Shown here piece by piece: positions 1 to 64,000 of a stretch of DNA of 64,000 nt. The number at the start of each line of letters is the position of its first letter. Position 1 is the stretch's first letter. Source of the DNA: Desulfobulbus sp. (GTDB lineage Bacteria; Desulfobacterota; Desulfobulbia; Desulfobulbales; Desulfobulbaceae); the NCBI GenBank assembly GCA_009778955.1, contig WRFD01000002.1:1-64000 (forward strand). The letters are read 5' to 3'. Position numbers and translations under genes: made by a program. Under the pieces are notes generated by a model that was not told where the DNA came from, made no database searches, and worked only from the letters and a program-made list of their open reading frames with translations.

Positions 1-1516
1 CGATGACAATGCCGACGGGCTGCTGGCGGTCATCCACCATCCGGGTCACATTGACCTGGAGCGACAGGGTTTCCCCCCGGCGGATGGTTACCCGCAGGTG
101 GCGCTCGATGGTCGATTTGCCGCTGGTCAGCAGTTCATTGATGAAACTCTCGACGATCAGCACATGCTGCTTGGGCAGGGCAAAATGGAAATCGCGGCCC
201 AGGAAGGAGGCAGGTTCGATGGCCAACAACTCCTCGGCAAAGCGGTTGATGGTGGTGATCCGGTTGTTTTCGTCCAGGGCGATGACCCCGGCGGCCACAT
301 TTTCGAGGATGGTTTCCAGGTAGCGGCGGCGCTGTTCCGACACCTCGTTGCTGTCGCGGAGCGCCTCGTGGGTCCGGGCCAGTTGCCGGTTCGACGCAAG
401 AATTTTCGTGGTCATGGAGTTGAAGGAATCGACCAGCATGCCCATCTCGTCGTCCGCCTCCTTTTCGACGATGAAATCCATGTCGCCGTCGGCGACCCGC
501 CGGGTGGCCTCGGCCAGTTTCTTGATGGGGCCGGTGAGGCCGCGGGCGATGTAAAACCCGAACCAGATCGCCCCGAAGAGCACCAGCAGAGAGATGATCA
601 GCAGCATGATGATCAGGCTGAATTTGATTGGCGCCTTGAGCATGACCAACTGTTGGTAGCCGGTGATCCCTTCGGAAATGGACTGCATGGCCTCAAGCCG
701 GGCTGCGGAGATCAGGACCGAGGTGACCAGGAACCAGGTCTGCGGAGTCTCCAGGTTGACCTCCACCGGCACGATCGCCTCGATCAGCTCGCCCAGGGCG
801 GTTTTCTGGGTGACCACTTCCGTGCGGTCGAGAGTGGCGGTCAGGCGCAGGGCCTCCGAGGGTGGAGGGGGAGGTGCTATGGCCTGGAGGCGCGGCCCGG
901 CCACCGAGATGAGCAGATTTCGTTCGCTGTCGAGCAGGAGGATGGAATCCGGAGCGCCCGGCAGATCTATGGCAAGCGTCTTTGTAAAAAACCGCTCCAG
1001 GGCCTTCATGTCGGACAGGTCCAAGGTGCCGCTTTCCAGAATCGAGGCGAGATTCCGGCTGGTGTATTCGGCCTGCTCGCTGCTGTCGTGGAGGGTTGTC
1101 TGCGCCAGTTTGAGCGAGGATTGCAGCGAATCTTCCACCTGGGCGTTGAACCAGTAGTCCATGGAGGTGGAGACGAAACGCAGGGCCACCCAAAAGAGGA
1201 TGGCGGTGGGAATAAACGACAGCGAAATGAAGCAGATCACCAGCCGGGTGCGCAACCGGGAACCGAGGATATTTTGGTTGCGCTCGAAGATCAGTTCCAC
1301 CAGGTTGCGCAGCACCAGGTAGAGCATGAGCAGCAACAGCAGACCGTTGATGTTGATCAGGGCAAAGATCAGGATGGTGCTGGAAATGGGCAGATTGAAA
1401 TCGCCGCTGAGCAGGCCGCGCTGGACATAGCCCAGCACCGGAATCAGCAGGAGGCAGGAAGCGATGGTGAACCGCACCAACCGCTGCTTCTTTTTTCTCT
1501 GTTCCGGGGTGAGCAT
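1..1516 (-). CDS. NtrY-like membrane sensor histidine kinase (HAMP/PAS region), truncated by the window edge
   Basis: Manual reverse-strand reading gives MLTPEQRKKKQRLVRFTIASCLLLIPVLGYVQRGLLSGD...LRNLVELIFERNQNILGSRLRTRLVICFISLSFIPTAILFWVALRFVSTSMDYWFNAQVEDSLQSS, typical of the NtrY N-terminus. The ORF runs off the left edge, so it is not in the ORF track. Confidence 0.8.
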   Translation of the reverse strand, partial: MLTPEQRKKKQRLVRFTIASCLLLIPVLGYVQRGLLSGDFNLPISSTILIFALININGLLLLLMLYLVLRNLVELIFERNQNILGSRLRTRLVICFISLSFIPTAILFWVALRFVSTSMDYWFNAQVEDSLQSSLKLAQTTLHDSSEQAEYTSRNLASILESGTLDLSDMKALERFFTKTLAIDLPGAPDSILLLDSERNLLISVAGPRLQAIAPPPPPSEALRLTATLDRTEVVTQKTALGELIEAIVPVEVNLETPQTWFLVTSVLISAARLEAMQSISEGITGYQQLVMLKAPIKFSLIIMLLIISLLVLFGAIWFGFYIARGLTGPIKKLAEATRRVADGDMDFIVEKEADDEMGMLVDSFNSMTTKILASNRQLARTHEALRDSNEVSEQRRRYLETILENVAAGVIALDENNRITTINRFAEELLAIEPASFLGRDFHFALPKQHVLIVESFINELLTSGKSTIERHLRVTIRRGETLSLQVNVTRMVDDRQQPVGIVI

Positions 1517-1535
1517 CGGCGGCCGGAACGAAAGG

Positions 1536-2111
1536 TCAGTACCTGAATTCGATAGTCCGCCAATCGGTTTCGAAATCCCAAAGGGCGGCGATGGGAAGCA
1601 GGCGGTGAATGCCGAAAGGCAGCGATCCTTTTTTCAAGGTCACCTTGAAATGAATGGCATAGGGCGCATCGGGCACCAACTGGGTGAGCGCGATCACCTT
1701 GACGCCGTTGAGTTCGGCCATGAGCTGCCTGGCATGATCCAGATCGGCGGTGGTCACGATCTTGCCATCCTGGCCGGAGAGAGTGACCTTATAGGTACTG
1801 CTGGCCGCGTCGTAGGAAAGGGTGTGAGTGACCGCCGATTCGACCAAAGTGGTGTTGAACCATTTGCCGTCGGTCTTGATCAATTCCATATGGAAGGTGA
1901 ACACAACCGGGATGCCGTCGCGGACATCGTTGAGCATTTCTGGGGTGAAACCGTTCTTCACCGTGGCAAAGAGCAGAAGATCGGATTCGGAGGTCGTAAT
2001 GATGATGTCTTTAATTTCAGGTGGTTCTCCTGCTATGGCCCGTGGCAGTCCGGGATGGAATGCCAGCAGAAATCCGCAGAGGAAGAGCAGCCGGATGTCG
2101 AAAAATTTCAT
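1536..2111 (-). CDS. DUF4390 family exported protein
   Basis: MKFFDIRLLFLCGFLLAFHPGLPRAIAGEPPEIKDI... has a signal peptide and DUF4390-like body directly upstream of the ntrY-like gene. Start taken as the Met at 2111, not 2333. Confidence 0.7.
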   Translation of the reverse strand: MKFFDIRLLFLCGFLLAFHPGLPRAIAGEPPEIKDIIITTSESDLLLFATVKNGFTPEMLNDVRDGIPVVFTFHMELIKTDGKWFNTTLVESAVTHTLSYDAASSTYKVTLSGQDGKIVTTADLDHARQLMAELNGVKVIALTQLVPDAPYAIHFKVTLKKGSLPFGIHRLLPIAALWDFETDWRTIEFRY

Positions 2112-2326
2112 TTTTGGGGATACGTGTCTCAGTGCCTGTGCTCGGGAGAAAATCAAGTGAAAATATACCCAGAGCATATACCTGATCGGCAGATATTTGT
2201 CCATGACAAGCGCCGTTCCGGTCGGCGGGAAGTGGCGGCCGTGCGCCTTGTCCGCCGGCCGGAACGATGTCTTCGGCCCCGCTGTAGGCGGTGGGCCAAG
2301 AGAAAAAAGGGGGAGAATGAGCATGG

Positions 2327-4330
2327 CTACCACTCAACCCTGAGGACGTTGTCCAGGGGTCGCACCCGGACGAGTTTAATGCGGATGATATCGCCGGGAT
2401 CAATCGGAAAAGCCGGATTGGGCGGCAGGTCGACATCGAACAGGCAGTCGCAGAGGAGCAGGTTGACCCGCTGCGGGCCGACGCCGACCACCAGGCTGTT
2501 GACCCGTTGTCCCTCTTTGGGCGCGAGGTAGCGAAGAATCCAGTAGCGATGCCGTTGCTGACGGATGGCATTGGCCCGGGCGAGTTTTTGCTGGATAATG
2601 CCGGTGAAGGCTTTGCATTCCTCGCTGGAAAAAAGGATGCCGCGGCCGTGGAGCATGTGGCTCAACTGGTGTTGCATGGCCAGGTCGAGGAAGCGACGGA
2701 TCGGCGAGGTGATGGTGGTGTAGCTGTTCAGGCCGAGGCCGCTGTGCGGCTTGGGATGCGAGGTCAGCTCGCCTCGGGCAAGATAGCGCCGCTGGTGGGC
2801 GATGTCGGCAAGGCTGTTCTGGACGCCGGCGATGATGCGCTTGCGCGGCGGAGGCTGGGAGCGGAACAGTCCGGGCGCTTCCCTCGCCGTCAGGTAAGAG
2901 GCGGTAAGGCTGTTGGCCAGGATCATGAATTCGGAAATCAGATTGCGGGCCGGCGTGTCCACTGGTGAGAGATAGACCTGGATATGGCTGCGGTCGCGGA
3001 TATCGATGTTGACGTCAGGCAGGGAGAGCAACAGGGCGCCGTGATCAACCCGCTGCTGCCGCAGCTGCTGCCGGACCACATTGAGAGCCATCAGCTCGGG
3101 ATCCTGGTCCATCAGGCCGTCCGCCTCGCGGTAGCTCAACTGGCGTTTGACTTCGATAACCGCCGGCACGATGGTGGAATGGACCAGGCTGCCATCTGGA
3201 TTTAAGGTGACGAGAAAGCTGAGGGTCGGACGCACCCTGCCCAGGATCAGGCTGCACAAGTCGAGCGACAGCTGCTTGGGCAGCATGGGAATGTGCCCCT
3301 CGGGGAAATAGATCGAGGTCGAACGTTCCTTGGCCTCGGCAAAAAGTGGGCTCTTGACCGGCACGTAGTGGCTGACGTCGGTGATATGAATGCCGATTTC
3401 CACCTGGCCGTTTTCCTTGCGGACAATGTGAATGGCATCGTCAAAATCGCGAGTGGAAGTGCCATCGATGGTCAGGGCGGGCAGGTCGCGCAGATCCTTG
3501 CGTTTGGGATCGGCGAACAGTTCTTTGGCCGTTGCTTCCCGCAGGGTTTCGGTGACCTGGAGGCAGGGATCGGGAAATTCGACTGGCTGGTCGGAACGGA
3601 GCAGGGCCAGATTTTCGTCCTGGTCCCAGATCCCGGCCTTGACCAGCAGTTCGTGGCCGGCATGGGGCGCTGTCAGGCCGGCCTTTTTCAGGCTCTGGCG
3701 AATGAATTCGTCCTCGGGAACCTCGCTGCCGAACAGGACCGATTGGACAAGCCATTGCAGGCATCGTTTTCGATCCGGCCAATCGGAGTCATCGATGGCG
3801 CTGCCCCGCATGATTGCCAGGAATCCTCGCGCCGCCTGGTCTAGCAGCAGCGCCTTTTCCTGTTCCCGCTGCCGTTGCAGCCGCAGGTGAGCGACCTGTT
3901 CCGGGGTGTGGGCGACGATCTTGCTGTTTTTGTATTTGAAAAACAGTGGATCGAAAAAAACAGCCCGCAAAAAGGCGGCCCGATGGTCGTCGTCCACCGC
4001 GCCGCCGAAATGCAATTCGGAAAGAAATTCGGAGGAAAATTCGCTGCCGGTCTCCTCTTGGACGATTTCCCACAGCGGTTCCAGGTCGATGTTCTCGGCC
4101 AGGGCGAAACGGTCGTCGCTGCGCTTCCGCAGCAGGGCGGCAGTCGCCTCCCGGCTGGTCTCGCTGGGATAGATCTGGTGCGATACGCTCAGGATTCTGG
4201 CCTCCGGCAGATTGATTTCGCGTCCGTTCTGGCTGATCAGATGAATTTTCTTCTCGGCTACGCTGGAAACCAGGCCGCAGAAAAACCTGCCGCCATCGAT
4301 GAATTCTATGAGGCTGCCAGGGGTGATCAT
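2327..4330 (-). CDS. RNB-domain exoribonuclease (RNase II/R family)
   Basis: RNB catalytic signature [16 protein letters not shown] and [16 protein letters not shown]. Confidence 0.9.
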
Positions 4331-4393
4331 CGTAACACGTTGCGAAGTTGGGAGGTCATGGTAAGCTACAGTGGATAGCAGGATTCCCTCTCT

Positions 4394-5344
4394 TTGTCAT
4401 GCTTTTCTTTTCCGATCCGGCCACGGCCGTCAAAAGGAGCGTCATTGAACAGTGCACCGCACCGCTCGGGGGTGGTGGCCATCATCGGTCTCCCCAATGT
4501 TGGCAAGTCGACTTTGCTCAACCAACTGCTCCGGCAAAAGATCGCCATTGTCACGCCGAAACCGCAAACCACCCGCAATCGCATCATGGGGATTGTCACC
4601 GGCAGCGGCTATCAGATCATTCTGCTGGACACACCTGGCCTGCACTCGGCCCGGGAAGAAATGAACCGGCAGATGGTGCGGGTGGCGCTGGAGAGTCTTT
4701 CGGATGCGGATGCGGTTTTGTTCCTGGCGGACAGCACCGAAGTGCCTGTGGCCAAACAGGAGCAGTGGGCCGAGGAACTCCGGGGCTACCTCGACCGGGT
4801 CGCCTGTCCGGTGGTGCTGGCTTTGAACAAAATGGACCTATTGCCCTCGGAGCGGTTGCTGCCGGTGATCGATTGGTACCGTGGCTTGCACGCCTTTGTC
4901 GCCATTGTCCCCATCTCGGCGCTCCACGGCACACGGGTCGACGCCCTGTTGGCGGAATTGGTGGGCCTTTTGCCTGAAGGACCGCAATATTATCCGGACG
5001 ATACCCCCACCGATGTCAGCGAACGGTTCATCGCGGCCGAAACCATCAGGGAAAAGATCTTTTTGCGGACCCGCGACGAGATTCCGTATTCGACCGCCGT
5101 GGTCATCGATACCTTCGAGGAAGGCAATCCGGTGGTCATCCGAGCCACGATTCTGGTGGAGCGGGATTCTCAGAAGGGTATTCTGGTGGGGCAGAAGGGG
5201 GCAATGCTGGCGGCGATCCGCAAAAGCGCAGCCGCCGACATCGAACGGTTGCTCGACTGCCGCGTGCGGCTCCACTTGTGGGTCAAGGTGAGCAGGAACT
5301 GGACCGGAAACGTCAACATGCTCCGCGAACTGGGCCTGGCCTGA
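4394..5344 (+). CDS. era: GTPase Era
   Basis: G1 [13 protein letters not shown]3 DTPGLH, G4 NKMD, C-terminal KH region ([32 protein letters not shown]). Start codon uncertain. Confidence 0.92.
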
Positions 5345-5705
5345 TCCGGGCCAGTCTCATTGACGCGCCTTGCAATCGAAACCGTAATTTTAAGTCATCC
5401 CTCGGCACGTATCTTAGCCTTCCGGCAGCTGCGTTACGCTCGGCAGATTAGGCGGTGGACGGTCTGGTGAACGTGTTGCTGGATGCCACGCATCACTACG
5501 CGATGGCTCCCATCTGGGACCGCCTTTACGGTTGGCATACGGCGTTTTTTCCTTCAATATCGCTTGCAGCAACAGCGCCAAACTCTTTTCAGCCGCAGAA
5601 ATCAGCGGCTTGAATAACGGGCCAATCTATCAGTTGCCAATACGGACAGCCTCAGGCTGAAGTGACCAGGCCAGCCGCAGGAGCAGATAAAACATGGGAA
5701 ATTTT

Positions 5706-5743
5706 GTGTGGGGAAAACTTCTTGAAAGAAGTTTTCCCCACAC
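5706..5743. repeat. Perfect 18-bp inverted repeat (hairpin) upstream of the radical SAM operon
   Basis: GTGTGGGGAAAACTTCTT-GA-AAGAAGTTTTCCCCACAC read directly; arms are perfect reverse complements. Confidence 0.85.
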
Positions 5744-5784
5744 CCTTTTCAAGAACTTTTTATTTTCAAGAATGTAAAAATACT

Positions 5785-6882
5785 ATGCACTTGGTCAGAG
5801 TGAACACAAAACGCCTGAAAAAAGAATTTATTGACTTGTATTACCGCGTTTATGCCCGGCATCAGGCTAATAGGGACAACTTCAACCACGTTGCGGCCAA
5901 TTTCTTGTATAAAAAAGATTCCTTCAGCCGGGACTGCCAATTGGAGCCCGTGCTGATTTTTGATGCCGGACATTTTGTCGCCAGAGCTGTTTTGCTGCGT
6001 CATCCACGAATGGACGCGCTCCAGTTGAGTTGTTTTGAAGCCTTGCCTGGAAAACCGGGCGCGATTGATCTGCTTTTGGAGAGGGCTTCGCGTCTGGCGG
6101 GAGAATGGGGCGTAGAGAAGGTGATAATCGGGATGAATGGCCATCTCACCTATGGAGTCGGTTTTTTGCAGGATCATCAGAATCTGCCGGCAGCATTTTC
6201 CGGGGCCTACAGTCCGGAGTATTACCCGGAGTACTTTTCAGAGCGCGGCTTTATCGAACATACCCTGACGACATATTACGCCGATCCCGCAATCTTTGAC
6301 CTGCCGAAAAAGCTGATTGAACGCGCCTATTCCGGCATATCCTACCGCCTGATCCACTTGAATGACCTGAAGCGGGAGATGGCGACCTTAGGGGATTTGT
6401 TCAACAAAACACTAAAGGATACGCGTTTTTATTTTCATAAGAACATCCGTGAATCTTACGAGATGATCCGGGCAATACGGCCTTTGCTGAAAAACAACAA
6501 TATCATCTACGCCATGAAAGATGGAAAAGAAATCGGATTCGTCATATGGCATCCGAACTTCAACGAGGTCATACCGGACAACAGCCGCATCAACCCATTC
6601 TTGTTTTTTCTGCGTTGCAAGTTCTTTGGCGGGCGGATCAGAGAATTCATGATAAATACTATCGGCGTCCTCTCTGAATATAAGAACACAGGCGTTGCAT
6701 TGGGGTTGATACATGAGGTTTTCAAGCAGGTCAACGGAGTTTACTTGGGCGGAGAAACCAGTTTCGTGTGGGACGATAACTTCAAGTCCACTCGCTTCTG
6801 CCGGACTTTGTGCCGTCATGCCCTGCGGCATTATGTGGTCTATGAATGGAGGCTCGACGGCAATGTGGCAGGGCGCGCATGA
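5785..6882 (+). CDS. GNAT-like acyltransferase family protein
   Basis: In-frame ATG at 5785 (the 5662 start is GTG and lies upstream of the hairpin). C-terminal GNAT-like region (EFMINTIGVLSEYKNTGVALGLIHEVFK). Lower GC than flanks. Confidence 0.55.
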   Translation: MHLVRVNTKRLKKEFIDLYYRVYARHQANRDNFNHVAANFLYKKDSFSRDCQLEPVLIFDAGHFVARAVLLRHPRMDALQLSCFEALPGKPGAIDLLLERASRLAGEWGVEKVIIGMNGHLTYGVGFLQDHQNLPAAFSGAYSPEYYPEYFSERGFIEHTLTTYYADPAIFDLPKKLIERAYSGISYRLIHLNDLKREMATLGDLFNKTLKDTRFYFHKNIRESYEMIRAIRPLLKNNNIIYAMKDGKEIGFVIWHPNFNEVIPDNSRINPFLFFLRCKFFGGRIREFMINTIGVLSEYKNTGVALGLIHEVFKQVNGVYLGGETSFVWDDNFKSTRFCRTLCRHALRHYVVYEWRLDGNVAGRA

Positions 6883-7916
6883 GGCCGCTTGAATTCACTG
6901 CGGCTGCCGACCTGCCGGAAAGCTGGGATCAGGGTCTGGCCGGCAACATTTACCTGAGACGTTTCTTTTTACGCTTCATGGAAGGGCGAAGCGACGTGCA
7001 CGAGAGCCGCTACTACATGTTGACGGATAATTACGGCGCTCCGGACACCCGATTCGTGCTGTTCACCCGAAAAAAATTCGTGATTACCCAGTTCACCAGG
7101 CTTTCTTTGCAGGCGCTTTCCCGTTTTGTTTATGTGCCTTTGTCCGTGGGGCGGCCTGGGGTACATCTGGGCACGGGCCGCAGCGAACTCTTTTTTGCCT
7201 TTGTTCGCGAACTCAAGGGTATGCGCCTGGTGTTCAACCTGCCCGGCGATATCAGGGCGCCAGGTTTCGTGCAGATGATGACTTGCCCGAGTTGCGTGAT
7301 GGATTTGCGCTGGAGCGATTTCGACGGCTATATGGCTGACTTGCGCAGCCACTATCGCAATCGCTGTAAAAAAGCCCTTAAAAGATCCTCCGGACTGAGG
7401 ATTTATAGGCTGATGGACAACAGCCACTTTGGCGATGATTTATACTCCCTGTATCTGCAAACGCTGAAGCGGGCCGATTATGTCATTGAAACGCTGAGCC
7501 TGGAGTTTTTTCGTGGGGATTTTTTTGATATTTTTGTCATGGAAGACGACTCCGGCAGGCCGGTGGCCTTTTATCAGTTATTGCAAAATGGAGATGAGCT
7601 GATTTTTGAATTCACCGGCTCTGACGCGGATTTGGCTTCCCGCCATGACGCCTATACCCGCATGCTGTTGGAAATTATCCGCTACGGCATCGAAAACGGC
7701 TTTAAGCGCATCGATTTCGGCCAGACCGCGGAAGAGGCAAAACTCCGAGTGGGCTGCCGTTACAAGTACATCTATATACTGGCCAGTCATTCCAATCCGG
7801 TAGTAAACTTTATGCTCAAGATTTTTGCTCCGTTACTGCGCTACAAGCCTATGCCCGAAGATAGCTTCAGTGTTTTCAAAACCACACCTGTGCACCTGAA
7901 GGACGGCAATTCATGA
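6879..7916 (+). CDS. GNAT/FemAB-like (Acetyltransf_6/CelD-type) acyltransferase
   Basis: ...YMADLRSHYRNRCKKALKRSSGLRI...DAYTRMLLEIIRYGIENGFKRIDFGQTAEEAKLRVGC. Starts in an ATGA overlap with the upstream ORF. Confidence 0.6.
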   Translation: MRPLEFTAAADLPESWDQGLAGNIYLRRFFLRFMEGRSDVHESRYYMLTDNYGAPDTRFVLFTRKKFVITQFTRLSLQALSRFVYVPLSVGRPGVHLGTGRSELFFAFVRELKGMRLVFNLPGDIRAPGFVQMMTCPSCVMDLRWSDFDGYMADLRSHYRNRCKKALKRSSGLRIYRLMDNSHFGDDLYSLYLQTLKRADYVIETLSLEFFRGDFFDIFVMEDDSGRPVAFYQLLQNGDELIFEFTGSDADLASRHDAYTRMLLEIIRYGIENGFKRIDFGQTAEEAKLRVGCRYKYIYILASHSNPVVNFMLKIFAPLLRYKPMPEDSFSVFKTTPVHLKDGNS

Positions 7917-9319
7917 ATATTTTGCTGGTGCGGCCAAAGCCGCACAAAGAAAGCATCAATCTGCACAGTATGATGATTTGTGAACCCCTGGAGTTGGAAT
8001 ACATTGCGGCCCGGGTCGAACAGTTGGGACATCACGCCGATATTGTGGATCTTATTCTGGAAAAAAGGGCGTTGGAATATTTTTTGGCGCAAAAAAAATA
8101 TACCCTTGTGGGTTTTGCGTCCTATCTGACGCATGTGGCTGTAGTCAAAGATTTGTCTGGTCGAGTACATGCTTTTGATCCGAGTATGGTCACCATGATA
8201 GGCGGGGTGCATGCCGAGGTGAACCCCGGCGATTTTTACGATCCGCGCATTGATTTGGTCATACAGGGAAACGCCATGACCAGCATGGAGCACCTTCTGG
8301 TCTTGTTGGAGGGGGCAGACCCTTCCGATTTCGAGGGGCGGGCCAGAGTTCTTGACCACATCCGTTCAACCATTCCTGGAGTATGGCGGAAAGGCAAGGA
8401 GCGCCCGCCTTTAGAGATGGAATTCCCATTTTCCTTCCCTGATCGCGGCAAAACAAGGAAATATCGAAAAAATTATAGTTATAGCTATTTAAGCCGCTGC
8501 GCCAGCATCAAAACCTCTTTCGGCTGCCCCTTTAACTGCAATTTCTGTTATTGCATTTGCATCACCCAAAAAAATTATTTTGAACGGGATCTGCGCGAGG
8601 TTATCGAAGAATTCAAAACTATTGAGGAGCCCAATGTATATGTGGTGGACGATGTTTTTTTGTTGCGTCGGGAGCGTGTGCTGGAATTTTGCCGTCTGAT
8701 GGAGGAGGCGGACATCAATAAAACCTTTATCGTCTTTGGCCGTGCCGATTTTGTGGCGGAAAACCCGGACGTGATGCAGCGCTTGCGCGATGTTGGTCTG
8801 CATGCGGTCTTTGTAGGCATCGAGGCGTTCAGTGAAAAAGACCTGATCAGTATTGGCAAGAACAGTTCAGTAACCATAAACGTCAGGGCCATAGAGATCA
8901 TTGAGAACTTGGGCATGCACTGTTATTGCGGCCTCATTGCCATGCCGGATTGGGACCGCGACGATTTTGACAACGTCATCAATTTTTTGAAACGGTTCAA
9001 AAGGCCCATTATCAACATACAGCCACTGACGCCACTGCCAGGTACAGCCTGTTTTGAGCAATACAAAAATCAGCTTGTCATACCCAGGGAGCGCCATGAA
9101 CTTTGGGATCTGGCCCATCTGATGATCAAGCCGCTTGCGATGTCCCCTGCCGAATTTTACAGGAATATCATGCGGGTGTACTATAAGACCTCCCTCGGGC
9201 CGGGCATGCACCTGCATATTTTACGTAAACATGGCCTTGGAGCCTATTTTCGCATCTTGCGCGGGATAATCGCCATAAGCGGGCAATATGTAAAAATGAT
9301 CCGTGAATCGCGCCCATGA
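7913..9319 (+). CDS. B12-binding-domain radical SAM protein
   Basis: N-terminal B12-binding-like domain and radical SAM CxxxCxxC in FGCPFNCNFCYC; ATGA overlap with upstream ORF. Confidence 0.85.
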   Translation: MNILLVRPKPHKESINLHSMMICEPLELEYIAARVEQLGHHADIVDLILEKRALEYFLAQKKYTLVGFASYLTHVAVVKDLSGRVHAFDPSMVTMIGGVHAEVNPGDFYDPRIDLVIQGNAMTSMEHLLVLLEGADPSDFEGRARVLDHIRSTIPGVWRKGKERPPLEMEFPFSFPDRGKTRKYRKNYSYSYLSRCASIKTSFGCPFNCNFCYCICITQKNYFERDLREVIEEFKTIEEPNVYVVDDVFLLRRERVLEFCRLMEEADINKTFIVFGRADFVAENPDVMQRLRDVGLHAVFVGIEAFSEKDLISIGKNSSVTINVRAIEIIENLGMHCYCGLIAMPDWDRDDFDNVINFLKRFKRPIINIQPLTPLPGTACFEQYKNQLVIPRERHELWDLAHLMIKPLAMSPAEFYRNIMRVYYKTSLGPGMHLHILRKHGLGAYFRILRGIIAISGQYVKMIRESRP

Positions 9320-10635
9320 AAAAGAAAGTACTGTTCATACAGCCCACCATCTATGATGATCGGGGCCATCTCATTAAAAAGCGCAAGCTGTACTTTGTGG
9401 GGCTGGCGTATCCTTTGCTGGCAGCCCTTACTCCGCAGGATTGGGAGTGCGAAATTTGCCTGGAAACCATAGAAGACATACCATTTAACTCCGATGCCAG
9501 TTTAATCGCCTGCGGCGGCATGGGCCACGCCGCCAACCGGAGCAGAGAAATCGCCGCGGAATTCAAAAGACAAGGCAAGGCCGTCATAGCAGGTGGCCCC
9601 ATGTTCAGCTTGGCCCCGGAAATCTCTGGCTCGCTTTTTGACAGCGTGCTTATCGGAGACGCCGAAGAGGTCTGGGCGAAACTCATTTGCGATTTTGAAA
9701 ATATAAACCTGAAACGGTTTTATGAAAAAAAGCTGGTCAGCCTATCCACTCCGTTGCCGCGTTATGACCTGATTCTGCCCAAGCGCATCGGCGATTTCCT
9801 TCCGGTGCAGGCTGGGCGCGGCTGTCCGCACCGCTGCAAATTCTGCTCAATAGCCTGCATGTACCGGGGTGCATACCTCAAGCGCGATATTGCCGAGGTC
9901 ATGCGTGATATACGCCACGTCAAAAGTTTGGGCTTCAATCGTTTTTTATTGTTGGACGACAATATTGCGGCCGATCCTGGCTACCTGAAAAAATTGTGCA
10001 GAGAGATTGCCGGCTTGGGCATGGAATGGATGTCGCAATGCGCATTGGATATCGCCGACAACCAGGAATTGCTGGAACTGATGGCGCAAAGCGGTTGCAG
10101 CACCTTGAGCTTCGGACTGGAGAGCGTCAGCCAGAGCAACCTGGAAGAGATCGGCAAAGGCTGGTGTCATCCTGCAAAGTATCTGGAACAGCTTGCCAAG
10201 GTCAGAGAAAGCGGTATTGAGATCGCCAGTGAGATGATGGTGGGCCTGGACGGTGATACGCCGGAAACTCTTGCTGATACGGTGGAATTTACTGAACAAT
10301 CCTGCATCATTACGCCAAAATTCTACATAATGACCCCAATACCGGGTACGGATTTTTACAACGAGATGCGCGCTGCCGGACGGCTCACCGAGGAAGATGT
10401 TTGTAAGTACACCCCCACCAGGGCGGTGATACGTCATCCAACCATGACAATGGAAGAAATCACCGCCATGTTCTGGGAAATATATAACCAAGTCTATTCG
10501 TTACGGCGCATAGTCCAGCGCTGCCTGCTGCATAGGCGTTTTTTGCGCAGACCAGCCAGGTATGTGTTTTATCTGATGGTGAATCTTTATTACCGTTACC
10601 AAATCAAACGGAAGATTGGCCCCATTATTATGTAA
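9316..10635 (+). CDS. B12-binding-domain radical SAM protein
   Basis: QAGRGCPHRCKFCSIACMYRG (CxxxCxxC), LSFGLESVSQ, MMVGLDGDTPETL; ATGA overlap with upstream ORF. Confidence 0.85.
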   Translation: MKKKVLFIQPTIYDDRGHLIKKRKLYFVGLAYPLLAALTPQDWECEICLETIEDIPFNSDASLIACGGMGHAANRSREIAAEFKRQGKAVIAGGPMFSLAPEISGSLFDSVLIGDAEEVWAKLICDFENINLKRFYEKKLVSLSTPLPRYDLILPKRIGDFLPVQAGRGCPHRCKFCSIACMYRGAYLKRDIAEVMRDIRHVKSLGFNRFLLLDDNIAADPGYLKKLCREIAGLGMEWMSQCALDIADNQELLELMAQSGCSTLSFGLESVSQSNLEEIGKGWCHPAKYLEQLAKVRESGIEIASEMMVGLDGDTPETLADTVEFTEQSCIITPKFYIMTPIPGTDFYNEMRAAGRLTEEDVCKYTPTRAVIRHPTMTMEEITAMFWEIYNQVYSLRRIVQRCLLHRRFLRRPARYVFYLMVNLYYRYQIKRKIGPIIM

Positions 10636-10653
10636 GCCATATGACCGCCTGGT

Positions 10654-11232
10654 TTAGCATCTGCCGAAAAAACGCCTGGTTTTACGGCAATATGCGGCGT
10701 ACTCCTCGCCATGGCGCTGGAATAAAAATTTTTCTTCCCTGAAAATTTGTCTCAGAATCAGGAACACCGAAATGCCCAGGTTAACTGCCATGGCCGCATT
10801 GGCGAAGACCAGCAGCAGACCCAGGTACAAAGTAAGCAGGGATAGGTAAAGCGGGTTGCGGCTGTACCTGAAGATGCCGCCGGTGATCAGTCTTCCCGGC
10901 GTATTTGCGTCGATGCCAATGCGGAATGAATCTTTGAGCGAAGCGATGCACAGTCCGTATCCTGCCGTGCCCGCAAGACACAGTGGAATTCCGGCCCATG
11001 ACATGGCGGGGCTCCGCCAGAGCTCCTGCCCCATGAAGGGGGGAAAGGGCCAGGAAAAGGAGCAAGCCAGAACCGCATATGCAAAGACAAGGTAATAAGT
11101 GCCGAACGCGGTATACTCCGGTCCGCGCACAAAGGCATTGATGCCCCGGTAGCGCAGCATCAAAGCTTGGGCAAAAATCATGAACAGAAGAGCCAGCAGT
11201 AGCCCGGATGCAATAACGTGAGGGTAGCTAAT
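10654..11232 (-). CDS. Isoprenylcysteine carboxyl methyltransferase (ICMT)/PEMT-like integral membrane methyltransferase
   Basis: GGIFRYSRNPLYLSLLTLYLGLLLVFANAAMAVNLG...REEKFLFQRHGEEYAAYCRKTRRFF. Start uncertain: 11181 (ATG), or possible ATT start at 11232 following AAGGAGG. Confidence 0.7.
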   Translation of the reverse strand: MSYPHVIASGLLLALLFMIFAQALMLRYRGINAFVRGPEYTAFGTYYLVFAYAVLACSFSWPFPPFMGQELWRSPAMSWAGIPLCLAGTAGYGLCIASLKDSFRIGIDANTPGRLITGGIFRYSRNPLYLSLLTLYLGLLLVFANAAMAVNLGISVFLILRQIFREEKFLFQRHGEEYAAYCRKTRRFFGRC

Positions 11233-11726
11233 GCCATCTCCTCCTTATGCAGAAAAATGCAAAATATCTTAAATAGTTATAAAAAAATAACATATTATGG
11301 GAATCTTGAAATTTGGTTCATGCGAGTCCAACAGTACTTAGTCGTTCCTGAAGAAACCCTATTTCAGAAGACAGGAGCCGGCAAAGCGGCAGCTGGCTTG
11401 CGGCAATCAAAGCGGCGCCAGGCCGCCAAAAGCAAGCTGGTAAAAAAAAAGAAACAACTTTTCCCTTAATTTTTTGAGGATCAGGCGGATATTGTGCCTC
11501 TGGATAAGGAGAAAACCGCTCCTTTGAGCGGTATTGCACTGTTGGGCGATTCAAACAGGATGTAGCCACGGCAAAAAGAGTTATAACCACAAGCTCAAAG
11601 ATCAAATATCAGTCGGAACAGTACAACCGTTAAACAAAAAATGGGCTATTTCAACAGCCTGGTAGAGACAAAAAAAAATCCGAGTAAAATTCAAGGCAAT
11701 GATGACATCGCGCCATTGTCCACCTG

Positions 11727-13067
11727 TTATTTCTGCTGCTGTCCTGCAGAACGGGCGAGCCCTTTCAAGGTGGTGAAGGCGGCCTGCAATTGGTTGTCCT
11801 GCTCCATTCTCTTGGCGATCTGATGGATATCTTCCATCTGCCGGAGCTCTTCCTCGTCACCACCATCGCCCGTCTTATCCGCGGCCTCAGATGGCTTCTT
11901 GCCGCTCTTGTCGTTTTCCAGGTGGTGAGGCAGATCCTTTTCTCTGATGGTCTTGGCCGGAGGTGACTGGAGGGCGGCCGTGTCGCCTTGGGAGGTCAGT
12001 GGTATCACGATATCGGGCTTGATGCCTGTGGCCTGGATTGACTCGCCATTGGGCGTGTAGTACTTGGCGGTGGTCAGCCGGAGTCCGGCGCCTTCGGGCA
12101 GAGGCAGGATGGTCTGGACCGAGCCCTTGCCGAAGGTGATGGTGCCCATAATGACCGCCCGCTTATGATCCCGGAGCGCGCCGGCCACGATCTCCGAGCC
12201 GCTAGCCGAGCCGCCGTTGACCAGCGCGACCATGGGGAAATCGCTGTAGCCGTCGCCAGGATGCGCCTCGAACACCATTTGTTCTTCTTTGTTGCGCCCC
12301 TTGGTGGAGACGATGACGCCTTTGTCGAGAAAGAGATCAGCCACTTTGACCGCCTGGTCGAGCAGGCCGCCGGGGTTGTTGCGCAGATCAAGGACCACTC
12401 CGAGGATGCGGTGTTTCTTTTTAAGATTTTTCAGGGCGTTGCGCAGATCCTTGGTGGTGGTGGCCTGGAAGTTGGAGACCCGGATATAGGAAAAGCCGGG
12501 TTCCAGCTCCGTGTACCTGACCGAGACCAGAGGGATCGCCTCGCGGATCAGGGTGAGATCCTTGGGTTCCTTCCATTCCTGTCGGTGAACGGTGATGGTG
12601 ACCGGTGTGCCTTTAACGCCGCGCAACTTCTTTATGGCCTCCATCAGGGTCATGGTCTTGGTGAGTTCGTTATTGATGCGGACGATCTGGTCGCCGGATT
12701 TGATGCCCTGGCGGTCGGCCGGAGTGCCTTCGATGGGGGCCACGGCGGTGAGCACGCCGTCGCGGATGGAGATTTCGATGCCGATGCCGGTAAAGCTGCC
12801 CGAGGTCTCCTCTTCCAGATCCTTGAAATCCTCGGGCGTCATGTACGCCGAATGCGGATCGAGCGAGCCGAGCATGCCGTTGATCGCGCCGGTGATCACC
12901 TTGTTGGAATCGATCTCATCCACATAATACTGTTGGATGAGGGTCAGGACGTTGGCAAAGGTTTCCAGGTCGCGGTAGATGTCGCGATCCTGCTTACTGT
13001 CGTCGGCGTGGGCGGGAGTCCAGATGCAGCATAAACCGACGAGCAGGAGGGTGAGAAGGCGTTTCAT
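11727..13067 (-). CDS. ctpA: C-terminal processing peptidase (S41, PDZ)
   Basis: Signal peptide, PDZ (SGDQIVRINNE), S41 catalytic region NGGSASGSEIVAGALRDHKRAVIMGTITFGKGSVQTILPL. Confidence 0.9.
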   Translation of the reverse strand: MKRLLTLLLVGLCCIWTPAHADDSKQDRDIYRDLETFANVLTLIQQYYVDEIDSNKVITGAINGMLGSLDPHSAYMTPEDFKDLEEETSGSFTGIGIEISIRDGVLTAVAPIEGTPADRQGIKSGDQIVRINNELTKTMTLMEAIKKLRGVKGTPVTITVHRQEWKEPKDLTLIREAIPLVSVRYTELEPGFSYIRVSNFQATTTKDLRNALKNLKKKHRILGVVLDLRNNPGGLLDQAVKVADLFLDKGVIVSTKGRNKEEQMVFEAHPGDGYSDFPMVALVNGGSASGSEIVAGALRDHKRAVIMGTITFGKGSVQTILPLPEGAGLRLTTAKYYTPNGESIQATGIKPDIVIPLTSQGDTAALQSPPAKTIREKDLPHHLENDKSGKKPSEAADKTGDGGDEEELRQMEDIHQIAKRMEQDNQLQAAFTTLKGLARSAGQQQK

Positions 13068-13258
13068 GGGGGTAAGAGCGAACCGGGTGGCGGAAATAAA
13101 GTCAGAGGTTGGAAAGCGGGGCGCCTATGGACAGAGTGAAACCGTAATGGGATGGAAATTGCCAGGAAATTCTAAAATTGTTCAATCTAACGAGAAATAC
13201 CGAGGGTGGCAACGGTTATTGTGTCCTCTCTGGAAAAACGATGGCCGCAGTCGCTTGC

Positions 13259-14506
13259 TCAGCGAGCGGGCAGAGCGCCGGGCCGAATCCAGTCGAGGGG
13301 ATTCTCCGGTTGGGTGCCGCGGCGGATTTCAAAATAGGCCCCCTGGCCGAAAGGGGTGAGCGTCTCTCCGGTGGCTCCGATGATCTGCCCCTGTCTGACC
13401 TCGTCGCCATCCTGGACCATGAGATCGTCGAGTCGGGCAGTAATGCTATAATAATCCTGGTCGTGCTCGATGATGACGACCTTGCCGTAGCCGCTCATGT
13501 ATCCGGAAAAAATGATCAGGCCGCCATAGACGGCAAACACTTCCGTCGTGGTCGACGGCAGGATGGTGATGCCTTGGGAGAAGGTCGTGTCCTCGCTATC
13601 CTTGGGCGGCTCATGGAAACGGCGGACCACTTTGCCCCAGAGCGGCGGCGGCAGGTTGCCCTTTTGGGCGCCGAAGCCGATGGTGGCGAATCCGGGGGTC
13701 TGACTCTGCTTGTTTAAGGTGGCGAGGAGGGCGTTCTCCGCCTTTTTCATCTCCCGCAGCGCCTGTTCGTACAACCCTTTCTCGGTCTGGATGCGCTTGA
13801 GCATGCTGTTTTTTTCGGCAGCGGTCTGCAGCAGTTCTTCCTGTTCGGCGGCAGCTTCGGCCAGCAGGTGTTCCTGGATCGATTGCTCCAGTTCCTGGGC
13901 TCGCTTAGCCCGGTCAAGCTCGGCAATGCGGGAGCGGTACTCGGCAAACAGCGCCTGGTCGTAGGTGGCCAGCGAGTGATAGGCGTCGTTGGCCACCATG
14001 ATTGCCGGGATGGTGGCGTTGGAGAAGACGACGTTGAGAAAGCCGGTTGTGCCGTTGAGATAGAACGACCGGAGCCGTTTGATCAGATGTTCGCGCAACG
14101 CATCGGTTTTTTGAGTCACAGCCGCCAGTTCCTGCTCCTTGGCGGCGATGACCCGCGCCTGTTCCCGAACTCGGTCCTGCAGGGCTGCAACCTGGGTTTT
14201 TCGTTGGTTGATTTTGTTGTCCAGCGTTGCCAGTTCCTTGAGCAGGGAATGCTCTTCGCTGCCGGTTTGCTCGATTTTTTCCTGATGTCTGGAAATTTCC
14301 TCCCTGAGTTTGCCGATGGAGATGATGCTTGTTTGCGGCGAGGCGTCCTGTTGGCCCGAAGATTCCTGGGGCTGGATGGCGGCGGCAATTTTGATCGCCG
14401 TCGGCGGATTTTTCTTCGCTTCGGCGGCATGCAGGCCGTGGGCGGCCAGGCTGACGACGGCTAGAAGGAGCGGGAGGGCTATGCGGAGCGGCATGGCGGG
14501 CGGCAT
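13259..14506 (-). CDS. envC: Murein hydrolase activator EnvC-like (coiled coil + M23/LytM)
   Basis: Signal peptide MPPAMPLRIALPLLLAVVSLAAHGLHAAEA, long coiled coil, degenerate LytM domain; directly downstream of ftsX. Confidence 0.85.
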   Translation of the reverse strand: MPPAMPLRIALPLLLAVVSLAAHGLHAAEAKKNPPTAIKIAAAIQPQESSGQQDASPQTSIISIGKLREEISRHQEKIEQTGSEEHSLLKELATLDNKINQRKTQVAALQDRVREQARVIAAKEQELAAVTQKTDALREHLIKRLRSFYLNGTTGFLNVVFSNATIPAIMVANDAYHSLATYDQALFAEYRSRIAELDRAKRAQELEQSIQEHLLAEAAAEQEELLQTAAEKNSMLKRIQTEKGLYEQALREMKKAENALLATLNKQSQTPGFATIGFGAQKGNLPPPLWGKVVRRFHEPPKDSEDTTFSQGITILPSTTTEVFAVYGGLIIFSGYMSGYGKVVIIEHDQDYYSITARLDDLMVQDGDEVRQGQIIGATGETLTPFGQGAYFEIRRGTQPENPLDWIRPGALPAR

Positions 14507-15393
14507 CAGAGATGGAGGAATCGTCTGATCGCCGAAAAACTGCCGGCAATGCACAACAAGGTGGACAGACCGATGATGGCGACCACCACCGGCCATTTGA
14601 AAAAGGCAAAGGCCGGCAACGAAATGGCATTCGGTCCCGCGAACTGGAGGGATATCCAGTTGTAGAGAACCAGCAGGGCGCCCAGGCCGCCGCAGGCCCC
14701 GATTCCTCCCTGGAGCGCCCCTTCCAGCAGGAAGGGGGTGCGGATGTAATTGTTGGTGGCGCCGACCAGGCGGAGCAGTTCCAGTTCCTGTTGCCGGGCG
14801 AACAGGGTGAGGCGGATGGTGTGGGCGACCATGAAGGTGGTGGTCATGATGAGCAGTGATCCGGAGAGCAGGGTGATGACCCGCATCAGCTGGATGAAGG
14901 CATAGAAACGCTCAATCCATTCCTTGCCGTACTGAACCTTGAGCACGCCGGGCAAGGTCTGAAGGTAGTCGGAAAATCGTTTGATCCGGGAAAGGCTGTC
15001 CAAGGTCCGGACCGGGTACACCTCAATTGAGGCCGGCAGGAAATCGGTGGGTACGCCGGTCAGCACATCGCTGCCCGGGCCCAGAATGTGCTCGAATCGC
15101 TTGAATGCCTGCTCGCGGCTGATGAACTCAATGCGCTCGACCTGGTCGAATTTGAGGATTTTGCGCCGATATTCCTCTTGGAGCGGGGACGGGGGCGCCT
15201 CGTCCAGATACACCACCAGCCGCAGGTCATCGCCCAGTTGTTCGCCGATATGCAGCGCGTTGACGTAGACGAGATAGAAAAAGGAAAAGATGAGCACCGA
15301 CAGGGAAACCGTGAACAGGGTCATGCCCTGCGATTTCCAGGTGAGCAGCATGTTGCGGCAGGCGTGGCGGATGACGACGGCCCAGAATCTCAC
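14506..15393 (-). CDS. ftsX: Cell division protein FtsX
   Basis: FtsX topology, LELLRLVGATNNYIRTPFLLEGALQG motif; next to ftsE. Confidence 0.92.
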   Translation of the reverse strand: MRFWAVVIRHACRNMLLTWKSQGMTLFTVSLSVLIFSFFYLVYVNALHIGEQLGDDLRLVVYLDEAPPSPLQEEYRRKILKFDQVERIEFISREQAFKRFEHILGPGSDVLTGVPTDFLPASIEVYPVRTLDSLSRIKRFSDYLQTLPGVLKVQYGKEWIERFYAFIQLMRVITLLSGSLLIMTTTFMVAHTIRLTLFARQQELELLRLVGATNNYIRTPFLLEGALQGGIGACGGLGALLVLYNWISLQFAGPNAISLPAFAFFKWPVVVAIIGLSTLLCIAGSFSAIRRFLHL

Positions 15394-16142
15394 GGTTCGA
15401 TCTCCTCGAGCGCAGGCGCGAGCTCGCCCAGATCGTCGTAGCTTCCTTCGGTCTTGCTCTGGGACAGAATGCGCCCGAAACGAAGTTCGATGACCCGGTG
15501 CGGGGTGTCGTGGAACAGCGCCCGGTCATGGGTGGCAATGAGCAGGGTCGCCCCTCTGCGGTGGAGCTGTTCGAAAAGAGCCATGACCCGCGCGGTGGTT
15601 TCCGCATCGAGATTGCCGGTCGGTTCGTCGGCCAGGATGATTTCAGGATTGTTGGCCACGGCGCGGGCAATGGACACCCGCTGTTGTTCGCCTCGCGAGA
15701 GCTCGCCGGCTCGGGTGTTGTATTTCTTAGTCAGGTCGAGCTGCTCGAGAAGCTCCTGGATTCTTTTTTCGATGAGGGACTGGGGGCAGTACACCACCTC
15801 AAGGGCAATGGCGATGTTGTCGGCCACGGTTCGCTCGGGCAGCAGTTTGAAATCCTGATGGGCCATGCCGACCTTGCGCCGCAGCAGGTGAATGTCGCGT
15901 TCCGACAGTTTAATCACATCCATGCCCGCGACATCGACCATGCCTTTGGTCGGTTTTTCCATCCGGCTGATCAGGCGGAGCAGAGTGGTCTTACCGGCGC
16001 CGCTCATGCCGATGAGAAAGACGACCTCTCCCTTGGCGATGGTCAGGGAAACATCGGAAATGGCTTGAACATTGGGGGGATAGACCTTGCTCACCTTGAT
16101 GAGGTCGATCATGGCGGGTGGGGGGGAGTTTTCCGGGTTCAT
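15390..16142 (-). CDS. ftsE: Cell division ATP-binding protein FtsE
   Basis: Walker [13 protein letters not shown], signature [14 protein letters not shown], Walker [12 protein letters not shown]. Confidence 0.93.
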
Positions 16143-16429
16143 TGATGGGCGCCGCAGAAAAGGGATAGGGAAGGGCAGGGCAAGCCGTGGGCAGACACCG
16201 GGACATCTGGTCCCGTACCCAGCCTGTCCACTGTATATCGTAAAATATTCATCTTTTCAAGTCCCTAGCTTTTAAATGCCGGAGACAGTGGCAAATGAGG
16301 TAGACAAGCTCCCGGGCCAGGCAAGGGAAAAGATATTTACGTCCTTCAAGCCGTTTGGTTATAGTGGCGGCACTGTTGGCGCACCCGCGGCGCAAGGCGC
16401 AGCCGAGGTGGCGAAGGGAAGAGTGAGCA

Positions 16430-17107
16430 TTGAGGAGAAAACCTGCCATGCGGTATAATGCTGTCCTGTTCGATCTGGATGGAACCCTGCTCGACACCTT
16501 GGATGATTTGGCGTCCGCGGCCAATCAGGTGCTGACCGACCAGGGAGCGCCCCCGCACCCGGTTGACGCCTATCGGCATTTTGTCGGCGACGGCCTTCAC
16601 ACCCTGGTGGAGCGCATGCTTCCGGCCGACCGGCGCGATGCCGAAACGGTTTCGGCCGCGTTGGCGGCGTTTCAGGAAACCTATGCCCGGGTCTGGCGCC
16701 ACCGGTCAGCTCCCTATCCCGGCATCGCCGATCTCCTCGACCGCTTGGCAGCCGGGGGCGTACGGATGAGCGTCCTGTCTAACAAGCCCGACGCCTTCAC
16801 CCGCCTTTGCGTACAGCGGCTTTTGACCTGCTGGCATTTCGATCCCTTGCTCGGGCAACGGGAGGGTGTGCCAAAAAAGCCCGATCCGGCCGGCGCCTTG
16901 GAAATCGCCCGCCTGCTTCAACTCGATCCTTCGCGAATTCTCTATGTCGGCGACAGCGGCGTCGATATGCGCACCGCCCAAGCCGCCGGCATGGATGCGG
17001 CAGGCGCGCTCTGGGGATTTCGCGACCAGGCCGAATTGGTCCGGACCGGAGCGAAGCACCTCGTTGCCCGGCCCGAAGACCTGCTGCCGCTCATCTTTTC
17101 GCCGTAA
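16430..17107 (+). CDS. gph: Phosphoglycolate phosphatase (HAD)
   Basis: MRYNAVLFDLDGTLLDTLDDL..., KKPDPAGALEIA, YVGDSGVDMRTAQAAG. Real start probably 16448. Confidence 0.85.
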   Translation: MRRKPAMRYNAVLFDLDGTLLDTLDDLASAANQVLTDQGAPPHPVDAYRHFVGDGLHTLVERMLPADRRDAETVSAALAAFQETYARVWRHRSAPYPGIADLLDRLAAGGVRMSVLSNKPDAFTRLCVQRLLTCWHFDPLLGQREGVPKKPDPAGALEIARLLQLDPSRILYVGDSGVDMRTAQAAGMDAAGALWGFRDQAELVRTGAKHLVARPEDLLPLIFSP

Positions 17108-17131
17108 CCGCCTTCTTCAGGGAATACCACC

Positions 17132-18736
17132 GTGTTCACTCTCAATCCCGCCCTGCTTAGCTCTCTGGCCCACCCCTGCATCGGGGCCTTGATCGGCTAC
17201 CTCGCCAGCAAGATAGCCATCCGCATGCTGTTTCGGCCGTTACAGCCCTGGCATATCTTCGGCATCCGCATGCCGATGACCCCCGGCGTCATCCCTTCCC
17301 GGCAGCGCCATCTGGCGGTCAGCATCGGGGAGCTGGTGAGCCGTCATCTCCTGACCAGCAAGGATATCGCGGCCGCCTTTGCCAAGAAACCCTTCCAAGG
17401 ACATCTTGCCCTGCTGGCGGAACGTAAGGTCCGCGAACTCTTTGCCCGTGACTTTGGTCCGCTGCCGGAACTCACCCCCCATCGTTTCCGCTCCTATTTC
17501 CAGGTGGGCGTCAAGACCCTGAAATATCAGGTGGGCGAGGGCATCAACAACTATCTGGCCAGCCGTGAGTTCGAGGAAAAATTTACCGCCGCCGTTGCCG
17601 ACCGGCTGAACGATCTCGGGCGGCAGGAAATCGATACGCTGCTTGGCGCCGGAACCAGGCAGGAAATCTATCTGCACATCGACACGCTCATCCGGTCCAT
17701 CCTGTTCAGCGAACGGTTCGTGGCCTGGCTGGCCGGGCGTCTGGCCGAAAATTTGCGGCAGGCCGCCGCTCGTGGGGCGACCATCAATGATCTTGTTCCG
17801 CCTCAGTTGTCGGCCTTGGTTCGATCCCTGCTGCGGAAACATGCCGGCTCCCTGTTGCAACGCATGGGGACGCAGCTGGCCGATCCGGCACTGCGGGACC
17901 AGGTAATCAAGGGCATCCTGGACGGGATCAATCATTTCTTTGATGGCCTCGGCCCAGTGGGGGCCATGGCCAAAGGTTTTTTGGAGGCCGATGCCCTTGA
18001 GCGGAAAATCGGCGTCTATCTGGAGGAAAAGGAAGAGGGGTTGGTGGCCTGGCTCGGCAATCCCGAGATCAGGGAGCGGATGGTGGCGGTGCTGGAGGAG
18101 TCCATTGATGTCCTTTTACGCAAGCGGCTCGATGCGCTCCTGGCGGATGTGGATGCGCAGCGGCTGGACAGCCTTTGCCGGGAATGCGTCAGTCAGATCA
18201 TGGCCGCATGCCGAAGCGAGCGCGCCATGATCGGCCTGCGGGTCTTGCTCCATCTCGGACTTGAGCATGTGCTCGATGGCGGTCGACGAACCCTGGCAGA
18301 TTGCGCCGCCCCATTCTTCCCCGGTCAGGAGGAACGCCAGCTACGGGAGACGATTGTGCGGCAAGGCCTAGCCCTGTTGCGATCGGGCGCCGGCGAGCGG
18401 ATGATCCACGCCACGGCGCATTCCATGATCGACGCCCTGCTTGCCCGGCCGATCGGCCGGCTCTACGATATCGTGCCCCATGGCGTCCGCCAGGGGCTGA
18501 TCGAATACCTCGTGCTCACCACCAACCGGATGCTGCTTCAGGAAGCGCCTGGAATGGTCGAGTCCTTGAATCTCAAGCGGATTGTGACCGACAGGGTCGA
18601 TTCGTTCAACCTGCTTCAGCTCGAACAGCGGCTGTTCTCGATCATAAAAAAACAATGCAGCTCCATCAATCTGTTCGGAGCCTTGCTCGGTTTTCTCATC
18701 GGACTGGCCAATTTGGCGCTGGCCAAGTTGATGTGA
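17132..18736 (+). CDS. DUF445 family membrane protein
   Basis: N-terminal HPCIGALIGYLASKIAIRMLFRPLQPW...GVIPSRQRHLAVSIGELV and C-terminal INLFGALLGFLIGLANL are DUF445 hallmarks. Confidence 0.8.
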   Translation: MFTLNPALLSSLAHPCIGALIGYLASKIAIRMLFRPLQPWHIFGIRMPMTPGVIPSRQRHLAVSIGELVSRHLLTSKDIAAAFAKKPFQGHLALLAERKVRELFARDFGPLPELTPHRFRSYFQVGVKTLKYQVGEGINNYLASREFEEKFTAAVADRLNDLGRQEIDTLLGAGTRQEIYLHIDTLIRSILFSERFVAWLAGRLAENLRQAAARGATINDLVPPQLSALVRSLLRKHAGSLLQRMGTQLADPALRDQVIKGILDGINHFFDGLGPVGAMAKGFLEADALERKIGVYLEEKEEGLVAWLGNPEIRERMVAVLEESIDVLLRKRLDALLADVDAQRLDSLCRECVSQIMAACRSERAMIGLRVLLHLGLEHVLDGGRRTLADCAAPFFPGQEERQLRETIVRQGLALLRSGAGERMIHATAHSMIDALLARPIGRLYDIVPHGVRQGLIEYLVLTTNRMLLQEAPGMVESLNLKRIVTDRVDSFNLLQLEQRLFSIIKKQCSSINLFGALLGFLIGLANLALAKLM

Positions 18737-18771
18737 ATCCGGCCGCCGTACCGGCGGGCCAAAGAGAAGAG

Positions 18772-18805
18772 AAAAAAAAGCCCTGCCAGACAGCAGGGCT
18801 TTTTT
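18772..18805. terminator. Bidirectional intrinsic terminator between converging genes
   Basis: AAAAAAAAGCCCTGC-CAGACA-GCAGGGCTTTTTT. Confidence 0.85.
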
Positions 18806-18829
18806 GGTGTTATGCGATCGAGGTAAGGG

Positions 18830-21736
18830 TTATGGCGCCATCACGTGCAGCTCGATCCGCCGGTTTTGTTGCCTTCCCTCCGCTGTGGCGTTGTCGCCGA
18901 TTGGATTCTCGGCTCCGTAGCCCTTGACTTGCAGGCGACTGGCGGCAATGCCTGTACTGATCAGATAGGCGCTTACCGCCTGGGCCCTCTGGGTGCTTAA
19001 TCGCTGGTTGCGCCTGGCGTCGCCGACGTTGTCGGTGTAGCCGGCGATTTCGACCCTGGTTTGAGACGCCAGCGCCAGCGCCGTCGCAATCCGGTCGAGT
19101 TTCTTCAGGGAATCCGGGGTGAGAGTGGCGGTCCCCGACGAGAAGACAATACCTTCAAGGACAATGGCCTTGCCCTGCGGGCAGCCCAAGGTGTTGCTCG
19201 GTGCACCGGCAGGGGAGCCGGGGCAGAGGTCGGCGGAGTCGGGCACGCCATCCTTGTCGGCGTCGGCTTCGGCAGCCTGTTTGTCGACAGGTGGAGCCTG
19301 GGCGTTCGTTGTGGGGCGTGACTGGTCCTTGACGACCTCCAGTTGTTTCTGCAGGTCGCTGACCACTGTCTGGGAGGCGGTCAGCTCCTGCTGTAAGCCG
19401 TCTCTTTCGGTTTGCAGGATCTGCGCTTGCTTGTTGGCCGCCTTCCATTCATCGCTTTTGGCTTCGGCCGCTATCGTCGCTTCGTTCAGTTGGTCGCGCA
19501 GGGTAAGGATCTGCTGGTTGAGGGCGGGAATGAGATCCTGCTGCGCCTGCAGCAGATTCTTGTCGGTCAGTTCCTTGATCCGGTTCTGCGCCTCGCCGAG
19601 GTCGCCCTCCAGTTGCTTCGCCTTGTCGCCGACCGCGTTCAGCGATTCATTGCATCCCTTGGCGTCGGCTTCGATCTCGTTTGCCTTCTTTTCTGCGGCT
19701 GCCTGGGCGGTTAGGGCGGCGGTCGCCTTGGCCTCGACCGCAGCTATCTGTTCCTTGATGCCGTCCAGTTCCTTGGCCTTGGTCTCGGCGAGCGTCAAGG
19801 CATTGCTCTTTTCATCAAGGGCCTTTTTCAGATCGGCGACGGTCTGGGTCAGCGCTTGGGCGGCGGCCAATTGACCGGCCAGATCCGATTTTTCCTGCTC
19901 CAGCCGCTTGATGGAGGCGTCGTTGGTCTCGGTCTGCTTGGCCGCCTCACCCAATCGCGCCTGCAGCGCGGTCAGGGTTTCCGCCTGCTGGGCAGCCTGC
20001 TCCAGAGCGGTGGCCTTCTCCGTCAGGGCCTTGTTCATCTCTTCGTTCTTCGCCTGCAACGCGGGCATGTCCTTCAGCTTGTCCTCGGCCTGGGCCAGTG
20101 CGGCGGCCTGGGCCTCAAAGGCGTTCTTCATGGCCAGTAGATGGTCGTAATCGGCCTGCAGCGCCTCCAGTTGGCTGGCAAGCCCGAGTTTTTCATTGCG
20201 CAGCGAGGTGGTTGCGGCGGTCAGTTCATCGATCTTGGCCTGGACCCCTCCCAATGTCGCTGCCTTTTCCTTGAACTGGGTCTGCAGGGTTTCCTTGCTC
20301 TCCAAGGCTGCCGCCAGGTTTTGCTCGGCTTCGGCCAGGGCGGCCTGCATCTTGGCCTGGGCCGCTTCGATTTCCGTGGACCCCTTGCGGCTGTTTTCGA
20401 CCTCGGCGGCACACCGCTCCAGTTCCTTGGCAGCTTGGGCCTTGTCTCTGCCAAGGGCGGCGATCTGTTGGTTGAGCTGCTCGATCTGCTCGGCGGCTTC
20501 CTTGTGTATCCGGTCAAATTCCTGGCTGCGCTCATCAAGCAGGCGTTGCACCGTGGCCGCGGCCTGAGGTTGGGCGGCTGCCTCCTCCCTGAGCGACTGG
20601 ATAGTCAGGATCGCCTTGTCCATAGCCTCCTTTTTCTCGGTAAGCGCCTGCTCCGTTGCCTTCTTCTGCTCGCCGAGCGCATTGGCCTGCTGCTGTTCCT
20701 TTTCTGCTCCCAGCCGGATCAAGGCTTCGACCTTGCGTTCGGCCTGTTCCAAATCTCTTTTGGTGGCGGTCAGTTGCTCCAGGGTTTCGGCCACCTGCAC
20801 CTTTAATTGATTGACGGCGCCGGCTTGGTTCTGGAGCTGTTGCCGGGCCTCGACAAGCGCGGCTTCCTTTTCCTTGACGGTTTGTTCGCTCTGTGCGCCA
20901 GCGGTCTGTATGGTGGCGATCTTCTGTTGCAACTGCTCCAATTCGGCCTTGGTGCGCTTCAGTTCAGTCGCATTTTTTTCCAAGGTAGAGGCCTGGTTCT
21001 GGAGCTGTTGCCGAGCCTCGGCAAGCGCGGCTTCCTTTTCTTTGACGGCTTGCTCGCCCTGCGCGCCAGCGGTCTGCATGGCGGCGATCTTCTGTTGCGA
21101 CTGCTCCAATTCGGCTTTGGCCCGCTTCAGTTCAGCCGCGTTTTTTTCCTGGGCGGCAGTCATGGCCGCCAGCCGGTCTTCCCGGTCCTTGAGGATTTTG
21201 TTGGTAGTCTCGGCGGCCAGCACCTGCTGTTGGTTCAATTCCTGGCGGAGTTGTTCGAGCTGCGTCTTGGACCTGTTCAGTTCAGCGGTGGCCTGTTCTT
21301 TTTCGGCGGTCAGCGTCTCGATTCGCTTGGCCTTTTCCTCAAGCTGTTTGTCCGGGATCTCGTCGGCAGCGCCGGCCGCTTCAGTCCGCAGGGCGTGCTT
21401 CCTGGCAGCGATGGTGTCCCGGGCGTCGAGCAGTTGCTTGATCTGCTGATCTTTCCGTGCTAATTCGTCTTGCAGTTTCTGAAGTTTTCCATCGGTCGGC
21501 GCCTGCGCCGTCAATTGGCTCGGTGTGGGCGCGGATGCCTTCCGCTGCGTGGCGGGAGAGGGCGCCGTGGCCGTGGCGTCCGCGGCATGCTGCTTGCCGG
21601 CTTGAACCTGGGGCGCGGAAACCTGGCCCCGATCTTTGGGGATTTCGGTTTCCCTGATAATCTTGCTGTTGAAGTTGGCGAGCGCAATGTAGGCGGCGAG
21701 GCCGGCGATGGAGAGAAGGATCAGTCTGATTTTCAT
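18830..21736 (-). CDS. Large coiled-coil OmpA-family protein with TSP3-like Ca-binding repeat
   Basis: C-terminal OmpA domain (LSTQRAQAVSAYLISTGIAASRLQVKGYGAENPIGDNATAEGRQQNRRIELHVM), DADKDGVPDSADLCPGSPAG, long Glu/Gln/Ala coiled coil. Confidence 0.88.
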   Translation of the reverse strand: MKIRLILLSIAGLAAYIALANFNSKIIRETEIPKDRGQVSAPQVQAGKQHAADATATAPSPATQRKASAPTPSQLTAQAPTDGKLQKLQDELARKDQQIKQLLDARDTIAARKHALRTEAAGAADEIPDKQLEEKAKRIETLTAEKEQATAELNRSKTQLEQLRQELNQQQVLAAETTNKILKDREDRLAAMTAAQEKNAAELKRAKAELEQSQQKIAAMQTAGAQGEQAVKEKEAALAEARQQLQNQASTLEKNATELKRTKAELEQLQQKIATIQTAGAQSEQTVKEKEAALVEARQQLQNQAGAVNQLKVQVAETLEQLTATKRDLEQAERKVEALIRLGAEKEQQQANALGEQKKATEQALTEKKEAMDKAILTIQSLREEAAAQPQAAATVQRLLDERSQEFDRIHKEAAEQIEQLNQQIAALGRDKAQAAKELERCAAEVENSRKGSTEIEAAQAKMQAALAEAEQNLAAALESKETLQTQFKEKAATLGGVQAKIDELTAATTSLRNEKLGLASQLEALQADYDHLLAMKNAFEAQAAALAQAEDKLKDMPALQAKNEEMNKALTEKATALEQAAQQAETLTALQARLGEAAKQTETNDASIKRLEQEKSDLAGQLAAAQALTQTVADLKKALDEKSNALTLAETKAKELDGIKEQIAAVEAKATAALTAQAAAEKKANEIEADAKGCNESLNAVGDKAKQLEGDLGEAQNRIKELTDKNLLQAQQDLIPALNQQILTLRDQLNEATIAAEAKSDEWKAANKQAQILQTERDGLQQELTASQTVVSDLQKQLEVVKDQSRPTTNAQAPPVDKQAAEADADKDGVPDSADLCPGSPAGAPSNTLGCPQGKAIVLEGIVFSSGTATLTPDSLKKLDRIATALALASQTRVEIAGYTDNVGDARRNQRLSTQRAQAVSAYLISTGIAASRLQVKGYGAENPIGDNATAEGRQQNRRIELHVMAP
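20826..21160. repeat. Two tandem ~168-bp (56-codon) direct repeats within the coiled-coil gene
   Basis: GGTTCTGGAGCTGTTGCCG...CGCATTTTTTTCC recurs with a 168-nt offset; protein repeat KNA(T)ELKRA(T)KAELEQ..QQKIA....GAQ.EQ.VKEKEAAL.EARQQLQNQA. Confidence 0.85.
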
Positions 21737-21777
21737 GGCTGGTATAGTTGTGAGGTTGAGGTCACGTAAAGAAGACG

Positions 21778-23718
21778 TCAGGTGTCGTCATGCACGGGTT
21801 TGAGCCACAAAGTGGTCAAGGGCGGCAAGGTCAGCGACAGGCACTGGTCGAAGGTGTGGCAAGCTTCGGGCAAAGTGGTGCACATCGGTCCATTGCCGAC
21901 TCCGCTGCCGCCATAAATTACATGGTCTGAGTTGATCAACTCCCGGTAGGTTCCGGCCCTGGGGACGCCGATGCGATATTGCTGGCGCACCACCGGGGTG
22001 AAATTGCAGACCACGACGATGAAGTCTTCGGGATTCTTGCCAAAGCGGAGAAAGGAAAAGACGGAATTGTCGGAGTCGTTGGCGTCGATCCAGCGGAAGC
22101 CGTTCCAGTTGAAATCGATCTGGTGCAAGGCCGCCTCGAAGCGGTAGACCAGATTGAGATCGCGCACCAGGTGTTGGACGCCTCGGTGGCTCGGCGCCTC
22201 CAAGGCCATCCACTCCAGGCCGGTGTCGTGGTTCCACTCCTGCCACTGGCCGAATTCGCCGCCCATGAACAGCAGCTTTTTACCGGAATAGCCCCACATA
22301 AAACTGAAATAGGCGCGAAGATTGGCGAATTTTTGCCATTCGTCGCCGCTCATCTTGTTGAGGAGCGAGCCCTTGCCGTGCACGGCCTCGTCATGGCTAA
22401 GCGGCAGGACGAAATTTTCGTGGAAGGCGTACAGCATGCCAAAGGTCATCTGGTTGTGGTGAAACCTGCGGAACAGAGCATCCTTACCCATATAGCTCAG
22501 GGAGTCGTGCATCCAGCCCATGTTCCATTTGAGGCTGAAGCCGAGGCCGCCGACGTAGGTGGGCCGGCTGACCATGGGCCAGGAGGTCGATTCCTCGGCA
22601 ATGGTGAGCACGCCGGGAAAGACGCCGTGCAGGGCTTCGTTGACCTTGCGCAGAAAACTGATGGCGGCCAGGTTTTCCCTGCCGCCGTGCTCGTTGGCAA
22701 TCCATTGCCCTTCCTGGCGTGAATAATCGAGGTACAGCATGGAGGCCACCGCGTCGACCCGGAGACCGTCGATGTGATATTTGTCGATCCAGAACAGGGC
22801 GTTGGAAATGAGAAAGGAGCGAACTTCGTTCCGGCTGTAATTGAAGATCATGGTGCCCCAGTCCTGATGCTCACCCTGCAAGGGGTTGGCATGGGCATAC
22901 AACTGGGTGCCGTCGAAATTATTCAGGCCGGCGCCATCCTTGGGAAAATGGGCCGGAACCCAATCCAGCAGCACGCCGACGCCGGCCGCATGGCACTCGT
23001 CGACAAAGAACATGAAGTCCTCAGGGCTGCCGAAGCGGGAGGTCGGGGCATAGAAGCCGAGCACTTGGTAGCCCCAGGAGCCGTCGAAGGGATATTCGGT
23101 GATGGGCAGCAGCTCGATGTGGGTGTAGCCCAGCTCCTTGACATAGGGGATCAGTTCGGCGGCCAGCTCGCGATAGGTGAGGAAGCGCTGGCCCCAGCGG
23201 TCGTCCGGTTTCCGGCGCCAGGAGCCGAGATGGACCTCGTAGATTGAGATCGGGCTATCCAGGGCCTGATGGCGCGCGCGGTTGGCAACCCATTCCTGGT
23301 CCCGCCAGGCGTAGCGGTCGAGGTTGACAACCACCGAGCCGGTACGCGGTCGTTCCTCCATGGCGAAGCCGAGGGGATCGGCCTTGTCGAGCCGTTCACC
23401 GGTCTGGGCGGTGATTCGGTATTTGTAGACCGTATGTTCGCCCAGGCCGGGGATGAAAAGTGTCCAGATGCCGGCATCGGACGAATGCATGGGATGCAGG
23501 CCGGAGTTCCAGCCGTTGAAATCGCCGATCACTTCGACTTGGCGGGCATTGGGGGCCCACACTGCGAAAACGACCCCTTCGTCCTCTCCATGGCGCACAA
23601 AATGCGCACCCAGTTTCTGGTAGGCGCGTTCGTGCGTTCCTTCACTGTGCAGATAGCGGTCGAAATGGCTGAGCCATTCCGTCGGTACAGCTTTTCCGGC
23701 CGGGATGTCGTATTCCAT
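21778..23718 (-). CDS. glgB: 1,4-alpha-glucan branching enzyme
   Basis: [68 protein letters not shown]. Confidence 0.95.
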
Positions 23719-23843
23719 GTCTCGTACGCGCCTCGTTTCGGATGCAAAATTGCAAAAAACTTGTTCAATTTACCGCATTGACCGATGAATGTCATGGAGA
23801 ATTGTCGTCATCCTCCCGGCAAATCGCTGCCGCCGGCGCCCGG

Positions 23844-25022
23844 TCAGGCCAGGCAGTGGCGGAGAATGGCCGCAACCCGTTCCGGGGTGGAGTCGGCAAG
23901 CCTCCAGACTCGGGCCAGTCCACGGGTATTGTCGGCAATGCGGGGAATGTCTGCCGCCGGAATGCCGAGATCATTCAAGGTGAGCGGCGCGTTCACACTT
24001 GCCAGCCAGTCTGCGATCCGGGCGATGGTCTGCTCCGTTGCCAGCTGCGGATCGGCTTCGCCGAGGGCGAACAACCGTCGGCCGAGGCTGGCGATCCGCT
24101 TTCCCAAGGCTGTTTGCTGGGCGCGGAGCCAGCCGAGCAGGATCACCGCCATGCCGGCGCCATGGGGGACGTCGTAGAGGGCGCTCAAGGAATGCTCGAT
24201 GAGATGCATGGGAAAGCCGACCCGGCCGAGGCCGGCGGCGGTTAAGCCGTTGAGGGCCAGGCAGGCGGTCCACATCAGGTTGGCGCGGCCGTGATAATCG
24301 AGTGGATCTTGCAGGCAGCGGTCGCAGGCGGCCATGCTGTTTTCGATCAGCCCTTCCATCAGTCGGTCCTGCACAGAGGTGTCGGGGTCGGCGGTGGTCA
24401 GATAGAATTCCAGCAGATGGCTGATGGCGTCGATCGCGCCGAAGGCGGTTTGGTCGGGCGGCACGGTGCATGTGGTTTGGGGGTCGAGGATCGAGGTTTT
24501 GGGGTGGAGCAGGCGATGGCCGAACCCGAATTTTTCTCCGGTGGCCTCGTTGGTCAGCACCATGCCCGAATTCATCTCCGAACCTGAGCCGGCAAGGGTG
24601 AGCACTGTGGTCACCGGCAGGACGGTTTTGAGGCTTTTTTTGCCGGTGAAGAATTTCCACACATCGTGCTCGGCCGGGACGCCGGCGGCAATGGCCTTGG
24701 CCGTGTCGATGACCGAGCCGCCGCCCGCAGCCACAATCACCTCCACGTGCTGGGTCCTGGCCGTATCGATGCCTTGGCGCGCATGGGCCACCAGGGGATT
24801 GGCGCGCACGTCTCCGTGCTCGGCCACCTCAAGGCCCGCTGTCCTCAACGAGGCGAGAATCTGTTCGTACAGGCCGCTCTGCTTCAAGCTGGAGCGGCCG
24901 TAGACCAGCAGCGCCCGTTTGCCCCAGGCCCTGGTTTCCGGGCCGATGGTCTTGATGGTGCCTTGGCCGAACAGGATCTTGGTCGGATTATGAAAGACGA
25001 AATTGTGCATGATGTCCTGCAA
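23844..25022 (-). CDS. Iron-containing alcohol dehydrogenase
   Basis: FHNPTKILFGQGTIKTIG..., AAGGGSVIDTAKAIA, HSLSALYDVPHGAGMAV. Confidence 0.9.
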   Translation of the reverse strand: MQDIMHNFVFHNPTKILFGQGTIKTIGPETRAWGKRALLVYGRSSLKQSGLYEQILASLRTAGLEVAEHGDVRANPLVAHARQGIDTARTQHVEVIVAAGGGSVIDTAKAIAAGVPAEHDVWKFFTGKKSLKTVLPVTTVLTLAGSGSEMNSGMVLTNEATGEKFGFGHRLLHPKTSILDPQTTCTVPPDQTAFGAIDAISHLLEFYLTTADPDTSVQDRLMEGLIENSMAACDRCLQDPLDYHGRANLMWTACLALNGLTAAGLGRVGFPMHLIEHSLSALYDVPHGAGMAVILLGWLRAQQTALGKRIASLGRRLFALGEADPQLATEQTIARIADWLASVNAPLTLNDLGIPAADIPRIADNTRGLARVWRLADSTPERVAAILRHCLA

Positions 25023-25067
25023 ACGAAAAAAAAGCGGCTTTCTGCCGCCAAAGCGGCCCGACGGCCG

Positions 25068-25754
25068 CTACCAGAAATGCCAGGAATCAGTGGCGTAGAC
25101 AAACAGAGCCAGAGAAATATTGGTGACTGCGTGCGCCGCGATGCAGGCGATCAGATCCTGCCGGCGAATGAGGAGCCAGGCCATCAGGAGGCCGTAGGCC
25201 ACGGCGGCCGGCCATTCGGGCGGCATATGGCCGGCGGCGAAGGCCAGGGTCGAAAGAATGACTGCCGGCCATGACCAGCTGCCCGGCGGCGCCTCGTCGA
25301 TGCAACGCTGATCCAGGGCGACACGGAGCGGGTCCGGCTGTCCCGACCGCCGCGCCTGGTCCCATTGCAGCGCCAGACGGAAGGCGAATCCCCGCATCAT
25401 CAGCTCCTCGAACAGGGGAACCATCAGCCCGGCGCTGAGCAGGCGCAGGAGGAAGCTCTGCACGGACCAGGGATTGGCCCCTTTCGGATGGGCAAAGGGA
25501 GCCAGCAGCGCGAGCCACAGCAGCAGGCCGGCCAGCCCGGCAACCGCGCCGGTGGCGATCGATCCCCACACCGGTCTGGGGCCAGTGAGGGGGCAGTACC
25601 AGCGCCAGGCCCAGACGAGCAGCAAGGGGACGACGATAAGGCGGCATAGATAGTTCAAGTGCAGCGCCAGGACGTCGGCCGGGATCGAGGCAATCCCCAC
25701 ATAGGCCAGGTACGGCAGGGCGTAGGGAAGAAGGAGCTGACGGTTGGTGATCAT
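25068..25754 (-). CDS. CPBP/CAAX prenyl protease-related membrane protein
   Basis: Multipass protein with FEELMMRGFAFR and LAFAAGHMPPEWPAAVAYGLLMAWLLIRRQDLIACIAAHAVTNI. Confidence 0.75.
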   Translation of the reverse strand: MITNRQLLLPYALPYLAYVGIASIPADVLALHLNYLCRLIVVPLLLVWAWRWYCPLTGPRPVWGSIATGAVAGLAGLLLWLALLAPFAHPKGANPWSVQSFLLRLLSAGLMVPLFEELMMRGFAFRLALQWDQARRSGQPDPLRVALDQRCIDEAPPGSWSWPAVILSTLAFAAGHMPPEWPAAVAYGLLMAWLLIRRQDLIACIAAHAVTNISLALFVYATDSWHFW

Positions 25755-25769
25755 GGCGTGCCGGCAGGC

Positions 25770-26024
25770 TCAGTCATGGTCGGCTGGTTCCAGGTTCCGG
25801 GACGCCTGTTCCGCCTTGTCCCGCTTGCGGGTACGGATGAAATCGACCACCGCCCATGTCAGGAGGACGCCGCTGGCGATTTGGTTGAACAACTGGTGTT
25901 TGAGCATCTCCGGATCGGTGGTGAACCAACCGTCGTACAGGCACCAGAGGCCGAGTCCGGCGAGGAGGACAGGAAAGACATAGGGGCTGATCTGGGGAGG
26001 GGCAGGGGGCTTTGGGTCCGTCAT
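25770..26024 (-). CDS. Small hypothetical membrane protein
   Basis: MTDPKPPAPPQISPYVFPVLLAGLGLWCLYDGWFTTDPEMLKHQLFNQIASGVLLTWAVVDFIRTRKRDKAEQ; ATGA overlap with rsmA. Confidence 0.55.
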   Translation of the reverse strand: MTDPKPPAPPQISPYVFPVLLAGLGLWCLYDGWFTTDPEMLKHQLFNQIASGVLLTWAVVDFIRTRKRDKAEQASRNLEPADHD

Positions 26025-26908
26025 AATGATGCGTGGGATGAGCAAGGGTTGGTGGGTGTGCCAGGTGCAAGCGCACGACTTAGACGAACGAAATCTTCCA
26101 GGGACAGAGTCTCCGCCCGGATTGAGGGGATTAGGCCGCACGCTTCGATGCAGCGGGCCAGAGAGGCCTTGTCGGGCCTCAGCCCGGCGCCGGCCAGACC
26201 GTTGAGCAGGGTTTTGCGCCGCTGACCAAAGGCGGCATGAACGATCCGGGCCATCAGGGCGTTATCGAAATCACCCAAGGCCTGCACCCGCGCCGGCCGG
26301 GGTTGGAAGGCGATGCGGATCACCAGGGAATCGACCTTGGGCCGGGGGTGGAATTCCGCCGGGTCAACCGTCAGCAGCGGCCGCACCTCGGCGCAGGCGG
26401 CAAACAGCACCGTGGGGACGCCGTACTCCTTGGTGCCCGGCCGGGCCATCAGCCTCATGGCCATTTCCTTTTGCAGCATCACCACGGCGAAATCCATCAG
26501 TTCGACGTGGTTGATCAGGCGGAAGAGAAAAGGGCTGGAGATCGAGTAGGGCAGGTTGGCGACGATTTTCAGCTTTTGCCCCGGTGCGGCCAGGGAAGCC
26601 AGGTCGATCTGGAGCACATCGGCGTGGATCAACTCGACGTTGGCGGGCAGATCCTGTTGTTCCCGATGCAGGCGGACAATGCCCGCGTCGGCTTCCAGGC
26701 CGACGACATGGGCGCAGGCCGCCGCCAGCGGACGGGTGAGGGCGCCCAGGCCGACCCCGACTTCAATCACCCGGTCGTCAGGATGCAGCTCGGCTAGATC
26801 GACGATCCGTTTCGGGGTGCGCTCGTGCACCAGAAAATTCTGCCCCAGTTTTTTGTGGGGGGCTAGGCCCTGGCGCGCAAGGAGATGCTGGGCGGATCCG
26901 GCAGTCAT
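26021..26908 (-). CDS. rsmA: 16S rRNA dimethyladenosine transferase
   Basis: HKKLGQNFLVHERTPKRIVDLA, VIEVGVGLGALTRPL, ANLPYSISSPFLF. Confidence 0.93.
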   Translation of the reverse strand: MTAGSAQHLLARQGLAPHKKLGQNFLVHERTPKRIVDLAELHPDDRVIEVGVGLGALTRPLAAACAHVVGLEADAGIVRLHREQQDLPANVELIHADVLQIDLASLAAPGQKLKIVANLPYSISSPFLFRLINHVELMDFAVVMLQKEMAMRLMARPGTKEYGVPTVLFAACAEVRPLLTVDPAEFHPRPKVDSLVIRIAFQPRPARVQALGDFDNALMARIVHAAFGQRRKTLLNGLAGAGLRPDKASLARCIEACGLIPSIRAETLSLEDFVRLSRALAPGTPTNPCSSHASL

Positions 26909-26914
26909 GGCGCC

Positions 26915-27934
26915 TCAGTTGAGCGGTGAACGGGAATAGGCGTCGGCATCGGCCTCTGCCAGATGGCCGCCGAGGAACCGGTAGTAGCCGGCCAGGCCGA
27001 TCATGGCGGCATTGTCGGTACACAGCGCCGGCGCCGGCATAAACATCTCAAACCCGCCCTCGGCGCAGCGTTCGGCCAGCACAGTCCGTAGCCGGGGATT
27101 GGCCGCCACCCCGCCGCCCATCACCACCCGGCGATGGCCAGTCCGCTCGGCCGCGGCCAGAGTTTTGTCGGCCAGGACATCGATCACCGCTTCCTGAAAC
27201 GAGGCGCAGACATCAGCTACATCCGGGCCGGCATCCTGGCGGCGACAGCTGTCGATATGAGCGGCCACCGAGGTCTTGAGGCCGCTGAAGCTGAAATCGA
27301 GGCTGTCCGGTCCCAGTCGGGCACGGGGAAAGGAGATGGCCATGGGGTCGCCCTCGGCGGCCAAACGGCTGATCACCGGCCCGCCGGGATACCCGAGGCC
27401 CAACAGCTTGGCCACCTTGTCGAAGGCTTCGCCGGCGGCGTCATCCCGGGTCCGTCCCAGGCGGGTGAAGGTCAGGGGATCGTCGACCGCGAACAGCGAA
27501 GTGTTGCCGCCGGAAACGATCAGGGCGGTGTAGGGAAAGGCCGGCTGCGGGTCTTCGAGCAGGCAGGACAGCAGATGGCCGGCCATGTGGTCGACCCCGA
27601 CGCAGGGCAGGTTGCGTACCAGGGCCAATGCCTTGGCAAAGGTGAAGCCGACTAGGAGCGAACCGACCAGCCCTGGCCCCTGGGTGGCGGCGATCAGGTC
27701 GATATCGTCCAGATCGACACTGGCCTGTGCCAGGGCCTCGTCGACCACCGGCCGGATCATTTCAATATGACGGCGCGAGGCCAGCTCCGGCACGATGCCG
27801 CCAAAGCGGGCGTGGATCTCGTTCTGGCTGCTGACCACCGAGGAGCGAATCCGTCTCTCCGGTTCAAGAACAGCAGCCGCCGTGTCGTCGCAGGAACTTT
27901 CAATGGCAAGGATAAGCATGGCCGCCGGTTGCAA
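26915..27934 (-). CDS. tsaD: tRNA N6-adenosine threonylcarbamoyltransferase
   Basis: MLILAIESSCDDTAAAVLE, VGVDHMAGHLLSCLLE, VMGGGVAANPRLR. Confidence 0.95.
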   Translation of the reverse strand: MQPAAMLILAIESSCDDTAAAVLEPERRIRSSVVSSQNEIHARFGGIVPELASRRHIEMIRPVVDEALAQASVDLDDIDLIAATQGPGLVGSLLVGFTFAKALALVRNLPCVGVDHMAGHLLSCLLEDPQPAFPYTALIVSGGNTSLFAVDDPLTFTRLGRTRDDAAGEAFDKVAKLLGLGYPGGPVISRLAAEGDPMAISFPRARLGPDSLDFSFSGLKTSVAAHIDSCRRQDAGPDVADVCASFQEAVIDVLADKTLAAAERTGHRRVVMGGGVAANPRLRTVLAERCAEGGFEMFMPAPALCTDNAAMIGLAGYYRFLGGHLAEADADAYSRSPLN

Positions 27935-28020
27935 TCGCCTCGTATCGATGTTATCTGTACGTCAGGGTTGTCCACGCGCTCTGGGCAGGGCAACCAGTCC
28001 CTCCCAGGCGCTACAGGTCA

Positions 28021-29067
28021 ATGATACACAACAATACACCCATCGTCTCACAAAGAAACGGACTTGTCGATCTTTTCGCCCGTTCTATTTCCTACCTGCG
28101 TTTAAGCCTCACCGACCGCTGCAACCTTCGCTGCCGGTACTGCGTCACCGAAGAGGAAGCCAACGGCGGCCTGACCAAGTTTGCCCACGACGAGCTGCTC
28201 TCGTACGACGAGCTGCTGCGGGTAGCCCGGGTGGCGGTGGCCATGGGCATCACCAAGGTTCGGCTCACCGGCGGTGAGCCTCTGGTGCGCCGCAACGTCA
28301 TGCAGTTCATCCGCGACCTGACCCGGATCAAGGGGTTGAACGACGTCCGCATCACCACCAACGGCGTGCTGCTGGAACAATACGGTCGGGAATTGTACGA
28401 AGCCGGCGTGACCAAGGTGAACATCAGCCTCGATTCCTTCAAACCCGAGCGGGTGGCCGCGATTACAGGGGTTGACTGTTTCGACCAGGTCTGGCGCGGG
28501 ATGGAAACAGCGCTGGCACTCGGTTTTTCTCCGGTCAAGCTTAACATGGTGGCCATGCGCCATGTTAACGACGACGAGTTGGCCGATTTCGCCCTGCTGT
28601 CGCGGCGGCTGCCGGTGCAGGTGCGGTTCATCGAGTTCATGCCCATTGGCGAATCCAGCCGCTGGAACGCCGATACCTATATCGGCATCGACGAAATCAT
28701 GGCCCGCATCGCTACTCTGGGCGAGTTGATCCCCATGGAGAAGGGGCGCAACGACGGCCCGGCCAAGGTGTATCGCCTTGGGGCGGATGCGGTGGGGTCA
28801 CTCGGCTTCATCAGTCCGATCAGCCACCATTTCTGTAGTCGGTGCAACCGGTTGCGTCTGACCTCGGCCGGCGGGCTCCGCTCCTGCCTGCTCCACGATG
28901 ACGAAATCAACCTGCGCTCGGTGCTGCGCGACGGATCGGATGATGAGGCGCTGCGCCAGGCCTTGCTGGCCGCTATCCGCAACAAGCCCGAGGGCCATCA
29001 TCTCGACAGGCGGCTACGCCGCTCCGGCAGTGACTGCCACGGTCGGATGTCGCGGATCGGCGGCTGA
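28021..29067 (+). CDS. moaA: GTP 3',8-cyclase MoaA
   Basis: ISYLRLSLTDRCNLRCRYCV, KVRLTGGEPLVRRN, FCSRCNRLRLTSAGGLRSCLL, ends RMSRIGG. Confidence 0.95.
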   Translation: MIHNNTPIVSQRNGLVDLFARSISYLRLSLTDRCNLRCRYCVTEEEANGGLTKFAHDELLSYDELLRVARVAVAMGITKVRLTGGEPLVRRNVMQFIRDLTRIKGLNDVRITTNGVLLEQYGRELYEAGVTKVNISLDSFKPERVAAITGVDCFDQVWRGMETALALGFSPVKLNMVAMRHVNDDELADFALLSRRLPVQVRFIEFMPIGESSRWNADTYIGIDEIMARIATLGELIPMEKGRNDGPAKVYRLGADAVGSLGFISPISHHFCSRCNRLRLTSAGGLRSCLLHDDEINLRSVLRDGSDDEALRQALLAAIRNKPEGHHLDRRLRRSGSDCHGRMSRIGG

Positions 29068-29085
29068 TTGTCTGGCCGCCGCTCT

Positions 29086-30930
29086 TTATTCCGTTTTACC
29101 CTGCCGGATTCGTTCCAATTCGTTCCAGCGGTCATAGAGCAGCTCAGTCTGGCTCTGCACCTCCTCCTGCTCCTGCCAATAGCGCTGCAACTGGCCTGGA
29201 TTGGTCACTATTTCCGGCGCGACCATCAGTGCTTCTAACTCGCCCAACCGTGCTTCGGCGGCAAGGATTCTTTCCTCCATCTGGTCATATTCGCGCTGAT
29301 CCATGTACGAGAGCTTGCCTGGCTTAGGCTTGGCAACCGATTTTTCCTTCGCCTGCAGCGGGCTGCCGGCGGCTTCTCCCCGTTCCCGCTCCTCAAGCAT
29401 GGCCAGCCATTGATCGTAATCGGCGAAATACTCGGCCCGGCCGGCGCCGTCGAAACCGAGCACTAGGTTGCAGACCCGGTCGAGGAGGAAACGGTCATGG
29501 GTGACCAGCACCAGGGCTCCGGGAAATTCGCACAGACTCTCTTCTAGGACATTGAGCGAGGGGATGTCGAGGTCGTTGGTCGGTTCGTCCAGCAACAGGA
29601 CATCCGCAGGCTGAAGCATCAGCCGGGCGATGAGGATGCGGGCCTGTTCACCGCCCGAGAGCCGGTAGACAGGGATTTCCAGTTGGTCGGTCCGGAAGAG
29701 GAAGCGCTTGGCCCAGGTGGCCACATGCAGTGATTGCCCCTGATAGAACACGCTGTCACCTTCCGGCGCCAGAGCCCGGCGCAGGGTGGCGTCGGGGTCG
29801 AGCGCCTGGCGCCGTTGATCGAAGCTGACGATGCGCAGGCTGTCGGCCAGGGCGATGGCGCCGGCATCTGGCAAAAGGCCGCTGCAGCGCGTGGCCGAGG
29901 CCAGGATTTGCATCAGGGTCGACTTGCCGCTGCCGTTGCGGCCCAGCAAGCCCAGGCGCCGGCCGGGGGTGAGATCAATGTCCAGGTCGATGAACAGTGT
30001 CTGGCCGTTGAAGCCCTTCTCCAGGCCGGTGGCGGTCAGCAGTTTTTTGGTTTTGCGACCGGTGGCGTCGAAGGCTATGCCCACCTGGCCCAGAGAACGG
30101 TTCCGGTCCCGGATTTCGCCAAGTTCGTCTTGGAGGCGGCCGGCCTCCTCGATCCGGTAGCGGGCCTTGGTGGTGCGGGCCTTGGGGCCGCGGCGCAGCC
30201 ATTCGGTCTCGCGGCGGACCCTGTTGGCTAGCCGTTCCTCCAGGCCCTGCCGCTGGAGCAGATAATCGGTCTTTTTTTCGAGGAAATCGGCGTAGCCGCC
30301 CCGCACCTGGTACGAGCCTTCGGGATAGATCGGGGCCAGTTCGATCACCCGATTGACCGTGTTTTCCAAAAAGCGCCGGTCATGGCTGACCATGAGCACG
30401 GCGGCGGGGCTGTCGGGCAGGGCTGCGCCGAGCAAGCGTTCGAGCCAGAGGATGCCTTCGATGTCCAGATGGTTGGTCGGCTCGTCCATGATCAGGACAT
30501 CGGGCCGGCAGACCAGTGCCCGGCAGACGGCCAAGCGCTTGCGCCAGCCGCCGGAAAGCAGGCGGACCGGCTGCTGCGGGTCGGGAAATCGGGTCCGGCT
30601 CAACAGGGCGTTCACCCGGTTGTATCGCTCGGCTTCGTCGAGGTCGAGGTAAGCGCAGGCGGCATACAGGTTGTCGGCGCAGCCGGCTTCCTCGACCAGG
30701 ATGTCCTCTTGGGGCAGATAGCCGATGCGGAGCAGCTTCTGAGCAAAAACAGTACCGCTGTCGGCCGGCTCCAAGCCGCACAAAATTTTGAGCAGGGTCG
30801 ATTTGCCCGAGCCGTTGGGGCCGATCAGGCCTACAATATCACCGGCATTGATGACCAGGGTGATCCCGGAAAACAATTCTTGGGCGCCGAAGGCCTTGGT
30901 CAATCCCTGACAACTGAGGAGGGCGCACAT
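29086..30930 (-). CDS. ABC-F family ATP-binding protein (Uup-like)
   Basis: Two NBDs (GPNGSGKSTLLK, GRNGSGKSTLMQ), LSGGWRKRLAVCRAL, LSGGEQARILIARL, C-terminal coiled coil. Confidence 0.9.
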   Translation of the reverse strand: MCALLSCQGLTKAFGAQELFSGITLVINAGDIVGLIGPNGSGKSTLLKILCGLEPADSGTVFAQKLLRIGYLPQEDILVEEAGCADNLYAACAYLDLDEAERYNRVNALLSRTRFPDPQQPVRLLSGGWRKRLAVCRALVCRPDVLIMDEPTNHLDIEGILWLERLLGAALPDSPAAVLMVSHDRRFLENTVNRVIELAPIYPEGSYQVRGGYADFLEKKTDYLLQRQGLEERLANRVRRETEWLRRGPKARTTKARYRIEEAGRLQDELGEIRDRNRSLGQVGIAFDATGRKTKKLLTATGLEKGFNGQTLFIDLDIDLTPGRRLGLLGRNGSGKSTLMQILASATRCSGLLPDAGAIALADSLRIVSFDQRRQALDPDATLRRALAPEGDSVFYQGQSLHVATWAKRFLFRTDQLEIPVYRLSGGEQARILIARLMLQPADVLLLDEPTNDLDIPSLNVLEESLCEFPGALVLVTHDRFLLDRVCNLVLGFDGAGRAEYFADYDQWLAMLEERERGEAAGSPLQAKEKSVAKPKPGKLSYMDQREYDQMEERILAAEARLGELEALMVAPEIVTNPGQLQRYWQEQEEVQSQTELLYDRWNELERIRQGKTE

Positions 30931-30968
30931 GGAGGCGGTGATCGTGGCTTACTCGATTTGACCGCGCC

Positions 30969-32072
30969 TCAGCCGAGGCGGCCGTTGAGGTTGATGTCGT
31001 CGGCGCGTGGGTAGGAACCGAGCAGCTCGAAATAGGCGCAGATCTGCCTAAGGATGTTGCATGCCTCGTAAATGACCGGATCTTCGATGTGGCCGATCAT
31101 GTCGAGGAAGAAGAGATAGCTCCACTGCTTGTCCTTGGTCGGCCGGGACTCGATCTTGGCCAGGTCGATATTCTTGGCCGAGAGGATGGTCAGAATCTCG
31201 TTGAGCGCCCCGGGGCGATTGATCAAGCCGATGAGGAGCGAGGTCTTGTCGCGACCGCTCTTCACTGGCGATTTGCGGCCGATGACCAGAAAGCGGGTGG
31301 TGTTGCCCTGATAGTCCTCGATGCCCGGAACCACTACCTGGAGGCTGTAAGTGTTAATGGCCAGCGAGCTGGCAATGGCGCCGATGTTGGGGTTGTTGGC
31401 GGCCATCTGGGCGGCGGTGCCGGTGGAAAAGACATCCAGGGTGGGAATCTTGGGCAGGTTTTTCCGCAGCCAGTTGCGGCACTGAGCCAGCGGCTGGGAG
31501 TGGGAGGCCACGGTCTGGATGTCCTCGATGTTGCCGGAACGGTTGACTAGGTTGTGGGTAATGGACAACTGGATTTCGCCGCAAATCTGGACCTTGTACC
31601 TGAGAAAGGCGTCCAGGGAATAGGTGACCGCGCCTTCGATGGAATTCTCCACCGGGATGATGCCATACCTGACCCGCTCCTTTTCCACCTCCTCAAACAC
31701 CTCGGCGATCGACTCCATGGGCAGGTATTCGGCGGTCTGCCCGAAGTACTTGACCCCGGCCAGATGGGAAAAAGTTGCCTCTGGGCCGAGATAGGCGACC
31801 GAGGCCTTGCGCTGCGACAGGCGGCAGGTGGTGATGATTTCGTGGAAGATCGAACGGAGCGCCTTGTAGGGGAAGGCATCGTTGTTGTTGTTCCGCAACC
31901 GTTCGTAGATTTCCAGCTCGCGTTGGGGGTCCCATTTGGCCCGGCTGGTTTCGTTCTTGAGAAGGCCGATGGTTTTGGCGCATTCAAGACGCTCTTTAAG
32001 AAGCTCCAGAATGGTGTCGTCGATCTGGTCGATGCGCTGGCGCACCTGGGGTATGCTCGGTTTCTGATCCAT
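30969..32072 (-). CDS. pheA: Bifunctional chorismate mutase/prephenate dehydratase
   Basis: IDQIDDTILELLKERLECAKTIG; AYLGPEATFSHLAG; GIIPVENSIEGAVTYSLD; ACT ESRPTKDKQWSYLFFLDM. Confidence 0.93.
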   Translation of the reverse strand: MDQKPSIPQVRQRIDQIDDTILELLKERLECAKTIGLLKNETSRAKWDPQRELEIYERLRNNNNDAFPYKALRSIFHEIITTCRLSQRKASVAYLGPEATFSHLAGVKYFGQTAEYLPMESIAEVFEEVEKERVRYGIIPVENSIEGAVTYSLDAFLRYKVQICGEIQLSITHNLVNRSGNIEDIQTVASHSQPLAQCRNWLRKNLPKIPTLDVFSTGTAAQMAANNPNIGAIASSLAINTYSLQVVVPGIEDYQGNTTRFLVIGRKSPVKSGRDKTSLLIGLINRPGALNEILTILSAKNIDLAKIESRPTKDKQWSYLFFLDMIGHIEDPVIYEACNILRQICAYFELLGSYPRADDINLNGRLG

Positions 32073-32318
32073 GATTTATATGTGGGAAAAATGCTGGTGG
32101 CAACCAGGATTGGGCGTAATGCGCGGTTCAAAGACCTGGTTAAGATAGACAATATAGCATTGTTCATTTGTCTTGAAAACAATTTCAGTGGCCCATCTCA
32201 TTTTCGGATACCCGGGAAAATTGACCAGGTTTGGACAGGGAGGCGGCTGCTTTTGGGGACAGGCTCCTTGGTGGAGGATGTGCTGTCGAAGTGCTTTGAG
32301 CAGGAGGCTTTGGGGACT

Positions 32319-32801
32319 TTACATGCCAAGCTGGCTGGCTGTGCGGGTGAAAAAGAGGCGCCAGGACTCTGAAACGTTGACAATGGTGGCGCCGATGGTC
32401 TTGCCTCTCCAGTCAGTCCGCTCCCAGCGCGGCTTGATGCGGAGGACCGGCAGACCGGGGTTGTCGCTGGAAAACACGGTCAGGTCCTCGGCGTCGCGGT
32501 AGAACGGTTCGGGCAGGTTGCGCAGGCAGATACCCGCGGGAGAGATGTTGTCGATCTCGGCCGTGGCGCACAGGCAACCGTCGGTTACCCGCACCGGGGT
32601 GGTTTTGATGGGGATGCGTAGATGACAGCGATTGTCAACCGGGGCCGGGACAGATGCGGAGAGTTTGTCATCGGCCGGCCGGTCGATCCGGTGATGCAGC
32701 AGACCGGTGGACTGCCGCCATCGTCGCTGCATCGCCCGCATCACTTGGGTTATCCGGGGTTCGTCCAGCACAGGAATGCCGTTGTCTGAGGGAAGCGTCA
32801 T
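32319..32801 (-). CDS. PilZ-domain-like protein
   Basis: TPVRVTDGCLCATAEIDNISPAGICLRNLPEPFYRDAEDLTVFS resembles PilZ; start approximate (internal MTLPSDNG). Confidence 0.5.
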   Translation of the reverse strand: MTLPSDNGIPVLDEPRITQVMRAMQRRWRQSTGLLHHRIDRPADDKLSASVPAPVDNRCHLRIPIKTTPVRVTDGCLCATAEIDNISPAGICLRNLPEPFYRDAEDLTVFSSDNPGLPVLRIKPRWERTDWRGKTIGATIVNVSESWRLFFTRTASQLGM

Positions 32802-33395
32802 AGTGCCTTCCGGGGATAGAGAAATGTCTTTGCGGTTTTTTGTTGGGCTGGAGGATTCGTTTCTATAATAAGGAAGAAAACGGCGAAGAGCCAGAAAAGA
32901 AAGCTGTGGCAAGCAAAATCAGTACTGTCCGGTTAAGGGCTTGCATGTATGATATTGGGTATTGGCAGTCCCTGCATGGTCGATTCAGTGCATCCCGCTC
33001 TGGATTCATTGAGGATTTTGCGCAATTGGCGGATCCGTCGAATGGAGACCGGCTCGCCGTGCTGTTCTTGGCAATAGATGGCCAAAAGGATGGAGGTGAT
33101 CAAGCCGGCAAGCATCTGGATCATGAGACCATGGCGGCTTAGTGGCGGTCAGCAACAGCCACCGCGCCACATCTCGACTCTACCGATTTTTTTTGCACCG
33201 GAAACCCATGCAAATCTCTAACCGGACATTATTGAAGCAAAATGGATAAAACTACCGAGGGATAGGTTCCGGGCGAATACAACGGCGCCTGGTTTTGCGG
33301 CGCTACGATTTTATTGAAAAACAAGAGGATAGACCCGTGCTGGCCGCGTGTGGGACCATATTGGCGGACAAGGGACTGGCCGGGACCACAGGGGG

Positions 33396-34034
33396 ATGAA
33401 CAACATGGAGAACGTGATCGTACTGGCAACCGGCAATCAAAATAAATATGTGGAGATGCGGCAAGTGCTCGGCAATCTTCCGGTCGCGCTTCGCGGGCTT
33501 GCCGATTTCGCCCCTGTGCCCGAGGCCATTGAGGATGGCGCCACCTTTGGGGAGAATGCCCTTAAAAAAGCGCATCATTACGCGAAATTGTTCGATGCGC
33601 CCTCATTGGCCGACGATTCCGGCCTGGTGGTCGATGCTCTGGACGGCAGGCCGGGAGTCCATTCGGCGAGGTATGCGGGGGCGGCGGCCACGGACCAGGA
33701 CAACTGCGAGCGGCTGCTCTGGGAAATGGCCGATGTCGACCACCGGGCCGCCCATTTTGTCTGCGTGCTCACCCTGGCAGGGCCAAACGGCACAAGCCTG
33801 TCCTGGGAGGGGCGGTGCGACGGGGTGATCCTTGCCAAGCAGCGTGGTGAGCACGGATTCGGCTACGATCCCCTGTTTCTCATCCCACAGTTGAACAAGA
33901 CCCTGGCTGAGATCCCTTTGGCGGAAAAGGAGGCCTACAGCCACCGAGGCAGGGCCCTGGCGCAATTCATCAGCGAATTTGACCGGGTGCAGGAATGGCT
34001 GCGACAACAGGCAAGGGCGAACCTGGCTCGCTGA
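33396..34034 (+). CDS. rdgB: XTP/dITP pyrophosphatase (RdgB/HAM1)
   Basis: VIVLATGNQNKYVEMRQVL, SLADDSGLVVDALDGRPGVHSARYAG, HGFGYDPLFLIP. Confidence 0.93.
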   Translation: MNNMENVIVLATGNQNKYVEMRQVLGNLPVALRGLADFAPVPEAIEDGATFGENALKKAHHYAKLFDAPSLADDSGLVVDALDGRPGVHSARYAGAAATDQDNCERLLWEMADVDHRAAHFVCVLTLAGPNGTSLSWEGRCDGVILAKQRGEHGFGYDPLFLIPQLNKTLAEIPLAEKEAYSHRGRALAQFISEFDRVQEWLRQQARANLAR

Positions 34035-35898
34035 TGCCTGTGGGATGGCGGCATGCTGGCCACTGCCGCCAGATGGTCATTTCGCAGACCGCGCAGTTGA
34101 AGGTCACGGCATAGCGGCCGGTTTTATCGGCGAGGACCAAGGGTGTGGCCGAAGCCTCTTTTTCCTGTTCGCCCGGTCGCAGACAAATCCCCAGTTGAAA
34201 GCGCAGGCAGTACTTGGTGGTCATCAGGGCGCAATCAGCCGCATCGGCGGCCCGCAACGGATGGCGTTCCACCTGGCGGACGCCATGGCGGCGGTAAAAG
34301 GCGGCGGCGTGGCAATTGCTGATGTTGTCCCGGTAGTCCACCTCGGCAGCGGGCCAGAGAACCGTGTCGGCAATGTGTCGGTGGGCAGGCGGGATGTACG
34401 CTTGCAGCCGCGCCTTGAGGTGGGCGGCGAAGCCTTGCCGCCGCAATTCGTTGAAAGAGGCGGCGGGCACAAAGAGATCCGGCCGGAGGTCGACCCTTAC
34501 CGCAGCGACCGAAAAGATGGTCTCGCCGCTTTTGCTCAACTGGCGGCGGGCCACGGACTCGATCATGCCGGCCGCGCGAGCCTGTTCCTTGGACAACGCC
34601 AGGGCCACGGCGGACCCGATCCCGTCCTCATCAATAAGGCTCAGGCGCAGGCCCTCGGTCCATTCCTCCACATGCATCCGCACCGCAATGGTCCTGCAGA
34701 GGGTGCTGCGCGACAGTCTCTTGTCGAATTCGCTGTCGCGATTCCGGTATATTTCTGTATCCACGGACAGACGCAGTCGGTCGGTGCCGTCCTTGGGATA
34801 GACTATGTTCCCCTCGGCTCGGTTCACCTTGATGCCGACTAGCACACCTTCCGGGTCGAAAAAGCAAAGGCCGTCACCATTGTGGACCGGTTCTTCCCCG
34901 GAAAGGGTGAACGAGACCACATCCCTCGCCAGCACACGCCCTATCTTCTTGCCGGTCGACTTGGGCGTGCGGAGGGTTGCCGCCCGGTTTCTTGGCCTGA
35001 CAAGGAAATAATCGGTGGCGCCCCGGTGAAACGACCGTTCCGGGTCCGGCACGAATCCAAACCCGCATTGGCCGGAAGAGGAATGGGCCAGGTCGGGGCG
35101 CTTTTGCAAAAGCGCATCCAAGGCCAGCCGGTAGGCGGCGGTGACGTTCTTGACGTAGTTCTCATCCTTGAGCCGGCCTTCGATCTTAAATGAACAAATA
35201 CCCGCGTCGACCAGCGCGGCCAGATGGGCGGACAGATCCAGGTCCTTTAAGCTGAGCAGGTGGCTGTTTTTAGCCACAATCCGGCCTTCCTGGTCCAGGA
35301 GGTCGAACCGGTGGCGGCAGAACTGGGCGCACTGGCCCCGATTGGCGCTTCTGCCCGCCACCACCTCACTGAAGTAGCATTGGCCGCTATAGCACACACA
35401 CAATGCCCCGTGGACGAAAAATTCCAGAGGAATGGTGGTGGCGGCGCGAATTTCCCTGATCCCGGCCAGGCTCAATTCCCTGGCTAACACCACCTGGGCA
35501 AAACCCACCTGCTCGAGAAAACGAACTTTCTCCACGGTGCGATTGTTCATCTGGGTGGAAGCGTGGAGGGGGATGGGCGGCAGACCTGCCTCCAACAGGC
35601 CGACATCCTGGATGATCAGCCCGTCAGCGCCGAGCGTGTGCAACTGATGGCATAGGGCCATCGCCTGGTCGAACTCGTTGTCTTTAAGCAGGGTGTTCAC
35701 GGTCACGTAGACCCTGGCGTGAAACCGGTGGGCATATACCGCCAGGCGCTCGATATCGGCGAGGCTGTTGGCCGCCGCTGCCCTGGCGCCGAAGAGTGGG
35801 CCGCCGATGTAGACGGCGTCGGCGCCGTGATTGATGGCCGCGAGCCCGCAGGCGAGATCTTTTGCAGGGGCGAGCAGTTCGACGGGCGATGGATGCAT
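33970..35898 (-). CDS. U32 family peptidase
   Basis: VELLAPAKDLACGLAAINHGADAVYIGG, ALCVCYSGQCYFSEVVAGRSANRGQCAQFCR, CSFKIEGRLKDENYV. Confidence 0.9.
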   Translation of the reverse strand: MHPSPVELLAPAKDLACGLAAINHGADAVYIGGPLFGARAAAANSLADIERLAVYAHRFHARVYVTVNTLLKDNEFDQAMALCHQLHTLGADGLIIQDVGLLEAGLPPIPLHASTQMNNRTVEKVRFLEQVGFAQVVLARELSLAGIREIRAATTIPLEFFVHGALCVCYSGQCYFSEVVAGRSANRGQCAQFCRHRFDLLDQEGRIVAKNSHLLSLKDLDLSAHLAALVDAGICSFKIEGRLKDENYVKNVTAAYRLALDALLQKRPDLAHSSSGQCGFGFVPDPERSFHRGATDYFLVRPRNRAATLRTPKSTGKKIGRVLARDVVSFTLSGEEPVHNGDGLCFFDPEGVLVGIKVNRAEGNIVYPKDGTDRLRLSVDTEIYRNRDSEFDKRLSRSTLCRTIAVRMHVEEWTEGLRLSLIDEDGIGSAVALALSKEQARAAGMIESVARRQLSKSGETIFSVAAVRVDLRPDLFVPAASFNELRRQGFAAHLKARLQAYIPPAHRHIADTVLWPAAEVDYRDNISNCHAAAFYRRHGVRQVERHPLRAADAADCALMTTKYCLRFQLGICLRPGEQEKEASATPLVLADKTGRYAVTFNCAVCEMTIWRQWPACRHPTGISEPGSPLPVVAAIPAPGQIR

Positions 35899-36041
35899 GG
35901 AATAAAAAAAAACGGTCTGGTGAAGGTGTTGGGATGCAGACCAGCGTTTTTGGACGCATGCACTCGGGTTCCGGTCAAGAGAGCTGTCTGGGCTGTCTGC
36001 ATCCTGACTCTCTCAGATTGATACGCCGTTTTCTGGAAAAA

Positions 36042-36152
36042 TCAATCCATTTGCCAATCTGATTGCCATCGAACCTCAGCCAGCTTCAGCCGCCGCTGGT
36101 AACTTCTGACAAACGCAGTCCTTTCTGAAACTGTATCTTGTTTTTTGGCCAT
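36042..36152 (-). pseudogene. Possible transposase orfA-type remnant (36 codons)
   Basis: MAKKQDTVSERTAFVRSYQRRLKLAEVRWQSDWQMD with upstream GAGGAG; resembles the start of IS66-type accessory ORFs. Weak. Confidence 0.25.
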
Positions 36153-36270
36153 ACCTTGCTCCTCAGTGATGAGTGTGGGGAGCACAATATACCAGAGCTG
36201 GTCTGACAAATAGCGTCTGGTCAACTGAAAAAACGATAGCCGAGATTTAGTGGCAATCAGATTTGCCAAA
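36049..36270. repeat. Imperfect ~20-bp inverted repeats about 180 bp apart (possible MITE/IS remnant)
   Basis: ATTTGCCAATCTGATTGCCA (36049-36068) versus reverse complement of 36251-36270; about 17/20 match by eye. Confidence 0.4.
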
Positions 36271-36575
36271 GAAAATAGCCATCCTATCCCGACATGCACC
36301 TTTTTCCACCAGTTCCCGCCCGCAGGCATAGGGCCGCAAAATGGTTTTTCATCCACCTGGACACTGTCCTTGACAGGCCCGGAAGGATCGTGCAGCGGCA
36401 AAGGGGAGCGGCAGCCAACGGCACAGCTTGACCACAAAAAAATCGACAGGCAGTATTATAGTGGAATATCAGTTAACTCTGCAGTATAGTTCAACCGTTT
36501 TGGAATGAACCGCCACTGGAACCAGGGTGTTTTAGCCCATGGGACAACGCTGGAGAGAGAACAAGGAGTTGGACA

Positions 36576-37097
36576 ATGAAAAGGACAGTGACAGGGATGC
36601 TGTTCGCAGTGGTATGGATGATCGCAGGGGCCGTTGCGCCGGCGCAGGCGATTGATCTGTACGGATTCGCCAGTTATTGGAGCAGGGGCGATCTCGAAGG
36701 GAAGGGCGGCCTCGGTGTCGGGCTCGGCGTGCCCTTGTCCGAGCACATCCTGCTGGATGGCCGGATGTATTTCATCGGCAAGAGTTCCCTGTCCCACGAT
36801 GACGAACTCACCATGGTGCCTTTGGATTTCGGCCTACAGTTGCACCTGTCTCCCGGCGCCGACCTGAACCCCTATGCGCTGGGGGGGGTCTCCTTCATCT
36901 ATGCCGACGCCGACCGTAGCGATGTCGATTCGAGCTTCGGCGTCTATCTCGGCGCTGGCCTCGAATGGGCGCCGGTCTCCTTCCTTAGGCTGTTCGGGGA
37001 AGGAATCTATCGCTTTCAAAAACTGGATGGCAGCCGGGGCAGCGATATCGATGTCGGCGGCCTGACCGGCAATGTGGGGGTGAGGATCTACTTCTAG
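36576..37097 (+). CDS. Outer-membrane beta-barrel (OmpW/porin-like) protein
   Basis: Signal peptide ending AQA, alternating beta-strand pattern, C-terminal GNVGVRIYF with terminal Phe. Confidence 0.7.
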   Translation: MKRTVTGMLFAVVWMIAGAVAPAQAIDLYGFASYWSRGDLEGKGGLGVGLGVPLSEHILLDGRMYFIGKSSLSHDDELTMVPLDFGLQLHLSPGADLNPYALGGVSFIYADADRSDVDSSFGVYLGAGLEWAPVSFLRLFGEGIYRFQKLDGSRGSDIDVGGLTGNVGVRIYF

Positions 37098-37278
37098 CAC
37101 TTCTTTGTTGATAGGCTAATATGGCCTAAGCGGAAGATGTTTTCGGGATATCCTCAGTCGGCAATAAGGACCTCTTGCGGTCGATCGGCCAAAGCGAGTA
37201 TGCTCATCTGACCGCCGCTGGGCGACAGCCTGGCGGCCGGCCGCCAATTTGCCATCACCTTTTCTTGCCGCCTTGCCT

Positions 37279-37956
37279 ATGCAACCCGCTCTTTTCGACA
37301 CCTGGACAGACCGCTACGACAGCTGGTTCTCCACCCCGGTCGGTCGGCTGGTCAAGCGCTACGAGACTGACCTGCTGCTGGCGCTCCTTGATCCCCGGCC
37401 TGGCGAGCGGCTGCTCGACGCGGGCTGCGGCAACGGCATCTTCACCGTCGATATCCTGGCCAGGGGCGCCCTGGTGACCGGTATCGATCTGTCGGTCTCC
37501 ATGCTGACCGGGGCAATCGGCCGCCTGGTAGACGGCTGTTTTGCCGCCCTCTGCGCCGATATATGCGCCTTGCCTTTTGCCGACCATAGTTTCGACAAGG
37601 TCTTTTCCATGACCGCGATCGATTTTATCGCCGACGGCGGCAAGGCGATGGCCGAGCTGGATCGGGTCGTCCGTCCGGGCGGCCGCGTGGTGGTCACCAC
37701 TCTCAACAGCCTCGGGCCGTGGGCCGAGCAGCGCCGGCGGAAGGGGGCGGCTGGGCACGATCTCTTCGCCAAGATCCATTTCCGTTCGCCCAAGGCAATG
37801 CGCGCAATAGCGCCCGGCGCCCGGGTCGAGGCCGTGACCGCCATTCACTTCCGCAAGGACGAATCCCCCGAGGCCATCCCTGAAATCGAACGGCGCGGCC
37901 GCGAACAGGGCCTGGATACCGGCGCCTTTGTCGCGGTCCTCTGGGATAAGGCGTAA
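37279..37956 (+). CDS. SAM-dependent class I methyltransferase
   Basis: LLDAGCGNGIFTVDIL, GIDLSVSML, DRVVRPGGRVVVTTLN. Start is the MQPALFDTWTD Met. Confidence 0.82.
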   Translation: MQPALFDTWTDRYDSWFSTPVGRLVKRYETDLLLALLDPRPGERLLDAGCGNGIFTVDILARGALVTGIDLSVSMLTGAIGRLVDGCFAALCADICALPFADHSFDKVFSMTAIDFIADGGKAMAELDRVVRPGGRVVVTTLNSLGPWAEQRRRKGAAGHDLFAKIHFRSPKAMRAIAPGARVEAVTAIHFRKDESPEAIPEIERRGREQGLDTGAFVAVLWDKA

Positions 37957-38150
37957 ACCAATTATCCGTGGGGCCTTAGCTCGCATCCTCAGACAAGAAC
38001 ATATTGACGAGCCACCCGTTTTCTTATAGGAACTGGCAAAGCGCCTGATGTTGCGCAGGGGCCGGGCGCGATGGCGGCCAGCCGGGACCATACCCTGGCT
38101 GTTGCCCCGCAAACCCCCTGTCAGCCGAGAACCTCATCCGGGATCGTGTC

Positions 38151-39467
38151 ATGTACGATGTCTTCAGCCTGCCCGCCATCCGTTTCCCCGAGGGCTTCGT
38201 CTGGGGCAGCGCTACCGCCGGACACCAGATCGAGGGTGACAACATCCACTCCCAGGCGTGGCATAACGAGCAGCAGCCGGAGTTCTACCGGGACGATCCC
38301 AAGCGGGTAGTCCGCGCCCCGTCCGGCAAGGCTTGCGACCACTTTCGGCTGTACCGGGAAGATGTGGAGTTGATCGCCTCGCTCGGCCACCAGGCCTACC
38401 GCATGTCCATCGAATGGAGCCGGATCGAGCCGGTTGAAGGGCGGTGGGACCACGAGGCCCTGGCGCATTATCTCGACCTGCTGGAGCGGTTGACCCAGAA
38501 GGGCATCCAGGTCTTCCTTACCCTGCATCACTTCACCCATCCGCTCTGGTTCGAACAACTGGGCGGCTTCGGCAAGACTGACAACCGCCGCTTCTTCGAG
38601 CGCTATCTCACCTTTCTCCTCCCCAAAATCAGTCCCATGGTCAGCGGCTGGAACGTTATCAACGAGTTCAACCTGTGGGGTGGACCGACAGCCGCCGGCC
38701 CGTCCATCGCGCCATTGAAGTTCAACATGCTGCGGACGCACGCCTTGGGCTACCACCTGATCAAACGGTATTCGCTGGCCCCGGTGAGCAGCGCCCATGC
38801 CTTTATCCACTGGTTTCCCCGCCGGTTTCACGACGATCTGGACCGGCGGATGACCGACTTTGCCGATTTCACCACCAACGAGTTTTTTTTCCATGCCTTG
38901 CGCACCGGCGAGCTGGTCTACCCTGGGGTGGACGCCGAGTATGACCCCGAGGTCAAGGGCAGCCTGGATTTCTGGTCGGTCAACTACTACACCCGCCACA
39001 TGGTTGACGCCCGCCTGGCCTCTCTGGACGGTCCCCGCTTTGCCCACAAGCTGCTGCCAATGATTCCGATGCGGTTTTACCTGGAGGAGATGTATCCGGA
39101 AGGGCTGACCGCCAATCTGGAGCGGCTACGCGACTACCCGGTGTACATCACCGAGAACGGCTGCTGCGCCGACGACGACCGCTTTCGCCTCGTCTATCTG
39201 GCGCTGCATCTCTCCGCGCTGCACGAGGCCCTGGAGCGCGGGGTGGATGTGCGCGGCTATTTCTATTGGTCGCTGATGGACAACTATGAGTGGACCACCT
39301 TCATCCCCCGTTTCGGCCTGGTGGCCGTGGATTTCCAGACCTTCCGGCGCACCCCCAAAACCTGCGCCCTGTTCTATCGGGAAATCATCCGGGACAACAG
39401 CTTCAGCGGCGAGACGGTGCGGCGTCATCTGGACGCCCTGCCCACCTTGCCCGGCCGCGCCGCCTGA
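38151..39467 (+). CDS. Glycoside hydrolase family 1 (beta-glucosidase-like)
   Basis: FPEGFVWGSATAGHQIEG, FLTLHHFTHPLWF, NEFNLW, YITENGCCADD, YWSLMDNYEW. Confidence 0.9.
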   Translation: MYDVFSLPAIRFPEGFVWGSATAGHQIEGDNIHSQAWHNEQQPEFYRDDPKRVVRAPSGKACDHFRLYREDVELIASLGHQAYRMSIEWSRIEPVEGRWDHEALAHYLDLLERLTQKGIQVFLTLHHFTHPLWFEQLGGFGKTDNRRFFERYLTFLLPKISPMVSGWNVINEFNLWGGPTAAGPSIAPLKFNMLRTHALGYHLIKRYSLAPVSSAHAFIHWFPRRFHDDLDRRMTDFADFTTNEFFFHALRTGELVYPGVDAEYDPEVKGSLDFWSVNYYTRHMVDARLASLDGPRFAHKLLPMIPMRFYLEEMYPEGLTANLERLRDYPVYITENGCCADDDRFRLVYLALHLSALHEALERGVDVRGYFYWSLMDNYEWTTFIPRFGLVAVDFQTFRRTPKTCALFYREIIRDNSFSGETVRRHLDALPTLPGRAA

Positions 39468-39608
39468 TTGTCGTGCCGGTCCCTGTCCTTGTCCGATTGC
39501 TCTGGCACACACGGCCCGGCCCTGTCTGCGACAAGCGCTGCCCGCAGCTAATTCTTTCCTCATTCGCGGCCCTGTCCGCGCCCTGTCCCAACCCCATGAG
39601 TCAACACG

Positions 39609-41294
39609 ATGAACTCGAACAATTTCTTTATTGAATTTCTGCGACTGGCCAAGCTGTACTGGTGCTCTGAGCACAAGCTGAGGGTCCGGGGCCTGGTCAT
39701 CTTTCTGGCGATCCTCACCGTGCTGCAAATGGTCATGGCGGTGTTGATGACCCAATGGAGCGCCGCCCTGTTCAATGCCTTGGAGCAGCACTCCATGAGG
39801 GGCCTGCTGGTCCAGATCGGCCTGCTGGTCCTCCTGTTTTTCGCCGACATGGCGCTGACCGGCACCCACCTGGTCACCAAGCGGAATCTGCAGATCTCCT
39901 GGCGCGGCTGGCTGACCGAGTATGTTTTCTCCCGCTGGATGGATGCGGGCCGTCATTACTTGATCACCCCCTTGCCGGGCGAACATGACAACCCGGACGG
40001 CCGCATCGCCGAGGATTGCCGGGTGACCACCGAATCGGCGGTCATCCTGGGCCATTCGCTGCTGTACAGCATCATGTTGCTAGTCGGCTTCACCGACGTG
40101 CTCTGGTCCCGCTCAGGGGTGGTGACGCTCGATCTGGGCTTTACCCAAATCACCATTTACGGGCATCTGGTCTGGATTGCGATCATCTACTCGGCGCTGG
40201 TCTCCTGGTTCGGTTGGCTGCTGGGAAGACCTCTGACCGGCGCCACCAACGCCCGCCAGTCGGCGGAGGCCAACTTTCGCGCCAGTCTGCTGGATGCGCA
40301 GGAGAACAGCCAGGCCATCGCCCTGATCCATGCCGAGGAGTGCGAGCGGAGCCATTTCCGCGGCCTGTTCCTTAAAATCCAGGAGATCTGGAACTCCCAG
40401 ACCAAGGCCTGGCGGAACATAACCATGTTCGGCGCGGGTTACGCCACCTTTTCCATGGCCTTCCCGCTCCTGATTGCCGCCCCTCGCTACATCGCTGGCA
40501 AAATTACCCTGGGCTCCCTGGTGCAATCCGCCCAGGCCTTTCAGCACATGACCTCGGCCCTGTCATGGCCGGCCAACAACCTGGGCGGGATCGCCGAGTG
40601 GCGCGCCTCAGTGGAACGCATCCTGAGCCTGTTGAAGTCGCTTGAGCATGTGGACCAGGAGGTGGCCAAAACCGAGCATCGTATCCAATTGGTCTGTTCG
40701 GATCGGCCGATGCTCGCCTTCCGTCAGGTCAGAATCGGCAAATACGAGGGCACGACCTTGACGCAGGAAATCTCCATGGAAATCGGCCAGGGCGAGCATG
40801 TCCTTATCACCGGCAGCGCCATCACCAGTGCCCAACTGTTCCGCGCCATCGCCGGAGTACGGCCTTGGGGCAGCGGCGTGATCGAACTGCCCAGCCAGGG
40901 CCGGCTGTTCTTCATGCCGCCCCAGCCGTACCTGCCCACCGGCACCCTGCGCTACGCCATCGGCTATCCCGCCTCCCGTCGGGTTTTCACCCAAGAGCAG
41001 ATCGAGCAGGCTCTGCGCCTGGTGGGGCTTGAGCGCCTGATCAGGCAGCTCGACCGGCGGGAACATTGGGCCAATATCCTCACCCCAGAGGAACAACAGC
41101 GCCTGGGCATGGTGCGCCTGCTGCTCAACCGGCCCGAGTGGGTTTTTCTCCAGGAATCCTTCGATTCCCTAGAGCCAGAGGACGAGAAGCTGATGCTGGA
41201 TTTGATCCGCGAACAGTTACCCGATGCCACTCTGCTGGCGATCTCCCATTCGGACGACGGCAACGCCTTTTACACCCGGCATCTGGCTTTGTAG
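39609..41294 (+). CDS. SbmA/YddA-type ABC transporter with degenerate nucleotide-binding domain
   Basis: N-terminal SbmA/BacA-like membrane domain (NWRGWLTEYVFSRWMDAGRHY-like region; NPDGRIAEDCRVTTE); C-terminal NBD-like domain (LFRAIAGVRPWGSGVIELP...FMPPQPYLPTGTLRYAIGYP) lacking Walker A GK[ST]. Confidence 0.85.
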   Translation: MNSNNFFIEFLRLAKLYWCSEHKLRVRGLVIFLAILTVLQMVMAVLMTQWSAALFNALEQHSMRGLLVQIGLLVLLFFADMALTGTHLVTKRNLQISWRGWLTEYVFSRWMDAGRHYLITPLPGEHDNPDGRIAEDCRVTTESAVILGHSLLYSIMLLVGFTDVLWSRSGVVTLDLGFTQITIYGHLVWIAIIYSALVSWFGWLLGRPLTGATNARQSAEANFRASLLDAQENSQAIALIHAEECERSHFRGLFLKIQEIWNSQTKAWRNITMFGAGYATFSMAFPLLIAAPRYIAGKITLGSLVQSAQAFQHMTSALSWPANNLGGIAEWRASVERILSLLKSLEHVDQEVAKTEHRIQLVCSDRPMLAFRQVRIGKYEGTTLTQEISMEIGQGEHVLITGSAITSAQLFRAIAGVRPWGSGVIELPSQGRLFFMPPQPYLPTGTLRYAIGYPASRRVFTQEQIEQALRLVGLERLIRQLDRREHWANILTPEEQQRLGMVRLLLNRPEWVFLQESFDSLEPEDEKLMLDLIREQLPDATLLAISHSDDGNAFYTRHLAL

Positions 41295-41327
41295 AAACGA
41301 TATATTTTTCTCACAACAGGAGGTTCC

Positions 41328-42509
41328 ATGACAAGTGCAAGGGTGAACGAATATGGCGGCAAACTGCGAGGGGTCAATCTCGGCGGTTGGCTGGTGTTGG
41401 AGAAGTGGATCACTCCCAGCCTGTTTACGGGACTTCGGGCCACCGACGAGACCTCCTACTGTGTCGAGCTAGGCGAGGCCGAGGCCACGCGGCGCCTGCA
41501 TCGCCACTGGGACACCTTCATCACCCGCGACGACTTTGCCTGGCTGGCCCTGGTGGGCGTCAACACGGTGAGGCTGCCGGTCGGCCACTGGCTGTTCGGC
41601 AAGGATTACCCCTATCACCGTGCCTATGGCGAGACGCGCTATCCTTTTGTGGAGGGAGGAGTCGAGATCGTCGACCGGGTCTTTCAGTGGGCCGAGGAGT
41701 TCGGCCTGCGGGTGCTGCTGGATCTCCATGCCGCGCCGGGCTGCCAGAACGGCTTTGACAACGGCGGCATTCTGGGCGTGTGCGAGTGGCACACCAAGGA
41801 GGAGTACATCCAGCACTCGCTGGAGATATTGGAGAAGCTGGCGCGGCGCTACGGCAGCCAGCCGGCGCTGCACGGCATCCAGGCGCTCAACGAGCCGAGT
41901 TGGGACATCCCCACCGAGGTGCTCAAACGCTACACCACCGAGGCCTATCACCGCATCCGACGCCACTGCCCAGCCGAGCGGACAACCGTGGTGTTCCATG
42001 ACGGTTTCCGCGATTTCCGCGAGTATGCCGGCTTTCTCCAGGCCCCGGAATTCCGGAACGTGGCCATCGACATCCACCGTTACCAGTGCTTCGTGCGCAG
42101 CGACCTCGACATGGACATCTTTGGCCACATCCGCATGAGCGCCGTGAATCTGCGTGAAGAGGTCGAGACCATAGTCCGCGAGTCGGGATATCAGGTCTAT
42201 TGCGGGGAATGGAGCCTGGGGCTGGATATGAAGGTGGTGTCGCTCTGGGCGGAGGGGCCCTTTAACCATGCCCTGGAATCCATGGACGAATTCCAAATGG
42301 CGACCGCCCTGCGCGGCTTTGCCGCAGCCCAGCTCCTGGCTTTCGAGCAAGGCGCCGGCTGGTTTTTCTGGACCTACCGCACCGAGACCACTCCGGAATG
42401 GAGCTATCGCGACTGCGTGGGCCAGGGCATCATTCCCGACCTGGGCCGGCCGGATCAGATGGCGGGCGTCCGCACCATTTTAGGGCGGGCCACCCAGAAG
42501 GCGTCGTGA
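41328..42509 (+). CDS. Glycoside hydrolase family 5 (exo-1,3-beta-glucanase-like)
   Basis: LRGVNLGGWLVLEKWITPSLF, VRLPVGHWLFG, LLDLHAAPGCQNGFDNGG, ALNEPSWD, YCGEWSLGLDMK: fungal EXG1-like motifs. Confidence 0.88.
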   Translation: MTSARVNEYGGKLRGVNLGGWLVLEKWITPSLFTGLRATDETSYCVELGEAEATRRLHRHWDTFITRDDFAWLALVGVNTVRLPVGHWLFGKDYPYHRAYGETRYPFVEGGVEIVDRVFQWAEEFGLRVLLDLHAAPGCQNGFDNGGILGVCEWHTKEEYIQHSLEILEKLARRYGSQPALHGIQALNEPSWDIPTEVLKRYTTEAYHRIRRHCPAERTTVVFHDGFRDFREYAGFLQAPEFRNVAIDIHRYQCFVRSDLDMDIFGHIRMSAVNLREEVETIVRESGYQVYCGEWSLGLDMKVVSLWAEGPFNHALESMDEFQMATALRGFAAAQLLAFEQGAGWFFWTYRTETTPEWSYRDCVGQGIIPDLGRPDQMAGVRTILGRATQKAS

Positions 42510-42529
42510 ATCGGAGAGGCAAAGCGATC

Positions 42530-43315
42530 ATGATCAGAGTCATGAGCTTCAATATCCGCTACGGCCTGGCCCCTGACGGAGAAAACCACTGGCACAACCG
42601 AAAGCGGCTGGCGCTCACCCGCATCCAGGCCTTTGGCCCCGACCTGGTGGGCCTTCAGGAGTGCCGCGATGACGAACAACAGGCCGCATTTATCCGCCAA
42701 GGCCTGCCAGGCTACCATTTTTACGGCATCCATCGAGGGGGGGGCGGAGATACGGCCTTGGAAATGGCCCCCCTGCTGTTTCGGCAGGCCACGTTCACCC
42801 TGCTCGACGCCGGCTGCTTCTGGCTGAGCGAAACCCCGGAGGTTCCGGGCAGTATGAGCTGGGGCAGCGCTTATGCGCGCACAGTGAGCTGGGCCAAACT
42901 CTCCTGCAGGGCCACCGGCCGGGTGCTGACCTACGCCAACACCCATTTCGACTACGAACCCGAGGCCGTGGTCAACCATGCCCGCTGTCTGCGGCATTGG
43001 CTCGACCAGGTCGGCAAGGAGATGCCGCTGATTCTGACCGGCGACTTCAATGCCGACAAGGCCGGCGAATCGTACCTGCTGCTGACCGGCGGCGGCCTGG
43101 GCGATGCCTTCCGGCTGGCGCATCCGCATGGACAGGACGAGATCACCTACCATGCCTACGACGACCTGGAAGATAAGGAGCGAGCGGCCATCGACTGGAT
43201 TCTGGTTTCCAACCATTTCCGTGTGAAGGAGGTTCAGGTCGACCGCAGCCGCGAAGGCCGGCTCTTCCCCTCGGATCATTATCCCATCACCGCCCTGCTC
43301 GACTGGCGGGAATAG
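42530..43315 (+). CDS. Endonuclease/exonuclease/phosphatase family protein
   Basis: MSFNIRYGLAPDGENHWHNRK, DLVGLQE, TGDFNADKAG, AAIDWILVS, LFPSDHYPITALLDW. Confidence 0.88.
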   Translation: MIRVMSFNIRYGLAPDGENHWHNRKRLALTRIQAFGPDLVGLQECRDDEQQAAFIRQGLPGYHFYGIHRGGGGDTALEMAPLLFRQATFTLLDAGCFWLSETPEVPGSMSWGSAYARTVSWAKLSCRATGRVLTYANTHFDYEPEAVVNHARCLRHWLDQVGKEMPLILTGDFNADKAGESYLLLTGGGLGDAFRLAHPHGQDEITYHAYDDLEDKERAAIDWILVSNHFRVKEVQVDRSREGRLFPSDHYPITALLDWRE

Positions 43316-43442
43316 GCGCGCGGCAGGCGGAGGGAGGGCAGCTCATGCCATTTCTCAATCAAAACTTCCACCATGGTTTCCGTCGTTGCGAACACAGCGA
43401 TGAGAAATATAGCAAATATTTCAGTTTGTTATTGTTACAGCT

Positions 43443-43530
43443 ATGGAAACTCCTCCCTACGGTCGAAATGACAAAAAGTCAAGCGGTCGAAATGGCACCT
43501 TCGCTCAGTGCAGGCTTCGCCAGGGATCAT
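43443..43530. repeat. REP-like extragenic repeat remnant
   Basis: CGGTCGAAATGACAAAAAGTCAAGCGGTCGAAATGGCACCTTCGCTCAGTGCAGGCTTCGCCAGG: direct repeat of CGGTCGAAATG; resembles the dispersed GTCATTTCGACCG-type repeat of many bacteria. Confidence 0.4.
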
Positions 43531-43959
43531 GTTCGGTGGTGAATGACCTTATTAACCCGAACTTTGATCTAGTATTTGACGCAATTCGGCGTCATATTGA
43601 TTTTTTTTACAATGACAGCCTGTGCCTACTGGGTACAAGCGGGATTGATTCCGAGCAGTTGGAAGGATTTGTCTTGTAGAGCGGTAGGCCGGGTGGTCAG
43701 CACGATCTTGACTGCGGGATTGAGCCGGGTGTGGGTGATGTTTTTTTGCATCAGTAACGGCTAGCAGATCTTGGCGAAAGATGGCTTGGAACTTGTTGCT
43801 GTTTCGTAAAATTCAACACCTTGTCAGATTTATCCCACGCGCCGTAAAACCCTGCCGTTCAGGGCGAGGATATAAGGCGCTTTCCGTTAAGATTGTTGCT
43901 TTTTTCTGCAATTTTGCGTACAATGTTGCATATAATCTTAAAGCATTAACTGTCTTGAT

Positions 43960-44310
43960 ATGCGCGCCTATACCTTTAAGCTGTATCGTTCAAAGCGAAA
44001 CAAACACCTGCACCGGAAAATCAATATCGCCGGGATGATCTATAACCATCTCATCGCCTTGCATCGGCGGTACTACAGATTGTTTGGCAAGGGCATCAGT
44101 GCAAATAGAGTAAAGCTTCATATCACCCGGCTCAAGAAGACCAAGCGTTTCGCCTTCTGGAGCAAGCTCGGTTCCCAGGCGATGCAAGATGTTGCCGAGC
44201 GCGTCGACCGGGCCTGCAAGCTCTTCTTCCGCAACATGAAACACGAGGTTAAAACTCCACAGGATAACTGCGTCTTCGTTTTGCCCAAATTCGGTTTTTT
44301 CAATGATTAG
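43960..44310 (+). pseudogene. Truncated TnpB (IS200/IS605 OrfB) N-terminal fragment
   Basis: MRAYTFKLYRSKRNKHLHRKINIAGMIYNHLIALHRRYYRLFGKGISANRVKLHITRLKKTKRFAFWSKLGSQAMQDVAERVDRACKLFFRNMK is TnpB N-terminal domain; the RuvC catalytic part is absent. Confidence 0.75.
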
Positions 44311-44536
44311 GACGCCAAGGAGACCGTAGTGTTCGGTTTATAAACAACAGCATCAGCCAGCCAGGCTGACAATCGCCCTCTGCAGACACAACAGAGCGGG
44401 TCCGACAAAAGGGGGCACGGATTCAGGTTCTGGTTAATAAGCCGCCATCTATTCAATCAACCGTTTTTCCGCAAAATTCGCTGGAGAAGATGTCAAGGAG
44501 CAGCGGTGATCTCATTACAAACGGCAACAAGATAAA

Positions 44537-47176
44537 ATGGAACAGAGCAGCTTGCAATCTATCATAGTGTTAATATTGATTCTAACTGGACAGTATTATC
44601 TGATCATTGGAATTTTTGCATTTAAGCAAGATGTTAAATCAAGAATCAGACAAGATTACATGCTTTCAAAATTTTGTCTATATATATGGAGTACATCATA
44701 TGCAATCATGACGGTATCAAGCACACATGATTGTATGTTTGTATTTTGGTCAATAGGTTACACCGGAAGCTGTTTTTTCTTTGCAACATGGTTAGTATTT
44801 TTGGCACATCTAACCGAATTAAAATATTTTTATAACAAAAAAAATATTATTTTTTTATACATAATTACTTTGGTGGTTTGTGTTTTAGGGATAACCTCTG
44901 GAGAGGTTTCTTTTGTAAAAACAGAATATGGAAGTCAATTTTTATATAATGACAGTCTTATTTTTAAAATTTCGTTTATATATAATACAATGCTTATTGT
45001 ATTTTTTTATATTATACAACTTTTGTGGTTATTTGGATCAAAATTTAGACGCCATAAAAAACAAGCTGTTATTTTTACAATTCTTACTATTGTGATAACT
45101 CCTTTCGGTCTTGTGTTTGACTTCGTGATGCCGACATTTTCTGATTTTACATTTTCACCGTTAACAACGGTGTTTATTTTAATAATTGCTATTCGATTTT
45201 CTATATTGTTAGAGAAAAATAAATCATTAAATATAACTGCTGAAAATGCTTCTGATATAATATTTAAATTGATAGAAATTCCCATATTTTTCCTTAGCAA
45301 TAGGGATAGTATAGTTCTTGCGAATAATTCAACAATTGATCTGCTGGGAAAAATTTCAAGAAATATAAAAAATAAAAATATTTATGATATTTTGTGTACA
45401 AACAATAATAATATAGACAGGAATCTTTTTTCTAATTGCTTTAGTCATAATTTGATAAATTTGAATATTTCTGGTGAAAATAAAATTTATGACGTGTCGC
45501 TTGATATTAAAAAAGATGATTACGGGGATGTTTTTAGTAAAATTGTTATTTTTAGAGATATAACAGATATACATAATGCTCTTGATCGTGCTATGGAGGC
45601 TAGTAGGGCAAAGGGTGATTTTCTGTCCAGAATGAGTCATGAGATGAGGACTCCATTGAATGCAATCATTGGAATGGCTAAAATTGGAATAGATAGTAAT
45701 GATAATGATAAGATGTATTATTGCCTGGGGAAGATTAATGCCTCTTCCCGGCATTTGCTTGCATTGATTAATGACATACTTGATATGTCAAAAATTGAAT
45801 CTGGAAAAATTGAAATAAATGTAGAAAAATTCAAGTTAAATAATAAAATTGAAGAGATAATAAATGTTGTTTCTGTGAAATCTGAAGAGAAAGATATCGA
45901 TTTCATGGTGGATATTGATTCATCCATCCCGGATGAACTTATTGGGGATTCGTTGAGGCTGTCACAGGTGATAACAAATCTCTTGTCAAATGCCGTTAAA
46001 TTTACCCCGGAAAAGGGCGCCATTCATCTCGACATCAAGCTTGATACTCGTATCAATGAACATGAAAGCATCATATATGTTGAAGTTTCCGACACCGGTA
46101 TAGGTATACAGTCTGACCGCATGGAAAAGCTTTTTCACGCTTTTGAGCAGGTGGACGGCAGTATAGCCCGCCGCTTTGGAGGAACGGGTCTTGGGCTGGC
46201 TATTTCCAAAAAAATCGTGGAGATGATGGGTGGGCAAATTGGAGTCAGCAGCGAATTTGAAAAAGGCAGTCGCTTCTTTTTTACAATACCGGTGAAACAC
46301 GAGCACCCGATTGACCAGCACCCACTCCCTGATCCCTTGATCTACAAAGATATACGTGTCCTGGTTGTGGATGATTCATCGGAGGTGCGCGACTATTTTT
46401 CTCGTTTCATGGGCAAATTGGGAGTGAGTTGCGATTTATTTGATAACGGGAGCGCTGCTGTTGAAAGTATTAAAAAATCAACATTACAAGATAAATTCAA
46501 TATTGTATTCGTTGATCATTTAGTTAATAAGTTGGGCGGAATAGAAATAATTCGGGAAATAAAGAACATCTCAGAAAGCGTCATCGGTGTCGTTATGGTT
46601 CCTATTCTAAAATGGAGCTTAATGGAAAAAGAATCCGCTCAATCAGGAGTGGATAAATTTATTCAAAAACCATTGATAAGCGCGTCAATCGTTAAACTTA
46701 TTAATAACATTATTAATATAGATGAGCATTATAAAAATATTGAGCACGATAACCAAGGTTCGCTGAAAGATATTTTTAAATATAACCATGTTTTATTGGT
46801 TGAAGATATTGAATTGAACAGAGAAATAGTCCAAGCGCTCCTTGAAGAAACCGGGGTTGCTATGGATTTTGCAGAAGATGGGCGGAAAGCACTGCATGTC
46901 TTCATGGAGCATCCCGCCAAGTACGACCTGATTCTCATGGATATGCAAATGCCTGTGATGGACGGTCTGGAAGCCACCAGAGAAATACGCTCGCTGAATT
47001 TGCCGAGAGCCAAGACGATTCCTATTGTGGCCATGACCGCCAATGCTTTTAAGGAAGACGTGGATGCCTGCCTTAAATCCGGCATGAATGATCACATTGG
47101 AAAACCGATAGATTTTGCCCTGTTAATTGAAAAAATGACCAAGTATCTTGCCTTGACTCACCCTGGTGAAGAATAA
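44537..47176 (+). CDS. Hybrid sensor histidine kinase with 7TM-like N-terminus and two receiver domains
   Basis: Multipass N-terminus, PAS-like region, H-box FLSRMSHEMRTPLNAIIG, N-box NLLSNAVKFT, RRFGGTGLGLAISKKIVEMMGG, REC1 VLVVDDSSEV, REC2 VLLVEDIELNREIV...LMDMQMPVMDG. Strikingly AT-rich. Confidence 0.9.
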   Translation: MEQSSLQSIIVLILILTGQYYLIIGIFAFKQDVKSRIRQDYMLSKFCLYIWSTSYAIMTVSSTHDCMFVFWSIGYTGSCFFFATWLVFLAHLTELKYFYNKKNIIFLYIITLVVCVLGITSGEVSFVKTEYGSQFLYNDSLIFKISFIYNTMLIVFFYIIQLLWLFGSKFRRHKKQAVIFTILTIVITPFGLVFDFVMPTFSDFTFSPLTTVFILIIAIRFSILLEKNKSLNITAENASDIIFKLIEIPIFFLSNRDSIVLANNSTIDLLGKISRNIKNKNIYDILCTNNNNIDRNLFSNCFSHNLINLNISGENKIYDVSLDIKKDDYGDVFSKIVIFRDITDIHNALDRAMEASRAKGDFLSRMSHEMRTPLNAIIGMAKIGIDSNDNDKMYYCLGKINASSRHLLALINDILDMSKIESGKIEINVEKFKLNNKIEEIINVVSVKSEEKDIDFMVDIDSSIPDELIGDSLRLSQVITNLLSNAVKFTPEKGAIHLDIKLDTRINEHESIIYVEVSDTGIGIQSDRMEKLFHAFEQVDGSIARRFGGTGLGLAISKKIVEMMGGQIGVSSEFEKGSRFFFTIPVKHEHPIDQHPLPDPLIYKDIRVLVVDDSSEVRDYFSRFMGKLGVSCDLFDNGSAAVESIKKSTLQDKFNIVFVDHLVNKLGGIEIIREIKNISESVIGVVMVPILKWSLMEKESAQSGVDKFIQKPLISASIVKLINNIINIDEHYKNIEHDNQGSLKDIFKYNHVLLVEDIELNREIVQALLEETGVAMDFAEDGRKALHVFMEHPAKYDLILMDMQMPVMDGLEATREIRSLNLPRAKTIPIVAMTANAFKEDVDACLKSGMNDHIGKPIDFALLIEKMTKYLALTHPGEE

Positions 47177-47454
47177 AAGGGCTCTTTTCACCAATCCGGG
47201 CAGGGGATGCAGATGAGGCGTCAGCTATCAGTATCCCGAAGGCTTCGTGGTTGATCTGATCCTTGGACGCAGAGATGCCGGGGCCGCCGAATCAATATCT
47301 TTGTGCCAAGTGGTTGCCGGTTGGGGTTGCCAACTGCACCTGCATGGTTTTTTAACGAATCCGGGCTTTGAGAGCGCATCACGTGGCGGCCACGGCTGTG
47401 CCGGTCGTCCCGGATGTTTGTCCATGATTTCTTTGACCCGTGAGGTGCATAGCC

Positions 47455-48276
47455 ATGAAAGCAACGTCTTCCCCCGCTCCCGCTTCCTTCACCTTGACCG
47501 ATCTGCCGACTGACCGGCTCCATCTCGTCTGGAGCGACGAGTTCGAGGGGCCTGCCGGCGCGCCGCCTGATCCTGCGAAATGGGAATGCGAACAAGGAGG
47601 CCACGGTTGGGGCAACGGCGAGTTGCAGTACTACACCGACAGCACCGAGAACGCGGCCCAAGATGGCAAAAGCTGCCTGTTGATCACGGCCCGGGCCGTG
47701 GCAGAGACCGAGCAGCGCCAGCGCGAATGCTGGTACGGCCCGAGCCGCTTCACCTCGGCCCGGCTACTGACGCGCGGGCGCTTCGCCTTCACCTATGGGC
47801 GGGTGGAGGCGCGCATCAAGCTCCCCTACGGGCAGGGTATCTGGCCGGCCTTCTGGATGCTGGGCGAGAACTTCAGCGAGGTGGGCTGGCCCGCTTGCGG
47901 CGAAATCGATATCATGGAACACATCGGCAGGGAGCCCGGCACTGTGCACGGCACCGTACACGGGCCCGGATACTGCGGCGGCGAAGGGATCGGCGGAGGG
48001 CTGACCTTGGCTGACGGCGCGTTGGTGCGGGACGATTTCCACGTTTTTGTGGTGGATTGGCAGCCGGACCGCATCCGGTGGTTCATGGACAACCAGATGT
48101 TTTTCGAACTGGGCCGGGAGCACATTCCCCAGGGGACGGCCTGGGCTTTCGATCATCCCTTCTTCCTGTTGATGAATGTGGCCGTGGGCGGGTACTGGCC
48201 GGGCAACCCCGACGAGACCACCGTCTTCCCCCAGACCATGACCATTGATTTTGTCCGGATTTATCAGGCCAGGTGA
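47455..48276 (+). CDS. Glycoside hydrolase family 16 (beta-1,3(4)-glucanase/laminarinase-like)
   Basis: LVWSDEFEG, ELQYYTDSTENA, GRVEARIKLPYGQGIWPAFWMLGENF, CGEIDIMEHIG (ExDxxE), no evident signal peptide. Confidence 0.9.
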   Translation: MKATSSPAPASFTLTDLPTDRLHLVWSDEFEGPAGAPPDPAKWECEQGGHGWGNGELQYYTDSTENAAQDGKSCLLITARAVAETEQRQRECWYGPSRFTSARLLTRGRFAFTYGRVEARIKLPYGQGIWPAFWMLGENFSEVGWPACGEIDIMEHIGREPGTVHGTVHGPGYCGGEGIGGGLTLADGALVRDDFHVFVVDWQPDRIRWFMDNQMFFELGREHIPQGTAWAFDHPFFLLMNVAVGGYWPGNPDETTVFPQTMTIDFVRIYQAR

Positions 48277-48409
48277 TGCGACCGGGCGGCAGCCAGCGGC
48301 CGGATGAAGAGTCCGCCGGCAAATGGCTGTCCTGTGTTTTGGTTTTTTTGCCCCAGCGGCATTGAGTATTGTTGGATAAGGTTGAACAACAGCGTCAAGG
48401 AGAAAGGAT

Positions 48410-48979
48410 ATGAAGGTTTACTACGAGCAGGAACTTCGCGAGGGATCGATCTTTGCAGTGGCAAGGAAAATGATGACTGCGGCGCGGACCGCCCCGAAGG
48501 CCAAGGGGGTGGACAATCTGGTTATCGCCCTGCTGAAGAGGGGCGGCATCGTCGAGGTGTCCGACACCCTCAAGACAATGGCGCGGCGGGATAAGCTGCC
48601 CGATTTTTTCCTGCGGGACGCGGTCAACATCCTCTCGGCCCAGGCACTAGTCGTGTTTGGCACCAAAATCTTGCCGGTGGGGCTGGACCACTGCGGTATG
48701 TGTGGCTTTGCCGATTGCGCGGAGAAGAACAAGCACCCGAATCATCCCTGCGTGTTCAATACCGGCGATCTCGGGATCGCCATGGGTTCCGCCGCCAGCG
48801 TGGCCATGGACCACAGGGTCGACAACCGCATCATGTATACGGTCGGGCGGGCGGTGTTGGAAATGGGGATCCTCGGCGAGGAGGTCAGGATCGTGTACGG
48901 CATGCCCCTGAGCGCCAGCGGCAAGAATCCGTTCATGGACAGGGACAATGACGCCCTGGTCAAGCTTGCCGGGCAGTGA
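48410..48979 (+). CDS. DUF2148 (ferredoxin-domain-containing) protein
   Basis: ARTAPKAKGVDNLVIALL; LDHCGMCGFADCAEKNKHPNHPCVFNTGDLGIAMGSA Cys-rich motif. Confidence 0.8.
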   Translation: MKVYYEQELREGSIFAVARKMMTAARTAPKAKGVDNLVIALLKRGGIVEVSDTLKTMARRDKLPDFFLRDAVNILSAQALVVFGTKILPVGLDHCGMCGFADCAEKNKHPNHPCVFNTGDLGIAMGSAASVAMDHRVDNRIMYTVGRAVLEMGILGEEVRIVYGMPLSASGKNPFMDRDNDALVKLAGQ

Positions 48980-49032
48980 TCGCCCCGGCCCGGGCGCGGC
49001 CATTGTGCGCTGCCGGGACCCGCTGGATTAAG

Positions 49033-49067
49033 CCGGATCAAGCCGCAACAGCCGCGGCCTGATCCGG
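49033..49067 (+). terminator. Putative hairpin terminator after the DUF2148 gene
   Basis: CCGGATCAAGCCGC-aacagcc-GCGGCCTGATCCGG (one mismatch) followed by a T-rich stretch. Confidence 0.5.
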
Positions 49068-49113
49068 AACCGTTTCCTCTCTTTTTTCCTTTGTCGGGCG
49101 ATGAGCCCGCTTG

Positions 49114-50748
49114 TTATGACTCCTGGCCGCGCACGCGGATTTGGGCGATGAAATCGGCCAGATTGGCCTGGATTTTTCCTGTCTGCTGCACCAGAGCGGC
49201 GATCTTCTCGCTGACCAGCCGGGCAGCCTGGCCGGTGGCGTCGGTGGCCATGACGACATCGTTCAGGCTACGGGAAACCCCCGAAGTCTCCATTGCGACC
49301 GACTGCGTGCTCTTGGTGATCTCGTCACTGGTGTTATGCTGCTGCGACACCGCCAGCTCGATTTCCTTGGAGATGGCGTTGATCTTCTCCAAGGTGGCGT
49401 TGATCGAGCCGATGGACTGCACGGAATCCCTGGTCGCGCCTTGGATGTTCCGGATTTGGTCCGATATCCTAGCGGTCGACTGCTTGGTCTGGTCGGCCAG
49501 ATCCTTCACTTCCGAGGCCACCACCGCAAAGCCCTTGCCGGCTTCGCCTGCCCGGGCGGCCTCGATGGTGGCGTTGAGGGCGAGCAGGTCGGTTTGTTCG
49601 GCGATCTCGGAGATGATGGAAATGATGGCCTCGATCTCCTTGGCGTTGGCGTTCAATCGGTCGACGACCTCGCCGGTGCTCCTTATGGCGTCGACCGCGC
49701 TGGCCGAGACCGTGGAGGCCTCCAGCACCTTGTCGTTGATATCGTTGGTTGTGGTGTTCATTTCCTCAATTGCCGCCGCCACCGACTGTACGTCCGCAGC
49801 GGTGGCTTCCGAGGATTGCATGGCCTTTTCCGAAATCGTGCTGGTGTTGATGGCGGTCGTCATGACGGTCGCGACGGAATCGCCGATGCTGTTCAACTCG
49901 CCGAGGACCGCGGAGAGGGTCGAGCCGACGTTCTGTTCGAAATCGGCGGCCAGGGCCTGCATCCGCTTTTCCAGCCGGTCTTTCTCCAGGGCATTGTTCT
50001 TGAAAACCTGAATGGCGGCAGCCATCTCACCGATCTCGTCGTGCCGATGCTCGCCTGGGATGGCGATGGTAAGGTCGTTTTCCGAGAGCAGGCGCATGGT
50101 CCTGGTCATGAGCACCACAGGCTTGGTGATGGTTCTGGTCATGAAAAACAGCAGGATGCTGACAATGGCCACCAACCCGGCGCAGCCGTAGACAAACATC
50201 ATGCGCTGTTGGAGAATGGACTCGTTGAGCGGCCGCAGGTCATAGGTGAGCTGGACAATGCCCCCCAATTCATCCTGTTGCCAGTCGACATGGCACCTGA
50301 TGCAGTCGGGGTTCGACACCTGCGGGGTCACGATGAGCATGGTGTCACGGGCCGTGGTCATGAACTGCTTTTTTTCCGTCCGGGACCGGGCAAACAACTC
50401 CTTGTCCATAGTTTTGCCCCGGATCTCCTCGGTCGACTTCTGGCTGGAGGTCATATTCAGCCGCCCTTCCTTGGTGAAGAGCGCCACGTCAACGATCCCC
50501 TCAATATTGCGCTGGTTCCAGAGAATTTTCTGGAAGTTGTCCATCTGGCCCCGTTCCAGCGATCCTTTCACCGCCTCCTGTAGGGAATTGGCCAGGATCA
50601 GGACAGATTTCTGATACGAGTCGGTCAGCCGCCTGCTGAGGTAGTGGTCAAACAACATGCATCCCGCCACCAGCAAAATGATCATGGCCGGCGCGATCGA
50701 CAGCATGAATTTGGTGGTAATGCGAAGCCGCGAAAAAGAGCGTATCAT
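49114..50748 (-). CDS. Methyl-accepting chemotaxis protein with periplasmic CxxCH (c-type heme) motif
   Basis: Two TMs flanking a periplasmic domain containing [16 protein letters not shown]; canonical hairpin tip [41 protein letters not shown]. Start MIRSFSRL at 50748, ATGA overlap with the hydrogenase small subunit. Confidence 0.92.
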
Positions 50749-51677
50749 AATTTGGTCCTCGACTCTGATTCGGTTCGGTAAAAGGGGAAATCTTTGTGGA
50801 GGGCAAAGGTCGGGGCCGCGCAGCCGATACAGGGCGCATTGGCGTCGATACACCAGGTGCTGCCGCCGTTCCACCAGCGGGTGGGGCAGTCGGCAAAGGT
50901 GATGGGGCCTAGGCAGCCGAGTTTGAACAGGCACCCGAAGTCGCCCAACTTCTTAGCGAACATTTCTTCCTGGAAATAATGGTATCGAGGACAGGAGTTA
51001 TGCAGGTTCTTGCCGAAGAAGATCTTCGGCGAGCGGGATTCGGTCAGCTCCGGCAATCCGACCTTGACCAGGTGGGTGATGGTGTGCCAGACCCAGTCCG
51101 GATGCGTCGGACAACCGGGGATGGTGATGAGGAGCTTGTCGATGTGTCGTTGCGCCAGGAAAGCAGGCACGCTCATCGAACCGGTTGGGTTGCCCTCGGC
51201 CGACGGGATGCCGCCAAAGGAGGCACAGGTGCCGATGGCGATGATGCCGGCGGCGGTCTTGGCGCCTGCCGCTACATATTCGCCAAACGGCTTGGAGCCG
51301 ATCATGCACGCTTCCGGCATGCCGGCCGGGATGGCGCCCTCGATCGCCAGGTAGTATTCACCGTCCTTGCCGCTTATGAACGAATCGATCAAGGCCAGGG
51401 CTTGCTGGCCGGAGATGGCCGACAGGTCGGAATGAAAGCTCAGGTTAGAATAGGTGGTGATGGAGGACAGGGGCGAGATGGTGGCAGTCTGGAGCAGCGA
51501 GATCGAGCAGCCGGTGCAGGACAACCCCTGCAAATAGATGATTTTTGGCGCCGTATCGGCCGTGATTGGGAGCAGGGCCGCCCGAATCGGCTCAGGCAGA
51601 GTGGAAAGCCCGAACGTTGTTCCTAAAGCGGCGGCAAGTTGCAGGGCCTGCCGCCGATTGATCTTGATCTCATTCAT
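50745..51677 (-). CDS. [NiFe] hydrogenase small subunit, Tat-type signal, no C-terminal TM helix
   Basis: [71 protein letters not shown]...[41 protein letters not shown]. Ends ...[12 protein letters not shown]. Confidence 0.93.
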
Positions 51678-51688
51678 ATAAGCTCCTG

Positions 51689-53203
51689 TCAGTGCACGGC
51701 GCAGGCCAGGCAGGGATCGAAGGAATGAATCACCCGGAGCGATTCCAGCTGTTCTTCTGGAGAGGCGACGTGCAAGCCGATCAGGGCCGACTCCAGTGGC
51801 CCCGGCACTTCCTGGCCATCCCGTGGCGAGCAATTCCAGGTGGTGGGAACCACGCACTCGTATTTTTCAATCACCCCGTTGCGCAGCCGCAGGTAGTGGA
51901 GCAGCGCGCCGCGCGAGGCCTCGGTCAGGCCGAATCCCTCGCCGGTGGCCGGAATCTTGTATGCGGCCATGGTTGGCTGGCCTGGCGTCAGCTGTTCGCA
52001 GGCCTCAAGCAGGTAGTCGGCGATGATCGCGGCGCTGATGCCCCGGCTGAGATGGCGGCCCAGCACGGAGTTGAGCTGAAAGATCGAAAGGTTGAGTTTT
52101 TTCAGGTAGCGGTCGACCGCCTCCCGGACTCGCTGGTCCTCGGAATGATGATAGGAGACTATGAGCCGGGCCGCAGGGCCGACTTCCGCCACCTGGCCCT
52201 CGTAGCGCGGGGCCTTGATCCAGGAATATCCCCGGGACGGGTCGGGAACAAGGGCGCCGGCGATCGCCACTCTTTCCGGCCCTTGGGAGACATAGCGCGA
52301 ATAGGCGGTTTCTTCGGTGATCGCGTTGCAGTCGAAGGGGGCGGCCGTGGCCTTCTGGTTGGCGACGTATCCCGAGGAAAAAAGGCGCGTGCCGTCCTGT
52401 TGCGGACCAAGGGGAAACAGGCCGGCCGACAGGAACCCGCCCTTTGAGGCCCCAATGTTCCAATAGGCGGGATACAGGGAGGCAATGGCTATAATGTCGG
52501 GGAGATAGGTGTCGTGGATGAAGCCCCGGACCTCCTCGATGATGGTTTTGTAGGCGAGGAGCAGGTCGATCCGGGCCTCCTGAGTGCATCCTCCCGGAAA
52601 AACCGAGGTGGCATGGGGAAACTTGCCGCCGAAAATCGCTGAGGCCTGGTTGCTTTTCTTTTGGATTTCCAAGGCTATGAGATAGTTCTTCAGCGCACCG
52701 ATACTGATGTCGGCGTTCTCGACATAATCGCCGCTCAGACGGGGCAGGAAAGGGGCCGCGGCATGGGCCTTGCCGGTGGCCAGCCTGGCTTTGACCCAAT
52801 CCCGCAGGTGCATGAGGTCGCGATCCTTGCCTGTATACTTGAGGATGGCAGTGACGTCGATGAAATCGATGGCGCTCAATTGATAGAAGTTGAGCAGGTG
52901 GTCGTAGATGTGGTTGGCCCCCTGAATCAGGTTTTGCAAAATTCTGCCGTTGGCCGGGGCAGTGATCTTGTAGGCGGCCTCCTGCGCGTAGGACGAGGCC
53001 AGGGCGTGGGCATAGGGGCAGATGCCGCAGATTCTCTGGGTGATCTGTTGGGCATCCAGGGGGTGTCTTCCCTGCAGAATACGTTCAAAACCACGAAACA
53101 TCTCGCCTTCGCACTTGGCGTCGACGATGATTTTGTTCTCAACGGTTGTTTTGACGTTCAGATGGCCTTCCAGCCGGGTAACCGGCCCGAGCTCAACTTT
53201 CAT
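51689..53203 (-). CDS. [NiFe] hydrogenase large subunit lacking the C-terminal maturation extension
   Basis: MKVELGPVTRLEGHLNVK; L1 RICGICPYAHALAS; L2 DPCLACAVH immediately followed by TGA (51689-51691). Strong SD (GGAGGAGG) before the 53203 ATG. Confidence 0.93.
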   Translation of the reverse strand: MKVELGPVTRLEGHLNVKTTVENKIIVDAKCEGEMFRGFERILQGRHPLDAQQITQRICGICPYAHALASSYAQEAAYKITAPANGRILQNLIQGANHIYDHLLNFYQLSAIDFIDVTAILKYTGKDRDLMHLRDWVKARLATGKAHAAAPFLPRLSGDYVENADISIGALKNYLIALEIQKKSNQASAIFGGKFPHATSVFPGGCTQEARIDLLLAYKTIIEEVRGFIHDTYLPDIIAIASLYPAYWNIGASKGGFLSAGLFPLGPQQDGTRLFSSGYVANQKATAAPFDCNAITEETAYSRYVSQGPERVAIAGALVPDPSRGYSWIKAPRYEGQVAEVGPAARLIVSYHHSEDQRVREAVDRYLKKLNLSIFQLNSVLGRHLSRGISAAIIADYLLEACEQLTPGQPTMAAYKIPATGEGFGLTEASRGALLHYLRLRNGVIEKYECVVPTTWNCSPRDGQEVPGPLESALIGLHVASPEEQLESLRVIHSFDPCLACAVH

Positions 53204-53753
53204 TCCTCCTCCGAAGCATGCGTGGATTCGTGGGGGTGGGGACGGCAACCGTCGGCAAGATCGAACGCCTCCTTGGGGCTGCTGTCTGTAAAGTCTGGAT
53301 GTATATATGAAACGAAGAGTGATGTCAAGGTGTTAGGACAGTAGCAACCAAGAGGGAAGCTGGTTAGGAGCGTCTCACAGGAGTTTTTCTAAAATCATGT
53401 CTAAAATCATAATACGTTGAAATTACAAGGCATTATGTAAGAGTTCTTGTAAGGCCCTCTTTTTGCGTTTTTGCCTCTGGAAGAGCAATTTGGAGGGTGG
53501 CGAAAGCAACTTGGCAAGGGTGCGTTAAAAATTAGAGAAATTCTGTAAATCCAGCAAATAACGCCCAAGGGTCGAAAATGTGAATTGGGTCTTACAAAGT
53601 TTTTTCTGCCAATATGCTGTAATTATTTAATTTGTGCTCGATTTTATTTGGTTTCAGGAAAACTCCTGTCCGACGCGCCCATGGCGTGTTCCATATCGAC
53701 CATCTGCCGGCCCGCAGTTCATTGATGGCTGGCACAGAGTTGGCGCATGGCCG

Positions 53754-56084
53754 TTAGGGCAGGAATTCGACTTCCAGGACACGGCCGGTGGTGCGGCCCT
53801 GGCTGTCGATCGCGGTCAGTTCGTAACGGCCTGAAGCGCCGGGGCGCCAGGGCAGGACTGCGTCACCCGAACTGTTGCCCAGGTAAAGGTTGTCGGCAAA
53901 CCAATACACCCGGTCACTGTCGCTTTCGATGGCGGCCGCCAGGCTGATGGTCTCTTCGGGCCGCGACAGCCGCAAGGTATACACAGTATTGGCCAACGGC
54001 GACAACAGGCGGGGCGGCTCGCCCACCACCGCGCCCGCGGTTGCAGCCAGGCAGCCGCGCTCGGCGGGGTCGGGCGGCAGCCGGCGCGGCAGCCCGGCGT
54101 CGCGAAAGAGCCGCTGGGTATCCGAGGGCCAGAACTCGAACACTTCCGTTCGGGTCAAGGCTGGATCATAGGGGGGACAGGCTGCCTCTCCGGAATCGTT
54201 CATCATCACCACCGGCCGGTGCAGGGTGGAGACGCGGATGGGCGATTTGCCCGGGATGAACCAGGTCGCCGCCGTGTGCGGGCACCAGCGGTTAGGCAGA
54301 TCGCCGGAAGCGGCGCACACTTCGACCCGGATGAGACCTGGCGGCGGCTGGACCGGCGCGGCCGCCTCATCCGCCGCAGTCAACTCCAGGGCATCGGCGA
54401 TACGAAAAAAGAGAGGGGCTGCGGCCTTGACCCCGACCAGGGCCGGATTGCCGTGGCCGTCGAAGTTGCCAAGCCAGACCGCAAGCACGTAATCGCCGAT
54501 CAGGCCGACCGACCAGGCGTCGCGAAATCCCCAGGAGGTCCCGGTTTTCCAGGCTGCTTCCCATTTATGACGGCTTCCGCGCTGGGCGGCCGGACGCGCA
54601 TTGGCGCTGAGCATGTCGCGCACCAGGAATGCCGCTTGCGGCGAAAGCAAGGGCGTGCCGCTGACGACAGGATCGGACTGGCGATAGCGGAGCGGCCGGT
54701 GCAGGCCGTTGTTGGCCAGCATGGCATACAACCCGGCCAATTCCTCCATGGTCAGTTCGCCGCCTCCGAGCACCAGCGTCAAGCCATAGTGTGATTCCGG
54801 CCGCAGCCGGGCAATGCCGGCGCTGCGGAGAAAATCGTACAGGGTCGGACTCCGTAGCCGATTGGCCAGCCAAACCGCCGGAATGTTACGACTGCGGATC
54901 AAGGCGTCCCGGGCCGGAATCGGACCGGCAAAGCGACCGTCGAAATTTTCCGGCTGAAACGGCCCGAATGCGGTGGGCGCGTCGTTGAGCACGGTCAGGG
55001 GATGAATGAGCCCCTGGTCGATCGCCAGGCCGTAAATGAACGGTTTCAGGGTGGAACCGGGCGAACGTTTGGCCAAAACGCCGTTGACCTGGCCGTCAAT
55101 GGCGCGATTGAAATATCCCGCCGAGCCTGCCAGCGCCTTGACGGCCATATCGCGCCGGTCCACCAGGAGCACCGCGCCGTTCGCCAGGCCCTGGTCCCGC
55201 CGCTCAATGATGTATTGCCGCAGGATGCGCTCGATCATGCTCTGCAAGCGGAACTCCACCGTGGCGTGGATCACCGGTTCGTCACCGGCCATGCGCAGCA
55301 GTTGATCGGTCAGGTGCGGCGCCAGAAACGGCAGGGAAAGCTGACCTGAAAAATTTTGATCCGCAAGGGTGGTGGCCGGCGTGTCCCCGGGATGTTCCTG
55401 CAGCCAGGCCGTGGCCAGTCTCTGTCTGGCCTGCTGCTGTTCCGCGGCGAAATCGAACCGCTTGGTCGGATTCTGCGGCATCACGGCCAGAGCCAGGCTT
55501 TCGGCCAGGGTGAGTTGCCCGGCCTCTTTGCCGAAATAGATTCGAGCCGCCGCTGCCACGCCCTCGATATTGCCCCCCATTGGCGCCAGGTTGCAATACG
55601 CCCTGAGCAGCTCGTTTTTGGAGTAATGGACCTCCAACTGTAGGGCGAGAACGATTTGGGTAAGCTTGCCCGCCAGTGTCCGGGTGTTGAGCCGGTGCAG
55701 CCGTCGGGCCAACTGCATGGTCAGGGTGGAGCCTCCCTGGCGCACGCCCTGGACATAGGTGGCCCAGGCGGCCCGTCCAAGGGCAAGCGGATTGACGCCC
55801 GGATGCCAGAAAAACGCCCGATCCTCCTTGAGCAGGATGGCGGCAACGGCTGTTGGCGCCACCTGCTCAAGGGGAACCAGAATCCGGTACTGCCCGTCGC
55901 CGGCCAAGGTCAGGCGTAGGACCGTGCCGTCGGCGGCCCGGATCAGCCGTGAGGCAGGAAAGAAGGCCTCAAGCGGCGGAGCGGGCAGCAGGCGCAAGAT
56001 CGCCAGCACCGACAGCGTTGCGAACGCCACCAGTGCCGACAACCGGGCAAGCCGTCCGAACCATCCGCCCCGCGCGGCTTTCAT
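53754..56084 (-). CDS. pbpC: Penicillin-binding protein 1C
   Basis: Transglycosylase KEDRAFFWHPGVNPLALGRAAW, GGSTLTMQLARRL; transpeptidase SPGSTLKPFIYGLA; KTGTSWGFRDAW; C-terminal PbpC domain. Confidence 0.92.
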   Translation of the reverse strand: MKAARGGWFGRLARLSALVAFATLSVLAILRLLPAPPLEAFFPASRLIRAADGTVLRLTLAGDGQYRILVPLEQVAPTAVAAILLKEDRAFFWHPGVNPLALGRAAWATYVQGVRQGGSTLTMQLARRLHRLNTRTLAGKLTQIVLALQLEVHYSKNELLRAYCNLAPMGGNIEGVAAAARIYFGKEAGQLTLAESLALAVMPQNPTKRFDFAAEQQQARQRLATAWLQEHPGDTPATTLADQNFSGQLSLPFLAPHLTDQLLRMAGDEPVIHATVEFRLQSMIERILRQYIIERRDQGLANGAVLLVDRRDMAVKALAGSAGYFNRAIDGQVNGVLAKRSPGSTLKPFIYGLAIDQGLIHPLTVLNDAPTAFGPFQPENFDGRFAGPIPARDALIRSRNIPAVWLANRLRSPTLYDFLRSAGIARLRPESHYGLTLVLGGGELTMEELAGLYAMLANNGLHRPLRYRQSDPVVSGTPLLSPQAAFLVRDMLSANARPAAQRGSRHKWEAAWKTGTSWGFRDAWSVGLIGDYVLAVWLGNFDGHGNPALVGVKAAAPLFFRIADALELTAADEAAAPVQPPPGLIRVEVCAASGDLPNRWCPHTAATWFIPGKSPIRVSTLHRPVVMMNDSGEAACPPYDPALTRTEVFEFWPSDTQRLFRDAGLPRRLPPDPAERGCLAATAGAVVGEPPRLLSPLANTVYTLRLSRPEETISLAAAIESDSDRVYWFADNLYLGNSSGDAVLPWRPGASGRYELTAIDSQGRTTGRVLEVEFLP

Positions 56085-59000
56085 GGTGCTGCAATGGTCA
56101 GTCTGCCACCCAGGCCGCGTCCCTGCAGTTTCCGTTCATACATGCCTTCGGCATACGGCGGCGGCGCCAAAAAGATCCCTTCGTTCGTGGCCCGGACCTG
56201 GTATGTGTAGGTGGCGACATCGTCGGTCAGGATGGCATAGAGCACCACCCGGTCATCGCGGGTATCCACGAAAGAGGGATGCCAGAGCTGTTGGGCCGAC
56301 GAATCGGGCTCATCGCCATTGGCATGCTCCTCTTCCTCCTTCGGGGTCTTGGGGCGAACGACCACGGGTTCGACTCCGCCCGGGAGCAGGTCGACAATCG
56401 CGATCTCGCCGGCGTCAGCCCTGCCGGCAATGGAGCGCAACTGGAGCCGTACTGTGAACTCCTCACCCACCTTGACCCGCTCAAGAGGTTTCCCGTCCGC
56501 GCCGATATATTCACGCAGAATTTCGAGCCCTTGCTGGAGCGTGCCGGCGGGCGGCTGGCGGTCGAATCCGGCTTCGGTCAGCTGGTAGAAAGCCGCCTGG
56601 CCTGCCTGCTCCTTACGCAAAATCACCTTGTCCCACCCTGGGGCCAAGGCGGCTTTTGGCGGCTGGCCGTGCAAGGCAAGCGGCACGAGCGCCTGCTCTG
56701 CTCCCGCTTCGACGGTCATCCGACCGCTTTGCGGCGCGATGGAACGGCCATAAAGGTCAAAGGCCCGGATCAGCAGGGCAGCGGAGAGCGAATGGTGCTG
56801 GTCCCTGGAAACCCAATCGCCTAGGGCCGGCAACAGCGCTTCGGGAATGCTCGCCAACAGCTTGGGAAAATGCCGGGCCAACAGGGTCAGGAGCTCGGCG
56901 TCATGGCACAGGGCGTCGCCATACAGCCCGCCCTGAGCGGCGATTTCCGCCAGCGTTTGGGCCGCGGTGGCGGTGACGCTCCAGGGCACTCCGGCAATCA
57001 GTTTCTCCGCTTCCCGTTGCTGCTTCAACAGGGCCTGGCTGGCCGCCAGGTAGGCGGCGGCCAGATCGGCGCGCCAAACCTGGCGATGGTGCCGTTCCAA
57101 CTGCTCCAGAGTCGCCGCCAGGGGACCGCTGGTGACCTTGCCCTGGCGGGTGAGCAGATAGATGGCGCGGGCCTTGGTCCGCAATTCCTCCATGCCCTCT
57201 GCCGGCCCGTTAGCGATCTTCTCCAGGTACGCGCGTCCCTGGCGATCGAGATCGGCGGGAACAGGGACGCCGCGCTCACGGGCTTCGAGCAGAAAGTCAA
57301 CGGCGTAGACTGATGTTTCCGGCTGGACCGAAAGGTTGCTGGCCCACTGCCCGAAGCCGCCCATCTCGTTTTGCCGTTGTCGGAGCATGGCAAAGGCGGT
57401 CTGCAACGGCTTGAAATCCGGGCGGACCACCTCTTCCGGCCGCGCCATGATCAAAGTTGGCATGGCCTTGGAGATCAGTTGTTCGGTGCAGCTGTACGGG
57501 TAGTGTTCCAGGTAGGCGCTCAGTCCCTGGACCCAGACCAGGGGCGAGCGGTCATACCCTATCTCGACCGTGCGGTATTCGTTATGCAGATCGCGCTGCC
57601 GGGGGAGGCTCAGGGCTTGATCCGTGAACAGCCCGGTCCGCAATGCGACCCGGTAGGGAGTTGCCGGCCGGACCGAGGCGCTCTCGTGGATTCGCGCCGC
57701 ACCTTCCCCGCTTTCGGCGGTGAACGTCAGCTCAGTGGAGCCGAGTTGGTCTGTGGCGCGCAAATGGAAGCGGGCAACGCCTTCACGGCCGGGCGCCACC
57801 TCCAGTTGTTGGATGGCGGGTTCGGTCACGGTGAGGCCAGGGCCTGTTTCCAGACGAATTCGCACCTGGCTTTCCTGGCGCAGATTGCTGAAAGCGCCGA
57901 CCGAGATCGAGAATTCATCGCCAGGGGCGACAAATGCCGGCACGTTGGGCGTCAGCACCCAGGGGCCACGCACCTCGGTGTTGCCTTCGAAAACGCCAAT
58001 CCGGGACGGGGTCACCGCCACGGCAACAATCCGCAGACGCCCGTTGAACCCTTCGGGCACGGCATACTCGAAATCGCGGCCGCCAGCCGGCACCTGCACG
58101 ATCCCGGACCAGTAGGCCACCGGCGGCTGGCGCTTGCGCTTGAACGGATTGAGATGCGCCCCGATTTCGTCTTCCCCGTCGCCGCCGGGAGCGGCCGCTG
58201 CCAACAGACGGCTGTATTCGGGCAGGATGAGGCTGAGAATCTGGGATGTCTGCACATTGAGCATCCGTTTTCTGAAAAAGTGGCCGAGCGGGTCCGGCGT
58301 CTTGTAGCGCGCCACCTGGAGGATGCCCTCGTCAACCGCGAGCACCACCGCCCTGGCCGCCTCTTTCGATGCCAGATGCAGCCGCAGGGTTTGACCCGGT
58401 TCGATATGTTCCGGAGGATTCAAGGTCAGCGGCAAGGTGCGAGCATCCAGCGACACGCTGAACGGAGCGGCCCCGGAAGAGAGGGGACTCATGAAGACTT
58501 CCGGTGAATTGGGATCGCGCACGAACTGGACATTGACATAGCCGTTGCCTTCCAATTCCTTGGGAACCGTGATGGTCTGCACGCTGGATGTGGTCGTGGT
58601 CTTGAACCAGGCGTGCGCATACACCCGGTCGCGCTCGATGGTAATCAGGCCGGCGCCGGTATAGGGGGCGCGCAGACTGATGTGAATCTTCTCGCCCGGC
58701 GCGTAGCTGGCCTTATCGAGCTTGATCTGCAACTCCGCGTTGCGCTCCAGCGAACGACTGAGATTGGCGGCCCCGGCAACGGTCCAGCGGATGCGGTTGA
58801 GCACCGTGCCGCCGGAATCGCGGACCTCATAGGCGAAATCGCCGGGCTCGGTGGTGGGCAATGCACTGTCCTTTCCTGTATTGTCAAGTGAAAACGGCTG
58901 GATATCCCGCTCGATCTCCTTGCGTCGCGACTCGTACTTATAGGTGCCGTCCGACTGTTTGACCAGCACGGAAAGGTAGCGGTATTCGACCAGGGCGAGC

Positions 59001-61873
59001 CGCAGGTTTTCAACCGCCACAGGCTGCAGATCGGGTCCCACCGCCAGCCACCGACACGAACGGGCCGCGCCCTTGGCCACATAGTCCAAGGCGTCCCGGC
59101 TGCTCACCCCGATCAGATACGGCGCGGAGGAAACCAGCGCCTCCTCTGCCGCCGCGACGTTGCGTCCGCCTTCCGCTTCATAGACCTGGGCGGTCACCCG
59201 CAGGCGATAGGTCGCCTGGGCAAAACGCTTCAGGTCGAGCTGCAGTTCGGCAACGCCTGCATCCGAAGTCCGGGTTTCGGGCAGTCTGTCCTCCGTCCCC
59301 TCCTTGAGCACGCCTTCCACATGGAACCGATAGCCAGGGTGCTGCTTGAAGGCTGGCAGGGCAGGGGTCATCCGTATCTGGCCGGTCACCCGACGGTTAG
59401 TGGCGGCAGTGCCAAACAGGTGCCGGGCCACGACCAGGGCCTTGACGTTTTCCGGTTGTAGCCACCCGATGGGTTTGGGCTCGGCCAGGCTGACCGCCAC
59501 ATTCATCCGGTCCGGCTCGAAATCTCCCACCGTGAACTCCGTTCCCCCGATCCAGACGCCGCGTCTGTTCTCCTGGATCAGGTACACGGAAACGGAATAC
59601 GCCCCAGCCGGGGCGACCTCGCCGACGGTGAAGTCGATCCCGTCAAATCCGCTCTCTGGGCATTTTCTCCGTTGATTCCAGACGGTCGTGCCGCGTGGAT
59701 CGGTGATCTCCAATTCCACCGGCATGCCCTCAATGCGGGTGTTCCAATCGGCGGCGCGCAGAATGGAGCCGATGTGAACCGTCTCTCCGGGGCGATACAG
59801 GCCGCGATCGGTAAAAAGCGCGGCGGAAATCTGGTTTGGGCTCTGCGCGTTTTCCGCGCCGCCGATGTCGAAACGGGTGAGATCCACCGCGTGTTCGCCG
59901 CGGCCCAAGGGGAGAAAGGACAAGTCGTTTTGCAGGCTGGCAACCAGAGCGATCGGCTTTTTCTCGCGCCGCAGGTCGGCCATGCCGGGAAAACGGGCAT
60001 GGCCCTGTTCGTCGGTGTAGGTTTCGGCCACGGCCAGGCCGTTGCGGCCGATAATTTCAACCTTGGCGCCAGCGACCGGCGCGCCGCTGGCGATGGACTG
60101 CACGAACACCTCTTGCCCGCCATCCAGGGTCCGCTTGCTGATCAGTCCCAGATCTGTCACCAGGATGAACCGCCGGTCGCCATGCTCCAGGCTGTCCGGA
60201 TAGTCGTTGTATTCCCGCTTGGGATTGTTGGGATCAAACGGGGTGATGTGCAGGACAAAAATCCCCCGCCGGCCGCCATTGGCATTGAGGTAAGTGCTGA
60301 TATCGATGAAGTCGTACAGCGGTTTGGCCTCGTTGGCCTGGGTGAAAATCCGAGTGTATTCCATGCGCTCCACCAGGCGGTCGAAAATGGCGCCATAGAC
60401 CGAGGGCTGGGCGAACTGGTTGTAATTCTGGTCGATAATCTGGTGCAACTGGCCGGGAAGCACCCGGGCGATCTCGACCTTCACTCCAGACATACCCTGG
60501 GCGAGGAAACCCACCCGCTTCTCGCCGTTTAAACCCAGCAGCGCTCCTTCTCCCAGGAATTTGAGTATCTTGGGATATTCGCCGGTGTCCAGCAGGGCTG
60601 TCACCGGATTTTTTGAGAGGTAACCCCCTGCCGCTTCGATTTTTTCGTCAATCTTGACCACAATCTGCCGGTTAACCGGCGCCCGGAAGGCGAACCCGTG
60701 GTGGGTGTTCAAAGGCTCGGCTCCGGGGATCTGGCGGAGCGCCAGGGGTTGGGCCTGCTTGAACTCTTCCTCGTTCACCGTGGACGGGGTCCATCGCCTG
60801 TTTTTGCCCCTTTCGGGCAAAAGCCAGGCATGTACCTGTTTGCCGATCGCCTCGTCCCGAACCGGGAACGAGCTGTCGAACATCAGCACCTGTTCGGGCT
60901 CACCCTGTTGATTGTTGACATACCGCACCGCCAGGTCGGTAAAGGTCAGTTGATAGAGGCCGGGGACGCTGACCGCGCGCTCGATGGGCTGGTCGGTCCG
61001 GTTGCCGCCTTTGGCCGCGCCGATGCCCTTGTCCAGGACGAGGGTGATCGGGCTTGATTCCAGCGGCACGGCCAGCGGAGCGGAGTGGATGTAGGCGTGC
61101 GTTCCGGTGGCGTCGACGGTCATGGTCCACGGCTCCCTGTTCCGGTCGCGGAACCTGAGGCCATCCGCCAGCTTCAGACTGATTACCCGCCGCAGGCTCG
61201 CCTCGTCGACCGGATGGGAGAAGTTGACGGTTGCCACCAGCTTTTTCAAGGTGTTGTCCACTGGGTCCTGATAGAGTTCGCCGGCCGCGATTGCGGCGGT
61301 AAAAGGGGCGGCACTGAAGGTTACCCGATAGTTGGCCAACAGGATGCCGGGCGCGAAGAAATCGTCCTGGGAAAAACTTAAGCTATAGGCTTGTCCGATC
61401 GGCCAGTCTCCTTCGGGCTTGAATTCGAGGGTGCGATCATCGGACCAGCGCCATGCGCCGGATAAGGGCGGCTCCAGGCGAAGCCCGGTGACCACCGGTT
61501 TGCCCACCAGAGCCAGCGGGGCGACTGATTGGGCAAAAACGACGCGTAGCGGCGCGACCACGATCGGCGATTGTTCGTACCGGGTCAATGCGGGCACGTT
61601 CACCCGGTAGGCAACCGTGCGCGGAACGGGTCTGTGGCTGTACCACTGCCAGCCGTACCAGCCGCCGCCGGCCATGGCCATTGCGGCAAGCAGCAGGATG
61701 CCCGCTGGCAGGGGATTGCGCCTGAACCAGGCGCCACAGCGCGCAAGCATCCGGCCCACCCAGGGCAGCCAAGGGGGCGGCTGCCAGTTGAATCGTCCGA
61801 AAAGAGCGACCAGAAAATGGGATGCCAGGCGAAGCAATCCGACAACGGGAGCGAAAAGGGGAGTGATTTTCAT
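56081..61873 (-). CDS. Bacterial alpha-2-macroglobulin family protein with thioester motif, N-terminal TM anchor
   Basis: Very large ORF with MG-domain features (LYRPGETVHIGSILR, YPYSCTEQLISKAMP thioester CxEQ); N-terminal hydrophobic segment GILLLAAMAMAGGGWYGW; overlaps pbpC by 4 nt. Confidence 0.88.
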   Translation of the reverse strand: MKITPLFAPVVGLLRLASHFLVALFGRFNWQPPPWLPWVGRMLARCGAWFRRNPLPAGILLLAAMAMAGGGWYGWQWYSHRPVPRTVAYRVNVPALTRYEQSPIVVAPLRVVFAQSVAPLALVGKPVVTGLRLEPPLSGAWRWSDDRTLEFKPEGDWPIGQAYSLSFSQDDFFAPGILLANYRVTFSAAPFTAAIAAGELYQDPVDNTLKKLVATVNFSHPVDEASLRRVISLKLADGLRFRDRNREPWTMTVDATGTHAYIHSAPLAVPLESSPITLVLDKGIGAAKGGNRTDQPIERAVSVPGLYQLTFTDLAVRYVNNQQGEPEQVLMFDSSFPVRDEAIGKQVHAWLLPERGKNRRWTPSTVNEEEFKQAQPLALRQIPGAEPLNTHHGFAFRAPVNRQIVVKIDEKIEAAGGYLSKNPVTALLDTGEYPKILKFLGEGALLGLNGEKRVGFLAQGMSGVKVEIARVLPGQLHQIIDQNYNQFAQPSVYGAIFDRLVERMEYTRIFTQANEAKPLYDFIDISTYLNANGGRRGIFVLHITPFDPNNPKREYNDYPDSLEHGDRRFILVTDLGLISKRTLDGGQEVFVQSIASGAPVAGAKVEIIGRNGLAVAETYTDEQGHARFPGMADLRREKKPIALVASLQNDLSFLPLGRGEHAVDLTRFDIGGAENAQSPNQISAALFTDRGLYRPGETVHIGSILRAADWNTRIEGMPVELEITDPRGTTVWNQRRKCPESGFDGIDFTVGEVAPAGAYSVSVYLIQENRRGVWIGGTEFTVGDFEPDRMNVAVSLAEPKPIGWLQPENVKALVVARHLFGTAATNRRVTGQIRMTPALPAFKQHPGYRFHVEGVLKEGTEDRLPETRTSDAGVAELQLDLKRFAQATYRLRVTAQVYEAEGGRNVAAAEEALVSSAPYLIGVSSRDALDYVAKGAARSCRWLAVGPDLQPVAVENLRLALVEYRYLSVLVKQSDGTYKYESRRKEIERDIQPFSLDNTGKDSALPTTEPGDFAYEVRDSGGTVLNRIRWTVAGAANLSRSLERNAELQIKLDKASYAPGEKIHISLRAPYTGAGLITIERDRVYAHAWFKTTTTSSVQTITVPKELEGNGYVNVQFVRDPNSPEVFMSPLSSGAAPFSVSLDARTLPLTLNPPEHIEPGQTLRLHLASKEAARAVVLAVDEGILQVARYKTPDPLGHFFRKRMLNVQTSQILSLILPEYSRLLAAAAPGGDGEDEIGAHLNPFKRKRQPPVAYWSGIVQVPAGGRDFEYAVPEGFNGRLRIVAVAVTPSRIGVFEGNTEVRGPWVLTPNVPAFVAPGDEFSISVGAFSNLRQESQVRIRLETGPGLTVTEPAIQQLEVAPGREGVARFHLRATDQLGSTELTFTAESGEGAARIHESASVRPATPYRVALRTGLFTDQALSLPRQRDLHNEYRTVEIGYDRSPLVWVQGLSAYLEHYPYSCTEQLISKAMPTLIMARPEEVVRPDFKPLQTAFAMLRQRQNEMGGFGQWASNLSVQPETSVYAVDFLLEARERGVPVPADLDRQGRAYLEKIANGPAEGMEELRTKARAIYLLTRQGKVTSGPLAATLEQLERHHRQVWRADLAAAYLAASQALLKQQREAEKLIAGVPWSVTATAAQTLAEIAAQGGLYGDALCHDAELLTLLARHFPKLLASIPEALLPALGDWVSRDQHHSLSAALLIRAFDLYGRSIAPQSGRMTVEAGAEQALVPLALHGQPPKAALAPGWDKVILRKEQAGQAAFYQLTEAGFDRQPPAGTLQQGLEILREYIGADGKPLERVKVGEEFTVRLQLRSIAGRADAGEIAIVDLLPGGVEPVVVRPKTPKEEEEHANGDEPDSSAQQLWHPSFVDTRDDRVVLYAILTDDVATYTYQVRATNEGIFLAPPPYAEGMYERKLQGRGLGGRLTIAAP

Positions 61874-62210
61874 GGGATGCCGATCAGGGGGAAAGGGATG
61901 GAGGCGCCGGGTGTCGCACGGCCCGGCACGACAGGGGTATGCCGACATGGTACAAATATAGCCGAAAAGTCGCAATGTTCCTCATGCACGACACGCTCCA
62001 GGCCGGCGCCGACGAGGTGATGCCCATTGATCTGAAGGCTTGCTTGCCGGCGTGCCGGAGCATGCCTTCCTGGTCCATGGCGAGGAAACGGCCATGCAGG
62101 TCCCTGCGGGCCAACTCACGGGCGCCGCTCCTGGTCTTTTCCCGTATGGCCAAGGATTCGATTTTCAAAGTTCCCTTGGCCGAGCCTGATCACAACAAGT
62201 TGTTTCAATT

Positions 62211-62510
62211 TTAAATCAATGGTGAACTTATAATCCATGGCCGGTTGACTATTATGGATTTGACTTTTTCGGCGTCGAGTTCCATGGTTAGCAACGCCTT
62301 CTCCAGGTGATCTTCCAGCGCGTCCAGACTGTGGAAGACAAAATTGCCAAAGAATTTCTCCCGCAGTTCATCCCACAAGTGTTCGACTGGATTGAGTTCC
62401 GGGGAATATGGCGGCAGGGGAATGAGGCGCATGTTTTTGAAACCTTCCAGTGAAGAAGCCTTGTGCCATCCTGCCCCGTCAAAAAAGATTGCCCACCAGT
62501 GCGGTCTCAT
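62211..62510 (-). pseudogene. IS630-family transposase C-terminal remnant
   Basis: HWWAIFFDGAGWHKASSLEGFKNMRLIPLPPYSPELNPVEHLWDELREKFFGN is the DDE C-terminal part; no upstream catalytic region. Boundaries approximate. Confidence 0.75.
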
Positions 62511-62730
62511 CGGTTTTTTCACAGGTAACTCTGTGAAAAAAAAACAATATATTTGTGAATGTAAGCCCTGAAAAGTTCGATCAAATCTCTTCTGGCAAAG
62601 AGGTTGCATTGCAACAGGCGAAGGAACCGTTGCATGTGATTTCAGAGAGGGCAGCCAGTACAACTCTTGTTCGCACATGCAGCACGGCGGCTATCGGGGC
62701 AGACTGAAGGAAAAACATTTACATTTGCAT

Positions 62731-62767
62731 AAAAAAAGCACCTGACCAGCTTGGTCAAGTGCTTTTT
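62731..62767. terminator. Intrinsic terminator downstream of hisHF
   Basis: AAAAAAAGCACCTGACCAGCTTGGTCAAGTGCTTTTT hairpin with A/T tracts (one mismatch). Confidence 0.8.
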
Positions 62768-62794
62768 GGGGAAAACTGTCGGGATAGGGAAAAA

Positions 62795-64000
62795 CTACAC
62801 CAGTCTGGTTTCCACCTTCCCCCGCAAATACTCCTTCACCGTGCCGACCGGCACCTCCCTGCGGTGGAAGATGCCGGCTGCCAAGGCTGCTTCCGCCTGG
62901 GTTTCGGTGAAGACCTCCAGGAAATGATGGGCGCTGCCCGCCCCGCTGGAGGCAATCACCGGGATTGTGACCGCCGAGCGCACCGCATTGATCAGTTCAA
63001 GGTCAAAGCCCGAGTTGGTGCCGTCCCTGTCGATGCAGTTGACCAGGATCTCACCTGCGCCCAACTGTTCGCACACCTTGGCCAGGGTCACCGCATCGAC
63101 CGACCGTCCTTCCCGGCCGCCCTTGACGGTGCATTGGTACCAACAATACTGTTCACCGTTCGGTCCGGGAAAACGGGTGGGGATCGTCACCTGCGGCACT
63201 GATTGCGGATCGGCCACGTACACCCGGTGCGGGTCGATGGAGATGACCACTGCCTGGTTGCCGTACACCTGGGCAATCTGCTCGATGGAACTCAAGCCTG
63301 TGGCCTTGCCGGTGCGCAACACTTCCTCGACGATCAACACTGCGTCCGAACCGATGGAGACCTTGTCGGCGCCGGAGCGGAAGTATTGCGAGGCCACCTC
63401 CAGCGAGCTGGAAAAACGGCCGTCGCGGTCGGTGAAGTCACGGATGCCGCCGCCGATGGTCAGAGGAACAAAAACATTTTTCGAGGCCTGCTCCAGCACC
63501 TCGAGCATGGGCATGTTTTGCAGAGGAAAATCGCGGTATCCGGTGATATTGAGAAAGGCAATCTCATCGGCCCCCTGCTCGTAGTAGTCCTTGGCCAATT
63601 CCACCGGCTTGCCCAGGTTGCGCACCGTGCCCTCCTCGCGAACGTCGTACTGGTCGCCCTTGGTGACCACCAGGTCGCCCTGGTCGTTGGCGCGCACATC
63701 CAGGCAGGCGATGATACGTTTAGCCAAGGTGGTGGTGAGGGGGCAGGCCGAGAGTTTGATTGGTTCGCGGGTACCGGCCAGGAAATTTTCCAGCAGCTTG
63801 AGTCCGGCGCGACCGCTCTTTTCCGGATGGAACTGGGTCGCCACCATGGCGCCCCGCTGGATGGCGCTGACAAACTCATACCCATAGTCGGTGGTGGTTA
63901 GGATGTCGTCGCGAACGGTCGGGGCCACGTGATAAGAGTGGACGAAATAGAACTTTTCGTCGCCCGCCAGGCCGTGGAAAAGGGGTGAGGCTTGCTGCGC
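62795..64000 (-). CDS. Fused imidazole glycerol phosphate synthase (HisH amidotransferase + HisF cyclase), truncated by window edge
   Basis: Amidotransferase end ([26 protein letters not shown]) runs in frame into cyclase [62 protein letters not shown]...[13 protein letters not shown]; continues to 64000. Confidence 0.92.

What the first reader, a model, noticed from the sequence alone, without database searches (positions are those of the whole stretch)
51689..51715. Hydrogenase large subunit stops exactly at the DPCxxCxxH histidine
The ORF reads ...SFDPCLACAVH* with TGA immediately after His. Most group 1 uptake hydrogenases carry a C-terminal extension removed by a specific endopeptidase after this His. 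Absence of the extension is a hallmark of H2-sensing regulatory hydrogenases (HupUV/HoxBC) and a few others. Finding it in a Tat-exported enzyme next to an MCP supports a sensory role and protease-independent maturation.
Basis: partly seen in the sequence, partly recalled or inferred. Interest (0 to 1): 0.75.

Follow-up and report, generated by a model that had tools for sequence, protein, structure and literature searches.

The report
Hydrogenase wired to a chemotaxis receptor
A hydrogen-splitting enzyme in a sulfate-reducing bacterium ends where it would normally carry a removable tail, and across its relatives every tail-less enzyme followed by enough sequence is encoded with a heme-bearing chemotaxis receptor or kinase, which suggests an overlooked class of hydrogen sensors that steer bacterial movement.

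Summary
In detail: the [NiFe] hydrogenase large subunit (LSU) ends ...SFDPCLACAVH-TGA at 51689, with the small-subunit ATG 11 bases on. It is not an error. Forty LSU loci of this phylum, the window's included, stop at the same His, with TGA or TAA stops.

Extension-less LSUs form one lineage near group 1 hydrogenases. Its gene order is LSU, then Tat small subunit, then a membrane transducer whose periplasmic domain carries a heme-c motif. A transducer followed in 38 of 38 evaluable extension-less loci, and in none of 43 extension-bearing loci. A HyaD-type protease gene lay nearby in 0 of 32 extension-less and 36 of 43 extension-bearing loci. Most transducers are chemoreceptors (MCPs); the others are a diheme kinase followed by a CheX-like gene. 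The window's MCP start overlaps the small-subunit stop (ATGA).

Best explanation: a periplasmic H2 sensor. H2 electrons pass through three [4Fe-4S] clusters to the transducer heme and control chemotaxis. Electron transfer, heme attachment and taxis are inferred.

New variant of a known kind.

The parts
51689..53203 (-). [NiFe] hydrogenase large subunit, 504 aa, no C-terminal extension
   Evidence: PF00374 E 3e-140; Ni ligands C59, C62, C498, C501 and E12, R431, D496 conserved in all 31 extension-less and 43 extension-bearing sequences aligned; GGAGG just upstream of the ATG
51689..51691 (-). TGA stop directly after the DPCxxCxxH histidine
   Evidence: same end in 40 loci of the lineage
50745..51677 (-). 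Tat-type hydrogenase small subunit, 310 aa, short C-terminal tail with no membrane anchor
   Evidence: TIGR00391 202 bits against cut-off 179.5, PF14720 and PF01058; best solved relatives are [NiFeSe] small subunits
51651..51656 (-). twin-arginine codons of the small-subunit signal (NRRQALQ)
50850..50852 (-). Cys276 of the small subunit ([12 protein letters not shown]) at the medial cluster, where most [NiFe] enzymes have Pro; predicts a [4Fe-4S] medial cluster
   Evidence: position derived from the translation
49114..50748 (-). methyl-accepting chemotaxis protein, 544 aa: TM, periplasmic heme-c sensor domain, TM, HAMP, MCP signalling domain; start overlaps the small-subunit stop (ATGA)
   Evidence: PF00015 1e-29 and PF00672 3e-9; start and overlap
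50290..50304 (-). heme-c motif CIRCH (residues 149-153) in the periplasmic domain
   Evidence: C149, C152 and H153 are invariant in 25 aligned sensor domains
50542..50544 (-). Met69 of the MCP, invariant, candidate switchable axial heme ligand (inferred by analogy with GSU0582/GSU0935)
   Evidence: analogy from PMC8396549

Best explanation
The three genes encode one H2-sensing chemoreceptor complex. Shown from sequence: a hydrogenase with all catalytic residues and no cleavable LSU tail; a Tat small subunit with ligands for three clusters, a Cys at the medial one, and no anchor; and an MCP whose periplasmic domain has a heme-c motif, in a tight operon conserved as a unit. Inferred: the LSU is matured by the Hyp proteins without a protease, the heterodimer is exported by Tat, and it docks on the receptor. 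Electrons from H2 would run from NiFe through the proximal, medial and distal clusters to the receptor heme. The heme redox state (perhaps with release or binding of Met69) would change the receptor and so the CheA kinase, making the cell move along H2 gradients. In a sister subclade the output is a diheme Hpt/HATPase kinase followed by a CheX-like gene.
For: Transducer next to 38/38 evaluable extension-less LSUs against 0/43 extension-bearing ones. The extension-less loci span 16 family-level groups, down to 40% identity to the window LSU. HyaD-type protease gene nearby in 0/32 extension-less and 36/43 extension-bearing loci. Gene order LSU-SSU-transducer, Tat motif and medial Cys in the extension-less loci. 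Converse test in 194 genomes of the order: of 46 strong sensor-domain matches, 43 lie beside such an LSU on the same contig and one more (G451) beside a truncated one. Transducer outputs: MCP in 28 of the 32 survey loci, kinase in 3, none seen in one cut by a contig end. Cys, Cys and His of the heme motif and Met69 invariant in 25 sensor domains. Catalytic residues intact. AF2 sensor model pLDDT 90.5; Foldseek finds Cache/PDC-type sensors and heme-c sensor GSU0935. CheA-like protein and HypD present in the genome. GSU0582/GSU0935 are c-heme MCP sensors at -156/-251 mV (PMC8396549).
Against: No experiment. The extension-less LSUs may be one clade, so the perfect association can reflect one origin with long retention, not many independent events. 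The sequence link of the sensor domain to GSU0582 is weak (PF21563 21 bits against a cut-off of 27; PDB 3b47 E=0.38), and TM-scores to GSU0935 are low (0.27/0.41). Complex formation and electron transfer were not modelled. The RH gas-channel Phe is absent (Leu in all).
Confidence: 0.77

Rival explanations
1. An ordinary periplasmic uptake (or evolving) hydrogenase that feeds the soluble cytochrome c pool, with an MCP that senses periplasmic redox in general; operon linkage but no direct wiring.
For: The active site is intact, sulfate reducers often have periplasmic hydrogenases (general knowledge), and DcrA-type c-heme MCPs sense redox or oxygen (PMC8396549).
Against: No cytochrome or membrane acceptor subunit in the operon; one-to-one transducer linkage over 16 family-level groups and two output types; almost no strong sensor-domain copies away from these LSUs.
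Confidence: 0.17
2. A member of the HupUV/HoxBC regulatory hydrogenases (group 2b).
For: No extension, medial Cys, and transducer coupling as in 2b; the window LSU shares the Ile at the first gas-channel position.
Against: A joint clade with 2b is rejected (lnL 52 worse, AU p=0.0096); group 2 separates with support 100; Tat signal; heme-c transducer; only 34% identity to HoxC.
Confidence: 0.02
3. The stop is a nonsense mutation or an assembly error.
For: None found.
Against: Same end in 40 loci from independent assemblies, with different stop codons; no remnant extension downstream, and the small-subunit start is 11 bases away.
Confidence: 0.005
4. A hydrogenase-gated receptor whose real input is oxygen or inhibitor-induced inactivation, with H2 only as the standing reductant.
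For: [NiFe] active sites react with O2 (general knowledge), and DcrA senses oxygen or redox (PMC8396549).
Against: It does not explain why an H2-cleaving module is needed when a c-heme MCP alone can sense redox. Not tested here.
Confidence: 0.035

Closest known systems
Regulatory [NiFe] hydrogenase HoxBC/HupUV with HoxJ kinase (group 2b)
   Same: No C-terminal extension; three [4Fe-4S] clusters (predicted here; measured for RH in PMC5665086); hydrogenase coupled to a signal transducer
   Different: 2b is cytoplasmic with a histidine kinase partner and controls transcription; here Tat-exported, heme-c transmembrane MCP or kinase, different clade
Group 1 periplasmic [NiFe]/[NiFeSe] hydrogenases (e.g. 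D. fructosovorans, Dm. baculatum)
   Same: Overall LSU and SSU sequence, Tat small subunit, active-site residues; medial Cys as in NiFeSe
   Different: The 43 comparison LSUs have an extension; 36 have a protease gene nearby and most have order SSU-LSU; none has the heme sensor domain
c-type heme MCPs of Geobacter (GSU0582, GSU0935) and DcrA of D. vulgaris
   Same: Periplasmic sensor domain of related type with a CxxCH heme motif, MCP output
   Different: The review read here does not mention hydrogen or hydrogenase coupling; sequence similarity is below family cut-offs
[FeFe] hydrogenase group C2 (putative chemotactic)
   Same: Hydrogenase proposed to act through MCPs (HydDB, PMC5037454)
   Different: Unrelated hydrogenase type

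Membership tests
[NiFe] hydrogenase, group 1-like | PF00374 LSU with RxCxxC and DPCxxCxxH motifs and an intact active site | tested here: met
[NiFe] hydrogenase, group 1-like | Tat small subunit with C-terminal domain PF14720 | tested here: met
[NiFe] hydrogenase, group 1-like | C-terminal extension with cognate endopeptidase (usual in the group) | tested here: not met
[NiFe] hydrogenase, group 1-like | assignment to a HydDB subgroup (1a to 1k) | not testable with these tools
   HydDB not available; its 2016 table has no sensory group 1 class
Regulatory hydrogenase, group 2b | phylogenetic position with HoxC/HupV | tested here: not met
   AU p=0.0096
Regulatory hydrogenase, group 2b | no C-terminal extension | tested here: met
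Regulatory hydrogenase, group 2b | cytoplasmic small subunit without Tat signal, with a histidine kinase partner | tested here: not met
   Tat motif and MCP partner in the window
Regulatory hydrogenase, group 2b | narrow gas channel Ile/Phe | tested here: not met
   Ile in three Desulfobulbus-type sequences only, Leu not Phe in all
c-type heme MCP (GSU0582/GSU0935 type) | periplasmic Cache/PAS-like domain with CxxCH | tested here: met
c-type heme MCP (GSU0582/GSU0935 type) | significant sequence match to PF21563 | tested here: inconclusive
   21.2 bits, cut-off 27; 3b47 E=0.38
c-type heme MCP (GSU0582/GSU0935 type) | heme actually bound | not testable with these tools
   needs protein work

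The most novel reading that the evidence does not exclude
A lineage of group 1-like [NiFe] hydrogenases has become the input module of dedicated periplasmic H2 chemoreceptors (and of a Hpt-type kinase with CheX), passing electrons from H2 straight to a heme c in the receptor: a sensory class separate from HupUV/HoxBC, found in at least 16 family-level groups of one phylum.
Probability: 0.68. Interest if true: 0.85.

Novelty: new variant of a known kind. Interest (0 to 1): 0.78.

Why it matters
How bacteria find H2, a major currency of anoxic sediments, is poorly known. My searches of open-access papers found no receptor described for H2 taxis in bacteria, and HydDB lists only a putative [FeFe] chemotactic class. 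If right, this gives a concrete receptor with a simple readout (heme reduction by H2). It would also mean that genome surveys which count every group 1-like LSU as H2 respiration miscount these loci as metabolism, and it adds a natural extension-less group 1-like set for studying why most hydrogenases need a cleavable tail.

Tried and rejected
Hidden extension by readthrough or frameshift: rejected. Chance proximity of an MCP: rejected; two extension-bearing loci (L084, L086) have an MCP, but without a heme-c sensor domain and beyond a Hyb-type operon with its own protease. Membership in 2b: rejected. Independent losses of the extension inside group 1: not needed; one clade fits at least as well, so I do not claim independent events. 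AF2 of the LSU: mean pLDDT 57.9, not used. One paper search failed on a term that was too short, one alignment call on a coordinate slip, and one script on a motif that missed DSC in Roseovarius (rerun). Spread outside the phylum could not be tested: the one genome-collection scan, with patterns from the window LSU alone, found only two relatives. Among strong sensor-domain matches in the order, one (L159, G458) has no hydrogenase within the 9 kb read and one (G509) is a short fragment without a listed LSU.

Full report
OBSERVATION. The large subunit (LSU) gene runs 53203 to 51689 on the minus strand and ends DPCLACAVH-TGA. The small subunit (SSU) begins 11 bases after the stop, at 51677, and the MCP begins at 50748 with its ATG overlapping the SSU stop (ATGA). 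The reading is exact and no extension is hidden downstream.

CONSERVATION. A MAG named Desulfobulbus sp. holds the nearest copy (91%). In 56 relatives, 11 full-length LSUs at 60-91% identity were found besides the window's own; the ten cut out first all stop after the His, with TGA or TAA, and the eleventh (L037) does too. Only 3 of 24 genomes placed in the window's genus, the window's included, carry the gene, so it is patchy.

SURVEY. From 395 genomes of the phylum and the relatives I cut out LSU loci with flanks and scored them: 32 have no extension and 43 have extensions of 14-17 residues. A heme-c sensor domain follows in 31 of the 32 and in none of the 43; the exception (L090) is cut by a contig end. 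A further eight extension-less loci were checked: seven have the transducer and one (L162) is cut. Evaluable total 38/38 against 0/43. Caveat: for two extension-bearing loci under 700 bases of downstream sequence were held, and about 1 kb upstream was seen for most. A Fisher test that leaves those two out (38/0 against 0/41) gives p of about 2e-23, but the rows are related, so this is not a probability of independent events.

PROTEASE. A profile made from HyaD, HybD, HoxM and two proteases of this phylum (L086, L087) finds a protease gene in 36 of 43 extension-bearing stretches and in 0 of 32 extension-less ones (the two L086/L087 seeds match by construction). The window's genome has two HycI-family proteases elsewhere and other hydrogenases with extensions, so the protease was not lost from the cell.

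ANATOMY. Extension-less loci have the order LSU-SSU-transducer; extension-bearing loci are mostly SSU-LSU. The extension-less SSUs have a Tat motif, a short tail, and Cys at the medial-cluster position, as in NiFeSe enzymes; some extension-bearing SSUs share that Cys, so it is not diagnostic. RH has three [4Fe-4S] clusters, which its authors link to streamlined electron transfer (PMC5665086). All catalytic residues checked are conserved.

TRANSDUCER. Most are MCPs. In one subclade (L042, L043, L088, L153-L158) it is a diheme protein of about 780 residues; those read in full are kinases with HATPase and, in L042, a sub-threshold Hpt match, followed by a CheX-like gene (the profile match was run for L042 only). 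Genomes G038, G049 and G287 hold both kinds, and each LSU groups with LSUs of its own transducer kind, so the cassette appears to be inherited as a unit. In 25 sensor domains the invariant residues are G67, M69, F72, L90, C149, C152 and H153. The AF2 model of the window's sensor domain is confident (90.5); its fold neighbours are Cache/PDC-type sensors and the heme-c sensor GSU0935. GSU0582/GSU0935 have potentials of -156 and -251 mV and are thought to switch on heme oxidation with loss of an axial Met (PMC8396549). M69 as such a ligand here is my inference.

CONVERSE TEST. In 194 genomes of the order the sensor profile hits 40 genomes and the LSU hits 43. By my comparison of coordinates, of 46 sensor matches at E of 1e-18 or better (a match split over two frames counted once), 43 lie beside such an LSU on the same contig. 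The three others are G451 (at a contig start; a truncated extension-less LSU is present), G509 (a short fragment) and G458:C49 (L159, no hydrogenase in the 9 kb read).

PHYLOGENY. Extension-less and extension-bearing LSUs lie on two sides of one weak branch. With group 2 added, group 2 separates with support 100 and the extension-less set is not resolved as one or two clades; holding it as one clade gives a slightly better tree, and joining it with 2b is rejected (p=0.0096). A group 2 LSU from Roseovarius has an extension, unlike 2b. The lack of an extension in 2b and here therefore need not share an origin; the root is not settled.

MECHANISM. Shown: parts list, operon structure, conservation and association. 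Inferred: export as a heterodimer, docking, electron flow from H2 to heme, and control of CheA. The genome holds a CheA-like protein and HypD. Direction of taxis is unknown.

KNOWN OR NEW. PMC7294309 names naturally extension-less hydrogenases in groups 2b, 2d, 4c, 4e and 4g, none in group 1. HydDB's table has no sensory group 1 class. My searches of the open library found no report of this cassette; subscription papers and preprints were not covered.

Noticed in passing
G000 contig C182, loci L002 and L007: A second hydrogenase LSU in the same genome reads AYDP-TGA-ISCATH, a TGA in place of the first L2 Cys with a 25-residue tail after the His: probably a selenocysteine-containing hydrogenase of the cofactor-coupled kind.
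   Followed up: no
L042, L043, L088, L153-L158: Sister hydrogenase cassettes end in a diheme transmembrane kinase (HATPase, Hpt-like) and a CheX-like gene in place of an MCP.
   Followed up: partly
L159 (G458 contig C49): A heme-c sensor-domain MCP of the same family with no hydrogenase within the 9 kb read; it may use another electron donor.
   Followed up: partly
L092 and L094: Deep-branching extension-less hydrogenases with MCPs whose sensor has ALKKGNM/SLRKGNM in place of SLERGQM.
   Followed up: partly
window 53754-61975 (-): Upstream of the operon lie two adjoining large ORFs that look like penicillin-binding protein 1C and an alpha-2-macroglobulin-like protein (by eye, not searched).
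   Followed up: no
window 48410-48979 (+): Convergent gene for a DUF2148 ferredoxin-domain protein (PF09918).
   Followed up: no
window 44537-47176 (+): Large hybrid histidine kinase with an N-terminal membrane region and two receiver-like domains (by eye, not searched).
   Followed up: no
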